DNA of 64,000 nt from Candidatus Avimonas narfae (GTDB lineage Bacteria > Bacillota > Clostridia > Oscillospirales > Acutalibacteraceae), in contig CAJFNR010000034.1 of assembly GCA_904395335.1 (NCBI GenBank), positions 1 through 64,000 of the forward strand. The letters are read 5' to 3'. The notes beneath the pieces are model-generated. The model saw only the letters and a list, made by a program, of their open reading frames with translations. It made no database searches and had not been told where the DNA came from. Positions 1-64,000 of the stretch are shown one piece after another (the stretch's first letter is position 1; the number at the start of each line of letters is the position of its first letter). The position numbers and the translations under genes were made by a program.

Positions 1-1
1 C

Positions 2-196
2 GAGAGCGTCAATCAGCAGCTTGACGAGATTATGGAGCTGACCGAGAACGGAGAGTTCCGTATGACCGAATATGACGACCGCTATGTCCGGATGATGGTC
101 GAATGCGTCAGGGTGAACGACAAGGATTCCATCACGGTGATTTTCAAGGGCGGCGTCGAGGTGAAAATACCTTTGAATGAATTCGATATCGCTTAA
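2..196 (+). CDS. Large serine recombinase, C-terminal fragment (cut by window edge)
   Basis: This open frame enters from the left edge and stops at 194-196, leaving the last 64 residues. The stretch MTEYDDRYVRMMVECVRV followed by a short beta-type segment (SITVIFKGGVEVKI) matches, from memory, the C-terminal tail of TnpX/Tn4451-like large serine recombinases (typically LVEKVTVYDDKLTVEFKSG). The catalytic Ser domain is outside the window. Such genes sit at the end of integrative elements next to the attachment site, so the element boundary may lie just downstream. The family call rests on this tail only. Confidence 0.6.
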   Translation, partial: ESVNQQLDEIMELTENGEFRMTEYDDRYVRMMVECVRVNDKDSITVIFKGGVEVKIPLNEFDIA

Positions 197-299
197 TTCC
201 GGTCGCCAAAACTTTCTCTTGTTTTTTTATTTACTTTGAAATAAATTTAGGCGTTAAAACCAAAATAATTGTAAATTTATAGAAAAAAGACTTGAATTA

Positions 300-780
300 A
301 TCTATAAATTGGTTTATAATATAAAATTACATGATAAAGTTCCGATTTAAGAAGAGCTTATATTGGATAAGAAAGCAATAGAAACATTATCTGTAAATGC
401 GGTAGAAATAAAAGGTCGGTTTCTGTTTAAGTACAAGTGTCGGAAATAACGATTTTGATACAGAGGAAATTTCTTTTTCTGTCTGGTGACCTAAATAATT
501 ATCTAAAGGATGTGGCATCGTTATCATTTCTTATAAGGCATAGCAAGACAATAGCAAGAGCCAAGATTTTTTGCCTGATCCAGTAGAAATTGAGTCAAAT
601 ATCCTGAAATAAGAAAAATGGCTTTTTCGGACTGGATTATGACAGCGACGGGTGAAGAACTTCCTTATGATATCCGTTTGCTTAATGCAAATAGAAAAAC
701 GACAATAAATTGATATATATATCATTTTTGGGAAAAACCTGAATAAAGGGAATGAGGAATTAGATTCCGGCTTTTTCAAA
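300..780 (+). pseudogene. Decayed coding remnant in A+T-rich gap
   Basis: No intact gene fits positions 197-833. Short protein-like stretches follow one another on the plus strand in shifting frames, each ended by a stop: LDKKAIETLSVNAVEIKGR from about 364, DLNNYLKDVASLSFLIRH from about 487, and MAFSDWIMTATGEELPYDI from about 618. This looks like a gene broken by several frameshifts. I do not recognise the family. It lies just before the defence pair and could be a lost partner or unrelated debris. Confidence 0.25.
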
Positions 781-833
781 TAGTTTCTTGTATATACAAA
801 GCGATTTTTACTTTGGAAAAGGTGGGGACCATA

Positions 834-2363
834 TTGATATTTAAAATATTAAATACGGGAGAGTCTAATTTAATAATCTCCACTCCCAATACTGGATATT
901 TGGTCGCAGATCGATGGGATGATTGGTTTAAGTATAACACCATGTATGATTTTTATATTATTGATGCTGATTCTGAAAAACATTATATTGGCAAAGTCAA
1001 AATTGGTCAGAAAGACATGTCGGAAGGACAGCGACGGCCGGCTCTTCCTCTAACTTTTTCCACTTTGTCTGAGGATTTTTTCTCTCTTGGTCAAGACAGC
1101 TACTATTATGAAAATATTAAAAATTTGGGGGATAACTGCCGTCAGGAAGTGCTGACTGCTCTAAATGATATTGCATATAATTTAAAATTAATACGAGAAA
1201 TACAAAAGGAACCGGTCACCAAAACGTCTCTTTTACGCAGTGTCCCTATAACCATAGTCAAAGGACAATTTAATCGTATTGCTTTAGGCGGAGCGAGATT
1301 GACACCATATGATTTTGCGTATACATCTTCCCCGAATCGAAAAGGGGTAGACCCAATTACTCTTGAATTCCATGTCGATCCCGATTCAAGCCCGTCATCT
1401 AACGTTCATGTTATCATTGGCCGCAACGGTGTTGGAAAAACATTTTTGATAAGTAATATGATTCGTTCCATTATACAACCACGAAACGATTCGCAAGAAC
1501 ATACAGGAGAAACCCGTTTTTTGACTGATCGACAAATTGCAGCGGATCATTTTTCTCGTATTATTTTTGTTTCATTTAGCGCCTTTGATGAATTGAACTT
1601 TAAGACGAGATCAGAGAAGTTCATTCGAATTGGACTCCCGTCTCGTACGGGAGAAAACAACAGTAACAATAAGTTGAATGAAATTTTTGCAGGGAGCTTT
1701 TCTGCTTGTTTGCACGGACCCCAACGATCCCTTTTAATCAAGGTTCTTGGTATGTTGAAATCTGATCCTATGTTTTCCGAAGCGGGAATCGTTGATTTTT
1801 GTGACGAAGATGCCCAATACAGCAGCGAGGTTCTTATATCCGTATTTTCCAGATTGAGCTCTGGGCATAAAATAATCTTACTCTCAATCACACAGCTTGT
1901 CGAAAAGGTAATGGAAAAGACATTGGTTTTTTTGGATGAACCGGAAGGCCATCTGCACCCACCTTTACTTTCTGCATTTATTCGTGCACTCTCTGAATTG
2001 CTACTGGATAAAAATGGTGTTGCAATAATTGCAACGCACTCACCTGTCATCCTTCAGGAGGTTCCTCGTAATTGTGTTTGGAAATTGAGACGCGCGGGTG
2101 CTTATTGCAATGCGGAGCGCTTGACAATTGAGTCGTTTGGTACGGATATAACAACATTGACTACTGAAGTTTTTGGCCTTGAAGTGACAAACTCGGGTTT
2201 CCATAGTTTGCTTCAAGGGTTAGTTGACAGATACAGAAACTATGATGTAATACTTGAAAAATTAAATGGACAATTGGGTGAAGAAGGGCGCGCATTAGTA
2301 AAAACAATGATTATGCTAAAAGAGGAGGATACGGCCAAAGACGATGAAGATACCGAAACCTAA
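834..2363 (+). CDS. Septu-like (PtuA-type) AAA/SMC-like ATPase
   Basis: ABC/SMC-type ATPase of about 509 residues. Numbering from the upstream in-frame TTG at 813, the Walker A GRNGVGKT is at 203-210, a signature-like LSSGHK at 348-353, Walker B VFLDEPEGH at 372-380, and the switch ATHSP at 407-411. An unrecognised N-terminal region of about 190 residues precedes the nucleotide site. No ATG fits; TTG 834 is preceded at good spacing by AAAGGTGGGG (818-827), so it is preferred over TTG 813. It overlaps an HNH nuclease gene by 20 bp. ATPase plus HNH is the gene order of Septu (PtuA/PtuB) and of retron-associated PtuAB modules. No reverse transcriptase is present. Function in phage defence is inferred. 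The A+T-rich composition suggests horizontal acquisition. Confidence 0.72.
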   Translation: MIFKILNTGESNLIISTPNTGYLVADRWDDWFKYNTMYDFYIIDADSEKHYIGKVKIGQKDMSEGQRRPALPLTFSTLSEDFFSLGQDSYYYENIKNLGDNCRQEVLTALNDIAYNLKLIREIQKEPVTKTSLLRSVPITIVKGQFNRIALGGARLTPYDFAYTSSPNRKGVDPITLEFHVDPDSSPSSNVHVIIGRNGVGKTFLISNMIRSIIQPRNDSQEHTGETRFLTDRQIAADHFSRIIFVSFSAFDELNFKTRSEKFIRIGLPSRTGENNSNNKLNEIFAGSFSACLHGPQRSLLIKVLGMLKSDPMFSEAGIVDFCDEDAQYSSEVLISVFSRLSSGHKIILLSITQLVEKVMEKTLVFLDEPEGHLHPPLLSAFIRALSELLLDKNGVAIIATHSPVILQEVPRNCVWKLRRAGAYCNAERLTIESFGTDITTLTTEVFGLEVTNSGFHSLLQGLVDRYRNYDVILEKLNGQLGEEGRALVKTMIMLKEEDTAKDDEDTET

Positions 2364-3186
2364 GATGACAGTTGATGAAGTATTCAAATCCTGCATAAGC
2401 AATATGAAGAAAGAGAGTCAAGAAAGATTTTGCCCATGCTTACCGGATATCCTTGCTGCAACGAAAGATTATGAGGATAATATGGAAAAGGGACATCCAC
2501 AAAATGTTGCCGAATGCAGGAATATACAAGGAGTGCCTAAAAGTGAATTAAAAAAATTATATACGGAGAAGCTCTCAAAGATAAAACAGCCAGCTAGGGA
2601 ATACTATGATAAGATTATTAGTTTGGCTCCTGGAGGGATATGCCCTTATTGTAAACATCAAATTGTTACCACACTTGACCACTACTTTCCAAAGGCACAT
2701 TATATTTCCTTAGTCATCACTCCGACAAACCTGATTCCAGCCTGCTCGAATTGCAATGATTATAAACAAGATCTGATTGTAAAAGAAAAAGAAGATGCCA
2801 TTTTCAATCCTTATTATGAAGATTGCGATGGTATTATCTGGTTAAAAGCTTCCTTGAATCGAGATATAGTTTCTGACTTTTTGACGATGACTTTTTCTGT
2901 TTGTCCACCAGAAGAATGTGATCCCGTGCTACAAAAACGCTTGGAAAATCAATTCAACACACTTCGTTTAAATAATCTGTATAGCAAACATGCTGCAGAA
3001 GAACTGATTGCAGTTGCCAGTCGTCATTTGCGTATTTTTAAAGCATTTGGTGCTTCTGAAGTAAGAAAAAGTATATTGGAATCTCTTGAGGACAATACAT
3101 ATCGACCGAATTCATGGCAATCTGCGATGTATCGGGCGTTAGACGATGATTGGTATTTAAATAAATGGTTGCCTAAACATCTTTAA
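2344..3186 (+). CDS. Septu-like (PtuB-type) HNH endonuclease
   Basis: 280-residue protein with a zinc-ribbon HNH core. C100-P-Y-C103 and C134-S-N-C137 bracket the motif: D112-H113 (LDHYFPK), N129 in PTNLIPAC, and N138 with K141 in CNDYK. This matches the arrangement of PtuB/TIGR02646-type HNH nucleases, which cut DNA after activation by a partner ATPase. Its ATG lies inside the last codons of the ATPase gene (20-bp overlap), indicating co-translation. An alternative ATG at 2365 lies directly after the upstream stop. The best Shine-Dalgarno (GAGGAGG near 2321) is somewhat far from either. A strong terminator follows at 3261, so the pair is a two-gene operon. Confidence 0.75.
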   Translation: MKIPKPKMTVDEVFKSCISNMKKESQERFCPCLPDILAATKDYEDNMEKGHPQNVAECRNIQGVPKSELKKLYTEKLSKIKQPAREYYDKIISLAPGGICPYCKHQIVTTLDHYFPKAHYISLVITPTNLIPACSNCNDYKQDLIVKEKEDAIFNPYYEDCDGIIWLKASLNRDIVSDFLTMTFSVCPPEECDPVLQKRLENQFNTLRLNNLYSKHAAEELIAVASRHLRIFKAFGASEVRKSILESLEDNTYRPNSWQSAMYRALDDDWYLNKWLPKHL

Positions 3187-3260
3187 CATATTATTATCGA
3201 ACATTGATATGTAATTGCTACTATCATTGGATCGCATCTGTTTTATGCAGCAAAGACAAA

Positions 3261-3298
3261 AAAGAAACGTCGTGCGCGACAGCGTGCGGCGTTTCTTT
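3261..3298 (+). terminator. Intrinsic terminator after the ATPase/HNH pair
   Basis: Seventeen-pair stem (three G-T wobbles): AAAGAAACGTCGTGCGC, loop GACA, GCGTGCGGCGTTTCTTT, running into TTTTC. The A-rich 5' flank makes it potentially bidirectional. Confidence 0.8.
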
Positions 3299-3566
3299 TC
3301 TGCCCATTCTCCGCCAGGGAGTCGAACCCCCGGGTTCAGAATCCCTCCGGGCGGACCATCGATAGCCAGCGATTCATGATGAATTGTTGCCTCTTTTTGT
3401 TATGTGGCTTAGCCATGAGCGGCTATCTTCATAACCCCAACCCCAATACGACCGGAAACCGTGTACCTATGCGGCTTTCGGTCTTTTTCCTCCGCCGAAC
3501 GCATGATCTGGGGGATTAGGCGGTGTTTGTAGATGTGATTCCGTGCTGTACGGTATATTAATAGGC
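3299..3566. other. Non-coding gap, element debris
   Basis: No credible gene. A tRNA-like T-arm is visible on the minus strand around 3312-3345 (GGGGGTTCGACTCCC) but no complete tRNA can be folded around it. The rest looks like leftover mobile-element sequence. Confidence 0.4.
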
Positions 3567-3628
3567 TTGACAAGCGAAGAAAGAAAGTCTATAATCAAAT
3601 AAGAACAAATGTTCTTATTTGATTATAG
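3567..3628 (+). promoter_or_regulatory. Consensus SigA promoter overlapping a LexA-type palindrome
   Basis: TTGACA (3567-3572), 17 bp, TATAAT (3590-3595): an exact consensus promoter. A perfect inverted repeat of 18-bp arms (CTATAATCAAATAAGAAC at 3589-3606, loop AAAT, right arm 3611-3628) covers the -10 box and start point. Its centre, GAACAAATGTTC (3603-3614), fits the Gram-positive LexA box GAAC-N4-GTTC. LexA bound here would occlude the start site, so SOS induction is the natural reading. A Shine-Dalgarno (AGGAGGGGG, 3631-3639) follows. Confidence 0.75.
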
Positions 3629-4196
3629 CTTAGGAGGGGGCAAAATCGGAATTCTGGAAGACATATTTACCGCGGCATTGTGGGGAAGGCGACCTCCCGC
3701 GGTTCCGGATTGGGTGGAGTGGATCCACATATCGAGGGGAATGACACATTGCAAGACCTGTTTGAAGCTGGACAAATGTTGGTTTGTGGACGAAAATAAG
3801 CCGGTATTGCCGCAGCATCCATACTGTCATTGTACGGTGAGCCCTTTACCGTTATCCCGTGTTCTAAAGGAAGGAGAGTCTGAATGTGATATTCGAAAAT
3901 TCTCCAAGTATGTTTTTCATCCCGAAAATAACAAAGGTAAGAAAAAATTATTTGAGGGATGGGGTTATGATAAAGCAGATTCCGAGATGCTGCAGAGAGT
4001 TTTTGAAAAGCAGGCAATAGAAAAGTATATTCAGGGGCAGTATGAATTAGGAAAATTGGATGAGCAAGGTCAAAGAATAAACATACGGATAAGACTGGAA
4101 AGAAAAAACAACGATGAAATGGTTTCCTTTATATCTGGTTGGATGGTCTATCCGAATGGGAAAATTCGATTAGTTACACCATATGGAGGCGCATAA
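3609..4196 (+). CDS. Polymorphic-toxin-like protein (phage-head-like Cys/His motif + DUF6883-like C-terminus)
   Basis: About 195 residues if started at ATG 3609. The N-terminal third has a C-x2-C (CKTCLKLD) and HPYCHC motif resembling the processing/metal-binding segment of SPP1 gp7-type head proteins found in contact-type toxins. The C-terminal part (SKYVFH, KKLFEGWGYD, a conserved W and RLVTPY) resembles DUF6883, a putative toxin domain. The start is odd: ATG 3609 lies in the loop of the promoter palindrome only about 7 nt from the expected transcript start, while the good Shine-Dalgarno (3631-3639) is followed by no ATG/GTG/TTG at proper spacing (only ATC/ATT/CTG). The promoter and ribosome site may therefore belong to another, lost gene. 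A small gene follows one base after the stop, as in toxin/immunity pairs. Confidence 0.55.
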   Translation: MFLFDYSLGGGKIGILEDIFTAALWGRRPPAVPDWVEWIHISRGMTHCKTCLKLDKCWFVDENKPVLPQHPYCHCTVSPLPLSRVLKEGESECDIRKFSKYVFHPENNKGKKKLFEGWGYDKADSEMLQRVFEKQAIEKYIQGQYELGKLDEQGQRINIRIRLERKNNDEMVSFISGWMVYPNGKIRLVTPYGGA

Positions 4197-4197
4197 A

Positions 4198-4407
4198 GTG
4201 AAAGAATATGATAGAGTAGAGTTGATCGTTGAAAAAGAACGCTATGCAAAAGAGGGCGTCCATAAAGGAATGGATGGAATAATATGTGATCCCCAAAAGG
4301 TCAATGACACATGGCTTGTCAGTTTTGACCAATATGGAAACTTGCCTGAAATTGCCTGTATTTCGGTAAAAGAAGAAGATTTGAGGATCATTCTGGAAGC
4401 TGAATAG
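4198..4407 (+). CDS. DUF4926-like putative immunity protein
   Basis: Small acidic protein of 69 residues beginning MKEYDRVELIVEKERY, with KEGVHKGMDGIICDP and WLVSFDQYG segments typical of DUF4926, a family repeatedly found beside toxin genes and proposed to be immunity proteins. The GTG at 4198 is chosen because GGAGG (4186-4190) lies 7 bp upstream; the ATG at 4183 would place this ribosome site inside the gene. The start lies one base after the stop of the toxin-like gene (TAA 4194-4196), implying translational coupling. Neutralisation of the upstream product is inferred. Confidence 0.6.
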   Translation: MKEYDRVELIVEKERYAKEGVHKGMDGIICDPQKVNDTWLVSFDQYGNLPEIACISVKEEDLRIILEAE

Positions 4408-4781
4408 CGAGCGTTCCTATGAGGCGGGTACGCGCTTTGTTTTCCGAGTAAAAGGCATGGCTTCCGCACAATGCGTCTGAACCGGAAAATCTGGTACGGG
4501 GGTAAGATTTAGAAATACGCACTCACTTGGTTGTCTGTAACACGTTGATTTATCAGGCTTATCCAAGTCCTATAATTCCACTCGGATCATCGTCGTTGTT
4601 TTATAAAAGTCGTCGGCTCACTCACGCTGTTGTTCCTCCTCTCCGCAAAAAGTCACGCTGCGCCTTTGCTGTTCGCTGTAAACGCGCTCACAACGCTTCG
4701 GCTTGCTTACCATCTTTTTGCGGGTGCGTCTGTGATGTATGGGAATTTTCTTAAATCCCATAATTCAACTCTGACCAAGTT
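4408..4781. other. Gene-free gap with a small hairpin
   Basis: No convincing coding potential. An imperfect inverted repeat, TATGGGAATTT-TCTT-AAATCCCATA, lies at about 4738-4762. The remainder shows nothing I can name and is probably island debris. Confidence 0.4.
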
Positions 4782-4821
4782 AAAAGCTACATTTTGAGAA
4801 ATCAAAATGTAGCTTTTTCTT
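4782..4821 (+). terminator. Perfect 16-bp terminator hairpin
   Basis: AAAAGCTACATTTTGA (4782-4797), loop GAAA, TCAAAATGTAGCTTTT (4802-4817), then TCTT. Flanked by A and T runs, so it can work in both directions. No intact gene directly precedes it, so it may be a relic of the element. Confidence 0.75.
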
Positions 4822-4952
4822 GTAGGCGCCCCCCCTGGCAGCGCCGGGGGAGCGGGAAAGCTTTGGCGTTCCATAGGAAAGAAAAATTCCTTTTGGAAGG
4901 ATACAAGTGCGGCCTGAGAACTGCACAAAAATACCAAAAGGAGGGCGTTCGG

Positions 4953-5015
4953 ATGGCGAGTGACGATAAGAGTTTAGCACATACAACAATGACGGGTATG
5001 CCCGAAATTATGTAG
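4953..5015 (+). pseudogene. 5' scrap of an IS200/IS605-type TnpA transposase
   Basis: A good Shine-Dalgarno (AAAAGGAGGGCG) precedes ATG 4953. The first residues, MASDDKSLAHT, match the N-terminus of IS200 TnpA (for example MGDEKSLAHTRWNCKYH). After SLAHT the match is lost and the frame stops at 5013-5015; the HUH and catalytic Tyr regions are absent. It is read as an internal-deletion remnant of an insertion sequence. Confidence 0.5.
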
Positions 5016-5034
5016 AAGTTTGTTAGAGACAGCA

Positions 5035-5165
5035 TGGTATACTATGCCGAAGGCCTTTAAGTGCTGAGTCAAACGATGTGGGGAGTCCCTTGGCTTGGAG
5101 AAATTGGTGCTCGGCCGGAGCGACTTCCTGTCGCTCGCGGCACCGTCAATGTTCCATCTATACTT
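5035..5165 (+). repeat. Dispersed structured repeat, copy A
   Basis: The sequence from about 5035 shares an ordered set of blocks with 24046-24185: TATACT, CAAACGATGT, GGAGTCCCT, TTGGAGAAATTGG-type block, a variable middle, then CGCGGCACCG-CAAT. The block GGAGAAATTGGTGC pairs partly with GCACCGTCAATGTTCC, so both copies can form a long-stem hairpin. It is intergenic and not coding. It could be a REP/MITE-like element or a small structured RNA. Confidence 0.5.
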
Positions 5166-5236
5166 ATTTTATGAGAAAGCATTTCAAAATAGGTTTTTGG
5201 TGTTCGCAGGGCGATCCTTTAGTAACTGAGCTATAT

Positions 5237-6124
5237 TTATTGTATCCTTTCATGTGGGTGTATTTCTTCTTGCGATAGGTCCGTTTTGATTCTTTGAATC
5301 AGGGCGGATAATTTCTTTTTGTCCTCTTTTCTGCACACGAAGTGATAGACAACAGAAGCCTCTGAGTCCAATACGGGGATCACCATGCGGTTTTCCGGCT
5401 TGCCCGACCAGCGCATGGTCAAATTTGAGACAAAAGACGGAAGCGCGGAAGCCTGTACCAGTTCCTGGAAATCTTCCTGTTCTGTCTGGACAAGCGCGCG
5501 GGTTAATGGCATCTTTTGCCGACAAACTTCCCTCCAAAACCCGATCTGGGAAAACAGCAGGATGCTTTCTCCATCGATGTCCTTAAAATAGAGCCCCTTG
5601 GATCCGAAAAGGGGATGAGCGGGCGGCAAGGAAAAATAAAGCTGTTCTTTTTCAAATGGAAAACAGCAGTATTCCGGTTCCTCCGACGCGAAGGGGAGAA
5701 TAATGAATTGGTACACACCGCTTTTTAAACCGTCAAGCAGCACATCCGTACCCTTCATCTCAGAGGAGACGGTCATCTCCGGGTATAGCTGGGAGACCAG
5801 TGACACCAATTCCCATAATGGCGCCGGAGCGCAGGAACCGATAGAAATGGTGCGCTGGCTACGGTCAAAGATCCGCACCTGTTCTACCAAATCATGGGCC
5901 TGCTGTACCACCCGCCGGGCCTGTTCCACGGCAAGCTCTCCATTTTTGTTGAGAGTAATTTTATTCTTTTGCCTGTCAAACAGCGTGACCTGCAAAATAT
6001 CCTCCAGTTTTTGCATGGAGCGGCTCAAAGCCGGCTGGGAAAGATGCAACTGCTCGGCGGCCCCGGAAATAGTACCGCATTCTGCAATAACCAGCAACTG
6101 AATCAGTTGATATAATTCGATCAT
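5237..6124 (-). CDS. LysR-family transcriptional regulator
   Basis: About 295 residues. The N-terminal winged helix-turn-helix (IELYQLIQLLVIAECGTISGAAEQLHLSQPALSRSMQ region, residues about 1-60) carries the LysR hallmark S-Q-P-A-L-S-R. The rest is a periplasmic-binding-protein-like effector domain. ATG at 6122-6124 is preferred over the upstream GTG (6148), which would add eight residues and leave AAAGGA inside the coding sequence. It is divergent from the lipoprotein esterase gene at 6242, the usual layout for a LysR regulator and its target. The effector is unknown. Confidence 0.85.
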   Translation of the reverse strand: MIELYQLIQLLVIAECGTISGAAEQLHLSQPALSRSMQKLEDILQVTLFDRQKNKITLNKNGELAVEQARRVVQQAHDLVEQVRIFDRSQRTISIGSCAPAPLWELVSLVSQLYPEMTVSSEMKGTDVLLDGLKSGVYQFIILPFASEEPEYCCFPFEKEQLYFSLPPAHPLFGSKGLYFKDIDGESILLFSQIGFWREVCRQKMPLTRALVQTEQEDFQELVQASALPSFVSNLTMRWSGKPENRMVIPVLDSEASVVYHFVCRKEDKKKLSALIQRIKTDLSQEEIHPHERIQ

Positions 6125-6159
6125 ACAAAGGCAATCCTTTCTACTCACTATGCATTTTT

Positions 6160-6214
6160 ATTATACCACATTTCGCAACCGGTATTGTACTTTTTTTCGG
6201 CGTCGGATTACAAT
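6160..6214. promoter_or_regulatory. Divergent promoter region with candidate LysR site
   Basis: On the plus strand TTGTAC (6185-6190), 18 bp, TACAAT (6209-6214) can serve the esterase gene. On the minus strand TATAAT (6165-6160) can serve lysR. Between them an inverted repeat ATACC-N13-GGTAT (6163-6185) resembles a LysR T-N11-A-type box and overlaps both promoters. Confidence 0.4.
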
Positions 6215-6241
6215 AGGGGCAGAAAATGAGGTGACGAAAGA

Positions 6242-7153
6242 GTGCTGAGAAGGAAAAAGAGATGGTTTGGCCTGCTGCTTTCGGCCGTGGTATTCTGTCT
6301 TACCGCCTGTAGCATTACCGCTTCCGATCCTCCTGTTTCCCAGAATGGAGACGCGGCAGAGGCGGATACGGCTCTTTCCTCCAAGTCGGAAGGAGAGCTC
6401 TATGCGGAAACGACTCCATCCGCGCCGGAGGATATTACAGTCGGTACGCAAGCACAGCGCGGTTTTCTCAACGATAATACCCTGCATACGAAGGAATACG
6501 GCGATATCCATTACAGCAGCTATATTCCCGAAAGCTACGACGGCAGCGAAGCGTATGCGTTGTTTATTACGCTGCCGGGCTGGGAAGGACTGTATTTCCA
6601 GGGCGTCGGGGCGAATATGGTGGAAGATTTCGGCACAGAGGCTCCGAAATACAACGATAAAATGATCGTCCTCTCCACACAGCTAGACGACTGGGGTGAG
6701 ACTTCCGCCGATATGACCATCGCCCTGACGGAATATTTCCTCGCCCATTACAACATCAATCCGGAAAAGGTGTATCTGCACGGGATGTCTGGCGGAGGGG
6801 AGACGGGTTCCCTGGTGATGGGAAAGCGCCCGGAGCTGTACGCAGCCTATCTGGCCACTAGCACCCAGTGGGACGGCGATCTGGAAATTTTAGCGCAGGC
6901 GCGTACACCGGTTTATTTGACGATCGGTGAGGACGACGGTTATTACGGCTCGGACTCCTTGAAGCAGGCATATCAGACGCTGCACAGCCTTTATGCAGAA
7001 CAAGGGTTGAGTGAAGCAGAAATCGATGAGATTTTGGTCCTTGATGTGAAAGAGCAGCATTACTTTTCGGAGCGGGGATATACGGATCAGCATATCGGGG
7101 GCCAGGCCTTTGCCCACGATGAAACAATTATGGGATGGCTGTTCAGCAAATAG
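6242..7153 (+). CDS. Lipoprotein alpha/beta-hydrolase (esterase/PHB-depolymerase-like)
   Basis: 303 residues starting at GTG 6242 with GAGGTG just upstream. A basic N-terminus, hydrophobic stretch and lipobox L-T-A-C23 indicate a secreted lipoprotein anchored on the membrane outer face. The spacer to about residue 60 is low-complexity. The catalytic domain has the nucleophile elbow G-M-S-G-G-G and FITLPGWEG oxyanion region seen in PHB-depolymerase/feruloyl-esterase-like hydrolases. The closing residues (EQHYF, AFAHDETIMGWL) may hold the catalytic His. Substrate unknown; an ester on a glycan or polymer is plausible. First gene of the run divergent from lysR. Confidence 0.7.
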   Translation: MLRRKKRWFGLLLSAVVFCLTACSITASDPPVSQNGDAAEADTALSSKSEGELYAETTPSAPEDITVGTQAQRGFLNDNTLHTKEYGDIHYSSYIPESYDGSEAYALFITLPGWEGLYFQGVGANMVEDFGTEAPKYNDKMIVLSTQLDDWGETSADMTIALTEYFLAHYNINPEKVYLHGMSGGGETGSLVMGKRPELYAAYLATSTQWDGDLEILAQARTPVYLTIGEDDGYYGSDSLKQAYQTLHSLYAEQGLSEAEIDEILVLDVKEQHYFSERGYTDQHIGGQAFAHDETIMGWLFSK

Positions 7154-7176
7154 TAGATAGGGAGGCGACAAACTGT

Positions 7177-8298
7177 ATGAAACGAAAACAATGGAAGCAT
7201 GGATTTTGGAAAGCCGCTGTTCTCCTCTTGGCGCTGCTGCTTTTTGCCGGGTGCTCCAGCAGCACAACCTCGGATCTCACACAGGCAGGTGAAGACGCTG
7301 TGTCATCACAAATCAACCAGGAGCTATCAGAAAAAACATCCACACTTCAAGAAGAATCCGAAGTGCGGAACGGTACCCAGGAGGATACGCTGGCCACACC
7401 GGCTGATTTCCCGGAAAGCTATAACTACGGCAGCGGTCGTTATACGGACTGGGATTATAGTGAAATGAATCGTCGTCTGCCGGAGCCGGCGGGGAACGAG
7501 ACCGTGCTAAATTCAGTTCCCGATCTCACCAAAATCCAAGCATTATATCTTTGGGAGGAAGGGAATTTCCCGGCCCAGACGGAGGTCACCAGAGGCAATT
7601 TTGACCCCGCAGATTTTCGCCCCTATCTCACCGCCATCCCTGTGCGGGAAGGGACAGAGGCAAAAGGAGCGGTGGTACTGCTAGCAGGCGGGGCTTTCCA
7701 GGCGCGGGCCAACTACACCGATACCCTGCCTACTGCCGCTCACCTGCGGGAACTGGGATATCAGACCTTTATCGTGGACTACCGCCTGCGACCCTATACC
7801 CAGGAAGAAGGCGCCTTAGATGTCGCCCAGGCTGTGCGGTTCATCCGCAAAAACGCCAAGGCCTATGGTATCGATCCCGACGATATCGCCCTCATGGGCT
7901 ATTCCGCTGGGGGGATCCAGGCTGGGGAATTTTTTCTCCATTATGATGAGGACGTCCTTCCCACAGCCCTGGACCCGGACTATGTCCCGGATGAACTGGA
8001 TGAGGTTTCCGCCCATGCTTCCGCCGCGGGCATGATCTATTCTTTTTATGGGCGGCTCAGTGTGGCCTCTATGGATGAGGAAGCGCTGCGGGCAGGAGAT
8101 CTCCCACCTACCTTTTACTGCTACGGGACAGAGGATCCCTTTTATAGCCAGTTTGAGGCCCAGTACGACTTGATGCAGGATGTGGGCGTTGCCACTAAGC
8201 GTATCGTTTTACAGGATTGGCCACACGGTTTTGGCGGCGACGGTGGCTGGGTGGAGGATTATGCCCAGTGGCTGGAACAGGTGTTTTCGCTGAGTTAA
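7177..8298 (+). CDS. Lipoprotein alpha/beta-hydrolase (acetyl-esterase-like)
   Basis: About 373 residues from ATG 7177, preceded by GGGAGG. The signal peptide ends in lipobox L-F-A-G-C26. After a Ser/Thr/Glu-rich spacer the hydrolase domain shows GAVVLLAGGAF (oxyanion hole), the DYRL block and G-Y-S-A-G-G nucleophile elbow, typical of the BD-FAE/acetyl-xylan-esterase-like group. WPHGFGG near the end supplies a likely catalytic His. It follows the other lipoprotein esterase after 23 bp, so the two are probably co-transcribed, suggesting stepwise de-esterification of an extracellular substrate. Confidence 0.72.
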   Translation: MKRKQWKHGFWKAAVLLLALLLFAGCSSSTTSDLTQAGEDAVSSQINQELSEKTSTLQEESEVRNGTQEDTLATPADFPESYNYGSGRYTDWDYSEMNRRLPEPAGNETVLNSVPDLTKIQALYLWEEGNFPAQTEVTRGNFDPADFRPYLTAIPVREGTEAKGAVVLLAGGAFQARANYTDTLPTAAHLRELGYQTFIVDYRLRPYTQEEGALDVAQAVRFIRKNAKAYGIDPDDIALMGYSAGGIQAGEFFLHYDEDVLPTALDPDYVPDELDEVSAHASAAGMIYSFYGRLSVASMDEEALRAGDLPPTFYCYGTEDPFYSQFEAQYDLMQDVGVATKRIVLQDWPHGFGGDGGWVEDYAQWLEQVFSLS

Positions 8299-8313
8299 CG
8301 GAAAGGCTTTTGA

Positions 8314-9216
<903 letters not shown>

Positions 9217-9232
9217 TGGGAGGATGTAACTG

Positions 9233-9595
9233 ATGGATGAAAAACTTTTGGAAATTTCCAAACAGTTCTGGGACGCCATGGAGCACGCGGACGAGGCGGG
9301 AATGTTGAAGTATGCCGACCCCCACTGCAATTTTGTCCACATCGGCGTCACCTGCAAGCTGGATAAGGAAATCGAGTTTTACACCAGCGGGGCCTTTCAG
9401 CCAACGGACATCACCTTCCACAACAAAACAGTGGATGTTTTCGGTTCTACCGGCGTGGTGCTCACCGACTGCGATTATACCCTGCTTTTAAACGGTCAGG
9501 AGACCACTCACCACTTTATGGTAACGGAAGTCTATAACAAAACGGCGGAAGAATGGGAGCTGGTCACCTTCTCCTTTACGGCGTTGGTCTATTAA
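9233..9595 (+). CDS. NTF2-like (SnoaL/DUF4440-type) protein
   Basis: 120 residues starting 16 bp after the reductase stop with GGGAGG upstream. An N-terminal helix (EISKQFWDAMEHADEAGMLK) is followed by alternating beta segments ending in ELVTFSFTALVY, the cone-shaped NTF2-like fold. Family members bind small hydrophobic ligands or act as isomerases/dehydratases, but no catalytic residues can be assigned here. Operon placement between two reductases suggests a role on the same substrate class. Confidence 0.6.
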   Translation: MDEKLLEISKQFWDAMEHADEAGMLKYADPHCNFVHIGVTCKLDKEIEFYTSGAFQPTDITFHNKTVDVFGSTGVVLTDCDYTLLLNGQETTHHFMVTEVYNKTAEEWELVTFSFTALVY

Positions 9596-9630
9596 GGAGA
9601 GCAGCAAGGAAAACTTTTTCGCTTCAAAAA

Positions 9631-9672
9631 CACGGAAAGCCGACAGGTGTTTATGCCTGTCGGCTTTCCGTG
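9631..9672 (+). promoter_or_regulatory. 17-bp perfect hairpin upstream of second reductase
   Basis: CACGGAAAGCCGACAGG, loop TGTTTATG, CCTGTCGGCTTTCCGTG. On the plus strand no T-run follows; instead GGAAAGGAG, the ribosome site of the next gene, starts at once. Read on the minus strand it is followed by TTTTTG. It may act as an mRNA processing/stability hairpin or partial attenuator between the two operon halves. Confidence 0.55.
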
Positions 9673-9688
9673 TGGAAAGGAGAATCTT

Positions 9689-10540
9689 ATGCGTAGTGTT
9701 ACTCTCTATAATGGGGTGAAAATGCCGATGATCGGGTATGGCACCCTGCAAATTACAGACCCTGCACAATGTGAGCAGTGTGTGGGCGATGCTCTGGCCT
9801 GCGGCTATCGTTTGATTGATACAGCAGCTGTCTATGGAAATGAACCAGCGGTAGGCGCCGCTGTGGGGCAATCCGGGATTGCGCGCAAAGAGCTGTTCAT
9901 CACTACCAAACTGTGGGTACAGGACGCGGGATATGACAGCACGCTGAAAGCCTTTGATACCTCTATAAAAAACCTGGGATTGGATTATGTGGACTTATAT
10001 TTGATTCATCAGCCCTTTGGCGATTATTACGGAGCCTGGCGAGCTATGGAACGGCTGTATGCAGAAGGGGCTGTACGAGCTATCGGGGTCAGCAACTTTT
10101 TTCCGGACCGCCTGGTGGACTTGTGCATGAACCAGGAAATAAAGCCTATGGTCAACCAAATGGAAATTCATCCCTTTTATCAGCAGATAGAGGTATTGAA
10201 GGTTATGCAGGCATATGGCGTTACACCTCAGGCCTGGGGGCCCCTGTCGGAGGCACAGAAGAACATCTTTCAATATAAAACACTGGTGAAAATATCTGAA
10301 AAGCATAAAAAAACCACCGCCCAGGTGATCCTGCGCTGGCATGATCAGCGGGGAATTCCTACCATCCCAAAGACCATCCACAAAGAACGGATGACTGAGA
10401 ACCTGAATATCTATGATTTCACGTTGAGCGAGAAGGAGATGGAGGCAATCACTGCCATGGATCTTGGACACAGCGAAATTATTGACCACCGTTGCTTTTG
10501 CACGGCCAGGCAACTGAACAGCGTAAAAATTCACGACTAA
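9689..10540 (+). CDS. Aldo/keto reductase (paralogue 2)
   Basis: 283 residues from ATG 9689, with AAAGGAG at ideal spacing. Tetrad D44, Y49, K74 and H107 are in the same register as in the gene at 8365, and long blocks are shared ([27 protein letters not shown]), so this is a tandem duplicate that has diverged. The C-terminus is slightly altered (CFCTARQLNSVKIHD), placing two extra Cys near the active-site rim. Reaction: NADPH-dependent carbonyl reduction; substrate unknown. Confidence 0.88.
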   Translation: MRSVTLYNGVKMPMIGYGTLQITDPAQCEQCVGDALACGYRLIDTAAVYGNEPAVGAAVGQSGIARKELFITTKLWVQDAGYDSTLKAFDTSIKNLGLDYVDLYLIHQPFGDYYGAWRAMERLYAEGAVRAIGVSNFFPDRLVDLCMNQEIKPMVNQMEIHPFYQQIEVLKVMQAYGVTPQAWGPLSEAQKNIFQYKTLVKISEKHKKTTAQVILRWHDQRGIPTIPKTIHKERMTENLNIYDFTLSEKEMEAITAMDLGHSEIIDHRCFCTARQLNSVKIHD

Positions 10541-10795
10541 AAAATGGCAGGGATAGAAATTGGGGTTAAATGAGATCCGCTTTTTTGAACAATTTTGTCA
10601 AAAAGTTTTTGGTGCCTGAGTCCTTGATCAATCAGGTGTTTTGAAAAAGGATATTTCAAGTGAGAACTATATTTTATGACGGCCAGGTTTGATGAAGCTA
10701 TTCATAATAACACTATCATGACGTTTTATGATCGTTCAAATTCCCTCGCTAATTTTGCCTGGCGATCTTTTTGTATCACTTTAACATATTGAAAA
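10541..10795. other. Intergenic gap after reductase 2
   Basis: No gene I can support. One short frame (ATG 10676, 38 codons, MTARFDEAIHNN...) reads protein-like but has no ribosome site and may be a transposase scrap. Confidence 0.3.
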
Positions 10796-10830
10796 GTGAA
10801 GGCCAGCGCCTTTTAAGCGCTGGCCTTCAC
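10796..10830 (-). terminator. Terminator of adhE (possibly bidirectional)
   Basis: Perfect 14-bp stem GTGAAGGCCAGCGC / GCGCTGGCCTTCAC around a 7-nt loop. On the minus strand it is followed by TTTTC, suiting adhE. Confidence 0.75.
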
Positions 10831-10899
10831 TATGCCATTTTTGAGACTTTTTCAGGCCTCCGGCGTTGCCGGAGATTTTGACTATGGCGGATCGGCGGC

Positions 10900-13518
10900 T
10901 TACTTGCCGTAATACGCCTTCAGATACATTTCCTTGATTTCGCTCATCAGCGGATAGCGCGGGTTGGCGCCGGTGCACTGGTCGTCGAAAGCTTTCTCGG
11001 TCATCTCGTCCAGGGTCTCCAGGAACTTGGCTTCATCAATGCCGTAGTCCTTGATGGACTTCTTGATACCGACCGCTTCCTTCAGTTCCTCGATCATCTT
11101 AAGCAGATTCTCGAACTTCTCTTCATCGGTCTTGCCCTTGGCGCCCAGGAATTCCGCGACTTCTACATACCGCTCCAGGGTGTGCGGATACTGGTACTGC
11201 GGGAAGGTGCCCATCTTGCGCGGCACAGGATCGGCGTTGAAGCGCATCACGTAGGTGATGAGTAGGGCGTTGGCCACGCCGTGGGGGAGATGATGGAACG
11301 CGCCCAGCTTGTGTGCCATGGAGTGGCAGACGCCCAGGAACGCATTGGCGAAAGCCATACCGGCCTCCGTGGAAGCGATGGACATTTTCTCTCTGGCCAC
11401 CGGATCGTTGGCGCCATCGTTATAGGCGCGGGGTAGGTAGGTGAAGATGGACTTGAGGGCCTTCAGCGCCAGGCCGTCGGTGAAGTCGGTGGCCATAACG
11501 GAAGCATAGGCCTCCAGCGCATGAGTCATGGCGTCGATACCAGAAGCAGAGGTCAGGCCCTTGGGCATGTTGGTCATCAAATCGGAGTCAATGATGGCCA
11601 TCTTGGGCATCAGCTCATAGTCAGCCAACGGATACTTGACACCGGTGGTCTCGTCGGTGATAACGGCGAAGGGGGTCACCTCGGAGCCGGTACCGGCGGA
11701 GGTGGGAACCGCGATGAAATACGCCTTGTCGCCCATATGCGGGAAGGTGTACACTCTCTTGCGGATGTCCATGAAGTCCATGGCCATATCCATGAAGTTG
11801 ACTTCCGGATGCTCGTACATCACCCACATGATCTTGCCGGCGTCCATGGCGGAGCCGCCGCCCACCGCGATGATGCAGTCAGGCTCGAATTCCTGCATGG
11901 CCTTGGTGCCTTCCTTGGCGCAGCCCAGCGTGGGATCGGGCGCCACATCAAAGAAGGTGGTGTGGACAATGCCCATCTCATCCAGCTTATCGGTGATGGT
12001 CTTGGTATATCCGTTTTTGTACAGGAAGGAGTCGGTGACGATGAACGCCTTTTTCTTGCCCATGACGTTCTTCAGCTCGTCCAGAGCCACCGGCAGGCAG
12101 CCCTTCTTGAAGTAAACCTTTTCAGGCGCACGGAACCACAGCATGTTCTCTCTCCTCTCGGCAACCGTCTTCACATTGAGCAGGTGCTTGACGCCCACGT
12201 TCTCGGAGACGGAGTTGCCGCCCCAGGAACCGCAGCCCAGCGTCAGGGAGGGGGCCAGCTGGAAGTTGTACAGGTCGCCGATACCGCCCTGAGAGGAGGG
12301 GGTGTTGACCAGAATACGGCAGGTCTTCATTTCCTCGGCCACACGGTCGATCTTGGCACGCTCACGGACCGCGTCCACATACAGGGAGGAGGTGTGTCCG
12401 TAGCCACCGTCCGCGATCAGGCGGGTAGCCTTGGAAACCGCCTCGTCGAAGTCCTTGGCACGGTACATGGCCAGAACAGGGGACAGCTTTTCGTGTGCAA
12501 ACTCTTCCTCCAGCTCCACGCTCTCCACCTCGCCGATGAGGATCTTGGCATCCTCCGGCACGTCAAAGCCGGCCAGCTTGGCGATGGTGTGGGGCTTCTG
12601 GCCCACGATCTTGGCGTTCAGGGCGCCGTTGATCAGGATGGTCTTGCGCACCTTGTCGGTCTCCTCGGGGCTGAGGAAGTAGCAGCCGCGGGCGGCAAAT
12701 TCTTTCTTCACCGCGTCATAGATCTTATCAAGGACGATGACCGACTGCTCGGAGGCGCAGATCATGCCGTTGTCAAAAGTCTTGGAGTGGATGATGGAGT
12801 TGACCGCCATGAGTATGTCGGCGGAATCGTCGATGATGGCCGGGGTGTTACCGGGGCCCACGCCGATAGCGGGCTTGCCGGAGGAATAGGCAGCCTTCAC
12901 CATGCCGGGGCCGCCTGTGGCCAGAATGATGTCCGCGCTGCGCATGAGCTCGTTGGTCAGTTCCAGAGAGGGGATATCGATCCAGGCGATGATGTTCTCC
13001 GGGGCGCCGGCGGCGACAGCGGCATCCAGCACCACCTTGGCAGCGGCAATGGTGCACTTCTTGGCGCGGGGGTGGGGGCTGATGATGATGCCGTTGCGGG
13101 TCTTCAGGGAGATCAGGGATTTGAAGATCGCGGTGGAGGTGGGGTTGGTGGTGGGGATGACCGCCGCCACAACACCGATGGGCTCCGCCACCTTCTTGAT
13201 GCCGAAAGCGGGATCCTCTTCCAGTACGCCGCAGGTCTTGGTGTGCTTATATTTGTTATAAATATACTCGGCCGCGTAGTGGTTCTTGATGACCTTGTCC
13301 TCCACAACGCCCATACCGGTTTCCTCCACGGCCATTTTCGCCAGCGGTATACGCTGCTGGTTGGCGGCGGTGGCGGCGGCGAGGAAGATCTTGTCGACCT
13401 GCTCCTGAGTGTAGGTGGAGAAGATCCTCTGGGCCTCGCGGACCTGCTCCATCTTGGCGATCAGGGCGTCCACGCTGTCCACAATCATGGGTTCCGTGGC
13501 CTTTTTCTTTTTTTCCAT
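10900..13518 (-). CDS. adhE: Bifunctional acetaldehyde-CoA/alcohol dehydrogenase AdhE
   Basis: About 872 residues, the normal AdhE length. The N-terminal aldehyde dehydrogenase half has the catalytic Cys in M-I-C-A-S-E-Q-S and the GPGNTPAIID segment. The C-terminal half is an iron-dependent alcohol dehydrogenase with GGGSAMDAGK, PTSAGTGSEVTPF and metal-binding His residues in HALEAY and HSMAHKLGAFHH. It converts acetyl-CoA to ethanol, regenerating NAD+ in fermentation. ATG 13518 is preferred (GGAGG at good spacing) over an upstream in-frame codon. It is monocistronic, with its own consensus promoter and Rex-type operator upstream and a terminator downstream. Confidence 0.96.
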   Translation of the reverse strand: MEKKKKATEPMIVDSVDALIAKMEQVREAQRIFSTYTQEQVDKIFLAAATAANQQRIPLAKMAVEETGMGVVEDKVIKNHYAAEYIYNKYKHTKTCGVLEEDPAFGIKKVAEPIGVVAAVIPTTNPTSTAIFKSLISLKTRNGIIISPHPRAKKCTIAAAKVVLDAAVAAGAPENIIAWIDIPSLELTNELMRSADIILATGGPGMVKAAYSSGKPAIGVGPGNTPAIIDDSADILMAVNSIIHSKTFDNGMICASEQSVIVLDKIYDAVKKEFAARGCYFLSPEETDKVRKTILINGALNAKIVGQKPHTIAKLAGFDVPEDAKILIGEVESVELEEEFAHEKLSPVLAMYRAKDFDEAVSKATRLIADGGYGHTSSLYVDAVRERAKIDRVAEEMKTCRILVNTPSSQGGIGDLYNFQLAPSLTLGCGSWGGNSVSENVGVKHLLNVKTVAERRENMLWFRAPEKVYFKKGCLPVALDELKNVMGKKKAFIVTDSFLYKNGYTKTITDKLDEMGIVHTTFFDVAPDPTLGCAKEGTKAMQEFEPDCIIAVGGGSAMDAGKIMWVMYEHPEVNFMDMAMDFMDIRKRVYTFPHMGDKAYFIAVPTSAGTGSEVTPFAVITDETTGVKYPLADYELMPKMAIIDSDLMTNMPKGLTSASGIDAMTHALEAYASVMATDFTDGLALKALKSIFTYLPRAYNDGANDPVAREKMSIASTEAGMAFANAFLGVCHSMAHKLGAFHHLPHGVANALLITYVMRFNADPVPRKMGTFPQYQYPHTLERYVEVAEFLGAKGKTDEEKFENLLKMIEELKEAVGIKKSIKDYGIDEAKFLETLDEMTEKAFDDQCTGANPRYPLMSEIKEMYLKAYYGK

Positions 13519-13570
13519 TACTGAAGTCCTCCAATCCATCCATTCTACAAGGGATGTGGTTACGCGGGGG

Positions 13571-13621
13571 TTGTTATTTTTTTAACAAAACCATTATACC
13601 TACTTGGAGGGGTCCTGTCAA
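13571..13621 (-). promoter_or_regulatory. adhE promoter with Rex-type operator
   Basis: On the minus strand TTGACA (13621-13616), 17 bp, TATAAT (13598-13593). Immediately downstream of the -10 lies the palindrome TTGTTATTTTTTTAACAA (13571-13588), matching TTGTTA-N6-TAACAA, the Rex site used in clostridia. Rex would repress adhE at low NADH/NAD+. The regulator itself is not in the window. Confidence 0.85.
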
Positions 13622-13996
13622 GTGCGGCAGATGTCCAATTATTCCTCCCTGTTTCGCCTCAAAAGTATACAGATTTACAAAACACGGTCTATAGGCAGGT
13701 TAAACAGGGAAACTGGAGAAAATTTATCCATAAAACACAAAAGGAAAGAGTCAGGGCCAGATAACGGTTCTCTTTCCTTTTGTAGTGGGATGGAAGACAC
13801 GGGGCTCCCTGATGTTTGGCGCCGGGATTGTCATGGCCGTAACCCTCATTTCAATCCTCGCGGTTTCAGGCAATGGGGTGAGCGACACTGTTCCGAGTAC
13901 CGCGGCAAGCCGGGGAGCGGCGAAAAAGGCCGTTAAGACGAGAGCGGCACCGTTGCCGCCGCTACTCCTCATCCCTTTATGTTTGTTTAGTAACAA
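13622..13996. other. Gap between adhE and the phosphotransferase
   Basis: Contains a 12-bp hairpin (AAAAGGAAAGAG 13739-13750 with CTCTTTCCTTTT 13770-13781, 19-nt loop). Short frames on both strands around 13785-14062 encode hydrophobic peptides of 70-100 residues but lack ribosome sites, so I do not call a gene. Confidence 0.35.
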
Positions 13997-14036
13997 ATAT
14001 GTCCCGGCATACCCCTGAGGGCATACCGGGACATAT
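13997..14036 (-). terminator. Terminator of the phosphotransferase gene
   Basis: ATATGTCCCGG-CATACCC, loop CTGA, GGGCATA-CCGGGACATAT, placed 10 bp after the stop of the minus-strand gene. Confidence 0.7.
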
Positions 14037-14045
14037 CCTTGTTCC

Positions 14046-14792
14046 TTATTCGTAAGCGACAACGTTCACCCACTTCATCAGCAGGTCGCGTTCTTCCGGT
14101 TTGTTTTCGGTCAGCTGGGCGGCCGCCACGATGGGGAGCCACTCCTGCACATATTTTTTCGAGGTGTTGGTGCGCTCACAGAACAGGTGGAGATATTTTT
14201 CCGCCATATCCGGATCGTGCAGGGACAGCAGCAGATAGGTGCGGCCCACATCGGCACTGGCGTTGCCCTGACGGGCCGCCACCCAGTCCACGATATAGGT
14301 GCCGTTTTCGTTGAGGATGATGTTTTCCGGCGTAAAATTCCCGTGGCAGAGCTTGGTGTGCTTGGGACGGCTGTCCAGCCGGGTGAGCAGCTCGTACTTG
14401 GTGGCATCGTCGATGCAGTCCAGGGAATTGATCTGGCGGGTCATTTTGTCTTTCAGCTTGCTCAGTTTGGGAGCCTGTTTGGAATGGATCTCGATCTGGA
14501 TATCCACCATGTCCGAGATATACTTATCTTTGTTGGCGGGATCGTCCTTCATGACCTGAGCCAGGGTTTTGCCCTCGATGCAGTCCATGTGGATGGCCCA
14601 GCGGTTGCCGATGACGGAAACCTCGTGAATAACGGGGACCCGCAGGCCGGTGGCTTCCACGCGGGAGTGAGTCAGTGCTTCATACAGGGCCATGGTTTTG
14701 GGACAGCCTTCCTTGAAGACCTTGATGGCCATATTGCCCTCTTTGTATACATCGACGGTGGCGCTGGTGGCAATGAGATTTTTCAATTCCAT
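14046..14792 (-). CDS. APH-family phosphotransferase, catalytic Asp replaced by Asn
   Basis: 248 residues in the aminoglycoside phosphotransferase/choline-kinase fold. A Lys in MAIKVF (residue 24) suits ATP binding. The Brenner motif reads C-H150-G-N152-F-T-P-E-N157, where families that phosphorylate have H-G-D; the metal-binding Asp D169 (IVDW) is kept. Loss of the catalytic base suggests a pseudokinase or a non-phosphorylating role, unless the Asn is a sequencing error. AAAGGGG lies upstream of ATG 14792. It is monocistronic. No resistance role should be assumed. Confidence 0.75.
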   Translation of the reverse strand: MELKNLIATSATVDVYKEGNMAIKVFKEGCPKTMALYEALTHSRVEATGLRVPVIHEVSVIGNRWAIHMDCIEGKTLAQVMKDDPANKDKYISDMVDIQIEIHSKQAPKLSKLKDKMTRQINSLDCIDDATKYELLTRLDSRPKHTKLCHGNFTPENIILNENGTYIVDWVAARQGNASADVGRTYLLLSLHDPDMAEKYLHLFCERTNTSKKYVQEWLPIVAAAQLTENKPEERDLLMKWVNVVAYE

Positions 14793-14956
14793 ATGATACC
14801 CCTTTCCGGTGAAAATCCCTTCCGTTTCACCGCTATGATTGTGCCGTTCCTACCTAAGGCAGGTTGGCAAGGTTTCTGGTTATATTATACAACTTTTACC
14901 GCAGTTGTAAAGAAAAATATTTGTTAATATCCTGTGAATGTCAAAAAACAGGGCTT

Positions 14957-15331
14957 TCAGGAAAGCAAGGAGGCCGTGCCGTTCCCGAGGGATACACCCA
15001 GTAGACATCCGACTGCCGTCAGCAGCACATAGAGCAGTGCCAATCCCCAGCGGCCGTCCTGTATGAATTGAAAGGTTTCCAGGCTGAAGGCGGAAAAAGT
15101 GGTAAAGCCGCCCAGCATACCGGTGGCCAGAAACAGGCGCAGCGATTCCCGCTCCGGACGGCCGGTGAACAGCCAGCCGGTGATAAACCCCATGACAAAG
15201 CATCCGGCCAGATTAACCAACAGGGTACCCCACGGCAGCGCCCCGGGAATCCTGGCTGCTGCCAGCCCCGCCAGGTAGCGCAGGGCGGCCCCCACAAACC
15301 CGCCGCACCCCACCGGCAAGACATTGGTCAA
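14957..15331 (-). CDS. crcB: CrcB/Fluc fluoride channel
   Basis: 124 residues, four membrane helices. It shows family blocks GGFVGAALRY, GTLLVNLAGCFVMGF and GMLGGFTTFSAFS, the latter lining the fluoride pore with the central Na+ site. It exports fluoride as a dual-topology dimer. TTG 15331 is chosen as start because AAAGGAGGAGG lies just upstream and it gives the canonical length; an ATG further up would add 20 unrelated residues. A single copy is present. I searched the leader for the fluoride riboswitch core and did not find it in the right orientation. Confidence 0.88.
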   Translation of the reverse strand: MTNVLPVGCGGFVGAALRYLAGLAAARIPGALPWGTLLVNLAGCFVMGFITGWLFTGRPERESLRLFLATGMLGGFTTFSAFSLETFQFIQDGRWGLALLYVLLTAVGCLLGVSLGNGTASLLS

Positions 15332-15481
15332 TATGACCTCCTCCTTTGAGATTGTTTTTTCGAGCATACCACAGGAGTCGGGCGATGGCAATCGGAGAAA
15401 AAGGGATTTCCCCTCTTTTTATTCGGGAAAAAATGCCGTATACTGAGAATAAATAAAAAGAGGAAAGGGAGGCATGGGCGT

Positions 15482-17296
15482 ATGACCACAAAATTTTGCC
15501 GGGTTCCCCTATGGGAGGCTGGCCGCACATTGGCAGCGGTGGCCCAGGGACGGGAACCCGCGGACACCGTGATCCGCGATACCCGTCTAATCAATGTGTG
15601 CACCGGAGAAATCTTGCCCCACACCGACGTAGCGATCCGCCTGGGACGCATCGCGCTGGTGGGGGATGCCGGGCACTGTATCGGGCCGGAAACCCGGGTG
15701 GTGGATGCCGGCGGCCGGTACCTGGCGCCGGGATTTTTGGACGGGCATATCCATGTGGAGTCCTCCATGCTTACCGTGCGGGAATACGCCCGAGCGGTGG
15801 TGCCGCACGGGACGGTGGGCATCTATATGGATCCTCATGAGATCGCCAATGTCCTAGGGCTGGAGGGCGTTTCCTTGATGACGGAGGAGGCGGAGGGAAC
15901 CCCTCTCAAGGTGATGGTGACCACGCCCTCCTGCGTGCCGGCCGTGCCGGGATTTGAAGATACGGGAGCTTGCCTGGAGCCGGAGGACATCGCCTCCACC
16001 ATGCCATGGGACAGCGTGGTGGGGTTGGGGGAGATGATGAACTTCCCCGGGATACTGTCGGGGGACGAGAGAACCCACCGTATCGTGGCGGAAACCCTGA
16101 AAGCGGGCAAAACCGTAACCGGACACTATTCCCTACCCGAAACGGGTGCCGGGCTCAACGCCTATGTGGCAGCGGGCATCCGTTGCTGCCACGAATCTAC
16201 CCGACCGGAGGACGCCCTGGCCAAGATGCGGCTGGGGATGTATGCCCAGCTGCGGGAGGGCTCGGCCTGGCACGATCTGCACGAGGTGGCCCGCAGCGTA
16301 ACGGAACATGAGGTGGATACCCGCTTCGCCTGTCTGGTGTCGGACGATGCCCATCCCCATACCCTGGCGGAGCAGGGGCATTTGGACCATATCCTGCGCC
16401 GGGCGGTGGAGGAAGGGATCGATGTGGTCACGGCCATCCAGATGGTGACCATCAACTGCGCCCAGTGCTTCCACATGGATGACGATCTGGGCTCCGTGAC
16501 ACCGGGGAAATGTGCGGACATGGTGCTGCTGGAGGATCTGGAGGGGCTGAAGGTACGCAAGGTATGGATCGATGGAGAACTAGCGGCGGAAGACGGCCAG
16601 ATGACGGCACCGCCGTCGCCGTCCCCGTACCGCTATCCCGACCGGGCGAAGCGCACTATGAACCTGGGCGGGCCGGTGACGGAAGAGCGCTTTGCCGTTT
16701 CCGCCGCCGGGCGCACCCAGGCGCCGGTGCGGGTGATTGAGGTGGTACCGGAGAAGGTAGGCACCTTTGAACGCCGGGCGGTGTTGACCACGGTGGACGG
16801 ACAGTTTCATGCCGATACCCAGCGGGATATTCTCAAGGCGGCGGTGCTGGAACGCCACCGGGAAACCGGAAAAACCGGTCTGGGCTTTGTCACCGGATTC
16901 GGCATCCAGGAGGGAGCCATAGCCAGCACGGTGGCCCACGACGCCCACAATCTGCTGGTGGTGGGGGCCGACGACCGGGATATGGCGGTAGCGGCCAATG
17001 CCTTGGCGGAGTGCGGCGGAGGCCTAGTGGTGGTCCGGGGGGGTGCTGTACTCTGCCGGGTAGCTCTTCCGGTGGCTGGACTGATGAACGATGAACGGAC
17101 GGCGGAAGAGATGAGCCGGGAGGTAGCGGAGCTGGGGCGGGCCTGGGAAGCCATCGGTTGCCGTATGGCGTCTCCCTTCATGACCATGGCTCTGCTGTCG
17201 CTGGCCTGCCTGCCGGAGCTGCGTCTGACCGACCGAGGGCTGGTGGACTGCCGCACCTTTCGGTTCGTGCCGCTGATTGTGGAGGAAGAGGCATGA
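15482..17296 (+). CDS. ade: Adenine deaminase
   Basis: 604 residues, close to the usual Ade length (about 580-600). It has the amidohydrolase metal motif H-I-H-V-E-S-S, the PHEIANVLG block, a GHYSLPETGAGLNAYVAAG segment, and LVSDDAHP toward the C-terminal end of the barrel. Adenine is converted to hypoxanthine and ammonia in the cytoplasm (purine salvage). It overlaps the next gene by 4 bp (ATGA), so it is translationally coupled to a nitrilase-family amidase: two ammonia-releasing enzymes in one operon. Divergent from crcB. Confidence 0.92.
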   Translation: MTTKFCRVPLWEAGRTLAAVAQGREPADTVIRDTRLINVCTGEILPHTDVAIRLGRIALVGDAGHCIGPETRVVDAGGRYLAPGFLDGHIHVESSMLTVREYARAVVPHGTVGIYMDPHEIANVLGLEGVSLMTEEAEGTPLKVMVTTPSCVPAVPGFEDTGACLEPEDIASTMPWDSVVGLGEMMNFPGILSGDERTHRIVAETLKAGKTVTGHYSLPETGAGLNAYVAAGIRCCHESTRPEDALAKMRLGMYAQLREGSAWHDLHEVARSVTEHEVDTRFACLVSDDAHPHTLAEQGHLDHILRRAVEEGIDVVTAIQMVTINCAQCFHMDDDLGSVTPGKCADMVLLEDLEGLKVRKVWIDGELAAEDGQMTAPPSPSPYRYPDRAKRTMNLGGPVTEERFAVSAAGRTQAPVRVIEVVPEKVGTFERRAVLTTVDGQFHADTQRDILKAAVLERHRETGKTGLGFVTGFGIQEGAIASTVAHDAHNLLVVGADDRDMAVAANALAECGGGLVVVRGGAVLCRVALPVAGLMNDERTAEEMSREVAELGRAWEAIGCRMASPFMTMALLSLACLPELRLTDRGLVDCRTFRFVPLIVEEEA

Positions 17297-18117
17297 AGCT
17301 GGGCCTTGTACAGATGTCGGTGACGGACGTCCCGGAGCACAATTTGTCCGAGGCGGTGCGCCTGACGCGGGAGATGGCCCAGCAGGGGGCCGATCTGGTG
17401 CTGTTGCCGGAAATGTTTCTGTGCCCTTATGAAAACAGCTGGTTCCGTCGGTGTGCCCAGCCGGAGCGGGGACGGATCTTTCAAACGCTGGGGGAGGCCG
17501 CCGCAGGAGCGGGAGTGTATCTGGCGGCGGGTTCCTTCCCCGAAGAGGACCGAGAGGGAAGACTGTACAATACAGGCTATGTGTTTGACCGGCAGGGTCG
17601 CGAATTGGCCCGGCACCGGAAAATGCACCTGTTTGATATTCAGGTGGAGGGAGGACAGTGTTTCCGCGAATCCGACACCTTTTCCCCGGGGGATACCTAT
17701 ACGGTTTTCGATACAGAATTCGGCAGGATGGGTCTGTGCATCTGTTTTGACATCCGTTTCCCGGAGCTGTTTTCCCTTATGGTGCAGGCCGGCGCCCGTT
17801 TGGTGTTGGTTCCCGCCGCTTTCAACCGGACTACCGGGCCCGCCCACTGGGATCTGGTGTTCCGGCAGAGGGCGGTGGACGGCCAGTGCTTCACGGCGGG
17901 GGCGGCTCCGGCCAGGGATCCCGCCGCTGCCTACGTATCTTATGGCCATTCTTTGGTTGTCTCACCCTGGGGCGAGGTGATCCGGCGGTTCGGGACCGGC
18001 GAACAAGCAGAAGTGGTGGAGCTGGATCTCCGGCAGACGGATGCCGTGCGGAAGCAGCTTCCCCTGCTGTCCGCCCGGCGCACGGATCTGTACGAAACGC
18101 GCTGGAAAAAAGATTGA
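17293..18117 (+). CDS. Carbon-nitrogen hydrolase (omega-amidase/NIT2-like)
   Basis: 274 residues with the nitrilase triad E40 (LLPEMF), K110 (HRKMHLFD) and C151 (ICFDIRFPE). Length and the R-F-P-E after the Cys fit the NIT2/YafV omega-amidase branch, which hydrolyses alpha-ketoglutaramate or other omega-amides. The ATG at 17293 overlaps the stop of ade. Substrate within the family is inferred, not proven. Confidence 0.85.
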   Translation: MKLGLVQMSVTDVPEHNLSEAVRLTREMAQQGADLVLLPEMFLCPYENSWFRRCAQPERGRIFQTLGEAAAGAGVYLAAGSFPEEDREGRLYNTGYVFDRQGRELARHRKMHLFDIQVEGGQCFRESDTFSPGDTYTVFDTEFGRMGLCICFDIRFPELFSLMVQAGARLVLVPAAFNRTTGPAHWDLVFRQRAVDGQCFTAGAAPARDPAAAYVSYGHSLVVSPWGEVIRRFGTGEQAEVVELDLRQTDAVRKQLPLLSARRTDLYETRWKKD

Positions 18118-18133
18118 AAAAGGAGAAATTCCC

Positions 18134-19048
18134 TTGAAAAACGCCAAAGCCAAAGGCATCCTGTTTACCGCACTTTCCGCTCTGCTGTTCGGCGTTACCC
18201 CGGCTTTGGCGGCCCTGAGCTATCGCATGGGCAGTACGCCGGAGACGCTGACCTTTTACCGCAACCTGCTGGTGCTGCCGGTACTGGCAGTAATCATGGG
18301 GCTGCGGCGCATCCCCTTCCGGGTTCCCTGGCGTATATTGGGAACCATTGTCCTGGTGGGGGTGCTGGGACGGGGCATCACCACCCTCATGCTCTATTCC
18401 TCTTATACTTATATTGGAGTGGGAACAGCCACCACCCTGCATTTCCTTTTTCCGGTATTCGTCGCGCTGATCTGCCGGGTGTTTTACAGGGAACGGATCG
18501 GCGGCGCCCGTCTGGCCGCTCTGGTCTTGGCCTGCGGAGGAATCGTTTTCTTCTTGGAGGGGGGCGGCCATTCGCTGACCGGCTTTTTTCTGGCAGTGGC
18601 GTCGGGGTTGACCTATGCGTTTTATATCGTGGGAATGGACAAAAAGGGGCTCAAGTCCCTGAATACCAATGTGGTTTCCTTTTATATGGCGGCGGCGGTG
18701 GCGGGAGCCATGTTGCTGTACAACCTTCCCACCGGGAAGATCGTGTTTGCCCTGCCTCCCGCCGCTCTGGGCCTGACTTTTGTCATCGCCCTGGGTACTT
18801 CCCTGTTTGCCGTGGCCCTGCTTCAAATGGGGCTTCGGTATCTGGACGCCACCACGGCGGCGATTCTTTCCCTGTTGGAACCGCTGTTCGGCAGCTTGTG
18901 CGGCATCCTGTGGCTGGGGGAGGCGTTTACGGCGGCCAAAATCGTCGGAAGCGTTTTGATCCTGGCGGGTGTGACGCTGCTGGCCATCCTGCCCGGTTCC
19001 CCGCGAAAAAGGGAAGAAAAAGGGAAGAAAATGTTTCCGGGGGCTTGA
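18134..19048 (+). CDS. EamA/DMT-family transporter
   Basis: 304 residues with about ten hydrophobic helices arranged as two EamA halves, the second ending in LSLLEPLFGSLCGILWLGEAF, the family's characteristic motif before the last helix. TTG 18134 is the start: AAAGGAGAAA is correctly spaced, whereas upstream ATGs lie inside the preceding gene. It probably exports a metabolite; no substrate can be named. Last gene of the ade operon; the trp promoter overlaps its stop codon. Confidence 0.82.
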   Translation: MKNAKAKGILFTALSALLFGVTPALAALSYRMGSTPETLTFYRNLLVLPVLAVIMGLRRIPFRVPWRILGTIVLVGVLGRGITTLMLYSSYTYIGVGTATTLHFLFPVFVALICRVFYRERIGGARLAALVLACGGIVFFLEGGGHSLTGFFLAVASGLTYAFYIVGMDKKGLKSLNTNVVSFYMAAAVAGAMLLYNLPTGKIVFALPPAALGLTFVIALGTSLFAVALLQMGLRYLDATTAAILSLLEPLFGSLCGILWLGEAFTAAKIVGSVLILAGVTLLAILPGSPRKREEKGKKMFPGA

Positions 19049-19073
19049 CAGACCAGAGGGACAGGAGTAGGAT
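19045..19073 (+). promoter_or_regulatory. trp operon promoter
   Basis: TTGACA (19045-19050), 17 bp, TAGGAT (19068-19073). The -35 box overlaps the stop codon of the EamA gene. Transcription would begin near 19080, at the start of the T-box leader. Confidence 0.65.
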
Positions 19074-19079
19074 AGGAGA

Positions 19080-19356
19080 AAAGAAAACCGTTGAGCGGGA
19101 AGAGTAAGAATTTCCAGGTGTACCCAGAGAGCCGTCGCCGGTGGAAGTACGGCAGCACAGGAAATTCCCAATGGGCCCGCGAGGGCGGTTCCGAACCTCT
19201 CCTTGGGGAGCAGTAGGATCCGACGGGAACCCTGTCCGTTATCAGTGGGGCGCATATGATGGTATGCGAAAGGAGCGGGCGATTTTCGCCAAATAGGGTG
19301 GTACCGCAGAAGCTGAACGCTTTTGTCCCTGTGTAGGGACGAAAGCGTTTTTTTGT
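19080..19356 (+). promoter_or_regulatory. T-box leader, tryptophan specifier, with terminator
   Basis: Stem I contains AGAGAGCCG (from 19127) and a specifier bulge CCCAATGGGC with TGG (19173-19175), the tryptophan codon. The T-box sequence AATAGGGTGGTACCGC (19292-19307) pairs with uncharged tRNA CCA ends. A terminator, AACGCTTTTGTCCC...GGGACGAAAGCGTT plus a T7 run, ends near 19354. Uncharged tRNA-Trp would allow read-through into trpE. Confidence 0.95.
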
Positions 19357-19428
19357 GGTCCGGATTTCCGGCGTAACCCCGCTTACTTTAGGGAAAGGAG
19401 TTTTCATCTCCATCCAGGATGAAAAAAC

Positions 19429-20904
19429 GTGGTCGTTATGCTAAAACCAACCGCGGAACAAATCGAAAGGATGGCGGAGGAATATCCGGTGATTCCGGTA
19501 TGCCGGGAACTGTATGCCGACGTCGTCACGCCCATTGCCCTGCTGCGCCGCCTGGCGGCGGTCAGTTCCCGGTATTATCTGCTGGAAAGCGTGGAGGGCG
19601 GTGAGCGATGGGGCCGGTACTCCTTTCTCGGCTACGATCCCATCAAGCGTGTAACCTGCAAAAACGGCACCGTGACAGTGGAGGAGGAGGGCGACGTCCG
19701 CCGGGTGGAGACCCGGCATCCCCTTGAGGTGTTGCGGGAGCTGCTGCGGGAATACCGTTCGCCTCGCCTGCCGGAAATGCCGCCCTTTACCGGTGGTTTG
19801 GTGGGATCCTTCTCCTACGAAATGATTGGGTACGCGGAGCCGGTGCTGAAGCTGCCGGAAAACGAGGGAAACGATTTTGATCTGATGCTGTTTGACAAGG
19901 TGATCGCCTATGACCATCTGCGGCAGAAGATCGCCATTGTGGTCAATATGAAAACCGACCGGGTGTTGGAAAACTACGGTCGGGCGGTGGAGGAGATCGA
20001 CCGTATCGCCCGGCTGATCGCGGGGCCGGTATCGCTTCCGCCGCTGTCCGGAGAACATGCGGCATCGCCGGCATTTGTTTCCGAGATGGACGAACAGCGC
20101 TACGGCGCCCTAGTGGAGCGGGCCAAAGAGTATATCCGGGCAGGGGACATTTTCCAGGTGGTGCTGTCCCGCCGGTTCGATACCCTGTACAAGGACAGCC
20201 TGCTTAACGCTTACCGGGTGCTGCGCACCACCAACCCGTCCCCGTATATGGTGTTTTTGCAGGCGGACGATACCCAGCTAATGGTGTCCTCGCCGGAGAC
20301 GCTGGTGAAGCTTCAGGACGGGGTGCTGAGCAGCTACCCACTGGCCGGATCCCGTCCCCGTGGCGGGGATGAGGCGGCCGACCGGGCGCTGGAGGAGGAA
20401 CTCCTGCAGGACGAAAAGGAGCTCAGTGAGCACAACATGCTGGTGGATCTGGCCCGCAACGATGTGGGACGGGTAGCGGAATTTGGATCGGTTACTGTCC
20501 CCGAATATCTGCGGGTGCACCGGTATTCCAAGATTATGCACCTGGCCTCAGTGGTGGAGGGACGCCTGAGGGGAGGGCTGGACGCCTGCGATGCGTTGCA
20601 GGCCATCCTGCCGGCGGGGACTCTGTCCGGCGCGCCCAAGATCCGGGCCTGCCAGATCATCGCTGAGCTAGAGGGACGTCCCCGGGGTGTCTACGGCGGG
20701 GCCGTGGGCTATCTGGATTTTTCCGGCAATATGGATGTCTGCATTGCCATCCGCATGGCGGTCAAGCAAGGCGACAAGGTCACGGTGCAGGCGGGGGCCG
20801 GCATCGTGGCGGACAGCGTGCCGGAGCGGGAATATGCGGAATCGGGCAACAAGGCCCGCGCCGTCATGGAGGCCATGGCCCTGGCAAGCGAGGTGAACGA
20901 CTGA
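19429..20904 (+). CDS. trpE: Anthranilate synthase component I
   Basis: 488-491 residues. Chorismate-binding domain in the C-terminal half with SPYMVFLQ, LAGSRPRGGDEAADRALEEE, MLVDLARND, LPAGTLSGAPK and the final GAGIVADSVPEREYAE signature. Makes anthranilate from chorismate with ammonia from TrpG. The start is uncertain: GTG 19429 has CAGGAT at fitting distance, while ATG 19438 aligns better with homologues; the best Shine-Dalgarno (GGAAAGGAG, 19392-19400) is too far upstream for either. First structural gene after the T-box. Stop and trpG start overlap (TGATG). Confidence 0.96.
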   Translation: MVVMLKPTAEQIERMAEEYPVIPVCRELYADVVTPIALLRRLAAVSSRYYLLESVEGGERWGRYSFLGYDPIKRVTCKNGTVTVEEEGDVRRVETRHPLEVLRELLREYRSPRLPEMPPFTGGLVGSFSYEMIGYAEPVLKLPENEGNDFDLMLFDKVIAYDHLRQKIAIVVNMKTDRVLENYGRAVEEIDRIARLIAGPVSLPPLSGEHAASPAFVSEMDEQRYGALVERAKEYIRAGDIFQVVLSRRFDTLYKDSLLNAYRVLRTTNPSPYMVFLQADDTQLMVSSPETLVKLQDGVLSSYPLAGSRPRGGDEAADRALEEELLQDEKELSEHNMLVDLARNDVGRVAEFGSVTVPEYLRVHRYSKIMHLASVVEGRLRGGLDACDALQAILPAGTLSGAPKIRACQIIAELEGRPRGVYGGAVGYLDFSGNMDVCIAIRMAVKQGDKVTVQAGAGIVADSVPEREYAESGNKARAVMEAMALASEVND

Positions 20905-21497
20905 TGAATCTGCTGATTGACAACTACGACAGTTTTTCTTACAATCTGGTGCAGCTGGTGGGCAGTCTGGATCCGGATATCCGGGTGGTCCGCAACGACG
21001 AAGTGACAGTGGACGAGATCCTCCGTATGCATCCCGATCATCTGATTCTTTCCCCCGGTCCGGGACGTCCCGCTGAATCTGGAATCTGCGAACAGGCGGT
21101 GCAGGAGCTGGCGGGCGTCATGCCCATTCTGGGCGTTTGCCTGGGACATCAGGCCATCTGTGAGGCTTACGGCGCCGTGATCTGCCGGGCGGAACAGCTC
21201 ATGCACGGCAAACAGTCCGCTATCCATATTGCCAACGGCAGCGCAGTTTTTCGCGGCTTGTCCCCGCTGATCCGGGGGGCACGGTATCATTCCCTCATCG
21301 CCCGCCGGGATTCCCTACCCGACGAGCTGCTGGTGACGGCGGAGGACGATGCCGGCGAGGTTATGGCGGTGAAGCACCGGGATCATGAAATCTACGGGCT
21401 GCAGTTCCATCCGGAATCCATCCTGACACCGGACGGTAGGGAAATCCTGAAAAACTTTCTCTCCCTGACCGAGAAGGGGGGAAGCCGCCATGATTAA
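20904..21497 (+). CDS. trpG: Anthranilate synthase component II (glutamine amidotransferase)
   Basis: 197 residues, class I glutamine amidotransferase. Nucleophile C79 in GVCLGHQ, with the His-Glu pair in LQFHPESILTPDG. Supplies ammonia to TrpE. Could also be shared with folate synthesis (PabA), as in other Firmicutes, but its place between trpE and trpD points to tryptophan. Coupled by a one-base overlap with trpE and an 8-bp overlap with trpD. Confidence 0.95.
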   Translation: MNLLIDNYDSFSYNLVQLVGSLDPDIRVVRNDEVTVDEILRMHPDHLILSPGPGRPAESGICEQAVQELAGVMPILGVCLGHQAICEAYGAVICRAEQLMHGKQSAIHIANGSAVFRGLSPLIRGARYHSLIARRDSLPDELLVTAEDDAGEVMAVKHRDHEIYGLQFHPESILTPDGREILKNFLSLTEKGGSRHD

Positions 21498-22512
21498 GGA
21501 AGCCATTGCCCAGCTGATCACCGGGCACGACCTGTCCCTGGAGACAGCGCGCAGCGTGATGGATGAAATCATGACCGGTCGGGCGACCAACGCCCAGATG
21601 GCTGCCTTTCTCACCGCCATGCGGATGAAGGGGGAGAGCATCGACGAAATCACGGCCTGTGCCATGGTGATGCGGGAGCACTGCACCAAGCTGACCCATA
21701 AGGGAGACGTGCTAGAAATCGTGGGCACCGGCGGTGACGAGGCCTTCACCTTCAATATTTCCACCGTCTCCGCCTTTGTGGTGTCGGCGGCGGGAGTGCC
21801 GGTAGCCAAGCACGGCAATCGCAGCGTATCCAGCAAATGTGGCAGCGCCGATCTGCTGGAGGCGCTGGGAGCCCGGCTGGATCTGACCGCTGAACAGAGT
21901 GCTCACGTGCTGAAGGAAACCGGTATGTGCTTTCTTTTCGCGCCGGTGTACCACGCTTCCATGAAATACGCCGCGCCGGTGCGCAAGGAGATGGGGACGC
22001 GCACTATCTTCAACATCCTGGGCCCTCTGGCCAATCCGGCGGGGGCCAACCTCCAGCTGCTGGGGGTGTACGATGAAAATCTGGTGGAGCCCATGGCCCG
22101 GGTGCTGAGCAACCTGGGGGTCAAGCGCGCCATGGTGGTGCATGGGCACGATGGCCTGGACGAGGCCACCCTTTGTACCTCCACCACCGTGTGCGAGGTG
22201 GGGGATGGCCGGATCAATAGCTTTTTCCTGGATCCGCGCCAGTTCGGCTTCGAGACCTGCCGCCCTGAGGATCTGGTGGGCGGCGGCCCGGAGGAAAACG
22301 CCGAGATTGCCCGGCGCATTCTTGCCGGGGAGAAGGGGCCAAAACGAGATATCGTGCTGCTCAACTCGGCTCTGTGCCTATATATGGCGTACAATCAGCA
22401 CACGCTGCGGGAATGCGTCCGCATGGCGGCGGATACGCTGGACAGCGGCCGTGCCCGGGAACAAATGGAACGCTTTGTACAGTTGACCCGGATCATGGGC
22501 ACGACGCAGTAA
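21490..22512 (+). CDS. trpD: Anthranilate phosphoribosyltransferase
   Basis: 340 residues of usual length. PRPP-binding GTGGDEAFTFNIST, VAKHGNRSVSSKCGSADLLEALG, and the HASMKYAAPVRKEMGTRTIFNILGPLANPA block are all present. Transfers phosphoribosyl from PRPP to anthranilate. Separate from trpG (not fused as in enterics), overlapping it by 8 bp. Confidence 0.96.
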   Translation: MIKEAIAQLITGHDLSLETARSVMDEIMTGRATNAQMAAFLTAMRMKGESIDEITACAMVMREHCTKLTHKGDVLEIVGTGGDEAFTFNISTVSAFVVSAAGVPVAKHGNRSVSSKCGSADLLEALGARLDLTAEQSAHVLKETGMCFLFAPVYHASMKYAAPVRKEMGTRTIFNILGPLANPAGANLQLLGVYDENLVEPMARVLSNLGVKRAMVVHGHDGLDEATLCTSTTVCEVGDGRINSFFLDPRQFGFETCRPEDLVGGGPEENAEIARRILAGEKGPKRDIVLLNSALCLYMAYNQHTLRECVRMAADTLDSGRAREQMERFVQLTRIMGTTQ

Positions 22513-22525
22513 GGAGGATGACCGG

Positions 22526-23317
22526 ATGATTTTGGATGCCTTGGCGGAAAGCGCCCGTAAACGGGTGGCGGAGGCCGCAAAGTGGAGATCCTTGGAGGAG
22601 ATCCGCCGTCAAGCCCTGAGCCTGCCGCCCAAAGCGGCGCCGTTTGCCTTTGAACGGGTGCTCAGGGGAAAGCGGCTTTCCTTTATCTGTGAGGTGAAAA
22701 AAGCTTCCCCTTCCAAGGGGGTGATTGCCCCGGATTTTCCTTATCTGGCTATTGCGCAGGAATACGAGCGGGCGGGAGCGTCCGCCATTTCCGTGCTCAC
22801 CGAACCGGAATATTTTAAGGGTCGGGACAGCTATCTCACCGAAATCCGTCAGGCGGTATCCCTTCCCCTGCTGCGCAAGGACTTCACCGTCCATGAATAC
22901 CAGCTTTACGAGGCGCGGCTCATGGGGGCGGATGCGGTGCTGCTCATCGCCGCCCTATTGGACACCGACACCCTGCGCCGGTATATCGGCATATGCAACC
23001 GGCTGGGCTTGTCCGCTTTGGTGGAGGCCCACGATGCCCAGGAGGTGCACTCCGCCCTGGCAGCGGGGGCGCGGGTGGTGGGAGTGAATAACCGCGATCT
23101 GCGTACCTTTGAGGTGGATTTGAATACCTGTCTCCGGTTGAGGGACAGGGTGCCGGTATCCATCCCCTTTGTGGCGGAAAGCGGTATCCGCACGCCGGAG
23201 GATATTGAACAGCTGCGCGGGGCCGGGGTGAACGCTGTGTTGATCGGAGAGACCCTGATGCGCAGTCCGGACAAAAAGGCGGCTCTGGATACCCTGCGGG
23301 GAGGAAACAGCCGATGA
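22526..23317 (+). CDS. trpC: Indole-3-glycerol-phosphate synthase
   Basis: 263 residues, TIM barrel. It carries the catalytic Glu/Lys set: CEVKKASPSKGVI, LRKDFTVHEYQ, EAHDAQEV, GVNNRDLRTFEVDL and ESGI. Monofunctional. Start ATG 22526 with AAGGAGGATG 10 bp upstream. Overlaps trpF by 4 bp. Confidence 0.96.
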   Translation: MILDALAESARKRVAEAAKWRSLEEIRRQALSLPPKAAPFAFERVLRGKRLSFICEVKKASPSKGVIAPDFPYLAIAQEYERAGASAISVLTEPEYFKGRDSYLTEIRQAVSLPLLRKDFTVHEYQLYEARLMGADAVLLIAALLDTDTLRRYIGICNRLGLSALVEAHDAQEVHSALAAGARVVGVNNRDLRTFEVDLNTCLRLRDRVPVSIPFVAESGIRTPEDIEQLRGAGVNAVLIGETLMRSPDKKAALDTLRGGNSR

Positions 23318-23964
23318 AGCACACCGCCGTCAAAATTTGCGGGCTAACCCGTCCGGAGGATGCAGAGGCGGTGAACGCTGTCCGGCCGGATTACGCGGGC
23401 TTTGTATTTGCCGAAAGCCGCCGGCAGGTAGATGCCGCAGCGGCGGCTCTCCTGCGGGAGCGGCTGGATCCCGCTATCCGCACGACAGGGGTGTTTGTGA
23501 ATGAGTCCACCGAACGGATCGTGGAGCTGTGCCGCCGGGGAATTATCGGTATCATCCAGCTCCACGGCGATGAACCGGAAGAGACCGCCCGGCATCTGAG
23601 GGAGGAGACCGGATGTCCTGTCGTGCGGGCGGTGCGCGTTCAAAATCGCGACAGTCTTTTAGCGGTGCGGGGCTATCCCTGCGATGCCCTGCTGTTGGAT
23701 GCATGGCGCAACGACAGCTACGGGGGCGGGGGCGTCCCCTTCGACTGGTCGCTGATAGGGGAAGGACTGCCGCCCTTTTTTCTGGCAGGGGGGCTGACGC
23801 CGGAGAATGTGGCGTGGGCCCTGGACAGTTGCCGCACTGCGGGAAGCCTTTGTGGCGTGGATGTGAGCAGTGGAGTGGAGTCCGACGGGCGGAAAGACCC
23901 GGACAAGATCCATCGTTTTGTCTCCGCCGTTCGGGAGTGGGATCGGAAGGAACAGCTGAAGTAA
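23314..23964 (+). CDS. trpF: Phosphoribosylanthranilate isomerase
   Basis: 216 residues, TIM barrel. It has KICGLTRPEDA with the catalytic Cys, QLHGDEPEE, LLLDAW and the phosphate-binding FLAGGLTPENV and GVDVSSGVES. Catalyses the Amadori rearrangement before TrpC. Last gene before the 503-bp gap that splits the operon. Confidence 0.95.
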   Translation: MKHTAVKICGLTRPEDAEAVNAVRPDYAGFVFAESRRQVDAAAAALLRERLDPAIRTTGVFVNESTERIVELCRRGIIGIIQLHGDEPEETARHLREETGCPVVRAVRVQNRDSLLAVRGYPCDALLLDAWRNDSYGGGGVPFDWSLIGEGLPPFFLAGGLTPENVAWALDSCRTAGSLCGVDVSSGVESDGRKDPDKIHRFVSAVREWDRKEQLK

Positions 23965-24045
23965 GGCTGTTTTGAGATGGTTGGAGATAATGATGCTGAG
24001 TGTTTCCGGACGCGGAGCCGTCCCTGCGGTTCGGTTTTCTCTACC

Positions 24046-24185
24046 ATTGTGATATACTGTGCCCAGGGCCTCTATATTTGAGGACAAACGATGTAAGGAG
24101 TCCCTGTGCCTGGAGAAATTGGCTGTCGGTCGGAACGGCCTCCTCCCGCTTCGCGGCACCGCCAATTCTCCGTCTACCTGTGTGA
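24046..24185 (+). repeat. Dispersed structured repeat, copy B (inside the trp operon)
   Basis: Shares ordered blocks with 5035-5165 (TATACT, CAAACGATGT, GGAGTCCCT, GGAGAAATTGG, GCGGCACCG, CAATTCTCC). Here the hairpin is better: GGAGAAATTGGC pairs with GCCAATTCTCC apart from one bulged base, enclosing a G+C-rich apical part. Lies between trpF and trpB. Confidence 0.55.
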
Positions 24186-24224
24186 TATAATAAAAGCATT
24201 GATGGAGAAGAACCCCAAGCAGCC

Positions 24225-24400
24225 TTCCCCTTACGGGAAAGGGGGGCACCGTGGGTGGTGGAGGAGGTGGAAAACCACGATCCCATGCCCACTGGGATCT
24301 GGCAGCGCTCTTCATATCCATCAGGAACTTTGCGTGCCACCTGTCCTTCGGACAGGCACTTCCCCTTATTAGGGGGGCCTTTGGACGGCCAACCCACGAT
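24225..24400 (+). repeat. REP-like cluster of hairpins before trpB
   Basis: A run of inverted repeats: CTTCCCCTTACGGGAAAGGG; GATCCCA-N7-TGGGATC; GTGCCACCTGTCC-TTCG-GGACAGGCAC; CTTCCCCTTATTAGGGG. Similar G+C-rich palindromic clusters are common between genes of gut Clostridia. A transcript crossing this gap must pass several stable hairpins, which could lower trpBA expression relative to trpEGDCF or protect mRNA ends. Confidence 0.45.
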
Positions 24401-24467
24401 CTTATATTGGTGTATGGTATGAAGTGTATGGTATGAAGATAGTTAAAGGCAAAGGAGGATTTTACCT

Positions 24468-25652
24468 ATGAATAAAGGGAGATTCGGCATCCACGGCGGG
24501 CAGTTCATCCCGGAGACCCTGATGAACGCCGTCATGGATTTGGAGGAGGCCTATAACCGATACCGGCAGGATCCGGATTTCGTGGCGGAGCTGGATGGCT
24601 TGCTGCGGGAATACGCCGGACGGCCTTCCTTACTGTATTATGCGGAAAAAATGACGAGGGATCTGGGCGGGGCCAAGATTTATCTTAAGCGGGAGGATCT
24701 GAACCACACCGGCTCCCACAAGCTGAACAACGTGCTGGGCCAGGTGCTGCTGGCCCAACGTATGGGAAAGACCCGGGTCATCGCGGAAACCGGCGCCGGG
24801 CAGCACGGAGTGGCCACCGCCACCGCCGCCGCGCTCATGGGGATGGAATGTGAAGTTTTTATGGGCATCGAGGATACCCGTCGACAGGCATTGAACGTCT
24901 ACCGCATGGAGCTGCTGGGGGCCAAGGTTCACGCGGTGGAGAGCGGCACCGGTACCCTGAAGGACGCGGTCAACGAAACCATGAGGGAATGGGCTACCCG
25001 GATGGATGACACCCATTATGTACTGGGCTCCGTGATGGGCCCCCATCCGTTCCCCACCATTGTGCGGGATTTCCAAAGCGTTATCGGCCGGGAGGTGCGG
25101 GCCCAGCTGTTGGAGAAGGAGGGCCGGCTTCCCGATGCGCTGCTGGCTTGTGTAGGTGGCGGCAGCAATGCTATAGGGTTGTTTTATGAGTTCATCGGCG
25201 ATCCGTCGGTGCGCCTGATCGGCTGTGAGGCGGCGGGCCGCGGTGTGGATACCGACCAGAACGCCGCCACTATGTGCAACGGCAGCCTGGGAATCTTCCA
25301 CGGCATGAAATCCTATTTCTGCCAGAACGAATACGGCCAGATCGCGCCGGTGTATTCTATCTCCGCCGGTCTGGATTATCCCGGCATCGGGCCGGAGCAC
25401 GCATGGCTTCATGACATTGGCCGGGCGGAATATGTGCCGGTGACCGACGACGAGGCGGTGGATGCCTTTGAATACCTGTCCCGGACCGAGGGTATCATTC
25501 CGGCCATTGAAAGCGCCCATGCCGTAGCCTACGCCCGTAAGCTGGCGCCGACCATGGGGAAGGAGCAAATCCTGGTCATCAATCTGTCGGGCCGGGGAGA
25601 CAAGGACGTGGCGGCCATCGCCCGTTACAGAGGGGTGGAATTGTATGAATAA
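24468..25652 (+). CDS. trpB: Tryptophan synthase beta chain
   Basis: 394 residues, TrpB1 type. PLP lysine in the HTGSHKLNN block, [10 protein letters not shown], the [10 protein letters not shown] phosphate-cup and the HAVAYA region near the C-terminus. Condenses indole with serine. AAAGGAGG precedes ATG 24468. Separated from trpF by repeats, but overlaps trpA by 8 bp. Confidence 0.97.
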
Positions 25653-26430
25653 GCGTATTCGGGAGGCCTTTGCCCACGGCAAGGCATTTATTCCCTTTAT
25701 CACGGCGGGGGATCCCGATGAGGACCTGACGGAAAAGTTGGTCCCCGCCATGGCGGAGGCGGGAGCCGATCTGATCGAGCTGGGGATACCGTTTTCCGAT
25801 CCCGTGGCGGAGGGTCCGGAGATCCAGCGGGCCGATCAGAGGGCCCTTCAGGCGGGTATGACCACCGACCGCTTGTTTGAGCTGGTGCGGCGCATCCGGA
25901 AAAAGACCGATGTGCCCCTGGTGTTTCTCAGCTACGCCAATCCGATATTTACCTATGGGCCGGAGCGCTTTTTTGCCGCCTGCCAGGATACCGGGGTGGA
26001 CGGTGTGATCCTGCCAGATGTCCCCTTTGAGGAAAAGGAGGAAATGCAACCCCACAGTTCCGCCTGTGGGGTGGACTTCATTTCCCTCATCGCGCCCACC
26101 TCCCACGAACGCATCCGAACCATCGCCCGGGAGGCGGAGGGATTCGTCTACTGTGTCTCGTCGCTGGGCGTCACAGGAGTGCGGGAACATATTACCACCG
26201 ATGTGGGGGAGATGGTGTCTCTGGTCAAAAAGGAAAAGGACATTCCCTGCGCAGTGGGTTTCGGCATCTCTACGCCGGAACAGGCGAGAGAAATGGCCCG
26301 CGTCTCTGACGGCGCTATTGTGGGCAGCGCCATTGTTAGGTTGATGGCTCAGTATGGGGACGGCTGTATTGATCCGGTGTGCGACTATGTGCGTCAGATG
26401 AAGGCTGCTGTCCGCAGTGCGGAGCGGTGA
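25645..26430 (+). CDS. trpA: Tryptophan synthase alpha chain
   Basis: 261 residues. Barrel with the catalytic Glu in [16 protein letters not shown] and phosphate-binding GFGISTPEQ and [10 protein letters not shown]. At the position of the second catalytic acid (Asp60 in Salmonella, PLADGP) this protein has Glu (PVAEGP), a variant I believe occurs in several Firmicutes TrpA proteins. Releases indole from indole-glycerol phosphate to TrpB. Last trp gene; the phosphatase gene follows after 32 bp. Confidence 0.96.
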
Positions 26431-26462
26431 TGATCGGTTTTCCGGTATAAGGAGGAATTTCC

Positions 26463-27113
26463 TTGACCAGCATTTACTTGGTGCGCCACTGTCAGGCGCA
26501 GGGCAATGTGAACCGGGTATTCCAGGGACGCATTGACAGTGAGATCAGCGAGGAGGGACGGCGGCAGCTGGACCGTCTGGCGGAGCGCTTCCGCCGGATT
26601 CCGCTGGACGCGGTATATACCAGCCCGCTGCAACGGGCCCGGCTAACGGCGGAGGCGCTGAACCGCTATCATGGTCTGCCGGTACGGACGGACGCCCGCT
26701 TTATTGAGATTGACGGCGGATGCTGGGAGGGGCATTCGTGGGAGGAGTTCCCCCATACCGACCCGCAGCAGTGTGACGATTGGCTGAACGCCCCCTGGCG
26801 TTTTCAAACCAGGGGAGGTGAGGCCATGGCCTGTGTATATGCCCGCATGGCGGAGGGCCTGACAGCGGTGGCTGCCGCGCATCCCGGCGAGGCGGTGGCG
26901 GTGGCTTCCCACGGTTGCGCCATCCGCAACGCCCTGTGCTGGGCGCGTGGCTGGCCCATCGAACGGCTGGGCGAGGTCCCTTGGGCGGACAATACCGCCG
27001 TGGCCCTGCTGGCGTGGGAGGAAGGCAGGCCCCGGATTGTCTTTGAAAACGACTGTTCCCATCTGGAGGAAAAACCTTCTCAGGTGGAGACCTCCTCCTG
27101 GTGGAGAAAATAG
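26463..27113 (+). CDS. Histidine phosphatase family protein
   Basis: 216 residues with the phosphoglycerate-mutase/phosphatase fold. The phospho-acceptor His is in L-V-R-H-C (RHG in most relatives; here the Gly is Cys). S-H-G-C supplies the second His, with Arg in TSPLQRARLTAE and Glu in FIEIDGGCWEG. TTG 26463 follows AAGGAGG. Probably a small-molecule phosphatase (CobC/GpmB-like); substrate unknown. Likely read from the trp transcript. Confidence 0.8.
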   Translation: MTSIYLVRHCQAQGNVNRVFQGRIDSEISEEGRRQLDRLAERFRRIPLDAVYTSPLQRARLTAEALNRYHGLPVRTDARFIEIDGGCWEGHSWEEFPHTDPQQCDDWLNAPWRFQTRGGEAMACVYARMAEGLTAVAAAHPGEAVAVASHGCAIRNALCWARGWPIERLGEVPWADNTAVALLAWEEGRPRIVFENDCSHLEEKPSQVETSSWWRK

Positions 27114-27127
27114 AAAGGGGCAGGAGG

Positions 27128-27559
27128 ATGCGCATTTTAAGCGTGGATTTGGGCGACGCACGGACCGGCCTAGCTGTCTGCGACGCCGGTGAGCGGCTGG
27201 CTTCGCCTGTGGGGACGCTGTTCCAACGGGATCGGGAGAAGCTGCTTTCACAGGTGGCGGAGGCCGTCCGGGAGCAGCGGGCGGAGCTGGTGGTGGTAGG
27301 CCATCCGCGCAACATGGACGGCACCCGGGGGGAAAGCGCCCGGAAAGCGGAAGCCTTTGCCGAAAGGCTCCGGCAGGAAACAGGGCTGACGGTGGAGCTG
27401 TGGGACGAGCGGTTGACCACCGCTTCGGCCATCGGCTTTCTCAACCGTACCGACACCCGGGGACAGAAGCGGAAAAACGTGGTGGATACCGTTTCCGCTG
27501 TCATCATCCTGGAGGATTACCTGTCCCACCGCCGCAGACAGAAGGAGCAAACGCGCTGA
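27128..27559 (+). CDS. ruvX: YqgF/RuvX-type nuclease (rRNA maturation, Holliday junction resolvase-like)
   Basis: 143 residues, RNase H-like fold. Metal-binding Asp in SVDLGDARTGLAVCD, the GHPRNMDGTRGE block, DERLTTASA with a second acidic residue, and a third Asp in NVVDTVSAVIIL. Essential in many bacteria for 16S rRNA 5' processing. Start ATG 27128 chosen over an in-frame ATG upstream because of the adjacent ribosome site and the family N-terminus MRILSVDLG. Confidence 0.92.
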   Translation: MRILSVDLGDARTGLAVCDAGERLASPVGTLFQRDREKLLSQVAEAVREQRAELVVVGHPRNMDGTRGESARKAEAFAERLRQETGLTVELWDERLTTASAIGFLNRTDTRGQKRKNVVDTVSAVIILEDYLSHRRRQKEQTR

Positions 27560-27674
27560 CACAGGCAGTGTGAGAAATTTGAGGGAAAAGGGCATTTGCC
27601 TCTTGATTTTCAGGGAGGATCTGCGCTATAATGGAAAAAATTTGCGATCCTGACGGTTCGGGAGGGGGGATGGG

Positions 27675-28313
27675 ATGAAAAAGCAGGAGCTTGTGATCCA
27701 TTGCTTGGGAGCTTCCAATACGCGAAGCTCTATCTGCGGGAAAGACGGCGACCGCTTCCTGTATACACAGGAGCTCAACTATCCCGCCCTTTTACAGCAG
27801 AAGCTGGGCTGCACGGTGCGCAATTACGGTGTGGGTGGCGCCAACATCGCCCGGCAGGAGGGAAGGCAGGACAGCTACGTGGAGCGCTATCCCATGATGG
27901 AGGAAGGCGCCAACGTGGTGCTGGTGCAGGGTACCGGCAACGATGTGGCGTTGGGGGTGCCCTTGGGGACTCTCTCCGATACGGTGGATACCACCTATTA
28001 CGGGGCGCTGAATACGCTGGTGGACGGCTTGTATGCCAAGTATCCCCGTGCCTTTATCCTTCTGATTACGGGAATGACCAGGGAAAAGGACCGGGAGCGG
28101 TACGAGCAGTATACCGCTGCCATGCTGGAGGTGGCGCGCCTCAAAGCGGTGCCGGTGCTGGATATGTATCATCACGGGCTGATGAATCCGTGTATCCCGG
28201 CCATCAAGGCGCTCCGGATGCCGGACGGCGCCCATATGACGCTGGCGGGCTTAGAGCTTTATACCGCCCAAATCATCGGTTTTCTGCGGCAGGTGGGTGC
28301 GCTGGGGGATTGA
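27675..28313 (+). CDS. SGNH/GDSL-family hydrolase
   Basis: 212 residues. Block I is H-C-L-G-A-S-N-T-R (the nucleophile Ser follows GA rather than GD), block II glycine in YGVGGANIA, block III G-T-G-N-D, block V D-G-A-H-M-T with catalytic Asp and His. No signal peptide, so cytoplasmic. Substrate unknown. ATG 27675 preceded by GGGAGGGGGG. Stands between ruvX and carA. Confidence 0.8.
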   Translation: MKKQELVIHCLGASNTRSSICGKDGDRFLYTQELNYPALLQQKLGCTVRNYGVGGANIARQEGRQDSYVERYPMMEEGANVVLVQGTGNDVALGVPLGTLSDTVDTTYYGALNTLVDGLYAKYPRAFILLITGMTREKDRERYEQYTAAMLEVARLKAVPVLDMYHHGLMNPCIPAIKALRMPDGAHMTLAGLELYTAQIIGFLRQVGALGD

Positions 28314-28378
28314 CCGGCGCCGCGTCTGCGGCAGGAAGATAGAGTGGAACGCTGAGTGGAAAAACAGGGGGAATGAGT

Positions 28379-29479
28379 ATGGAAAACCGGGCGTGCCTGG
28401 TACTTGAAAACGGTATGACCTTTGCCGGCAAAGCCTTTGGCGCCGCGGAGGATGTGACGGGGGAAGTGGTGTTTACCACGGCCATGACCGGCTATTTGGA
28501 GACATTGACCGATCCCAGCTATTACGGACAGATGGTGGTGCAGACCTTTCCCCTGATCGGCAATTACGGGATGATTGCTTCCGATTTTGAAAGTCAAAAG
28601 CCCCATATGCGGGCCTATATTGTACGCGATTGGTGTCAAGAGCCTTCCAATTTCCGTTGTGAAGGTGATCTTGACACTTTTTTAAAGGCCCAGGATATTC
28701 CCGGCCTGTACGGGATCGACACGCGGGCGCTGACCCGGGTGGTGCGGGAGCACGGCGTGATGAACGGCCGTCTGATCCACGGGGATTTTTGGCCAGACGC
28801 CGCCATGCTGAAAGAGATCGGCAACTACCGTGTCGTCGATGCGGTGCGGTCGGTGAGCGGGCACAGAGCGCGGCCCTCTGCGTGGAAACGGCCGGATGCT
28901 TTGCATGTGGCCCTGTGGGATTTCGGGGCCAAGGCCAATATCCAGAGGGAACTGGAAAAACGCGGCTGTGAGGTGGCGGTATTTCCCTACGACGCCACGG
29001 CGGAGGAGATCCTGCGCCTGCGGCCCGACGGGCTGATGCTGTCCAATGGGCCCGGGGACCCGGCGGAAAACACCGGGATCATCGAACAGCTGCGCCTGCT
29101 GTGTGCGGAGCAGCTTCCCACCTTCGGCATCTGCCTGGGACATCAGCTGCTGGCCCTGTCCCAGGGGGCACAGACGGAAAAGATGAAATACGGCCACCGG
29201 GGTGCCAATCAGCCGGTGCGGGAGACGGCCACGGGCCGGGTGTTCATCACCAGCCAGAACCATGGCTACGCCGTTAAGGCGGATACCTTGCCGGAGCAGG
29301 CGGCGGAAAGCTGGATCAACGCCAACGACGGCACCTGCGAGGGGGTGGCCTACCGGAACATGCCCGCCTTTTCGGTTCAGTTCCATCCGGAGGCCGCCGC
29401 TGGTCCGCTGGATACTGGATTTCTGTTCGACCGCTTTGTCCGTCTCATGAAGGGAGGAAACACCTATGCCGTTAAATAA
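28379..29479 (+). CDS. carA: Carbamoyl-phosphate synthase small subunit
   Basis: About 366 residues. N-terminal CPSase domain (LVLENGMTFAGKAFGA, TGYLETLTDPSYYGQ) and C-terminal glutaminase with nucleophile Cys in FGICLGHQLLAL and the His/Glu pair in VQFHPEA. Supplies ammonia to CarB. ATG 28379 lies 7 bp from AGGGGG and is preferred to ATG 28373. Overlaps carB by 14 bp. No pyrBI or arginine genes are adjacent, so the pathway served is not fixed by context. Confidence 0.95.
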   Translation: MENRACLVLENGMTFAGKAFGAAEDVTGEVVFTTAMTGYLETLTDPSYYGQMVVQTFPLIGNYGMIASDFESQKPHMRAYIVRDWCQEPSNFRCEGDLDTFLKAQDIPGLYGIDTRALTRVVREHGVMNGRLIHGDFWPDAAMLKEIGNYRVVDAVRSVSGHRARPSAWKRPDALHVALWDFGAKANIQRELEKRGCEVAVFPYDATAEEILRLRPDGLMLSNGPGDPAENTGIIEQLRLLCAEQLPTFGICLGHQLLALSQGAQTEKMKYGHRGANQPVRETATGRVFITSQNHGYAVKADTLPEQAAESWINANDGTCEGVAYRNMPAFSVQFHPEAAAGPLDTGFLFDRFVRLMKGGNTYAVK

Positions 29480-32400
29480 AGAACTGCACAAGGTCATGCT
29501 CATCGGTTCCGGCCCCATCGTTATCGGCCAGGCGGCGGAGTTCGACTACGCGGGCACCCAGGCCTGCCGCGCCCTGAAGGAAGAGGGGCTAGAGGTGGTG
29601 CTGGTCAACTCCAACCCCGCTACCATCATGACGGACAACGCTATGGCGGACAAGATTTACATCGAGCCCCTGACTTTGGATACGGTGAAGCGCATCATCG
29701 AAAAGGAGCGTCCGGATTCTCTGTTGTCCACCCTGGGGGGTCAGACCGGACTCACTCTGTCCATGCAGCTGGCCAAGGAGGGCTTTTTGGAGCAGTACGG
29801 CGTCCGTCTGCTGGGGGCCAATCCGGACACCATCGACCGGGCGGAGGACCGTCAGCTGTTCAAGGACACCATGGAGGCCATCGGTCAGCCGGTCATCCCC
29901 TCCAAGGTGGTGGAGGATGTGGAGGCGGCCCTGGCCTTTGCCCAGGACATCGGCTATCCCGTCATCGTGCGGCCTGCCTTTACCCTGGGCGGCAGCGGCG
30001 GCGGTATCGCCAACGACCGGGCCGAGCTGGAGGAAATCGCGGGAAACGGTTTGCGACTGTCGCCCATCACCCAGATTCTGGTGGAAAAGTGTATCTCCGG
30101 CTGGAAGGAAATCGAGTTCGAGGTGATGCGGGATAGCAAGGGAAACGTCATCACCATCTGCTCCATGGAAAATTTCGATCCGGTGGGGGTGCACACTGGC
30201 GATTCCATCGTCATTGCGCCCACTGTGACGTTGGCGGACAAGGAATACCAGATGCTGCGTTCCGCCGCCCTCAACATCATCTCCGCCCTGAAGGTAGAGG
30301 GCGGCTGCAACTGTCAGTTCGCCCTGAAGCCGGACAGCTTTGAATATGCCGTGATTGAGGTCAATCCCCGGGTGTCCCGTTCTTCCGCCCTTGCTTCCAA
30401 GGCCACGGGCTATCCCATCGCCAAGGTGGCGGCTAAGATTGCGGTGGGCTATACCCTGGACGAGATCCGCAACGCCGTTACCGGTACCACCTACGCCTGC
30501 TTTGAGCCGGCTTTGGATTATGTGGTGGTGAAGATGCCCAAATGGCCCTTTGACAAGTTTGTGTACGCCAAGCGTACCCTGGGCACCCAGATGAAGGCCA
30601 CTGGCGAGGTCATGGCCATCGGCCAGACCTTTGAAGAGGCTATTATGAAGGCGGTACGAGGAGCAGAAATCTCCCACGACAGCCTGAACAGCCCGCTTCT
30701 GGAGGAGCTTAGCGACGATCAGGTGCGGGAGAGGCTGAAAAACTGCGATGACGAGCGGCTGTTTACCGTGTTCGAGGCGCTGAAGCGGGGCGTTACCCCC
30801 GATGAGATCCATACCGTCACCAAAATCGACCGCTGGTTCTTGTGCAAGCTGATGCACCTGGTGGATATGGAGCATGCCCTGGCAGCAGGCAAACCGGACA
30901 GAGAGCTGTACCGGCAGGCCAAGCGTCTGGGCTATCCGGACAAGGTCATTGAGAAGCTGTCCGGCTTCTCGGTGGAGGAGCCCCTGCACGCCTCCTATAA
31001 AATGGTGGACACCTGCGCGGCGGAATTTGCCGCCCAGACCCCATATTTTTACGCCTCCTACGACGAGGAGAACGAGGCGGAGGAATTCATTCGCGCCAAG
31101 AGAGCAGCGGAGGGGGAGAAGGAGACAGTTATCGTCTTCGGCTCCGGCCCCATCCGCATCGGGCAGGGGATCGAGTTCGACTACGCCTCCGTCCACTGTG
31201 TCTGGTCGCTGAAGCGGGCAGGTTATGAGGTGGTCATTGTCAACAACAACCCGGAGACGGTGTCCACGGATTTCGACACCGCCGACCGGCTGTATTTTGA
31301 GCCGCTGACCCCGGAAGATGTGATGAACATCATCCATACGGAAAAGCCCTGCGGTGTGGTGGTGGCCTTCGGCGGCGGCACGGCCATCAAGCTGACCAAA
31401 TTCCTCAGCAGCCAGGGGGTCCGGGTCATCGGCACCTCCGCCGACAGCATCGATACCGCTGAAGACCGGGAGCGCTTCGATGAGCTGCTTGGCCGGCTGA
31501 ATATCCGCCGTCCCCAAGGCTTCACCGTCATGACGACGGAAGAGGCGCTGGAAGTGGCCAACCGCATTGGGTACCCGGTGCTGATGCGGCCCTCCTATGT
31601 GCTGGGCGGTCAGAACATGATCATCGCCTTTGGCGACGACGATATCCGGGAATACATGGCTATCATTTTGGCGCAGGATATCGAGAACCCCATCCTCATC
31701 GATAAATACCTGATGGGGGTGGAGCTGGAGGTGGACGCCATCTGCGATGGGGAGGAGATTCTGATCCCCGGCATCATGGAGCACATCGAGCGCACGGGCA
31801 TCCACTCCGGCGACTCTATCGCGGTGTATCCGGCCTACAACATCGACGACGACATGGCGGCCAAAATCGTGGACAGCTCCCGCCGCCTGGCCCTGGAGCT
31901 GAATACCCACGGCCTGATCAATATCCAGTACCTGATCTATCACGGTGAGCTGTACGTCATTGAGGTAAATCCCCGTTCTTCCCGGACTATCCCCTATATC
32001 AGCAAGGTGACGGGGGTGCCCATGGTGGATCTGGCCACCCGGACCATGCTGGGCGAAAAGCTGCGGGATATGGGCTACGGTACCGGATTGTATCCAGCCT
32101 CCCCTTATGTGGCGGTGAAGGTACCGGTGTTCAGCTTCGAGAAGCTGACCAACGTGGATGCCCAGCTGGGCCCGGAGATGAAATCCACCGGTGAGGTGCT
32201 GGGCATTGCCAGCACCCTGGACGAGGCGCTGTACAAGGGGCTGTTGGCCGCAGGCTACAACATGAAAAAACGCGGCGGCGTGCTGGTGACGGTGCGGGAT
32301 GTGGACAAGCCCGAGATCGGAGATACCGCCAAGCGGTTTTATGAGCTGGGCTTCACCCTGTATGCCACCGAGGGTACCGCCCGGGTGCTGGAATCGGCCA

Positions 32401-33515
32401 ACGTTCCGGTTCAGGTCATCGGCAAGATCCACGAGTCGGAGATCAATCCGCTGACCCTTATTGAAAGCGGCTGCATTGACTATGTGATCTCCACCTCCTC
32501 CAAGGGACGTCTGCCCACCCTGGACTGCGTGAAGATTCGCCGGAAGGCGGTGGAGCGCAGCATTCCCTGCCTGACCTCGGTGGATACCGCCAATGCGGTG
32601 GCTATCTGCCTGAAGAGCCGGTACTCTCCCTACAGCACCGAGCTGGTGGATATCAACGACCTGCGTACCTGGCGTATGAAGCTGTCCTTCACCAAGATGC
32701 ACGGCTGCGGCAGCGACTACATTTACTTTAACGCCATTCAGCAGGAGATTGTCAATCCCGCCGGGCTCAGCGTGCGGATTTCCGACCGGCACTACGGTAT
32801 CGGCGGCGAGGGCTTGGTGCTCATTGAGCGGTCCAAGGTGGCGGACGCCAAGATGCGGATGTTCAACCGGGACGGCAGCGAGGGGCGCAGCAGCGGCAAC
32901 GCCCTGCGTTGTGTGGGCAAATACCTGTATGACAACAAAATCGTGCGTAAGGAGCTGCTGACGGTGGAAACCCTCAGCGGTATCCGGTCCATCAAGCTGA
33001 TCAAGCAGGGCGGGGAAGTGAATGCCGCCCGGGTGGATATGGGGAAAGCGGAGCTGAGGGCCTCTGCTATTCCGATAAAGAGCGAACGGGATACCGTCAT
33101 CGACATGCCGGCTGTCATCGGGGGAGAGGAGTACCGCATCACCTGCGTTTCCATGGGCAATCCCCATTGCGTGGTGTTCTGCGATAACGTGGAAGCTCTG
33201 GATCTGGAGCAAGTAGGGCCGGCCTTTGAATATGACGACCGGTTCCCGGAGCGGGTGAATGCGGAATTTGTTAAGGTGGTCAACGATCACACCCTGCGCA
33301 TGCGGGTCTGGGAGAGGGGCAGCGGGGAGACCTGGGCCTGCGGCACCGGCGCCTGCGCGGCGGCGGTGGCGGCGGTGGAGAATGGGTATTGTCCTAAGGA
33401 CGAGGACATTACCGTCAAGCTCCGCGGCGGTGACTTGATTATCCGTTACACGGATAAGGCCGTGTACATGACGGGCAGTGCTCAGACCGTGTATGAAGGA
33501 ACCATCACACTTTGA
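29466..33515 (+). CDS. carB: Fused carbamoyl-phosphate synthase large subunit - DapF-like domain
   Basis: One uninterrupted frame of 1349 codons. Residues 1-1070 are a complete CarB: first ATP-grasp half from LIGSGPIVIGQAAEFDYAG, second from VFGSGPIRIGQGIEFDYAS near residue 555, then an MGS-like allosteric domain ending ELVDINDLRTWR. At Met1071 (ATG 32676-32678) a complete DapF-length domain of 279 residues begins, MKLSFTKMHGCGSDYIY, with no stop or linker between. The DapF part keeps one catalytic Cys (Cys1292 in WACGTGACA) but the other is Ser1143 (GRSSGNALRC instead of CGNGIRC). Other substrate-site changes are GCGSDY for GCGNDY and GIGGEG for GVGGDG. No good ribosome site precedes ATG 32676, so separate translation is not obvious. 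CarB function is expected; epimerase activity is doubtful. An intact dapF is at 59419. Confidence 0.93.
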   Translation: MPLNKELHKVMLIGSGPIVIGQAAEFDYAGTQACRALKEEGLEVVLVNSNPATIMTDNAMADKIYIEPLTLDTVKRIIEKERPDSLLSTLGGQTGLTLSMQLAKEGFLEQYGVRLLGANPDTIDRAEDRQLFKDTMEAIGQPVIPSKVVEDVEAALAFAQDIGYPVIVRPAFTLGGSGGGIANDRAELEEIAGNGLRLSPITQILVEKCISGWKEIEFEVMRDSKGNVITICSMENFDPVGVHTGDSIVIAPTVTLADKEYQMLRSAALNIISALKVEGGCNCQFALKPDSFEYAVIEVNPRVSRSSALASKATGYPIAKVAAKIAVGYTLDEIRNAVTGTTYACFEPALDYVVVKMPKWPFDKFVYAKRTLGTQMKATGEVMAIGQTFEEAIMKAVRGAEISHDSLNSPLLEELSDDQVRERLKNCDDERLFTVFEALKRGVTPDEIHTVTKIDRWFLCKLMHLVDMEHALAAGKPDRELYRQAKRLGYPDKVIEKLSGFSVEEPLHASYKMVDTCAAEFAAQTPYFYASYDEENEAEEFIRAKRAAEGEKETVIVFGSGPIRIGQGIEFDYASVHCVWSLKRAGYEVVIVNNNPETVSTDFDTADRLYFEPLTPEDVMNIIHTEKPCGVVVAFGGGTAIKLTKFLSSQGVRVIGTSADSIDTAEDRERFDELLGRLNIRRPQGFTVMTTEEALEVANRIGYPVLMRPSYVLGGQNMIIAFGDDDIREYMAIILAQDIENPILIDKYLMGVELEVDAICDGEEILIPGIMEHIERTGIHSGDSIAVYPAYNIDDDMAAKIVDSSRRLALELNTHGLINIQYLIYHGELYVIEVNPRSSRTIPYISKVTGVPMVDLATRTMLGEKLRDMGYGTGLYPASPYVAVKVPVFSFEKLTNVDAQLGPEMKSTGEVLGIASTLDEALYKGLLAAGYNMKKRGGVLVTVRDVDKPEIGDTAKRFYELGFTLYATEGTARVLESANVPVQVIGKIHESEINPLTLIESGCIDYVISTSSKGRLPTLDCVKIRRKAVERSIPCLTSVDTANAVAICLKSRYSPYSTELVDINDLRTWRMKLSFTKMHGCGSDYIYFNAIQQEIVNPAGLSVRISDRHYGIGGEGLVLIERSKVADAKMRMFNRDGSEGRSSGNALRCVGKYLYDNKIVRKELLTVETLSGIRSIKLIKQGGEVNAARVDMGKAELRASAIPIKSERDTVIDMPAVIGGEEYRITCVSMGNPHCVVFCDNVEALDLEQVGPAFEYDDRFPERVNAEFVKVVNDHTLRMRVWERGSGETWACGTGACAAAVAAVENGYCPKDEDITVKLRGGDLIIRYTDKAVYMTGSAQTVYEGTITL

Positions 33516-33775
33516 GGTATTTTTCCCCTTACGAGAAAAGATGTAAGATGTCCCTGGGGGTGGAGCTGTCCTTCCGGACTGGTTTCCTCTACGCTTATGG
33601 CCTAATGAAACCTGGCCTGGGAGAGGCAATCTTTCTTCCACTATTCGTCTCGCTGTCTATTGACGTATTTGTTGGCTCTTCACGTTGATGTGGTCCACAA
33701 TTTCCGGCATGGTACCCAGAGGTCGATATTGCCCACAGTGGCGGGTAATTTTATAGAAAAAGGAGAGGATGAGGT
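33516..33775. other. Intergenic region after the carB-dapF fusion
   Basis: No gene. Around 33535-33610, GATGTAAGATGTCCCTGG and later blocks loosely resemble the repeats at 5035 and 24046 and include a GTCC-TTCC-GGAC hairpin; a third, eroded copy is possible. Confidence 0.3.
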
Positions 33776-35053
33776 ATGGAAAATCAGACAACCGCGCCGG
33801 TTCGTACCTATGACGTTATTGTTGTCGGAGGAGGATGGACAGGGTCGGCTGCGGCCCTGGCCGCCGCAAGGAACGGAGCTCGGACCCTTTTGATTGAGCG
33901 GATCAATGCCTTGGGTGGCGCCCCTGCCACCATGGATGTCAATCCCTTGATGCGGTATTTTACCAAGGATCCCGTTACCGGGGAGACGCAGTATCTTTCC
34001 CGGGGCATTTTTGAGGAGATCGTTGCCGACATGCGCCGGGCGGGAGCGATGAAGGAGAATCTTTTCAATCCCGAATGGCTCAAAATCATACTCAACCGAA
34101 AAATGAAGGAAGCCGGGGTGGAGTTGCTTTTCAACAGTGTGGCGGTTGAGGCTGAACGGAAGGGAGACCGCCTGGTTTCCGTCACGGTTGCCAACAAATC
34201 CGGTATGATCAAGCTGGCGGCGACATATTTTATCGACTGTACCGGTGACGCCGATGTGGCGGCGGCGACCGGCTTCCCTTATCGTCTTGGCCGTACGGAG
34301 GATCATCTTTGTCAGCCTATGACTCTGAATTTTTCCATTGCCGGGGTAGATCCCGATCTATTTGAAAAAAATCAGTGGAATATTGTTCCCCTTTGGCAGG
34401 AGGAACAGAAAAAAGGATATATCAAAAACCCGATGGACACGATTATGGTGTTTCACTCCACGGTACCCTCCATCGTCCGTCTGAATGCCACCCGCGTGGT
34501 CCGGCGCAACCCCACGGACTGCTGGGATATTACGCAGGCGGATCTGGAGGCCCGGGAACAAATCGTGGAGCTGTGGGAATTTTTGCGCGACCATGTGCCC
34601 GGTTTTGAAAATTCTTCTATTTATTCCTCAGCGATACAGACCGGCGTGCGCGAGAGCCGTATGATCGACGGAGAACATATACTGACCGCGGAAGAGTTGG
34701 TGGCCTGTACTTGCTTTCCGGATCGCATTGCCGCCGGCAATTACGACATCGATATCCACAACCCCGAGGGATCTGGCACCTCCCATTATTTTTTCCCGGA
34801 TGGGCAGTATTACACGATTCCCTATCGCTGCCTGATCCCGAAAAACGCGGAAAATCTGCTGGTGGCCGGCCGGTGTATCTCGGCTACCCATGAAGCGCAG
34901 GCCTCTATCCGCATCATGGCCATTGTCTGTACCTTGGGAGAAGCGGCCGGGACGGCCGCCGCGCTGGCGCTGCAGGATCACTGTCCTGTGGGAGAAGTGA
35001 ATGTTCCCCGTCTTCAGGAGACGCTCGTCAAGGCCAATGCTTTTATCGGTTAA
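33776..35053 (+). CDS. FAD-dependent oxidoreductase
   Basis: 425 residues. N-terminal Rossmann motif VIVVGGGWTGSAAALAAARNG (GxGxxG) with the ribose-binding acidic residue at the end of beta 2 (LLIERI), then FIDCTGDADVAAATG and a C-terminal VAGRCISATHEAQASIRIM segment closing the FAD site. Resembles the FAD_oxidored (PF12831) group, related to succinate/fumarate-type flavoproteins without a signal peptide. Substrate unknown. AAAGGAGAGGATGAGG precedes ATG 33776. Monocistronic. Confidence 0.82.
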   Translation: MENQTTAPVRTYDVIVVGGGWTGSAAALAAARNGARTLLIERINALGGAPATMDVNPLMRYFTKDPVTGETQYLSRGIFEEIVADMRRAGAMKENLFNPEWLKIILNRKMKEAGVELLFNSVAVEAERKGDRLVSVTVANKSGMIKLAATYFIDCTGDADVAAATGFPYRLGRTEDHLCQPMTLNFSIAGVDPDLFEKNQWNIVPLWQEEQKKGYIKNPMDTIMVFHSTVPSIVRLNATRVVRRNPTDCWDITQADLEAREQIVELWEFLRDHVPGFENSSIYSSAIQTGVRESRMIDGEHILTAEELVACTCFPDRIAAGNYDIDIHNPEGSGTSHYFFPDGQYYTIPYRCLIPKNAENLLVAGRCISATHEAQASIRIMAIVCTLGEAAGTAAALALQDHCPVGEVNVPRLQETLVKANAFIG

Positions 35054-35064
35054 GACCAAGAGGT

Positions 35065-35114
35065 AAAAAATGCCCCGCATCCCTGTTTTGAAACGGATGC
35101 GGGGCGCATTTTTT
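35065..35114 (+). terminator. Terminator between the oxidoreductase and degV
   Basis: AAAAAATGC-CCCGCATCC, 12-nt loop, GGATGCGGG-GCGCATTTTTT with one bulge. Serves both convergent genes. Confidence 0.85.
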
Positions 35115-35120
35115 GGGGGT

Positions 35121-35969
35121 TCAATAGGCCAATACAATGCCGCCGTTGCTAGCATACATGGTGGAAAGGCCGCCGGTGGGGACAGTCACAATTTCCCGGA
35201 ACGCGGCGCAGTGCTCCAGCAGGGCCTTCTTCAGCCCTTCCGCCCGGGCAGGGCAATTGCAATATGCCAGTACCATTAGGAGGGAACGGGGAGCCACGGA
35301 GGCGGTATACTCCTTGACCAGTTCCACCAGCTTGTTCAGTGCCATTTTATTTCCGCGGGCCTTGGATACCATTTTGATCTCCCCCTTGCCGTCGTCACCG
35401 AGAATGGGGCAGAGGGAGAGAACCGAAGCCAGAATTCCTGAAACCTTGTTGAGCCGGCCGTTCTTAACCAGATTGCTCAGATCCTCCAGCACAAACAGTG
35501 TGCGCATTTCGGAGATCAGCCGCTCGGTCATGAGCACGATGGTGTCGAAGTTTTTGCCCGCATCGATGAGTTCCTTGACATATAGGGCGATGCGCAGCTC
35601 CCCGGCGGAAGCGCTTTTGGAATCAAAAATATAGATGCGTTTTTCAGGGAATTCCTCGCGTACCATTTCCATGGCGTTACGGGCGGCATTGTAGGAGCCG
35701 CTGAGCTTGCTGGAAAGGGTGATAACCAGGCATTCGTCATACTGCCGCATATAGCGGGCGTATTCCTCCGGAGAAGGGCAGGCGGAGGTGGGAGGCAGCT
35801 TGCTGGCTTTCATATCGGCCAGCAGTTCCCGGATGTCCATTTCCCCGTTGTCCACATACTGGCGTCCTTCTGCAGTCTGGATTTTCAGAGGGGCGACATC
35901 CAGTCCCAGCGTTTTTTTCAGCTCCGGCGTATGGTCGCAGCAGCTGTCCACAATTAGATGAATTCCCAT
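35121..35969 (-). CDS. DegV family fatty-acid-binding protein
   Basis: 282 residues, two-domain DegV fold. Starts HLIVDSCCDHTPEL; ligand-binding residues lie in TSACPSPEEY and the VITLSSKLSGSYNAA segment, with LEDLSNLVKNGRLNK in the helical domain. Family members bind a fatty acid and deliver it to fatty-acid kinase FakA; no fakA is in the window. Own promoter upstream. Confidence 0.9.
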   Translation of the reverse strand: MGIHLIVDSCCDHTPELKKTLGLDVAPLKIQTAEGRQYVDNGEMDIRELLADMKASKLPPTSACPSPEEYARYMRQYDECLVITLSSKLSGSYNAARNAMEMVREEFPEKRIYIFDSKSASAGELRIALYVKELIDAGKNFDTIVLMTERLISEMRTLFVLEDLSNLVKNGRLNKVSGILASVLSLCPILGDDGKGEIKMVSKARGNKMALNKLVELVKEYTASVAPRSLLMVLAYCNCPARAEGLKKALLEHCAAFREIVTVPTGGLSTMYASNGGIVLAY

Positions 35970-36044
35970 AAATCGTCGGTACCTCCGTTATCTATGTTGT
36001 GCCAAAAGTATATAACAATATCATATCATCTAGTATCGAAAACT

Positions 36045-36073
36045 AGAATAGCACAATTAATAGGCAATGTCAA
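36045..36073 (-). promoter_or_regulatory. degV promoter
   Basis: Minus strand TTGACA (36073-36068), 17 bp, TATTCT (36050-36045). A small hairpin TCTAGT-N7-ACTAGA sits at the expected transcript start. Confidence 0.6.
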
Positions 36074-36100
36074 CGACCAATGGAAGGCGTCGACAAAGAA

Positions 36101-36147
36101 AAGCGGCGGAAAGAAGGAAAGGCTACCTTTCTATCATTTCCGCCGTT
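36101..36147 (-). terminator. Terminator of the asd-dapA-dapB operon
   Basis: On the minus strand AACGGCGGAAA...CCTTTC pairs with the mirror arm ending TTTCCGCCGC, followed by TTTTC. Located 20 bp after the dapB stop. Confidence 0.75.
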
Positions 36148-36167
36148 TGTGCCAATATCACGGGTTT

Positions 36168-36926
36168 TTACAAGGCTCCTACCAAATCCTTCATCGCGTA
36201 GAAGCCGGCGGGCTGATTTTGCAGGAACAGGGCGGCATTGATAGCGCCCTGAGCAAAGATTTCCTTGGACATGGCAGTGTGGGAGAGGGTGATAACTTCG
36301 TCGTGGCCGGCAAAGATTACTTCATGTTCCCCCACAATGGTGCCCCCGCGGATGGAGGAGATGCCGATTTCCTGCTTTTCGCGCTTTTTGCGCACCGAAT
36401 GGCGCTCATAGACGTATTGGGGGGTGTAGTCCACGCCTTCGGAAACGGCCTGGGCCAGCATCAGAGCGGTCCCGGAGGGGGCGTCCAGCTTTTGGTTGTG
36501 ATGCTTTTCCAGGATCTCGATGTCGAATTCACCGCCCAGTACAGCGGCGGCCTTTTTCGCCAACTCCATCAGCAGGCTGATACCCAAGGACATGTTGGCG
36601 CTGAAAAAGATCGGAATTTCCTGCGAAGCCTCTTTGAGCTGTTCCACCTGTCCGTCGTCTAGTCCAGTGGTGGCGATAACAGCGGGTAGTTTTTTTTCCC
36701 TAGCGTAGGCGAGAATCCCTTTTAGAGCGCCGGGGTTGGAAAAATCCACCAGGACATCCGCTTCCACCCCGCAGTTGAAGGGGTTGCCGAAAACAGGGAA
36801 GCCGGCGTGGCTTTCGGTATTGATGTCCAGTCCGGCCACGATTTCACAGTCGCAGCGTTCGGCGGCGCAGGCCGTAATCATACGGCCCATTTTGCCGTTG
36901 CAGCCGCTGAGCAATATCTTTGTCAC
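36168..36926 (-). CDS. dapB: 4-hydroxy-tetrahydrodipicolinate reductase
   Basis: 252 residues. N-terminal Rossmann motif LLSGCNGKMGRMI, VDFSNP, ATTGL and the catalytic His/Lys region EILEKHHNQKLDAPSGTA, then the RGGTIVGEHEV segment. Reduces hydroxy-tetrahydrodipicolinate. The start is GTG 36926: AAAGAAAGGACG is upstream and it gives the standard N-terminus; no in-frame ATG suits. Third gene of the lysine-riboswitch operon. Confidence 0.95.
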   Translation of the reverse strand: MTKILLSGCNGKMGRMITACAAERCDCEIVAGLDINTESHAGFPVFGNPFNCGVEADVLVDFSNPGALKGILAYAREKKLPAVIATTGLDDGQVEQLKEASQEIPIFFSANMSLGISLLMELAKKAAAVLGGEFDIEILEKHHNQKLDAPSGTALMLAQAVSEGVDYTPQYVYERHSVRKKREKQEIGISSIRGGTIVGEHEVIFAGHDEVITLSHTAMSKEIFAQGAINAALFLQNQPAGFYAMKDLVGAL

Positions 36927-37003
36927 ATGGATACGTCCTTTCTTTTTGAATATAGGTCCCTGCAAAGGGGAAGGGCGGGAGACACAGGTCTCCCGCCCGG
37001 GAA

Positions 37004-37897
37004 TCACGCCATCAGACCGTGCTTTTTCAGTACGGCGGCCAGTGCTTCCCGGCCGGAATCGCTCATGCCGACGAGGGGAAGGCGGCATTCCCCCACATCC
37101 ATCCCTATCAGGTTCATAGCTTCCTTGATCGGGATAGGATTGACGTCGGAGAACAGCGCCTTGGCCATATCCGAAAGCGCCAGCTGCATGGCTAGGCTTC
37201 CGGCCGTGTCACCGGCAAACCAGCGTTCGCAGATCTGGTCCGTTTCTTTGGGCAGAATGTTGGACATGACGGAGATAACGCCCTTGCCGCCCATCGCCAG
37301 CATAGGAACCACCTGATCGTCGTTTCCGGAATACAAATCCAGGCTGTCGCCGCAGAGGGCCGCCGTGCGTACAATGGAGGACATGTTGCCGTTGGCCTCT
37401 TTGACAGCGACGATGTACGGGTTTTTGCTCAGCTCCCGGTAGGTTTCCGGCTGGATGTCCACACCGGTTCGGGAGGGGACGTTGTAAAGAATCAGCGGCA
37501 TTCTGACCCGATCAGCTATCGTATTATAATGAGCGATCAGCCCCCGCTGGGATGTTTTGTTGTAATACGGCGTAACCACCAGCAGGGCGTCCGCCTTCAG
37601 TCGTTTGGCTTCCTCGGACAGTTCGATGCAATAGCTGGTTTCATTGGAACCAGTGCCTGCGATGACGGGGATCCGCCCCTTCACCTGTTCGACCGTGGCC
37701 CGGATGACGGAGGTATGCTCCTCATGGTTCAATGTAGAGGATTCGCCGGTGGTTCCACAGGCGATGATGGCGTCGGTTCCGTTTTCGATCTGCCATTCCA
37801 CCAGCTCCCGGTACTTTTCGTAATTGACGCTGCCGTCCGCCTTCATGGGGGTGACGATGGCGACACCGGTTCCGCGAAAGATGGTATTCTTTTTCAT
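37004..37897 (-). CDS. dapA: 4-hydroxy-tetrahydrodipicolinate synthase
   Basis: 297 residues, TIM barrel. It has GTTGESSTL, the Tyr in LYNVPSRTG and the Schiff-base Lys in IVAVKEANG. Condenses pyruvate with aspartate semialdehyde. Second gene of the asd-dapA-dapB operon. Confidence 0.97.
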   Translation of the reverse strand: MKKNTIFRGTGVAIVTPMKADGSVNYEKYRELVEWQIENGTDAIIACGTTGESSTLNHEEHTSVIRATVEQVKGRIPVIAGTGSNETSYCIELSEEAKRLKADALLVVTPYYNKTSQRGLIAHYNTIADRVRMPLILYNVPSRTGVDIQPETYRELSKNPYIVAVKEANGNMSSIVRTAALCGDSLDLYSGNDDQVVPMLAMGGKGVISVMSNILPKETDQICERWFAGDTAGSLAMQLALSDMAKALFSDVNPIPIKEAMNLIGMDVGECRLPLVGMSDSGREALAAVLKKHGLMA

Positions 37898-37946
37898 AAC
37901 GCCTTATCTCCCTTCACAGTTCAGAATGATGGATCAGCAAAAGCGT

Positions 37947-39023
37947 TCAGTCCATGTAGCCTTTGGCACACAGCAGCTCCGCCAGCAGTACGGCGCCGCC
38001 CGCCGCACCGCGCAGGGTGTTGTGGGACAGGCCGACAAATTTATAGTCGTACTGCGTATCCTCCCGCAGACGTCCCAGTGAGACGGCCATGCCGCCCTCC
38101 AAACCGCGATGCAGCTTGGTCTGAGGCATGTTGTCCTCTTCGAAATAGTGCAGGAACTGCTTGGGGGCGCTGGGCAGCGCCAACCTCTGTGGCTCACCGG
38201 AAAATTCCTTCCAGGCGGTGAGAATTTCCTCCTTGGAGGGCTTGTTTTCAAACCGGCAGTAGACGGCGGCGAAATGGCCGTCGCTCACCGGCACCCGCAG
38301 ACACTGGGCCGTGAAAGCGGGAGAGTCAGCGGGGACAATCTGGTTGCCTTCTATATGGCCCCAAATCTTCAGCGGTTCCTGTTCGGATTTTTCCTCCTCT
38401 CCGCCGATATACGGAATGACGTTATCCACCATTTCCGGCCAGGTGGCAAAGGTTTTTCCGGCCCCGGAAATGGCTTGGTAGGTGCATACCAGTACCTGGC
38501 TGAGTCTCCAGCGGGACAGCGGGTACAGGGCGGGAACATAGCTTTGCAGCGAACAGTTGGACTTCACTGCGATGAAGCCACGGCGCGCGCCCAGACGGCG
38601 GCGCTGAGCGGGGATGATCTCCAGGTGGGAGGCGTTGATCTCCGGAATGACCATGGGAACATCCGGTGTGAAACGGTGGGCGCTGTTGTTGGACACCACC
38701 GGGCATTCCGCCCGGGCATAGGCCTCTTCCAGCGCTTTGATTTCCGCCTTGGGCATGTTGACAGCACAGAATACAAAATCCACCTGAGAGGCGACCTCTT
38801 CCGTATGGGCGGCATCCAACACCGTGAGCTTTCGCAGGCTGTCCGGCATGGGCTCCTCCATCATCCAGCGGTTTCCCACCGCCTCCTCATAGGTCTTTCC
38901 GGCGGAGCGGGAGCTGGCGGCCAGCGCTGTTACCCTGAACCACGGATGCTGATGGAGGAGCAGGGCGAAACGCTGTCCCACCATACCCGTGCAGCCGATA
39001 ATTCCGACGCGATACGTTTTCAT
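37947..39023 (-). CDS. asd: Aspartate-semialdehyde dehydrogenase
   Basis: About 358 residues, the larger archaeal/yeast-like ASADH type. NADP motif GIIGCTGMVGQRF, nucleophile Cys in VKSNCSLQSYVPAL, and VPVSDGHFAAV with a catalytic His. Makes aspartate semialdehyde. ATG 39023 is preferred over ATG 39032 because GAAAGGATGG then has better spacing. First gene behind the lysine riboswitch. Confidence 0.95.
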   Translation of the reverse strand: MKTYRVGIIGCTGMVGQRFALLLHQHPWFRVTALAASSRSAGKTYEEAVGNRWMMEEPMPDSLRKLTVLDAAHTEEVASQVDFVFCAVNMPKAEIKALEEAYARAECPVVSNNSAHRFTPDVPMVIPEINASHLEIIPAQRRRLGARRGFIAVKSNCSLQSYVPALYPLSRWRLSQVLVCTYQAISGAGKTFATWPEMVDNVIPYIGGEEEKSEQEPLKIWGHIEGNQIVPADSPAFTAQCLRVPVSDGHFAAVYCRFENKPSKEEILTAWKEFSGEPQRLALPSAPKQFLHYFEEDNMPQTKLHRGLEGGMAVSLGRLREDTQYDYKFVGLSHNTLRGAAGGAVLLAELLCAKGYMD

Positions 39024-39061
39024 ATCATCCATCCTTTCACAGCCGGCAACGAATAGAAAAT

Positions 39062-39087
39062 AAAAAAAACGGTTGAAAACCGGTTGT
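39062..39087 (-). terminator. Riboswitch-linked terminator
   Basis: Minus strand CGGTT-TTC-AACCG followed by T8. The stem is short; with the upstream hairpin TCCGCCC-CGAC-GGGCGGA (39132-39115) it may form the expression platform of the lysine riboswitch. Confidence 0.6.
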
Positions 39088-39139
39088 CACAGCCCTATAA
39101 TAGAAGCACTGAGATCCGCCCGTCGGGGCGGAGAAATCA

Positions 39140-39306
39140 GAATAGCGCTCCATCAACGGCTGATGGCAACCGGACGGCTGTTCACCGTACGGCCAGGTGC
39201 ACCGCTTCCCGGCAGCGGAGTACCTTCGGCATCGCCGCCTTTCCTCCGCTTTCCATGGCCCGGGGCCTCCAGCGGGTTACTTTTCGGCTGATGCACCTCT
39301 ATTCGA
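39140..39306 (-). promoter_or_regulatory. Lysine riboswitch (L box)
   Basis: Reading the minus strand, conserved pieces appear in order: AGAGGTGCATC, GGCGATGCCGAAGG, GAACAGCCGTC and GGAGCGCTAT, spanning about 165 nt as expected. Lies between the promoter at 39359-39331 and asd. Lysine binding would favour the terminator at 39087-39062 and shut off asd-dapA-dapB. Confidence 0.93.
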
Positions 39307-39330
39307 TATTCGATGCATTGGTTAAGGCAC

Positions 39331-39359
39331 ATTGTATCATCCCATTCACTCCTTGTCAA
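39331..39359 (-). promoter_or_regulatory. asd-dapA-dapB promoter
   Basis: Minus strand TTGACA (39359-39354), 17 bp, TACAAT (39336-39331). Transcription begins about 20 nt before the riboswitch. Confidence 0.8.
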
Positions 39360-39416
39360 ATCAAAATACTGTAAATACCAGATCCTATTTTTATACAATA
39401 CGGAAAGGCCATGTCC

Positions 39417-40442
39417 ATGAAAACACATGATTTTTTTTATGATCTTCCCCAGGAGCTCATTGCTCAGGAACCCATTGAGCCCCGGGATCATTCCCGGTTG
39501 CTGTCCGTGAACAGGGTTACCGGCGAATGGGAGGATACCGTTTTTACCGAGCTGCCTCGGTTCCTTCGCCCGGGCGACTGCCTGATCCTCAACGACAGCC
39601 GTGTACTGCCCGCCCGCCTCTACGGACAGCGAAAGGATACCGGCGGGGCGGTGGAGCTTCTTCTGCTTCACCCCCAGGGAAATGACTGCTGGGAGGTGCT
39701 GGCGGGTCCGGGAAAGAAGGCCCGCCCCGGAACAACCCTGACCTTCGGCGGCGGAAAGCTGGAGGCCGATGTGCTGGATATCGTCGACGAGGGCAACCGG
39801 TTGGTGCGGTTCCGCTATGAAGGAAACTTCTATGCGCTGCTGGAGGAGATCGGTCAAATGCCCCTGCCACACTATATTACGCACAAACTGAAAAACAAAG
39901 AACGGTATCAGACGGTCTATTCGCGGGAATCGGGTTCCGCAGCGGCGCCCACCGCTGGACTTCATTTTACGCAGGAGTTGTTGGACCGGATCCGGGAAAT
40001 GGGGGTATCCATCGGTTTTGTAACGCTCCATGTGGGTTTGGGCACTTTTCGTCCGGTAAAGGTGGACGAAATCACCCATCACAAAATGCACGCCGAGCAC
40101 TACGAGCTGTCGGAGACAACCGCCGCCCTGATCAACCGGACACGGGAGACAGGGGGGCGGGTCATCGCGGTCGGGACCACCAGCTGCCGCACACTGGAAA
40201 GCGTGGGGCTTCGCGGAGGCCGGGTGGAGGCGTCGGAGGGCTGGACCGATATTTTTATTTATCCCGGCTATTCGTTCCAGGTGATCGACGGACTCATTAC
40301 CAACTTCCATCTGCCGGAAAGCACGCTCATCATGCTGGTGAGCGCTTTTGCCGGCTACGACCATACGATGGCGGCCTACCGTCATGCGGTGGAGCAGCGG
40401 TACCGCTTTTTCAGCTTCGGCGATGCCATGCTCCTCTTATAG
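39417..40442 (+). CDS. queA: S-adenosylmethionine:tRNA ribosyltransferase-isomerase
   Basis: About 341 residues. [54 protein letters not shown] and [16 protein letters not shown] are all QueA signatures. Makes epoxyqueuosine in tRNA. ATG 39417 is taken because GGAAAGG is then 9 bp away; ATG 39411 is too close. Divergent from the lysine operon. No tgt follows in the window. Confidence 0.96.
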
Positions 40443-40457
40443 GGGAGTTCTGTCAAG

Positions 40458-40503
40458 AAAAAGCCGGCATAGGCGATAGCAGGCGCCTGTGCCGGCTTTT
40501 TTT
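40458..40503 (+). terminator. Bidirectional terminator after queA
   Basis: AAAAAGCCGGCATAGGCG and CGCCTGTGCCGGCTTTTTTT pair around a short loop, with A and T runs on both sides, serving queA and the convergent DUF1905 gene. Confidence 0.88.
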
Positions 40504-40505
40504 GC

Positions 40506-40799
40506 TTATTTCGACTCGCTTCGCTCCCGCAGAGTGACCCATACGGTATCACCCGGTTGCTTTCCGATTTTGGCCCGGATGTCCTTTCGCACTCCTAGAA
40601 TATGGCCGGGGGTTTTCATTCGTACCAGAGTGCCGTCATAGGGAACGCCGTCAAAGGTGGCGTGTACCTTGACCCGCCCTTTGCCGAACTCTTTCCGGAC
40701 ATCATAAGGAAATTCAATATAGGCGCCGTCCAAATCGGGGACTTTTTTTAGAATCGCTTCGAATTCGTAAAGCTTTTCCTTCAAGAGAGACTCCTCCAT
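40506..40799 (-). CDS. DUF1905 domain protein
   Basis: About 97 residues. Contains [38 protein letters not shown] and a final [11 protein letters not shown] segment: the small beta-barrel DUF1905 fold. No enzymatic residues are known. ATG 40799 starts 10 bp after the hydrolase stop; a TTG at 40823 would overlap it. Second gene of a two-gene operon. Confidence 0.8.
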
Positions 40800-40809
40800 C
40801 GTTGCTCTA

Positions 40810-41580
40810 TTACATCGTGGCAAACCACCCGACGACAGTCTCTGTCAGCAGTCGGGTGTCCTCCGGGCGGCCGAAGCCGTGTTCGGCCCCCGGAATGGTC
40901 ACAAAGCGGCTCCGGGAATTGGGGCGGCCGTATTGCCTGGCGATGTCGTAGGATACAAAGGTGTCCCGGTCGCCGTGTAGGGTCAGTGTCGGCAGGTTCA
41001 GGGAACGCAGCACTTCATAGGGGCGAATCGTCTCCATCTCCTCAATGAGGGATTTGCCCACCCGGAAATGTCCGTCGATCAGCAGGTAGCCCTTCTCCTT
41101 CAGGCTGCGGAATCCCTCTTCATGAAAGGAACGCTTGGCCCAGGGAAGCTCCGGCTTCAGAAAGGTGCGCTCCAGATCCAGTACCGGATTGAGCAGTACC
41201 AGACTTTCGATCCCCTCCGTCCCGTATTTCTCCAGCAACATCAGGGCTGTGGCCGCGCCGAAGCTGGCGGCGATAATGCTTACCGGCAGCGCCCAGCGTT
41301 CCCGGATCAGCCTGAGACTGGCAGCGGCATCGTCAACCTCCCCGCGGATGGTCATCTCCTCCGATTGGCCGGTACTTTTTCCGTGCCCGCGGAAATCAAA
41401 ACGGAAGCTGTTGATCCCGAGGGAAAGCAACCGGTCGGCAAAAAGGGGATAAAGTGGCTCCTCCTTGCTGGAGTTTATTCCATGGAGCATCAGTACCGCC
41501 CGCTTCGGTACCTCTGTTTCCAGCAAAACGCCGTCCAGCTGGATACCATCCGTGCTGGGATATTGAAGATGTGTTTGCAT
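40810..41580 (-). CDS. Alpha/beta-hydrolase (serine aminopeptidase/esterase-like)
   Basis: 256 residues. [13 protein letters not shown] (oxyanion), FDFRGHGKS, nucleophile Ser in A-A-S-F-G-A, Asp in LHGDRDTFV and His in GAEHGFG form a complete triad. Cytoplasmic (no signal peptide). ATG 41580 follows GGGAGGG. Substrate unknown. First gene of the operon with the DUF1905 gene. Confidence 0.85.
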
Positions 41581-41667
41581 AGTTTGCCCTCCCAGAATGA
41601 AAAAATAACGCGCGTGTTTTGGAGTGAAAGGATTCATTCTCACAGTGAACTTGTTTGGATTAAGAGA

Positions 41668-41696
41668 ATTGTATTCCCTACACCGGCGGCTGTCAA
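41668..41696 (-). promoter_or_regulatory. Promoter of the hydrolase-DUF1905 operon
   Basis: Minus strand TTGACA (41696-41691), 17 bp, TACAAT (41673-41668), giving an untranslated leader of about 80 nt. The rest of the 341-bp gap up to the ABC transporter shows only a weak TACAAT (41882-41887) on the plus strand without a matching -35. Confidence 0.75.
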
Positions 41697-41921
41697 TAAT
41701 GGTTGCCGCAGTTTAAGGCGGTTGTTTACGGCATTCGTATAAGTGAGCCGGTAGGCCGTCGGCATACCGGCAAAATTGTCTGTTGCGTCCGGGGGGATTT
41801 TACAGCGGCAAGGTTGCAAAACCGTAAGGTTTCGGGGAAAATTGTAAGATGAATGGATGGCAGAGCGCTTCTCCGGTTTGCTACAATATAGCCGCAAAAC
41901 AACCAAAGGGGGAACGGCGTT

Positions 41922-42686
41922 ATGCCTATTCTCGAAGTCAACCGTGTACAAAAGATATATACGGCGCGCTCCGGCGGCAGTCAGGTACAGGCGCTGAGAA
42001 GCGTGTCCTTTGATGTGGAACAGGGCGAGTATGTGGCCATCATGGGAGAATCCGGCTCCGGCAAAACCACGCTGCTGAATATTCTGGCGGCACTGGATAA
42101 GCCCACGGCGGGGACGGTGCTGCTGGACGGCCGCGATCTGAGCGGCATCAAAAGCACAGAGCTGTCCGCCTTTCGCCGGGATCATCTGGGGTTCGTTTTT
42201 CAGGATTTCAATCTGCTGGATACGCTTTCCCTCCAGGACAATCTGCTGCTGCCGTTGGTTTTGGCCGGGCGTCCTTACCGGGAGATGAAGCAGCGTGGAG
42301 ACGATTTGGCGGCACGGTTGGGCCTGACGCCGTTGTTGCCGAAGTTTCCCTATGAGGTATCCGGGGGACAAAAGCAGCGGGCAGCGGTGGCACGTGCCCT
42401 GATCACGCGGCCGCGGCTGATCCTGGCGGACGAGCCCACCGGAGCGTTGGATTCCCGCTCCACCGATGAGCTGTTGGAACTGTTTGCCCAGGTAAACCGG
42501 GAGGGGCAGACGCTGCTGATGGTTACCCATTCGGTCAAAGCGGCCAGCCATGCCGGGCGGGTGCTGTTTATCCGCGACGGGGAGGTCTATCACCAGCTTT
42601 ATCGGGGTAAGGCAAGCCGTGAAAGCTTTTATCAAAAAATCACAGATACCTTGACGGTGCTGGCGACAGGAGGGGAACGGCAGTGA
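41922..42686 (+). CDS. BceA-type ABC transporter ATP-binding protein
   Basis: 254 residues. Walker A GESGSGKTTLL, Q-loop FVFQDFNLLDTL, signature VSGGQKQRAAVARAL, Walker B LILADEPTGALD and H-loop VTHS. Strong match to the MacB/BceA class that powers antimicrobial-peptide resistance exporters. AAAGGGGG precedes ATG 41922. Overlaps the permease by 4 bp (GTGA). Confidence 0.92.
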   Translation: MPILEVNRVQKIYTARSGGSQVQALRSVSFDVEQGEYVAIMGESGSGKTTLLNILAALDKPTAGTVLLDGRDLSGIKSTELSAFRRDHLGFVFQDFNLLDTLSLQDNLLLPLVLAGRPYREMKQRGDDLAARLGLTPLLPKFPYEVSGGQKQRAAVARALITRPRLILADEPTGALDSRSTDELLELFAQVNREGQTLLMVTHSVKAASHAGRVLFIRDGEVYHQLYRGKASRESFYQKITDTLTVLATGGERQ

Positions 42687-44704
42687 AAAAAGGATTTTAT
42701 TGGCGTTTAGCGGTTACGGGAATCTCCAAGAACCGTCAAATGTATCTTCCTTATATTCTCACCTGCACCGGCATGGTGATGATGTATTATATCGTCGCCT
42801 TCCTGTCCTCCTATGAAGGGGTGGCCGCCATGCCCGGCGGAAGCTCCATGCAGATGATGCTTTCTATGGGCTGCGGCGTGATCGGCGTGTTTTCCCTGAT
42901 CTTTTTGTTCTATACCAACTCCTTTCTGATCCGGAGACGCAAAAAGGAATTCGGCCTGTACAATATTCTGGGGATGGGCAAGGGGAACCTGGCCCGTATC
43001 CTGATCTGGGAAAGCGTCATTGTGGCGGTTATTTCCCTGGCAGGCGGGCTGATCTGCGGTATCCTGTTTTCCAAGCTGGCTGAGCTGTGCATGGCCAACA
43101 TGCTGGGGGGCGACATCAGTCCTGTTTTTGCGGTGGACCCCCAAGTGGTGACGCAGACGCTGCTTCTTTTCGCGGTAATTTATCTGCTGATTCTCCTCAA
43201 CGCCCTTCGTCAGATTCATTTGTCCAACCCGGTGGATCTGCTCCGCAGCGACCGGGTGGGGGAGAAGCCGCCCAAGGCCAATTGGATTCTGGCGTTGCTA
43301 GGCACATTGATTCTAGCGGCGGCCTATTATCTGGCCCTGACCATCGAGGACCCGGTTTCTGCACTGATCTGGTTTTTTGTCGCCGTGGTGATGGTCATCA
43401 TCGCCACCTATCTGTTGTTTGTGGCGGGGTCGGTGGCGCTGTGCCGCCTGCTGCAGAAAAACAAGCGGTATTATTATCAGACCAACCACCTGATTTCGGT
43501 GTCGTCCATGGCCTACCGCATGAAGCGCAATGGCGCCGGACTGGCTTCCATCTGCATCCTTTCCACCATGGTGCTGGTCATGCTGTCTTCCACCGCCTGC
43601 CTTTATCTGGGAACGGAAAACTCCCTGCGATCCCGGTATCCCCGTAACATCGTCGTGGATACCTATTCCATGGAGGAGGCCCACGCGGACGCGGTACATG
43701 CCGCTGTGGACGGCGTGCTGGCAAAAGAGGGAGAACAGGCGGAGAACCTGCTTCACTACCGCTATCTGGACGTATCGGGCATTCTTAACGGAGATCGGGT
43801 GACCTTTGATGAAAGCGCCCTGACCGGCTGGGATCTGGCCGGCGTGTGTCAGATGTTTATCGTTCCCCTGGAGGATTACAACCGCCTGATGGGAACCTCG
43901 GAAACGCTGGAGCCGGACCAGGTGCTGCTGTACAGCACCAAATCCGAATATTCCCATGACACCATTACCCTGGAGGGGATCGGAAGCTGGCGGGTGAAGG
44001 AACATCTGTCCTCCTTTGAAAACAACGGCGTTGATTCCATGCAGATCTTTTCGTCCCTCTTCCTGTTTGTCCCCGATATCGAGGTGATGGAGGGTTATTT
44101 TGACGCGATGGCGGAATCCTACGGGGACACCCGTGCCTACAAGCACGACTATCTGGGCTTTGATCTTGCCTGCGATGATGAGAAACAGACCGCTATCCAG
44201 CAGGAAATTACCCGCGCTGTTGAACAGCTGACATCAGACGGCAATGAGTTCCCCATGGTCAGCATCGAGGGTGTGGCCCGGGAGCGGGCGGGATTTTACG
44301 CCCTGTACGGAGGGCTGTTCTTCCTGGGAATCCTGCTGGGTATCGTCTTTATCATCGGGGCGGTGCTGATCATGTACTATAAGCAGATAACGGAGGGATA
44401 TGAGGACCAGGACCGTTTCGACATCCTGCAGAAGGTAGGCATGACGAAAAAGGAGATCCGCCGCAGCATCAATTCCCAGGTGCTCACCGTGTTTTTCCTG
44501 CCGCTGCTGATGGCGGGGCTTCATGTGGCCTTTGCCTTCCCGCTGATTTCCAAGCTGCTGGTCCTGTTCAATCTGACCGACACCCTTCTCCTGATCGGCA
44601 TCACGGCGGGGTCCTTCCTGCTTTTTGCCCTGTTTTACGTGGTGGTTTACCGTGTGACTTCCCGCGCCTATTTCCGCATTGTCAGCGGCGCAAAGGAGGG
44701 GTGA
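42683..44704 (+). CDS. BceB-type FtsX-like permease
   Basis: 673 residues, the BceB length. Ten membrane helices with a long extracytoplasmic domain (about residues 310-530) between helices 7 and 8, the bacitracin/lantibiotic-sensing region in BceAB transporters. EEFGLYNILGMGK-like coupling motif is present as RRKKEFGLYNILGMGKGNLAR. GTG start overlapping the ATPase stop. The usual BceRS two-component genes are not adjacent. Confidence 0.9.
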   Translation: MKKGFYWRLAVTGISKNRQMYLPYILTCTGMVMMYYIVAFLSSYEGVAAMPGGSSMQMMLSMGCGVIGVFSLIFLFYTNSFLIRRRKKEFGLYNILGMGKGNLARILIWESVIVAVISLAGGLICGILFSKLAELCMANMLGGDISPVFAVDPQVVTQTLLLFAVIYLLILLNALRQIHLSNPVDLLRSDRVGEKPPKANWILALLGTLILAAAYYLALTIEDPVSALIWFFVAVVMVIIATYLLFVAGSVALCRLLQKNKRYYYQTNHLISVSSMAYRMKRNGAGLASICILSTMVLVMLSSTACLYLGTENSLRSRYPRNIVVDTYSMEEAHADAVHAAVDGVLAKEGEQAENLLHYRYLDVSGILNGDRVTFDESALTGWDLAGVCQMFIVPLEDYNRLMGTSETLEPDQVLLYSTKSEYSHDTITLEGIGSWRVKEHLSSFENNGVDSMQIFSSLFLFVPDIEVMEGYFDAMAESYGDTRAYKHDYLGFDLACDDEKQTAIQQEITRAVEQLTSDGNEFPMVSIEGVARERAGFYALYGGLFFLGILLGIVFIIGAVLIMYYKQITEGYEDQDRFDILQKVGMTKKEIRRSINSQVLTVFFLPLLMAGLHVAFAFPLISKLLVLFNLTDTLLLIGITAGSFLLFALFYVVVYRVTSRAYFRIVSGAKEG

Positions 44705-44707
44705 CCG

Positions 44708-45181
44708 GTGGCGAGACGGTGGTGCCTGGTTCTGGCAGCGCTGCTGATGGCGGCGACGCTTGCCTCCTGCCGCTGGGAATCGGAGGATATGCAGCGGGTC
44801 GTGGACGGGTATGAGGCGCTGGTCTCCGCAGTGGGAAGTTTTCAGATTACCAATGACCGGGAGCTGATCGGCAGCCGGATGCGGGGGACAGACGCCTATA
44901 CGGGAAGCTATACCGCGGATTGTCAGGATGCCGACGGACGCGATGTGATCTTTGGCGGCGCTTCCATCCGGACCCGCCGGCTTCACCTCACCGGGCAGGT
45001 GAGGACGGAAGCGGGAACGGCCCGTCTTAGAATCCGCCTGGGGGAGGAGGCGCAGTATTGGGAGCCGGATGAAAACGGCTGTTTCGATATACCGCTGCTC
45101 CTGAGCGGCGGCGGCAATTACATCATGGTGGACTTTGAGGGTTTCAGGGGTACGGTGGAGTTGACCGTGACCGAGGAATAA
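44708..45181 (+). CDS. Small lipoprotein linked to the BceAB transporter
   Basis: 157 residues starting at GTG 44708, four bases after the permease stop, with AAAGGAGGGG upstream. A signal peptide with lipobox L-A-S-C21 predicts anchoring outside the membrane. The mature part is beta-rich and acidic and I do not recognise it; its transcriptional linkage suggests an accessory or substrate-binding role for the exporter. Confidence 0.65.
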   Translation: MARRWCLVLAALLMAATLASCRWESEDMQRVVDGYEALVSAVGSFQITNDRELIGSRMRGTDAYTGSYTADCQDADGRDVIFGGASIRTRRLHLTGQVRTEAGTARLRIRLGEEAQYWEPDENGCFDIPLLLSGGGNYIMVDFEGFRGTVELTVTEE

Positions 45182-45289
45182 ATCCCCCCAGGGTCTAGGA
45201 CAAGACGCCTGCGGTACGTATTTTCCCCGGAATACGGGGAAGGCCGTGAAGCCGCGAAAGGCCGGGGCAGCTTCGTTTCTCCCGCTTGA

Positions 45290-46648
<1,359 letters not shown>

Positions 46649-46662
46649 GTGGTGGGCATATG

Positions 46663-46694
46663 AGAAGGGAGAGGCGAAATCGCCTCTCCCTTCT
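46663..46694 (+). terminator. Bidirectional terminator between eno and the ABC-2 operon
   Basis: AGAAGGGAGAGGCGA pairs perfectly with TCGCCTCTCCCTTCT. Weak T-run, but centrally placed between convergent genes. Confidence 0.7.
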
Positions 46695-46709
46695 GACTAT
46701 ACGGATGCG

Positions 46710-47339
46710 TCAAAATTCGCGGCTTTCATAGAGCTTGATGGAAAGAAAGGCCGAAAGCCCGAAGAGGGAGAGAGCAGCCAGAGGGAGGATCAGCAGCAGA
46801 CAGTCCATCCAGGTCAGCAGGAGATTCAGAGAGATTTCATCGCCCAGCATGGCGGCCAGCGCGGCGCCGTTTCCGCAAACCACCACAATCAGGATCAGAT
46901 ACCAGATCCGCCCCTTTTCCATCCCCAATTTGAACAGGAACGGATAGGCCAGCGCGGAGTACAGAATCCCGATGGAAATCCCGACGGAGGTGAGCATCAC
47001 GCTGACCTTCATCGCTTCCGGATCGTGTTTGAAAAGCAGGACGAGGAGCAGGTAAAGCACCCCGTAGAGGAAGAGGGAACAGAAGCTCAGCAGGTATTTG
47101 CTCAGCACCAGATCCCGGCGTCGAAAGGGCATGGTCAGGGCGTAGCGTTCCCATTTGCTCTGCTCATCCAGGCCCATGACCGTCATGGGATACATAGCGG
47201 AGAGCAGGAAGGCAAAGATGGCAAAAAACTGGGAATCATCAGATAGAGCCGAAACGGCCAGAAACACCGCCGGGACAAAGAGAAGATACCGGCACTGTTT
47301 CCAGATCACAAACCAGTCCTTGAGCAGCAAGCCTTTCAT
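46710..47339 (-). CDS. ABC-2 type permease
   Basis: 209 residues, about six hydrophobic helices, beginning MKGLLLKDWFVIWKQCRYLL, a start typical of YtrC/ABC-2 permeases controlled by GntR regulators. ATG 47339 lies one base after the ATPase stop. Forms an exporter with the ATPase; substrate unknown. Confidence 0.82.
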   Translation of the reverse strand: MKGLLLKDWFVIWKQCRYLLFVPAVFLAVSALSDDSQFFAIFAFLLSAMYPMTVMGLDEQSKWERYALTMPFRRRDLVLSKYLLSFCSLFLYGVLYLLLVLLFKHDPEAMKVSVMLTSVGISIGILYSALAYPFLFKLGMEKGRIWYLILIVVVCGNGAALAAMLGDEISLNLLLTWMDCLLLILPLAALSLFGLSAFLSIKLYESREF

Positions 47340-47340
47340 A

Positions 47341-48183
47341 TCAGTGTTCTCCTTTCGCCAGCAGCAGAATGATTTCCTCCACCGTGGGGGTGTCCAGATG
47401 AAGGGAGGCGGGGACGCGGCAGCGTTCCACCAACGCCTCCACAGCATAGTCGGATTGACGGATTCCCCTTACGGCGGCGGGAGGAAGAGAGTCCAGCAGA
47501 CTGCGCGGGCCGCGGAGCAGGCCGAAGTGCTCTTTTAACCGGTCCTTTTCCTCGCAGAACAGCAGACGCCCCTTGTGGAGAAAGGCGATGTAGTCGCAAA
47601 GCTTTTCCAGATCGCTGATGATGTGGGAAGACACCAGAATGGAGTGATCCTCCTCCCGGGTGTATTCGTAGAACAGATCCACGATCTCATCCCGCACCAT
47701 GGGGTCCAGCCCGCTGGTGGCCTCGTCCAGGATCAACAGCCGGGCCTGATGGGACAGGGCCACAGCGATGGCCAGCTTCATCTTCATTCCCCGGGAAAAG
47801 TCCTTGAAGGATTTGTTTTCGGGAAGGGAGAAGCGCCGGATATACTCGAAGAAGCGCTCTTCCTTCCACCTCCGGTAAGCGTTTTTCATCACGGCGTTAA
47901 CCTGCCGGGCGGTAATCCCTGCCGGGAAATAGGCCTCATCCAGCACTACTCCCAGCTCCTCCTTGGTACGGGAAAAATCGGTTCGATTGTCCCGGCCTAG
48001 TACCTGGATTTCGCCGCTGTCCCGGCGGATCATGTCTAGGATCAGCTTGATAGTGGTGCTTTTTCCCGCTCCGTTTTCTCCCACCAGGCCCAGAATGCAG
48101 CCGGCAGGCAGCTTCAGGGAAAGGTCATGAAGCTGAAATCCTGGATAGGACTTGTTCACGTTTGTCAGTTCCAATGCGTACAC
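47341..48183 (-). CDS. ABC transporter ATP-binding protein (YtrB-like)
   Basis: 280 residues. Walker A GLVGENGAGKSTTIKL, Q-loop GVVLDEAYF, degenerate signature DFSRGMKMKLAIAVALSHQ, Walker B LLILDEATSGLDP and H-loop VSSHI. Matches the YtrB class of cell-envelope-stress ABC ATPases. Middle gene of the gntR-ATPase-permease operon. Confidence 0.9.
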   Translation of the reverse strand: MYALELTNVNKSYPGFQLHDLSLKLPAGCILGLVGENGAGKSTTIKLILDMIRRDSGEIQVLGRDNRTDFSRTKEELGVVLDEAYFPAGITARQVNAVMKNAYRRWKEERFFEYIRRFSLPENKSFKDFSRGMKMKLAIAVALSHQARLLILDEATSGLDPMVRDEIVDLFYEYTREEDHSILVSSHIISDLEKLCDYIAFLHKGRLLFCEEKDRLKEHFGLLRGPRSLLDSLPPAAVRGIRQSDYAVEALVERCRVPASLHLDTPTVEEIILLLAKGEH

Positions 48184-48188
48184 GGCAC

Positions 48189-48572
48189 TTATTCCCCCTT
48201 GAGCAAGTAGCGGAACATCTCCAGCAGCTCGTCGCTGTTCAGGCCGCAGGCGGCGGCCAGGGATTGGATCTGCTCCATGTGCTGTTCGATTTCCTTCAAA
48301 TGGGCTTCCCGGATCAGCTCGGTGTTCTGCTCCGAAACAAAGCAGCCTTTTCCGGCAACGCTGCAGAGAAAGCCGTCCTTTTCCAGCTCGTCGTAGGCGC
48401 GCTTGGTGGTGATGACGCTGATGCGCAGATCTTTGGCCAGATTACGGATGGAAGGCAGCGCCTCGCCGGGCTGAAGGACCCCGGAGACGATCTGGTTTTT
48501 GATCTGCGTATAAATCTGCTCGTAGATCGGTTGTTCTCCCGTGTTTCGGATGACAATATCGATGAGGATCAC
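48189..48572 (-). CDS. GntR family regulator (YtrA-like)
   Basis: About 127 residues: winged helix (PIYEQIYTQIKNQIVSG, LPSIRNLAKDLRISVITTKRAYDELEKDGF, GKGCFV) plus a short C-terminal helical tail, the YtrA architecture. No ATG is available. GTG 48572 gives the family N-terminus (x-x-x-IDIVIRNTGE) but lies within the GGAGGTGATC ribosome site; TTG 48578 is the alternative, so the start is unresolved. Likely represses its own operon through the palindromes at 48577-48607 until cell-wall-active stress. Confidence 0.87.
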   Translation of the reverse strand: MILIDIVIRNTGEQPIYEQIYTQIKNQIVSGVLQPGEALPSIRNLAKDLRISVITTKRAYDELEKDGFLCSVAGKGCFVSEQNTELIREAHLKEIEQHMEQIQSLAAACGLNSDELLEMFRYLLKGE

Positions 48573-48576
48573 CTCC

Positions 48577-48620
48577 AATACTGTATATATACAGTATATA
48601 CAGTATTGCCGCGTTGTCAA
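48577..48620 (-). promoter_or_regulatory. Promoter and palindromic operator of the YtrA-type operon
   Basis: Minus strand TTGACA (48620-48615), 16 bp, TATACT (48598-48593). The start region 48577-48607 is made of ACTGTATATATACAGT (perfect 16-bp palindrome) plus a further TACAGTATT half-site, so the operator covers -10 and start point: an autorepression layout. Confidence 0.75.
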
Positions 48621-48821
48621 GGGGAATAGAAAAAATTTTTAAGAGCTATGGCGCCGGCAGGTTATTATCTATAATAAATGGAAAAATGGAGCTTGCCTCC
48701 TTATCCGCCACTCGGTCGTTTCCCCTCTACGCGGTGTGCTCCAAGGCCATGAAAAGAATCGGGTATGTGCTCTTCCCTGCGGGGAAACCTCACCTCCGGC
48801 ACCGTATATCTGACACAAAAC

Positions 48822-48850
48822 GCCCCCCGGATCCGTTGGATCCGGGGGGG
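48822..48850 (-). terminator. glnN terminator
   Basis: GCCCCCCGGATCC, loop GTT on the plus strand, GGATCCGGGGGGG. On the minus strand followed by GTTTTG. Very G+C-rich stem 15 bp after the glnN stop. Confidence 0.8.
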
Positions 48851-48864
48851 CAGAGAAACCGTTT

Positions 48865-50973
48865 TCAGTTGTGGTACAGCAGCTCGGTGTAGCTGGGGAA
48901 CGGCCAGTATTCCGCGGCGGTGAGGCTTTCCGCCTTATCCGCTTTTTCCCGCACGGCTGCCATATCCCTGAGGATGGTATCCTTATAATACAACCCCTGC
49001 TGCGTGACATCCGAAAGACGCTGGGCCTTGTGCAGATGGGTTTCCAGCTTGCCCAGACTCTTATGCAGGGCGCTGAGGCAGTCGGAAAGTTCCCGAACAG
49101 TCTGAGTTTCCCAATCGCAGGCCAGGTCGGCTGCCAGCGCTTTCTTGTCCAGCGCGGATCGGGTCAGATCACGGAGGTAGGAGGAGACGGCGGGTAAAAT
49201 CTGCTTGCGGGCCATGTCGATCATGGTCAGGGCCTCAATATTGAGCTTTTTACTGTAGGCGTCCATGAGGATCTCGTACCGGGAGTGCAGCTCGGATACC
49301 GTGAAGATTTTATGTTTGGTAAAGAGTTTAACGTTTTTCTCCGCGATAAAGGAGGGGAGGGCATCCACGGTGGTTTTCAGATTCAGCAGGCCACGGCGCT
49401 GCGCTTCCTCCACCCATTCGTCGGAGTAGTTGTTGCCGTTGAAGATGATGCGCTTATGTTCCGTGATAGTGCGGCGGATCAGCTCCTGCAAAGCGGCCGT
49501 GAAATCCGCCGCCTGCTCCAATTCGTCGGCAAACTGGGAAAGCTCCTCGGCCACAATGGTATTGAGTATGACATTGGGACCGGATATGGAGAGCTCAGAG
49601 CCCAGCATGCGGAACTCGAACTTGTTGCCGGTGAAGGCAAAGGGGGAGGTGCGGTTGCGGTCGGTGTTGTCCTTGGGGAAGCGAGGAAGGATATGGACCC
49701 CCACCTTCATGTCCTCCTGATCCTTATGGCTGTAGTCATCGCCCTTTTCGATGGAGGTAAGGATAGCGGTCAGCTCATCGCCGAGGAACATGGAAACGAT
49801 GGCGGGAGGCGCCTCGTTGGCGCCCAGCCGGTGATCGTTGCCCGCGCTGGCAACGGAGACACGCAGCAGATCCTGGTATTCGTCCACCGCCTTGATGACG
49901 GCGGTGAGGAAGAGGAGAAACTGGGCGTTCTCCTGAGGGGAATCGCCGGGTTCCAGCAGGTTGATGCCGGTATTGGTGGAGATGGACCAGTTGTTGTGCT
50001 TACCGCTGCCGTTGACCCCGTCGAAGGGCTTTTCGTGGAGCAGGCAGGTCAGGCCGTGGCGGTCCGCCACCTTTTTCATCATTTCCATCGTCAGCTGGTT
50101 GTGATCCGTGGCCAGGTTGGTATTGGTAAAGACCGGAGCCAGCTCGTGCTGGGCGGGGGCCACTTCATTGTGCTCGGTTTTGGCGAAAATCCCCAGCTTC
50201 CAGAGCTCCTCGTTCAGCTCCTTCATGAAAGCTGCCACGCGGGGCTTGATGACGCCGAAATAATGATCCTCCAGCTCCTGGCCCTTAGGCGGTTTATTGC
50301 CGAACAGGGTACGGCCGCACAGCAACAGATCCTCCCGTTGCTCGTAGAGTTTCTTGTCCACCAGGAAATATTCCTGTTCCGGCCCCACCGTGGTGGTGAC
50401 GCGGGTGGCATCGGTGTTGCCGAATAGGCGCAGGATGCGCAGGGCCTGCTTGTTGATCACTTCCATGGAGCGAAGCAGAGGCGTCTTTTTATCCAGCGCT
50501 TCCCCTCCATAGGAATAGAACACAGTGGGGATGCAGAGAGTCCCGTCCTTAATAAAGGCGTAGGAGGAGGGATCCCAGGCGGTATAGCCCCGGGCCTCAA
50601 AGGTGGCGCGCAGACCGCCGGAGGGGAAGCTGGAGGCGTCCGGTTCGCCCTTGACCAGCTCTTTTCCGCTGAATTCCATGATGACGGAGCTGTCGCCTTC
50701 CGGGGAAATGAAGCTGTCGTGCTTTTCCGCTGTAATACCGGTCATGGGCTGGAACCAGTGGGTGAAATGGGTGACGCCCTTTTCCACGGCCCAGTCCTTC
50801 ATGGCATTGGCTACCACGTTGGCGACGCTGGGATCCAGATGCTTGCCCAGCTCCATTGTCCTGCGCAGCGCTTTATAGGTTTCTTTGGGAAGCCGTTCCC
50901 GCATGACGCGGTCATTGAAGACCAGGCTGCCGAACAGCTCCGGGAGCCGGACGCTGGAATTTCTATCGTTCAT
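48865..50973 (-). CDS. glnN: Glutamine synthetase type III
   Basis: 702 residues, the GlnN (GSIII) size. [95 protein letters not shown] and [22 protein letters not shown] carry the metal and ammonia sites. Makes glutamine from glutamate and ammonia. ATG 50973 follows AGAAAGG. Downstream of asnA by 41 bp, so a probable asnA-glnN operon under the asnA leader. Confidence 0.96.
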
Positions 50974-51014
50974 AGATAACCGACCTTTCTGCTCAAGGAT
51001 TTCGTATACGTCTG

Positions 51015-52028
51015 TTACAGAAGGACTACGCCTGCCGCGTCGCAGGCGGCTTTGGTCTGCTCGTCCCAGATGGATACCTGCACCTCGCCGATGTGCGCCT
51101 TGCCCAGCAGCAGCATGCAGATGCGGGACTGGCCGATGCCGCCCCCGATGGTCAGAGGCAGTGTGCCGTCCAGTACCATCCGGTGGAAGGGGAGCGCCCG
51201 GCGTTCGTCGCAGCCCGCCTTGCTGAGCTGCGAATCCATGGCGGCGCTGTCCACCCGAATGCCCATGCTGGATACCTCGAACGCGCACCCCAGGATATCG
51301 TTCCAAAACACAATGTCTCCGTTCAGGGCCCAGTCGTCATAATCGGGCGCGCGGCCGTCGTGCTTGATGCCGGAGCGGAGCTGATCGCCGATCTGCATGA
51401 TAAACGCCGTCCGGTGCTCCCGTACATAGGCGTTTTCCCTTTCCTTGGGGGTGTACTCAGGATACAGATCCTCCAGCTCCTGGGTGGTGACAAAACTGAT
51501 TTCCCGAGAGAGAGAAACCGGCAGACCGGGGAAAAGCTCCTTCAGGCTGTCGGCGGTATCGCAGATGGCGCCGACGATTTTCTGTACGGTTTCCCGCAGA
51601 TAAGCGGCGTCCCGCCGGCCCTCCGGAAGGATTGCCTCCCAGTCCCACTGATCCACATAGATCGAATGCAGGTTATCCATTTCCTCGTCCCGGCGGATGG
51701 CGTTCATATCGGTTACTAGGCCGTATCCGGGCTGAAACCCATAACGGTACAGCGCGTACCGTTTCCATTTTGCCAGCGAGTGGACCACTTGGGCAGTGGA
51801 CCCGGTTTCCAGAATATCAAAGGAAACCGGACGCTCCACGCTGTTCAGGTCGTCGTTTAGGCCGGTGGCGGGATCCAGAAACAGGGGAGCGGATACCCGG
51901 GTCAGCTGCAGTGCGTTTTCGAGCTTTACAATGAAACACTTCTTGATGGCGTCAATGGCCTTCTGTGTTTCGTAGAGGCCCAAGCCGGCGGAGGGAACAT
52001 ATCCCTGGGGAATGACTGTCTTGCTCAT
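51015..52028 (-). CDS. asnA: Aspartate-ammonia ligase (asparagine synthetase A)
   Basis: 337 residues. [64 protein letters not shown] and the final [14 protein letters not shown] are AsnA signatures (class II aaRS-like fold). Ammonia-dependent asparagine synthesis. ATG 52028 follows AGAAAGGG. Two ammonia-fixing ligases (AsnA, GlnN) share one operon. Confidence 0.96.
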
Positions 52029-52101
52029 ACGAACGACCCTTTCTGTATTTAGGATGAGGGAAAGCGGCGGCGGAGTAACCCGCCCGCCCTTTTCCCAACA
52101 G

Positions 52102-52178
52102 AAAAAGGCGCCGCGGGGATTGTCCGCAGCGCCTTTGCTGTATGTCGTCACTATACACCGCTTCGGGCGCTTTGTCAA
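52102..52178 (-). promoter_or_regulatory. asnA-glnN promoter and ANTAR-like attenuator leader
   Basis: Minus strand TTGACA (52178-52173), 17 bp, TATAGT (52155-52150); transcript start near 52143. Immediately after it CAGC-AAAGGC-GCTG (52140-52127) forms a hairpin whose hexaloop has A at 1 and G at 4. Its 3' arm lies inside the 5' arm of the terminator GGCGCTGCGG / CCGCGGCGCC plus T5 (52133-52102). The two structures are mutually exclusive, giving antitermination logic. Confidence 0.65.
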
Positions 52179-52277
52179 TAGGATGTGCAATATTTTTTTT
52201 GAAAAAATCAATTCATTAAATATTATACGGGAAAAACCCAGGAAAATTAGCTTATCAGAAAAATATTTTGCAAGGTA

Positions 52278-52391
52278 TTGACATCTAACTTGCACAGTGG
52301 TAAGATGGGACCATAGACAAAGACGTCTGTGGAAATCGCACCTTCTCAACTGGAAGAACCGCGCGATTTCACAGGCGTTTTATTGTTTTTT
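52278..52391 (+). promoter_or_regulatory. Glutamate synthase operon promoter and ANTAR-like attenuator leader
   Basis: TTGACA (52278-52283), 17 bp, TAAGAT (52301-52306). At the expected start, CCATAGAC-AAAGAC-GTCTGTGG (52311-52332) is an 8-bp stem with hexaloop A1/G4. A weaker hairpin CTTGC-ACAGTG-GTAAG (52289-52304), also A1/G4, lies just upstream and would be transcribed only from a more distal promoter. The main hairpin's 3' arm is shared with the terminator ACGTCTGTGGAAATCGC / GCGATTTCACAGGCGT plus T-rich tail (52323-52391). Confidence 0.65.
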
Positions 52392-52434
52392 GGCGGCCGT
52401 ACCGAACATCGGGCGGCGACGGGGAGGAATTGCG

Positions 52435-53523
52435 ATGTTAAGAGAAGGCGAATACCGGAACCCTTCTGGCTGCGCCATATCCGGTATCTTTTCCAAAGAG
52501 GGAAAACGGATCGGAGGCGATACCATCATCCGCTCGATTTCCACCATGCACGACCGGTCCAACGGACTGGGCGGAGGATTTGCCGGGTACGGGATCTATC
52601 CTCAATATAAGGATTTATATGCTTTTCATATTTTTTACGACAGCCCGGCGGCCAAGGAAACCTGCGAGAAGTTCCTGGAACGGCATTTCGATATTGTCAA
52701 TCTTTCGAAAATCCCGGTGCGCAAGATCCCACAGATTACCGACGAACCCCTCATCTGGCGGTATTTTGTCACACCGCTCCACGTGAAGCTGGCGGACAGC
52801 CAGCTGGATGAGAAGGAGTTTGTGGCCCGTTCCGTGATTCGCATCAACACCGTTATTGACGGGGCCTACGTGTTTTCCAGCGGAAAAAACATGGGCGTTT
52901 TCAAGGCGGTAGGATTCCCCGAGGACGTGGGCAATTTTTACCGGCTGGAGGAATACGAGGGGTATTGCTGGACAGCCCACGGCCGGTATCCCACCAACAC
53001 TCCCGGTTGGTGGGGCGGCGCCCATCCCTTTGCCATGCTGGACTATTCGGTGGTGCACAATGGGGAAATTTCCTCCTACGATGCCAACCGGCGCGCTATG
53101 GAGATGCACGGTTACACCTGCACCCTGCTTACCGATACCGAGGTTATTACGTATATCATCGATTACCTGCTGCGCAAAAAGGGGCTGACGCTTACCGAAA
53201 TGGCCAGTGTCATCGCCGCGCCCTTCTGGAGCACCATCGAGAAAAAGCCGCCGGAGGAGAAGGAACGGTTGACTTATCTGCGCACCGTTTTCGGCAGCCT
53301 GCTGATCACGGGTCCCTTTTCCATTCTGCTGGGCTTTGACGGCGGCATGATGGCGCTCAACGACCGGCTGAAGCTACGCTCCATGGTGGTGGGAGAAAAG
53401 GACGACATGGTGTACATCGCCAGTGAGGAATGCGCCATCCGCATTGTGGAGCCGGAGTTGGATCGTCTGTGGTCACCCGCCGGAGGCGAACCCGTTATCG
53501 TAACACTCAACGACAGGAGATGA
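52435..53523 (+). CDS. Glutamate synthase glutaminase subunit (class II amidotransferase, split GOGAT)
   Basis: 362 residues, Ntn-hydrolase amidotransferase. The expected nucleophile is Cys13 in SGCAISGIFSKEG, preceded by a 12-residue extension that would have to be removed for an N-terminal Cys. MHDRSNGLGGGFAGYGIYP, HGRYPTNTPGW and HNGEISSYDANRR fit the glutaminase active site. Equivalent to the free GATase subunit (GltB1/GlxB-like) of archaeal-type split glutamate synthases. GGGGAGG precedes ATG 52435. First gene of the operon; the synthase subunit starts 5 bp after its stop. Confidence 0.85.
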   Translation: MLREGEYRNPSGCAISGIFSKEGKRIGGDTIIRSISTMHDRSNGLGGGFAGYGIYPQYKDLYAFHIFYDSPAAKETCEKFLERHFDIVNLSKIPVRKIPQITDEPLIWRYFVTPLHVKLADSQLDEKEFVARSVIRINTVIDGAYVFSSGKNMGVFKAVGFPEDVGNFYRLEEYEGYCWTAHGRYPTNTPGWWGGAHPFAMLDYSVVHNGEISSYDANRRAMEMHGYTCTLLTDTEVITYIIDYLLRKKGLTLTEMASVIAAPFWSTIEKKPPEEKERLTYLRTVFGSLLITGPFSILLGFDGGMMALNDRLKLRSMVVGEKDDMVYIASEECAIRIVEPELDRLWSPAGGEPVIVTLNDRR

Positions 53524-53528
53524 GCGTC

Positions 53529-55034
53529 ATGGCCATCGATTTTCTTTATCCGCAGTATGAAGTGGTGCGCAACCCGGACCGCTGCATCGCTTGCCGTGTC
53601 TGCGAACGGCAGTGCGCCAACGAGGTGCACCGTTTTGACCCGGAACGGGGCGTGATGAGGGCGGATGACGCCAAATGCGTCAACTGCCACCGCTGCGTGT
53701 CCCTGTGTCCGACCCGGGCGCTGAAAATCGTCAAGTCCGACCATACCTTTAAAGAAAACGCCAACTGGCCGGGAGAGGCGATTCAGGAGATCTACCGTCA
53801 GGCGGGTTCAGGCGGCGTACTGCTGTCCTCCATGGGCAATCCTAAGCCGTTTCCCGTGTACTGGGACAAGATTCTCATCAACGCTTCCCAGGTGACCAAT
53901 CCCTCCATTGATCCGCTGCGTGAGCCCATGGAGACCAAGGTGTTCCTTGGGCGGAAGGCGGTTCCTATCGAACGGGACAGGGAAGGGAACCTTATCGACA
54001 ATCTGCCTCCCCGTCTGGAGCTGCGGGTACCAGTGATGTTCTCTGCTATGTCCTATGGATCTATCAGCTACAATGCTCACGAGAGTCTGGCGCGCGCCGC
54101 TCAGGAACTGGGAATTTTCTATAATACCGGTGAGGGCGGCCTGCATGAGGATTTTTATGCCTACGGTCCCCATACCATTGTTCAGGTGGCCTCCGGGCGA
54201 TTCGGCGTGCACAAGGATTATCTGGAGGCCGGAGCTGCTATTGAGATCAAAATGGGCCAGGGCGCCAAGCCGGGGATCGGCGGCCACCTTCCCGGCGCCA
54301 AGATTGTGGGGGACGTGTCCCGCACCCGGATGATTCCGGAGGGGTCGGACGCCATTTCCCCGGCACCCCATCACGACATCTACTCCATCGAGGACCTGCG
54401 TCAGTTGGTGTATTCCCTCAAAGAGGCCACGGAGTACAAAAAGCCCGTGATCGTGAAGATCGCAGCAGTCCACAATGTGGCCGCCATCGCCAGCGGCATT
54501 GCCCGCAGCGGGGCGGATATCATCGCCATCGACGGCTTCCGCGGCGGCACCGGCGCCGCACCCACCCGAATCCGAGACAATGTGGGTATCCCCATCGAGC
54601 TGGCCTTGGCCAGTGTGGATCAGCGCCTGCGGGAGGAGGGGATCCGGGACAATGTTTCCATCGTGGTGGGCGGTAGCATCCGCAACAGCGCCGATATCGT
54701 CAAGGCCATCGCCCTGGGGGCGGATGCGGTGTATATTGCCACCAGTGCGCTGCTGGCGCTGGGCTGCCACCTGTGTCGGAGCTGCCACGCGGGCAACTGC
54801 AATTGGGGCATCGCCACCCAGCGTCCGGAACTGGTCAAGCGTCTGAATCCCGCTATTGGTTCCCAAAGGCTGGTGAACCTGGTGACAGCCTGGGAACACG
54901 AGATCAAGGAAATGATGGGCGGCATGGGCATCAATTCCATCGAGGCACTCCGCGGCAACCGGCTGATGCTCCGCGGCGTGGGACTGAACGAGCGTGAGCT
55001 GTCCATTCTAGGGATCAAACACGCCGGCGAATAA
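53529..55034 (+). CDS. Glutamate synthase FMN/Fe-S synthase subunit (split GOGAT)
   Basis: 501 residues. N-terminal 2x[4Fe-4S] ferredoxin domain (C19, C22, C25, C29 and C50, C53, C56, C60), then the FMN-barrel of glutamate synthase: SAMSYGSISYNAHESLA, EGGLHEDF, GQGAKPGIGGHLPGAK, IDGFRGGTGAAPT, and the cluster-binding C-H-L-C-x2-C-x4-C region. Adds ammonia to 2-oxoglutarate. Corresponds to GltB2/archaeal GltS. ATG 53529 chosen by AGGAG spacing. Confidence 0.93.
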   Translation: MAIDFLYPQYEVVRNPDRCIACRVCERQCANEVHRFDPERGVMRADDAKCVNCHRCVSLCPTRALKIVKSDHTFKENANWPGEAIQEIYRQAGSGGVLLSSMGNPKPFPVYWDKILINASQVTNPSIDPLREPMETKVFLGRKAVPIERDREGNLIDNLPPRLELRVPVMFSAMSYGSISYNAHESLARAAQELGIFYNTGEGGLHEDFYAYGPHTIVQVASGRFGVHKDYLEAGAAIEIKMGQGAKPGIGGHLPGAKIVGDVSRTRMIPEGSDAISPAPHHDIYSIEDLRQLVYSLKEATEYKKPVIVKIAAVHNVAAIASGIARSGADIIAIDGFRGGTGAAPTRIRDNVGIPIELALASVDQRLREEGIRDNVSIVVGGSIRNSADIVKAIALGADAVYIATSALLALGCHLCRSCHAGNCNWGIATQRPELVKRLNPAIGSQRLVNLVTAWEHEIKEMMGGMGINSIEALRGNRLMLRGVGLNERELSILGIKHAGE

Positions 55035-55062
55035 GAGAGGCCGGGAAAAGCGAGGGATAACG

Positions 55063-55518
55063 GTGAAACGAATTTATGTCCGGGAAGAATGGTGCCTGGG
55101 CTGCCATTTGTGCGAATATTATTGTGCCTTTGCCAATTCGGGAAAGGATGACATGGCGGCGGCGCTGAAAAACGTGACCATCCATCCGCGGATTCAGATC
55201 GAGGAGAAAAACGGCGTCAGCTTTGCGGTATCCTGCCGCCACTGCGAGGAGCCGCTGTGCGTCAAGAGCTGTATTTCCGGTGCCCTGTCCTCTCATGACG
55301 GCCTCATCGAGGTGGATGTAGGGAAATGCGTGGGCTGCTATACCTGCATTCTGGTCTGTCCCTATGGAGCGATCATGCCGGCGGAGGGCGGAGGCGTTGT
55401 CCAGAAATGCGAGCTCTGCGTGAAAAACGCCGGAGGCATACCGGCCTGTGTAAGTCATTGCCCCAATCAGGCCATTGTGTTTGAGGAGCGGGAGCAGAAG
55501 GAGGGGACGGTAGCATGA
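55063..55518 (+). CDS. 4x[4Fe-4S] electron-transfer subunit
   Basis: 151 residues, HycB/DmsB-like. CLGCHLCEYYC, CRHCEEPLCVKSC, CVGCYTCILVCPYGA and CELC...CVSHCP provide Cys sets for up to four clusters. It probably passes electrons from the next gene product (flavoprotein) to the synthase subunit. GTG start; 4-bp overlap with the flavoprotein gene. Confidence 0.85.
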   Translation: MKRIYVREEWCLGCHLCEYYCAFANSGKDDMAAALKNVTIHPRIQIEEKNGVSFAVSCRHCEEPLCVKSCISGALSSHDGLIEVDVGKCVGCYTCILVCPYGAIMPAEGGGVVQKCELCVKNAGGIPACVSHCPNQAIVFEEREQKEGTVA

Positions 55519-56750
55519 GCCGGTATGTCATCATTGGGAATTCAGCGGCCGCTGTGGGTTGTGTGGAGGGAATCCGGCAGCAGGACAAAACGGGCGGCAT
55601 CACCCTGATTTCCACCGAACCGCATTTCACCTATTCCCGTCCGCTGATCTCCTATCTTCTGTGGGGCAAGACGGACGAGGGGCGCATGAGATACCGGCCG
55701 GCGGATTTTTACCAGAAAAACCGGTGTGAGCTTCTGGCTGGTCGGACCGCCGTCCGGATTGATACACAGGAAAAGAGCGTACAGCTGGATGACGGGCGGC
55801 GTGTGTCCTATGACAAGCTGCTGGTGGCCACCGGTTCCCGGCCGTTTGTTCCGGCGATGCCGGGATTGGAGAAGGTCCCACAGCGGTTTACTTTTCTATC
55901 CCTGGACGATGCCCGCCGGCTGGAAGCGGCGCTGACACCGGAGGCCCGCGTCCTCATCGTGGGGGCGGGGCTGATCGGCCTCAAATGTGCGGAAGGGATT
56001 TTCGATCGGGTGAGGAGCCTGGCGGTAGTGGATCTGGCCGACCGCGTCCTGCCCAGCATTCTGGATGAAACGGGTTCGCGTCTCGTCCGGCAGCATCTGG
56101 AAAAGAAGGGCATCCGGTTTTATCTCTCCGACAGCGTATCTTCCTTTGAAGGGAACACGGCGCGCCTGCAAAGCGGTGCGGCGGTGAATTTTGATCTGTT
56201 GGTGATAGCGGTGGGAGTCCGTCCCAACGCGGAGCTGGTCCAAGAGGCCGGCGGGACTGTAAACCGCGGGATCACAGTGGATGCGTATGGCCGCACCAGC
56301 CTTCCCGATGTGTACGCCGCCGGTGACTGTACGGAAACCACCGATATCGCTTCGGGAGAGAGCCGGGTGCTGGCCTTGCTTCCCAATGCTTATATGCAGG
56401 GGGAAAGCGCCGGCACTCATATGGCCGGTGGGACAGGGAAACCTTATGACAGGGCTATCGCCATGAACGCCATTGGCTTATTTGGCTACCATGTGCTGAC
56501 AGCCGGTGTTTACACCGGCGATACCTATGCCGTGGAGGAAAACGGTGCATATAAAAAGTTGTTTTATCAGGACAACTTGCTCAAGGGTTTTATCCTCATC
56601 GGACAGGTGGAGCGTGCGGGAATTTACACATCCCTGATCCGCAACCGCACGCCGCTGGATTCACTGGACTTTGAGCTGATCCGGGAAAAGCCCCAGCTGA
56701 TGGCATTCAGCCGTCGGGTGCGCGCCCGGGCGTTATCCGAACAGGGATAG
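55515..56750 (+). CDS. NAD(P)/FAD-dependent oxidoreductase (GOGAT electron input)
   Basis: 411 residues. FAD Rossmann YVIIGNSAAAVGCVEG, second nucleotide site RVLIVGAGLIGLKCAEG, and VYAAGDCTET near the FAD closing motif. Rubredoxin reductase/nitrite-reductase NirB-N-like family. Likely accepts NAD(P)H electrons for glutamate synthesis; the actual donor is inferred. ATGA overlap with the Fe-S gene shows tight coupling. Confidence 0.85.
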   Translation: MSRYVIIGNSAAAVGCVEGIRQQDKTGGITLISTEPHFTYSRPLISYLLWGKTDEGRMRYRPADFYQKNRCELLAGRTAVRIDTQEKSVQLDDGRRVSYDKLLVATGSRPFVPAMPGLEKVPQRFTFLSLDDARRLEAALTPEARVLIVGAGLIGLKCAEGIFDRVRSLAVVDLADRVLPSILDETGSRLVRQHLEKKGIRFYLSDSVSSFEGNTARLQSGAAVNFDLLVIAVGVRPNAELVQEAGGTVNRGITVDAYGRTSLPDVYAAGDCTETTDIASGESRVLALLPNAYMQGESAGTHMAGGTGKPYDRAIAMNAIGLFGYHVLTAGVYTGDTYAVEENGAYKKLFYQDNLLKGFILIGQVERAGIYTSLIRNRTPLDSLDFELIREKPQLMAFSRRVRARALSEQG

Positions 56751-56762
56751 GGAGGGATTGTC

Positions 56763-57485
56763 ATGACAATTGATGCACAGGGCCTGCATTTTCAGCCTCT
56801 CAACGAAGCGGTTCGTTCCGCCGGGAGCTCTCCGGTGGTGATTGAACAGTGCGTGGGACAGCGGTACATCGGCAGCGGCCTTTCGGAGAAAACCATTGAG
56901 ATCAACGGAACTCCGGGAAATGCACTGGGAGCCTATCTGGACGGGGCGGAGATCGTGGTGCACGGCAATGCGCAGGATGCCACCGGCGACACGATGAACG
57001 AAGGCACTATCTGTATCCACGGCTCTTCCGGTGACGCCACCGGCTACGCCATGCGCGGCGGCAGTATCTGGGTCCGCGGCAGCATCGGCTACCGCGGCGG
57101 CATCCATATGAAGGAATACCGGGAAAAGAGTCCCCTGCTAGTGGTGGGGGAGACGGCCGGCAGCTTTCTGGGCGAGTACCAGGCGGGCGGCACTATTGTG
57201 GTGCTGGGCCTGCACTGTGAAGCCGACAAGCCGGTGAGCAATTTTTGCGGCATGGGGATGTACGGTGGCCGGATCTATCTGCGTTGCCGCCGTCCGCCGT
57301 CCGGACTGCCCGACCGCCTGCTGTGTGCGGAGGCGGATGAGGAGGACCGAGCTTTCCTTCGTCCCATTCTGACGCGTTTCTGTGAGCTTTTCGGGGAATC
57401 CCTGAAGGATGTGGAGGCCCTGCCGTTTTACCGTATCACGCCGGACAGCCGGAATCCATACAAGCAGCTTTATGTATCCAATTGA
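56763..57485 (+). CDS. Glutamate synthase GXGXG-motif subunit (split GOGAT)
   Basis: 240 residues forming a right-handed beta-helix of G-x-x-G-x-x-x-G repeats (GNALGAYLDGAEIVVHGNAQDATG, GTICIHGSSGDATGYAMRGG, GGRIYLRC). This is the C-terminal domain of classical GltB made as a separate protein (GltB3/GlxC-like). Structural partner linking glutaminase and synthase. Confidence 0.9.
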   Translation: MTIDAQGLHFQPLNEAVRSAGSSPVVIEQCVGQRYIGSGLSEKTIEINGTPGNALGAYLDGAEIVVHGNAQDATGDTMNEGTICIHGSSGDATGYAMRGGSIWVRGSIGYRGGIHMKEYREKSPLLVVGETAGSFLGEYQAGGTIVVLGLHCEADKPVSNFCGMGMYGGRIYLRCRRPPSGLPDRLLCAEADEEDRAFLRPILTRFCELFGESLKDVEALPFYRITPDSRNPYKQLYVSN

Positions 57486-57499
57486 AAGGGGGAGAGGCA

Positions 57500-58804
57500 A
57501 TGCTCAGCGATACGGCGCGGGAAGTGCTGGACTTTGTCCGGGAAAACGATGTGAAATTTGTTCGTTTGGCCTTTTGTGATTTGTTCGGACGTCCAAAGAA
57601 TATTGCCGTCATGGCGGATCAGCTCCCCCGGGCCTTTGAGCAGGGGATCCCCTTTGACGCCTCGGCCGTGCCCGGTTTCGGGGGAGCAGATGGCTCCGAT
57701 CTGCTGCTGGCACCGGACTGTTCCTCCGTTGCCATTATGCCGTGGCGTCCCGCTCAGGGACGTGTGGTGCGGATGATCTGTTCCATAAACAATCCGGACG
57801 GGACACCCTTTGAGGCGGACGGCCGGTATCTGCTTCGGCTGGCGGCGGACCGTGCGGCGGAGATGGGCTATCTTTGCCGTGTGGGGACGGAATGTGAATT
57901 TACCCTTTTCAAAACCGATGCCGACGGTAATCCCACTGAGGAGCCCATGGATCGGGGAACCTATGGGGATGTGGCACCTCTGGACAAGGGGGAAAATATC
58001 CGGAGGGCCATCTGTCTTGCATTGGAGAGTATGGGCCTCTGTCCCGAGAGCTCCCATCACGAGCAGGGGGCGGGACAAAACGAGATCGACTTTCGCTTTG
58101 CGGAGGCTCTGACTGCCGCCGATCATATGACCACCTTTCAGACGGTGGTAAAAGCCATTGCCATGGGCAACGGCCTTTATGCGTCTTTTCTCCCCAAGCC
58201 TCTGGCCGGTGATAGCGGAAACGGCCTGCACATCAATCTTTCCCTGTTGCAGTGCGGAAAAAATATTTTTCAGCGGGCTCCCAGCCACTGTCCGGAAGCG
58301 GAGAGCTTTATCCAGGGGATTCTGAACCGGGTGCGGGAGATCACGGTGTTTCTCAACCCTCTGGTTAATTCCTATGCCCGCTTCGGCTCCTTTGAGGCCC
58401 CACGTTATCTGACGTGGTCCCATCAGAACCGGTCCCAGCTCATCCGCATCCCCGTCTCTTTTGGGGAGGACAACCGCATGGAACTGCGCTCTGCCGATCC
58501 GTCCTGCAATCCCTATCTAGCCTTTGCGCTTCTGCTTCATGCGGGTCTGGAGGGAATCGAGCAGAAGGTCGCGCTGGAACCGCCCTGCAACCGTTCTCTC
58601 CCGGAGGAAGAGGAGGGGCTGCCGTGCCTTCCGCGAGATCTGGGTGAGGCCATTGAAGCGGCTGAAAACAGCGATTTTCTCCGTCGGGTCCTGCCGGATT
58701 CAGTGGTACAAAATTATCTGGCGGAGAAAAGGCGGGAATGGACAGCTTACAGCGCCGCCGATCCGCGGGACTATTTTCTCAGCCGCGAATTCCGGCGTAT
58801 TTGA
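57500..58804 (+). CDS. glnA: Glutamine synthetase type I
   Basis: 434 residues. VRLAFCDLFGRPKNI, PGFGGADGSDLLLAPD, GTECEFTLF (metal Glu), EQGAGQNEIDFR, GNGLHINLSL, NSYARFGSFEAPRYL and RMELRSADPSCNPYLAFA (active-site Glu/Arg). No adenylylation Tyr motif is recognised. ATG 57500 follows AAAGGGGGAGAGG. Second GS in the window besides the type III enzyme; its operon with GOGAT and an ANTAR regulator makes a compact GS-GOGAT unit. Confidence 0.92.
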   Translation: MLSDTAREVLDFVRENDVKFVRLAFCDLFGRPKNIAVMADQLPRAFEQGIPFDASAVPGFGGADGSDLLLAPDCSSVAIMPWRPAQGRVVRMICSINNPDGTPFEADGRYLLRLAADRAAEMGYLCRVGTECEFTLFKTDADGNPTEEPMDRGTYGDVAPLDKGENIRRAICLALESMGLCPESSHHEQGAGQNEIDFRFAEALTAADHMTTFQTVVKAIAMGNGLYASFLPKPLAGDSGNGLHINLSLLQCGKNIFQRAPSHCPEAESFIQGILNRVREITVFLNPLVNSYARFGSFEAPRYLTWSHQNRSQLIRIPVSFGEDNRMELRSADPSCNPYLAFALLLHAGLEGIEQKVALEPPCNRSLPEEEEGLPCLPRDLGEAIEAAENSDFLRRVLPDSVVQNYLAEKRREWTAYSAADPRDYFLSREFRRI

Positions 58805-58840
58805 AGCCGGTTAATGCATTCTGCTGAGGCAGGTGAGTGG

Positions 58841-59407
58841 ATGGATAAGATATTGGTGGTTTCTTCCCTGTCCAGGGGGACGGAGGTGTTGACCTCCTAT
58901 CTGGAAGGGGACGCGTATTCCCTTCAATATGCCGCCAGCGGCGGGGAGGCGCGCAGGCGCTTGCTGGAGGAATCGTTTTCACTGGTGATCATTCTTGCCC
59001 CGCTGAAGGACGAATCGGGAATTTCTCTGGCGGAGGATGCTGCAGGGGGAACAGCGGGGATTTTGCTGGCGGTAAAAGCGGGGGAGCAGGAAGAGCTGGC
59101 CCATCGCCTGACCGGACACGGGATCTTCGTTTATTCCTTTTCCATGGGCAAAAGGATGTTTGAATATGCCGCTCAGCTCCTGCTTGCCGTCCACCGCCGG
59201 CTGGAGGCCTCCCTTCCCCAGAAGGAAAAGATGGAACGGCGAGTGGAAGACATCCGGATTGTCAACCGGGCCAAATGCCTCCTCATCCAATACCTTCATC
59301 TCAGCGAGGAGGAGGCGCACCGGCTGATTGAAAAGCAGGCCATGGACAAACGGAAAACCAAGCGGGAAGTGGCGGAAGAAATCCTGCGCCACTACGAAAT
59401 TGAATAG
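58841..59407 (+). CDS. ANTAR-domain antiterminator with pseudo-receiver
   Basis: 188 residues. Residues 1-120 look like a receiver-fold domain, but the phospho-acceptor position (end of beta 3, SLVIILAPLKDESG) has no Asp, so it is probably not phosphorylated. Residues 130-186 form a coiled coil and ANTAR bundle (VNRAKCLLIQYLHLSEEEAHRLIEKQAMDKR...VAEEIL), with the conserved A-K and A-M motifs. ANTAR proteins bind paired hexaloop hairpins and prevent termination. Candidate targets are the leaders at 52102-52178 and 52278-52391. AGGTGAG sets ATG 58841. Confidence 0.88.
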   Translation: MDKILVVSSLSRGTEVLTSYLEGDAYSLQYAASGGEARRRLLEESFSLVIILAPLKDESGISLAEDAAGGTAGILLAVKAGEQEELAHRLTGHGIFVYSFSMGKRMFEYAAQLLLAVHRRLEASLPQKEKMERRVEDIRIVNRAKCLLIQYLHLSEEEAHRLIEKQAMDKRKTKREVAEEILRHYEIE

Positions 59408-59418
59408 GAGTGACTGTC

Positions 59419-60258
59419 ATGCTGTGGGCCTTTACAAAGATGCAAGGGTGCGGCAACGACTATATTTATTTTGACTGCTTCGATCGGGAGTTCCCGCAGC
59501 CGGAAGAAAAGGCAGTGATGCTGTCCCGCGCTCACTTCGGCGTGGGAGGGGATGGCATCATCCTGATAGAACCGTCTGATACGGCCGATGCGCGCATGCG
59601 GATTTTCAATCAGGATGGAAGCGAAGGCCGTATGTGCGGAAACGGCATACGATGTGTAGGCAAATACCTTTACGACAGTGGAAGGGCAAAAAAAGATGTC
59701 CTGCGCGTAGAGACAAAGAGTGGGATCAAAGTCCTGCAGTTGTCGATAACTGATGGAAAGGCGGAAAGCGTTCGGGTGGATATGGGCCCTGCCTCTTTCC
59801 GGGCGAAAGACATCCCGGTGCTGCTGCCGGAGGAGGAGGCGGTGGAGGTACTGCTGGAATGTGGCGGAAAAAGCGAACCTGTCACCTGTGTTTCTATGGG
59901 AAATCCGCACTGCGTCCTGTTCCGCAGCGATGTGCAGCATCTGGATATCCAAAAGGAAGGTTCGGCTTTTGAGCACCATCCCGCCTTTCCGGAGCGCACC
60001 AACACGGAGTTTGTCCAGATTCTGGACCGGCGGCATGTGCGTATGCGCGTCTGGGAAAGAGGTAGCGGCGAAACGCTGGCCTGTGGAACCGGCGCCTGCG
60101 CCAGTGTGGCGGCAGCGGTGCGATGCGGCTATTGTGACGATGGGGAAGAGATTACGGTTCATTTGTTGGGCGGTGATTTGAAGATCGTCTACACGCCTGC
60201 CACCGTCTGGATGGAGGGGGAAGCCCGCACCGTTTTCCGGGGCGAAATCGACTTGTAA
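59419..60258 (+). CDS. dapF: Diaminopimelate epimerase (intact)
   Basis: 279 residues. Substrate and catalytic residues are complete: GCGNDY (N13), GVGGDG (D45), nucleophile C73 in GRMCGNGIRC, MGNPHCV, and the second Cys in ETLACGTGACA. Interconverts LL- and meso-DAP. ATG 59419 chosen by TAGGAG spacing. It sits 11 bp behind the ANTAR gene and before dapL. Compare with the degenerate copy fused to CarB. Confidence 0.96.
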   Translation: MLWAFTKMQGCGNDYIYFDCFDREFPQPEEKAVMLSRAHFGVGGDGIILIEPSDTADARMRIFNQDGSEGRMCGNGIRCVGKYLYDSGRAKKDVLRVETKSGIKVLQLSITDGKAESVRVDMGPASFRAKDIPVLLPEEEAVEVLLECGGKSEPVTCVSMGNPHCVLFRSDVQHLDIQKEGSAFEHHPAFPERTNTEFVQILDRRHVRMRVWERGSGETLACGTGACASVAAAVRCGYCDDGEEITVHLLGGDLKIVYTPATVWMEGEARTVFRGEIDL

Positions 60259-60293
60259 CAGCCAATAACTTTCGTATGACAAGAGGTGCCAAC

Positions 60294-61475
60294 ATGAAAA
60301 TCAACGCACATTATCGCCAGCTGGAGGAAAGCTACCTGTTTTCTACCATTGCCCAGAAAGCGGCGGCATACCAGCAGGAGCACCCGCAGGCACGGCTGAT
60401 CCGCATGGGGATCGGGGACGTGACCCGGCCTCTCAGCCAGCATGTGATTGATGCTTTCCGCGCAGGTGTGGAGGAACAGGGGAAGGTGGAAACTTTCCAC
60501 GGTTACGGCCCGGAGCAGGGGTATCCCTTCCTGCGGGAGGCTGTGCAGGGCTATTACCGTTCCTTCGGTGTGGAGTTGGAGCTGGACGATATCTTTATCA
60601 GCGACGGTGCCAAAAGTGATGTGGGCAATATTCTCGACTTGTTTGACCGGGACAACCTTGTGCTGATTCCTGACCCGGTTTATCCGGTCTATCGGGATAC
60701 CAATCAAATGGCGGGACGGACCATAACCTATCTGAACGCCAACAAGGAAAACGGCTTTCTGCCCCTGCCGGACCGGACTCAAAGAGCCGACCTGATTTAT
60801 CTTTGTTCTCCCAACAACCCCACCGGAGCGGCCTACAGCCGGGAACAGCTGGCGGAATGGGTGGCCTATGCCCGGGAGCAGCAGGCGGTGCTGCTTTTTG
60901 ACGCCGCGTACGAAGCCTTTGTACAGGAGGATCTGCCCCGCAGCATTTTTGAGATCGAAGGGGCGGAGACCTGCGCGGTGGAGTTCTGTTCATTGTCCAA
61001 AACGGCGGGTTTTACAGGAACTCGCTGCGGATATACGGTGGTGCCCTCCGCCCTGATGCGGGACGGCATGTCGCTGCGCAAAATGTGGCTGCGCCGCCAG
61101 ACCACCAAGTTCAACGGCGTTTCCTATCCGGTGCAACGGGCCGCTGCCGCGGTCTTTACAGAGGAGGGGCTGAGGGAATGCCGGCGGTCCCTCCGTGTGT
61201 ATCAGTCCAATGCCCGCCGGATATCCGATACTTTGGAAGAGCTGGATATCTGGCATGTGGGCGGGAAGAATTCCCCCTATATCTGGATGGAATGCCCCGG
61301 TGGGCGCTCCTCCTGGGAATTCTTTGACGATTTGCTGGAACGGGCGCAGGTCCTCGGCACGCCAGGCAGCGGATTCGGCCGCAACGGGGAGGGCTTTTTC
61401 CGCCTGACAGCATTCGGCACACCGGAGGATACGGCAGAGGCCATGGAGCGGTTCCGCGCCGTTTACGGCCGGTGA
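60294..61475 (+). CDS. dapL: LL-diaminopimelate aminotransferase
   Basis: 393 residues, fold-type I PLP enzyme. RMGIGDVTRPL, CSPNNPTGA, DAAYEAF and Schiff-base Lys in SLSKTAGFTGTRCGY, with an ending typical of DapL. Converts tetrahydrodipicolinate directly to LL-DAP using glutamate, bypassing the succinylase/acetylase steps. With asd-dapA-dapB and dapF the DAP route from aspartyl phosphate is complete in this window. ATG 60294 follows AGAGGTG. Confidence 0.94.
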   Translation: MKINAHYRQLEESYLFSTIAQKAAAYQQEHPQARLIRMGIGDVTRPLSQHVIDAFRAGVEEQGKVETFHGYGPEQGYPFLREAVQGYYRSFGVELELDDIFISDGAKSDVGNILDLFDRDNLVLIPDPVYPVYRDTNQMAGRTITYLNANKENGFLPLPDRTQRADLIYLCSPNNPTGAAYSREQLAEWVAYAREQQAVLLFDAAYEAFVQEDLPRSIFEIEGAETCAVEFCSLSKTAGFTGTRCGYTVVPSALMRDGMSLRKMWLRRQTTKFNGVSYPVQRAAAAVFTEEGLRECRRSLRVYQSNARRISDTLEELDIWHVGGKNSPYIWMECPGGRSSWEFFDDLLERAQVLGTPGSGFGRNGEGFFRLTAFGTPEDTAEAMERFRAVYGR

Positions 61476-61504
61476 TATCGGGCGGAAAAAGGGAGCGAGT
61501 GTTC

Positions 61505-62857
61505 ATGCAGGGAGAGCTACACGAGGAGTGCGGCGTTTTCGGCGTTTATCACCTTCCGGGTGCCGCCAATCTGACCTATCTGGGGCTGCACGCCCTCCAG
61601 CACCGGGGACAGGAGAGCGCCGGAATTGCGGTCAGCGACGGGGATTCCATACGCTGCCGGAAGGGCCACGGCCTGGTGACGGAAGCGCTGTCTTCGCAGA
61701 AACTGGCGGAGCTGAGAGGGGAAAACGCAGTGGGGCATGTGCGGTATTCCACCGCTGGGGGCGGCGAATGGGAGAATATTCAGCCGCTGCTTGTGCGTGC
61801 CAAGATGGGCAGCCTGGCGGCCGTGCACAACGGACAAATCGCCAACGCCCGCGAGCTGAGGGAAGAGCTGGAGGAGCAGGGAAGTATTTTCTCCAGCAGC
61901 AGTGACAGCGAGATTCTGCTGCATTTGATCCAGAGAGGCCGGGGTAGCCTGCTGGAAAAGCTGCAGGACGCCTGCCGACGGTTGGAGGGCGCTTTCGCTT
62001 TTTTGGTGCTGACGGAGCAAAGCCTGTATGCCATACGGGATTGCAACGGGCTCCGTCCTCTTTCGGTGGCCCGCCGGGGTCAGGGGTATTGTGTAAGCAG
62101 CGAGAGCTGCGCCTTCCATTTGATAGAGGCCGAGGAGGTCAGGGAGCTAGAACCGGGGGAGATATTGAAATTCACCGCCGGCGGAATGGAGTCCCACCGA
62201 TATACCGCGGATACCCGGCACCGTCTCTGCGCCATGGAATATGTCTATTTCGCCCGGCCGGACAGCGATATCGAAGGGCGGAACGTCCATTCCCTGCGCC
62301 GGCGCACCGGGCGGCTGCTTGCTCGCAGGGATAAGGACCTGAAGGCGGACATGGTGGTGGGGGTTCCCGATTCCTCCCTGTCTGCCGCCATGGGGTACAG
62401 CGAGGAAAGCGGCCTACCTTTTGAAATGGGGTTGATAAAAAACCGCTACGTGGGACGCACCTTCATTCAACCCACCCAGGAGCTGCGGGACAGCGGCGTC
62501 AAAATGAAGCTGGCCGCCAACCGGTCGGTGGTGGAGGGGAAACGGCTGGTGTTGCTGGACGATTCCATTGTCCGTGGAACCACTTCCCGGCGCATCGTCC
62601 GCCTGCTGAAGGAGGCTGGAGCGCGGGAGGTCCATCTGCGCATCGCCTCACCGCCGCTGCGCTACCCCTGCTTTTATGGGGTGGATATTTCCACGCAGGA
62701 GGAGCTGATCTCCGCCAGGCTAAGTGTTCCGGAGCTGTGCCGGTTTGTGGGGGCCGATTCCCTCCGTTTCCTGACCGAACAGGAGATGCAGGAGGCTTAC
62801 GGAGGAGAGGATTTTTGCTTTGCCTGCTTTGACGGGCGGTATGTAACCCGCGTGTAG
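61505..62857 (+). CDS. purF: Amidophosphoribosyltransferase
   Basis: 450 residues. Short propeptide MQGELHEE then nucleophile Cys9 (CGVFGVYH), the Ntn glutaminase (LQHRGQESAGIAV, GHVRYSTAGG), and a PRTase domain with the PRPP loop VLLDDSIVRGTTSRRIV. First step of purine synthesis, using glutamine. No other pur gene is adjacent; it ends the nitrogen run, with a terminator after it. Confidence 0.95.
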   Translation: MQGELHEECGVFGVYHLPGAANLTYLGLHALQHRGQESAGIAVSDGDSIRCRKGHGLVTEALSSQKLAELRGENAVGHVRYSTAGGGEWENIQPLLVRAKMGSLAAVHNGQIANARELREELEEQGSIFSSSSDSEILLHLIQRGRGSLLEKLQDACRRLEGAFAFLVLTEQSLYAIRDCNGLRPLSVARRGQGYCVSSESCAFHLIEAEEVRELEPGEILKFTAGGMESHRYTADTRHRLCAMEYVYFARPDSDIEGRNVHSLRRRTGRLLARRDKDLKADMVVGVPDSSLSAAMGYSEESGLPFEMGLIKNRYVGRTFIQPTQELRDSGVKMKLAANRSVVEGKRLVLLDDSIVRGTTSRRIVRLLKEAGAREVHLRIASPPLRYPCFYGVDISTQEELISARLSVPELCRFVGADSLRFLTEQEMQEAYGGEDFCFACFDGRYVTRV

Positions 62858-62868
62858 CCCTTAACGAT

Positions 62869-62908
62869 AAAGAAGAACGGTACGGATGATTCCGTACCGT
62901 CCTTCTTT
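62869..62908 (+). terminator. Terminator after purF
   Basis: AAAGAAGAACGGTACGGA, loop TGAT, TCCGTACCGTCCTTCTTT: 18-bp stem with one mismatch. Can serve the convergent M23 gene too. Confidence 0.88.
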
Positions 62909-62957
62909 GCCCTTCTGGCCGTTCCGGATATCGATCCGGTTTCGAGGGCAGGTATCC

Positions 62958-63713
62958 TTAGGCGGCGGAGGGATCAGCCTCCTCCGTATAGCGCACTTCC
63001 TGACCGATGGCATTGATAGGATCGATCAGCTTCCCGTCGGCGGTGATTTCCAGATGCAGGTGGCTGCCTTCCAGGGATTCGCAGGGAATCTCGGACAGGT
63101 TGCCAATAATATCGCCCACCTTGACCGTGTCGCCTTCCTTTACCGAAGGGGTGACCCCGCAGTACCGGGACTGTATGCCGAATCCGTGGTCAATGGTGAT
63201 GGTTTTGCCCCAGAGGGGATCCTCTTCCAGGTCTTGGATGGTACCGTCGGCTAGGGCTTTGACCGCTTGGCCGTCGGAACCGACGAAATCCACGCCGTTG
63301 TGGACGCGCCAATCGTTCATGGTTTTAGAATATACCGGCTGATCGTCGCTGAACGAGCCGCACACTTCATTTGTCAGCGGAAGAATAAACAGGTCGACGG
63401 AAGTGGCGCCGGTCTGAATATCCGGTTCCGTGGTGGTTGCTGTGGTTGTCGTGGTGGTTTCGGAGGGGGCGGTGGTGCTTCGATCGTCAGGGATACCGGT
63501 GACCGGCGTATCTACCGCCTTATCTGTGGTGGAGGAGGTGGAGGGAAGGGTAGGATCCTCCTCTCCGGTATCGATAGGAGGGGTATTGCTCATAAACGTC
63601 GTGACCGCCACACCGCACAGGGCCACAAGGCAAACTGCCAGTGCGACATAAAATCCCTTTCCCTTAAAAAAGGCTTTTATTTTGGATTCACCGTCAAAGT
63701 GTATTTTACCCAT
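62958..63713 (-). CDS. Membrane-anchored M23 peptidase-like protein (SpoIIQ-like)
   Basis: 251 residues. Short cytoplasmic tail, one membrane helix (about 21-42), a Thr/Ser/Pro-rich linker, then an M23/LytM domain with H-N-G-V-D and H-L-H-L-E zinc motifs, both intact. Size and layout fit clostridial SpoIIQ, the forespore partner of SpoIIIAH, which keeps the zinc site; a general endopeptidase is the alternative. GGAGG precedes ATG 63713. No other sporulation gene is visible to confirm. Confidence 0.75.
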   Translation of the reverse strand: MGKIHFDGESKIKAFFKGKGFYVALAVCLVALCGVAVTTFMSNTPPIDTGEEDPTLPSTSSTTDKAVDTPVTGIPDDRSTTAPSETTTTTTATTTEPDIQTGATSVDLFILPLTNEVCGSFSDDQPVYSKTMNDWRVHNGVDFVGSDGQAVKALADGTIQDLEEDPLWGKTITIDHGFGIQSRYCGVTPSVKEGDTVKVGDIIGNLSEIPCESLEGSHLHLEITADGKLIDPINAIGQEVRYTEEADPSAA

Positions 63714-64000
63714 AGGACTACCTCCGTTCTGCCGAATGATGGCTGTGGTAGTATTCTGGGCAAAAAAGCGGCGGTTATGCCGCAGGGATAAAATTATTTC
63801 CGGCAGCAGGTGAGTACTGCCAGCTTACCACCTTTTGCCTGCAAGTTTTGTCGTTTTGGTTGCCGAAAAAACATCGATAGAAACGGTTAATACCGGATAT
63901 TTTGACAAAAGATTGGACAAAATGAAAGAAAATTAAAATGTACTTGCAAAATGCGGCGGCATATACTAAAATGACAGATAGTTTGACAATATTATGCATT
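63714..64000. other. Right-edge intergenic region
   Basis: A+T-rich, no supported gene. A 74-codon minus frame (63999-63775) lacks a ribosome site and family resemblance. It probably holds promoters for the M23 gene and for a gene beyond the window. Confidence 0.4.

Follow-up and report, generated by a model that had tools for sequence, protein, structure and literature searches.

Two divergent operons of nitrogen metabolism, asnA-glnN and GOGAT-glnA-ANTAR, leave the same intergenic region of the window (the whole 64,000-nucleotide stretch analysed here), and the second one encodes a protein with an ANTAR domain. This arrangement raises the question of whether this protein controls both operons through their leaders, and whether it could do so through a single RNA hairpin where the studied ANTAR targets carry two. 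From comparative sequence analysis, we consider it likely that transcription attenuation by NitR-type ANTAR antitermination, working through a single hexaloop, controls both operons.

Two leaders between divergent operons

The genes of the two operons and the elements of their leaders are as follows.

51015..52028, minus strand: asnA, aspartate-ammonia ligase (Pfam AsnA, 7e-98)
48865..50973, minus strand: glnN, type III glutamine synthetase (Pfam GSIII_N, 2e-81; start inferred at MNDRNSS)
52435..53523, plus strand: GOGAT amidotransferase-domain protein (Pfam GATase_2)
53520..55034, plus strand: GOGAT synthase-domain protein (Pfam Glu_synthase, 2e-140)
55063..57485, plus strand: Fe-S protein, pyridine-nucleotide oxidoreductase and GXGXG GOGAT subunit (Pfam)
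57500..58804, plus strand: glnA, glutamine synthetase (Pfam Gln-synt_C, 4e-96)
58841..59407, plus strand: NitR-like ANTAR protein with pseudo-receiver, coiled coil and ANTAR domain (Pfam ANTAR, 4e-18; EutV fold)
52278..52306, plus strand: predicted promoter of the GOGAT-glnA-ANTAR operon (-35 TTGACA 52278-52283, 17 nt, -10 TAAGAT 52301-52306)
52311..52332, plus strand: putative antiterminator hairpin CCATAGAC(AAAGAC)GTCTGTGG (loop 52319-52324; -8.6 kcal/mol for 52312-52340)
52320..52391, plus strand: competing intrinsic terminator and T-tract (terminator about 52320-52380, T-tract to 52391; -28.7 kcal/mol, z -4.3)
52150..52178, minus strand: predicted promoter of the asnA-glnN operon (-35 TTGACA 52178-52173, 17 nt, -10 TATAGT 52155-52150)
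52127..52140, minus strand: putative antiterminator hairpin CAGC(AAAGGC)GCTG (loop 52136-52131; -4.8 kcal/mol)
52099..52136, minus strand: competing intrinsic terminator and T-tract (stem 52136-52104; -24.6 kcal/mol, z -5.5)

Both leaders are built alike: a sigma-70-type promoter is followed at once by a hexaloop hairpin and then by a strong intrinsic terminator. In both of them the 5' arm of the terminator starts within the hexaloop: loop positions 4-6, together with the hairpin's 3' arm, pair in the terminator, so that the hairpin and terminator folds are mutually exclusive. Fold energies are -24.6 (minus) and -28.7 (plus) kcal/mol for the terminators, against -4.8 (minus) and -3.9 to -8.6 (plus) kcal/mol for the hairpins; the terminator being the more stable, termination would be the expected default. 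The minus hairpin does not stand out by itself, since 105 of 200 shuffled sequences fold equally well, and it is comparison with relatives, not its own folding energy, that lifts it above chance.

The initial annotation had described these hexaloops, AAAGAC (plus) and AAAGGC (minus), both with A1 and G4 and with a 3' arm inside a terminator, and their coordinates and structures are confirmed. It had also placed the leaders ahead of asnA-glnN and GOGAT-glnA, identities that Pfam bears out, and an ANTAR protein in the latter operon; 58841-59407 is indeed the sole ANTAR gene above the Pfam cut-off in the genome.

The leaders and the ANTAR gene in relatives

Loop signature and placement were followed in 25 named loci around ANTAR-protein homologues and 40 loci from other genomes of this family. 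A scan that ignored the loop sequence and retained any hairpin with a loop of 4-9 nt overlapping a terminator covered 1.03 Mb around ANTAR homologues and returned 134 promoter-proximal overlaps, of which 61 have 6-nt loops. A1 was found in 56 and G4 in 57 of these 61 promoter-linked hexaloops, versus 51 and 57 of the 172 hexaloop sites lacking a promoter, counts that are not all independent as some loci are near-identical. The AnnGnn composite lies upstream of GOGAT (26/32), glnN (26/37) and asnA (5/6), against 0/66 upstream of the ANTAR gene and 1/17 upstream of dapF; several of the glnN misses concern stems of 3 bp or a glnN that comes second in an asnA-glnN operon. As a control, the other 15 loop classes occurred 0-6 times at any gene and 0-4 times at GOGAT. 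In addition, A2 of the loop is present in all 70 leaders and the C-G closing pair in 69 of them, neither having served as a selection criterion. The resulting C[AANGRN]G loop and closing pair match the SELEX consensus obtained with NasR, namely a closing C:G with A1 and G4 (PMC7496416).

Compensatory changes were found in both competing folds. Among 51 distinct leaders, both sides changed in 5 of 6 antiterminator pairs (86 cells vs a shuffled mean of 29.7) and in 9 of 11 terminator pairs (185 cells vs 43.9), although these counts lean towards the structures, detection having required 4 pairs and A1/G4 and the terminator partners coming from predicted folds. The signal vanishes in shifted registers. 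A terminator-anchored test of arm pairing suffered from register shifts and is kept out of the main evidence.

Genome-wide, the two window leaders are the top matches of a covariance model, with 43.6 and 41.7 bits against 30.6 for the next one, both having belonged to its training set. The third match, at window positions 3557-3618 (+), was rejected as an ANTAR leader: it is a LexA-box-like GAACAAATGTTC palindrome. At 3557-3625 (+), a promoter is followed by the perfect palindrome CAAATAAGAACAAATGTTCTTATTTG, which we take to resemble a LexA/SOS box (GAAC-N4-GTTC).

Among a further 199 genomes of the family, leader matches counted as strong (E <= 3e-5) occur in 48 of 74 non-training ANTAR-positive genomes vs 5 of 85 ANTAR-negative ones (p 7e-16, uncorrected for relatedness). 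Since a leader on the ANTAR operon itself would make such co-occurrence trivial, glnN was considered separately. It is kept in 49 of 66 ANTAR-negative genomes, and its composites are found at 4 of 29 ANTAR-negative vs 26 of 37 ANTAR-positive loci (p 5e-6), two of the four looking like chance. Convincing single-hairpin leaders with no detected ANTAR gene are present in three genomes (L126 in G004, L206 in G006, L210 in G072), which may reflect loss of the gene, a gap in the assembly or a different reader. Gene assignments at loci L100-L129 are used for L126 alone. Altogether, the attribution of both leaders to ANTAR-type attenuators, proposed from the window sequence, is backed by the loop and closing-pair signature, the compensatory changes sought in related genomes, the co-occurrence with ANTAR genes and conserved synteny.

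The genes behind these leaders are asnA, glnN, GOGAT and glnA and, in relatives, also gdhA, asnB, carA and amtB (profile matches), nearly all belonging to ammonia or glutamine metabolism. The self-contained circuit of the initial annotation is borne out in part: of the two target operons, one does hold the gene for the protein, but the regulon is larger in relatives.

Several arrangements deserve mention. Two single-hairpin attenuators stand in series before the same gene at L048 (-300/-149), L098 (+13463/+13544), L181 (-4841/-4765) and L183 (-3089/-2991). Promoter-less attenuators are found between an upstream gene and glnN at L045, L057 and L096, also at L047 and L097, the upstream gene being gdhA at L057, L096 and L047. 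The distance from loop to T-tract is 27-53 nt in asnA/glnN leaders and 45-116 nt in GOGAT leaders, a difference that may give the protein time windows of unequal length.

One hairpin or two

In the standing model, an ANTAR dimer is recruited on a first hairpin, P1, and passed to the second, P2, both hairpins being required. For EutV, P1 removal ablated eutP induction in vivo (PMC3369931), and NasR bound a single hairpin about 12-fold more weakly (PMC7496416), so that one hairpin might look insufficient. With a structure published in 2022, the minimal binding motif was reduced to a single hexaloop, yet both hexaloops were still held necessary for antitermination (PMC8934654).

In the leaders described here, the loop starts 10-21 nt (median 15) past the predicted -10 box, i.e. 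at about +8; the RNA thus begins practically with the hairpin, which leaves no room for P1 in the predicted transcript. No conserved second AnnGnn hairpin was found upstream among the leaders scanned, and single-hairpin leaders were annotated in 18 further families of the class (40 NitR-type orthologue loci, mostly from other families). A second hexaloop a short linker upstream, the mark of the two-hexaloop ANTAR motif, was looked for and either not found or not conserved, the plus leader holding one non-conserved candidate; the leaders, although they would work like ANTAR elements, are therefore not filed in that class. We regard it as fairly probable that a regulon based on a single 5'-end hexaloop extends across many families of Clostridia, with a pseudo-receiver that is not phosphorylatable at the usual site and with P1 dispensable there.

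The best surviving alternative is that these are ordinary dual-hairpin ANTAR elements whose P1 was missed, the true start lying further upstream or P1 being short. The plus leader gives it some substance, as CTTGC(ACAGTG)GTAAG (52289-52304, +) has A1 and G4 and precedes the main hairpin by 6 nt, and a weaker promoter-like site, TTGAAA-16-TATTAT, stands before this leader at 52199-52226. However, the candidate lies across the spacer and -10 box of its own, near-consensus promoter, and the congeneric leader L090 lacks it. Also in favour of this alternative, 17-35 nt separate the -10 box from the hairpin in a few leaders of other families; against it, near-consensus promoters keep a constant distance in dozens of leaders, and upstream AnnGnn hairpins accompany 7 of 111 composites, where each control loop class gives about 2, and none of the 53 from other families. 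No dual hairpins were found near 20 other ANTAR loci, in a scan run without the positive control of a proven dual element, a point that also speaks for a missed P1. On balance, we hold this alternative to be improbable. The single-hairpin variant suggested by the initial annotation is supported by the fixed spot of the hairpin beside a predicted promoter in dozens of species, with the P1-like 52289-52304 of the plus leader as a caveat. If transcription began upstream, this hairpin would be the first hexaloop.

Another reader, be it a riboswitch, a T-box or a different RNA-binding protein, or else an unregulated terminator, is considerably less probable. Such devices often target genes of amino-acid metabolism and the three ANTAR-negative genomes retain a convincing leader, but a hairpin of about 20 nt is too small for riboswitch and T-box classes, the ANTAR motif has the same loop and closing pair, and the leaders track the ANTAR gene. 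Moreover, an Rfam scan gave chance-level matches only (E 0.59 or worse), with no riboswitch, T-box or other Rfam leader.

Finally, inverted repeats at +1 are in the classic operator position, as is the LexA-box-like palindrome matched by our model, but a DNA operator bound by a repressor just past the -10 box, with incidental terminator overlap, is very unlikely given that, in same-locus operon pairs, the asymmetric loop is largely preserved (0.82) where the arms diverge (mean identity 0.41), that the loop is always oriented with transcription, that the 3' arm covaries with the terminator as well, and that promoter-less copies lie inside operons (L045, L057, L096).

The ANTAR protein and known systems

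In our preferred reading, antitermination through a single hexaloop, the NitR-like protein encoded at 58841-59407 probably reads both hairpins. Its 188 residues are modelled with a pLDDT of 91.9 as a receiver fold, a long helix and ANTAR helices, and the best PDB matches of the model are EutV (6wsh and 6ww6), then Rv1626, AmiR matching too. K145, E156, H160 and M168 are invariant in 47 of 47 homologues; K145, E156 and M168 correspond to EutV K149, E160 and M172, while the His stands where EutV has Tyr164, which stacks on G4, AmiR likewise having a His. The receiver fold is kept but its acidic pocket is gone: at the phospho-acceptor position, where strand 3 ends, the homologues carry N (39), L (5, including the window protein), D (2) or V (1). 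The EutV-type phospho-acceptor Asp is therefore absent from the receiver of the window protein, and no kinase was identified among the genes of the operon. The ANTAR gene usually lies after glnA, sometimes after the GOGAT GXGXG subunit without glnA (L058, L059, L091, L164, L170); as such operons exist, an adjacent glutamine synthetase cannot be the sole signal route. At L058 and L059, these GOGAT-ANTAR operons have no recognisable leader upstream of GOGAT.

We propose that the first ~20 nt of the transcript would fold into one hexaloop hairpin. Unaided, the stabler terminator would form from the loop and 3' arm, and transcription would stop. The ANTAR protein, probably as a dimer, would bind the C-G-closed AANGRN loop, hold the hairpin and block the terminator, allowing asnA-glnN and GOGAT-glnA-ANTAR to be transcribed; as the ANTAR gene lies in the second target operon, positive feedback would result. 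Each attenuator would use one hexaloop, versus the two-hairpin motif of EutV, NasR and AmiR. The usual Asp being lost, the signal would not pass via its phosphorylation, and nitrogen status might instead reach the pseudo-receiver via a partner or a metabolite. By analogy with NitR, read-through would occur under nitrogen limitation.

The kind of mechanism is already known. In what is reported of it, NitR of Clostridium saccharobutylicum induces GS/GOGAT genes under nitrogen limitation by antitermination (Stutz 2007, via PMC6316151), and in C. thermocellum an ANTAR gene is reported within the GS-GOGAT cluster Clo1313_2030-2036 (PMC4676874). As in these two cases, the ANTAR protein of the window is tied to GS/GOGAT genes: its gene is clustered with glnA and GOGAT and the leaders stand on those genes. 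In the literature searched, outside which fell most subscription papers including Stutz 2007, no report of single-hairpin ANTAR antitermination was found.

With the EutV/EutW eut attenuators of Enterococcus faecalis (PMC3369931, PMC8934654), the window system has in common the A1/G4 hexaloop, the 3' arm shared with a terminator, the protein fold and the main RNA contacts. EutV targets, however, have two hexaloops, both needed, and EutV is phosphorylated on Asp54, whereas the window has one hexaloop and no phospho-acceptor Asp. The closing C:G and loop A1 and G4 of the window leaders are also those of NasR/nasF (PMC7496416) and AmiR/amiE, and AmiR, like the window protein, combines a pseudo-receiver with a His at the EutV Tyr164 position. 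Yet NasR and AmiR targets carry two hairpins and the window leaders one; NasR has a NIT domain with which it senses nitrate, and AmiC holds AmiR, whereas no such partner is seen at the window. The predicted ANTAR regulons of Desulfotomaculum (PMC3369931) similarly form a multi-operon nitrogen regulon including glutamate synthase genes, but they came from a two-hairpin covariance model, not built for single-hairpin leaders.

Compared with these systems, the conserved single-hairpin, promoter-proximal form with a pseudo-receiver seems to represent a new variant, one that many families share. Its succession of promoter, C[AANGRN]G hairpin and terminator is a signature that can be searched for and for which two-hairpin models were not built. 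It also hints at a way in which central nitrogen assimilation (asnA, asnB, GSIII, GS, GOGAT, GDH, carA and ammonium uptake) may be controlled in many uncultured Clostridia. If true, it would be a compact switch made of one hairpin and one protein, and this naturally P1-less family would make directly testable the question of why EutV, NasR and AmiR targets have two hairpins.
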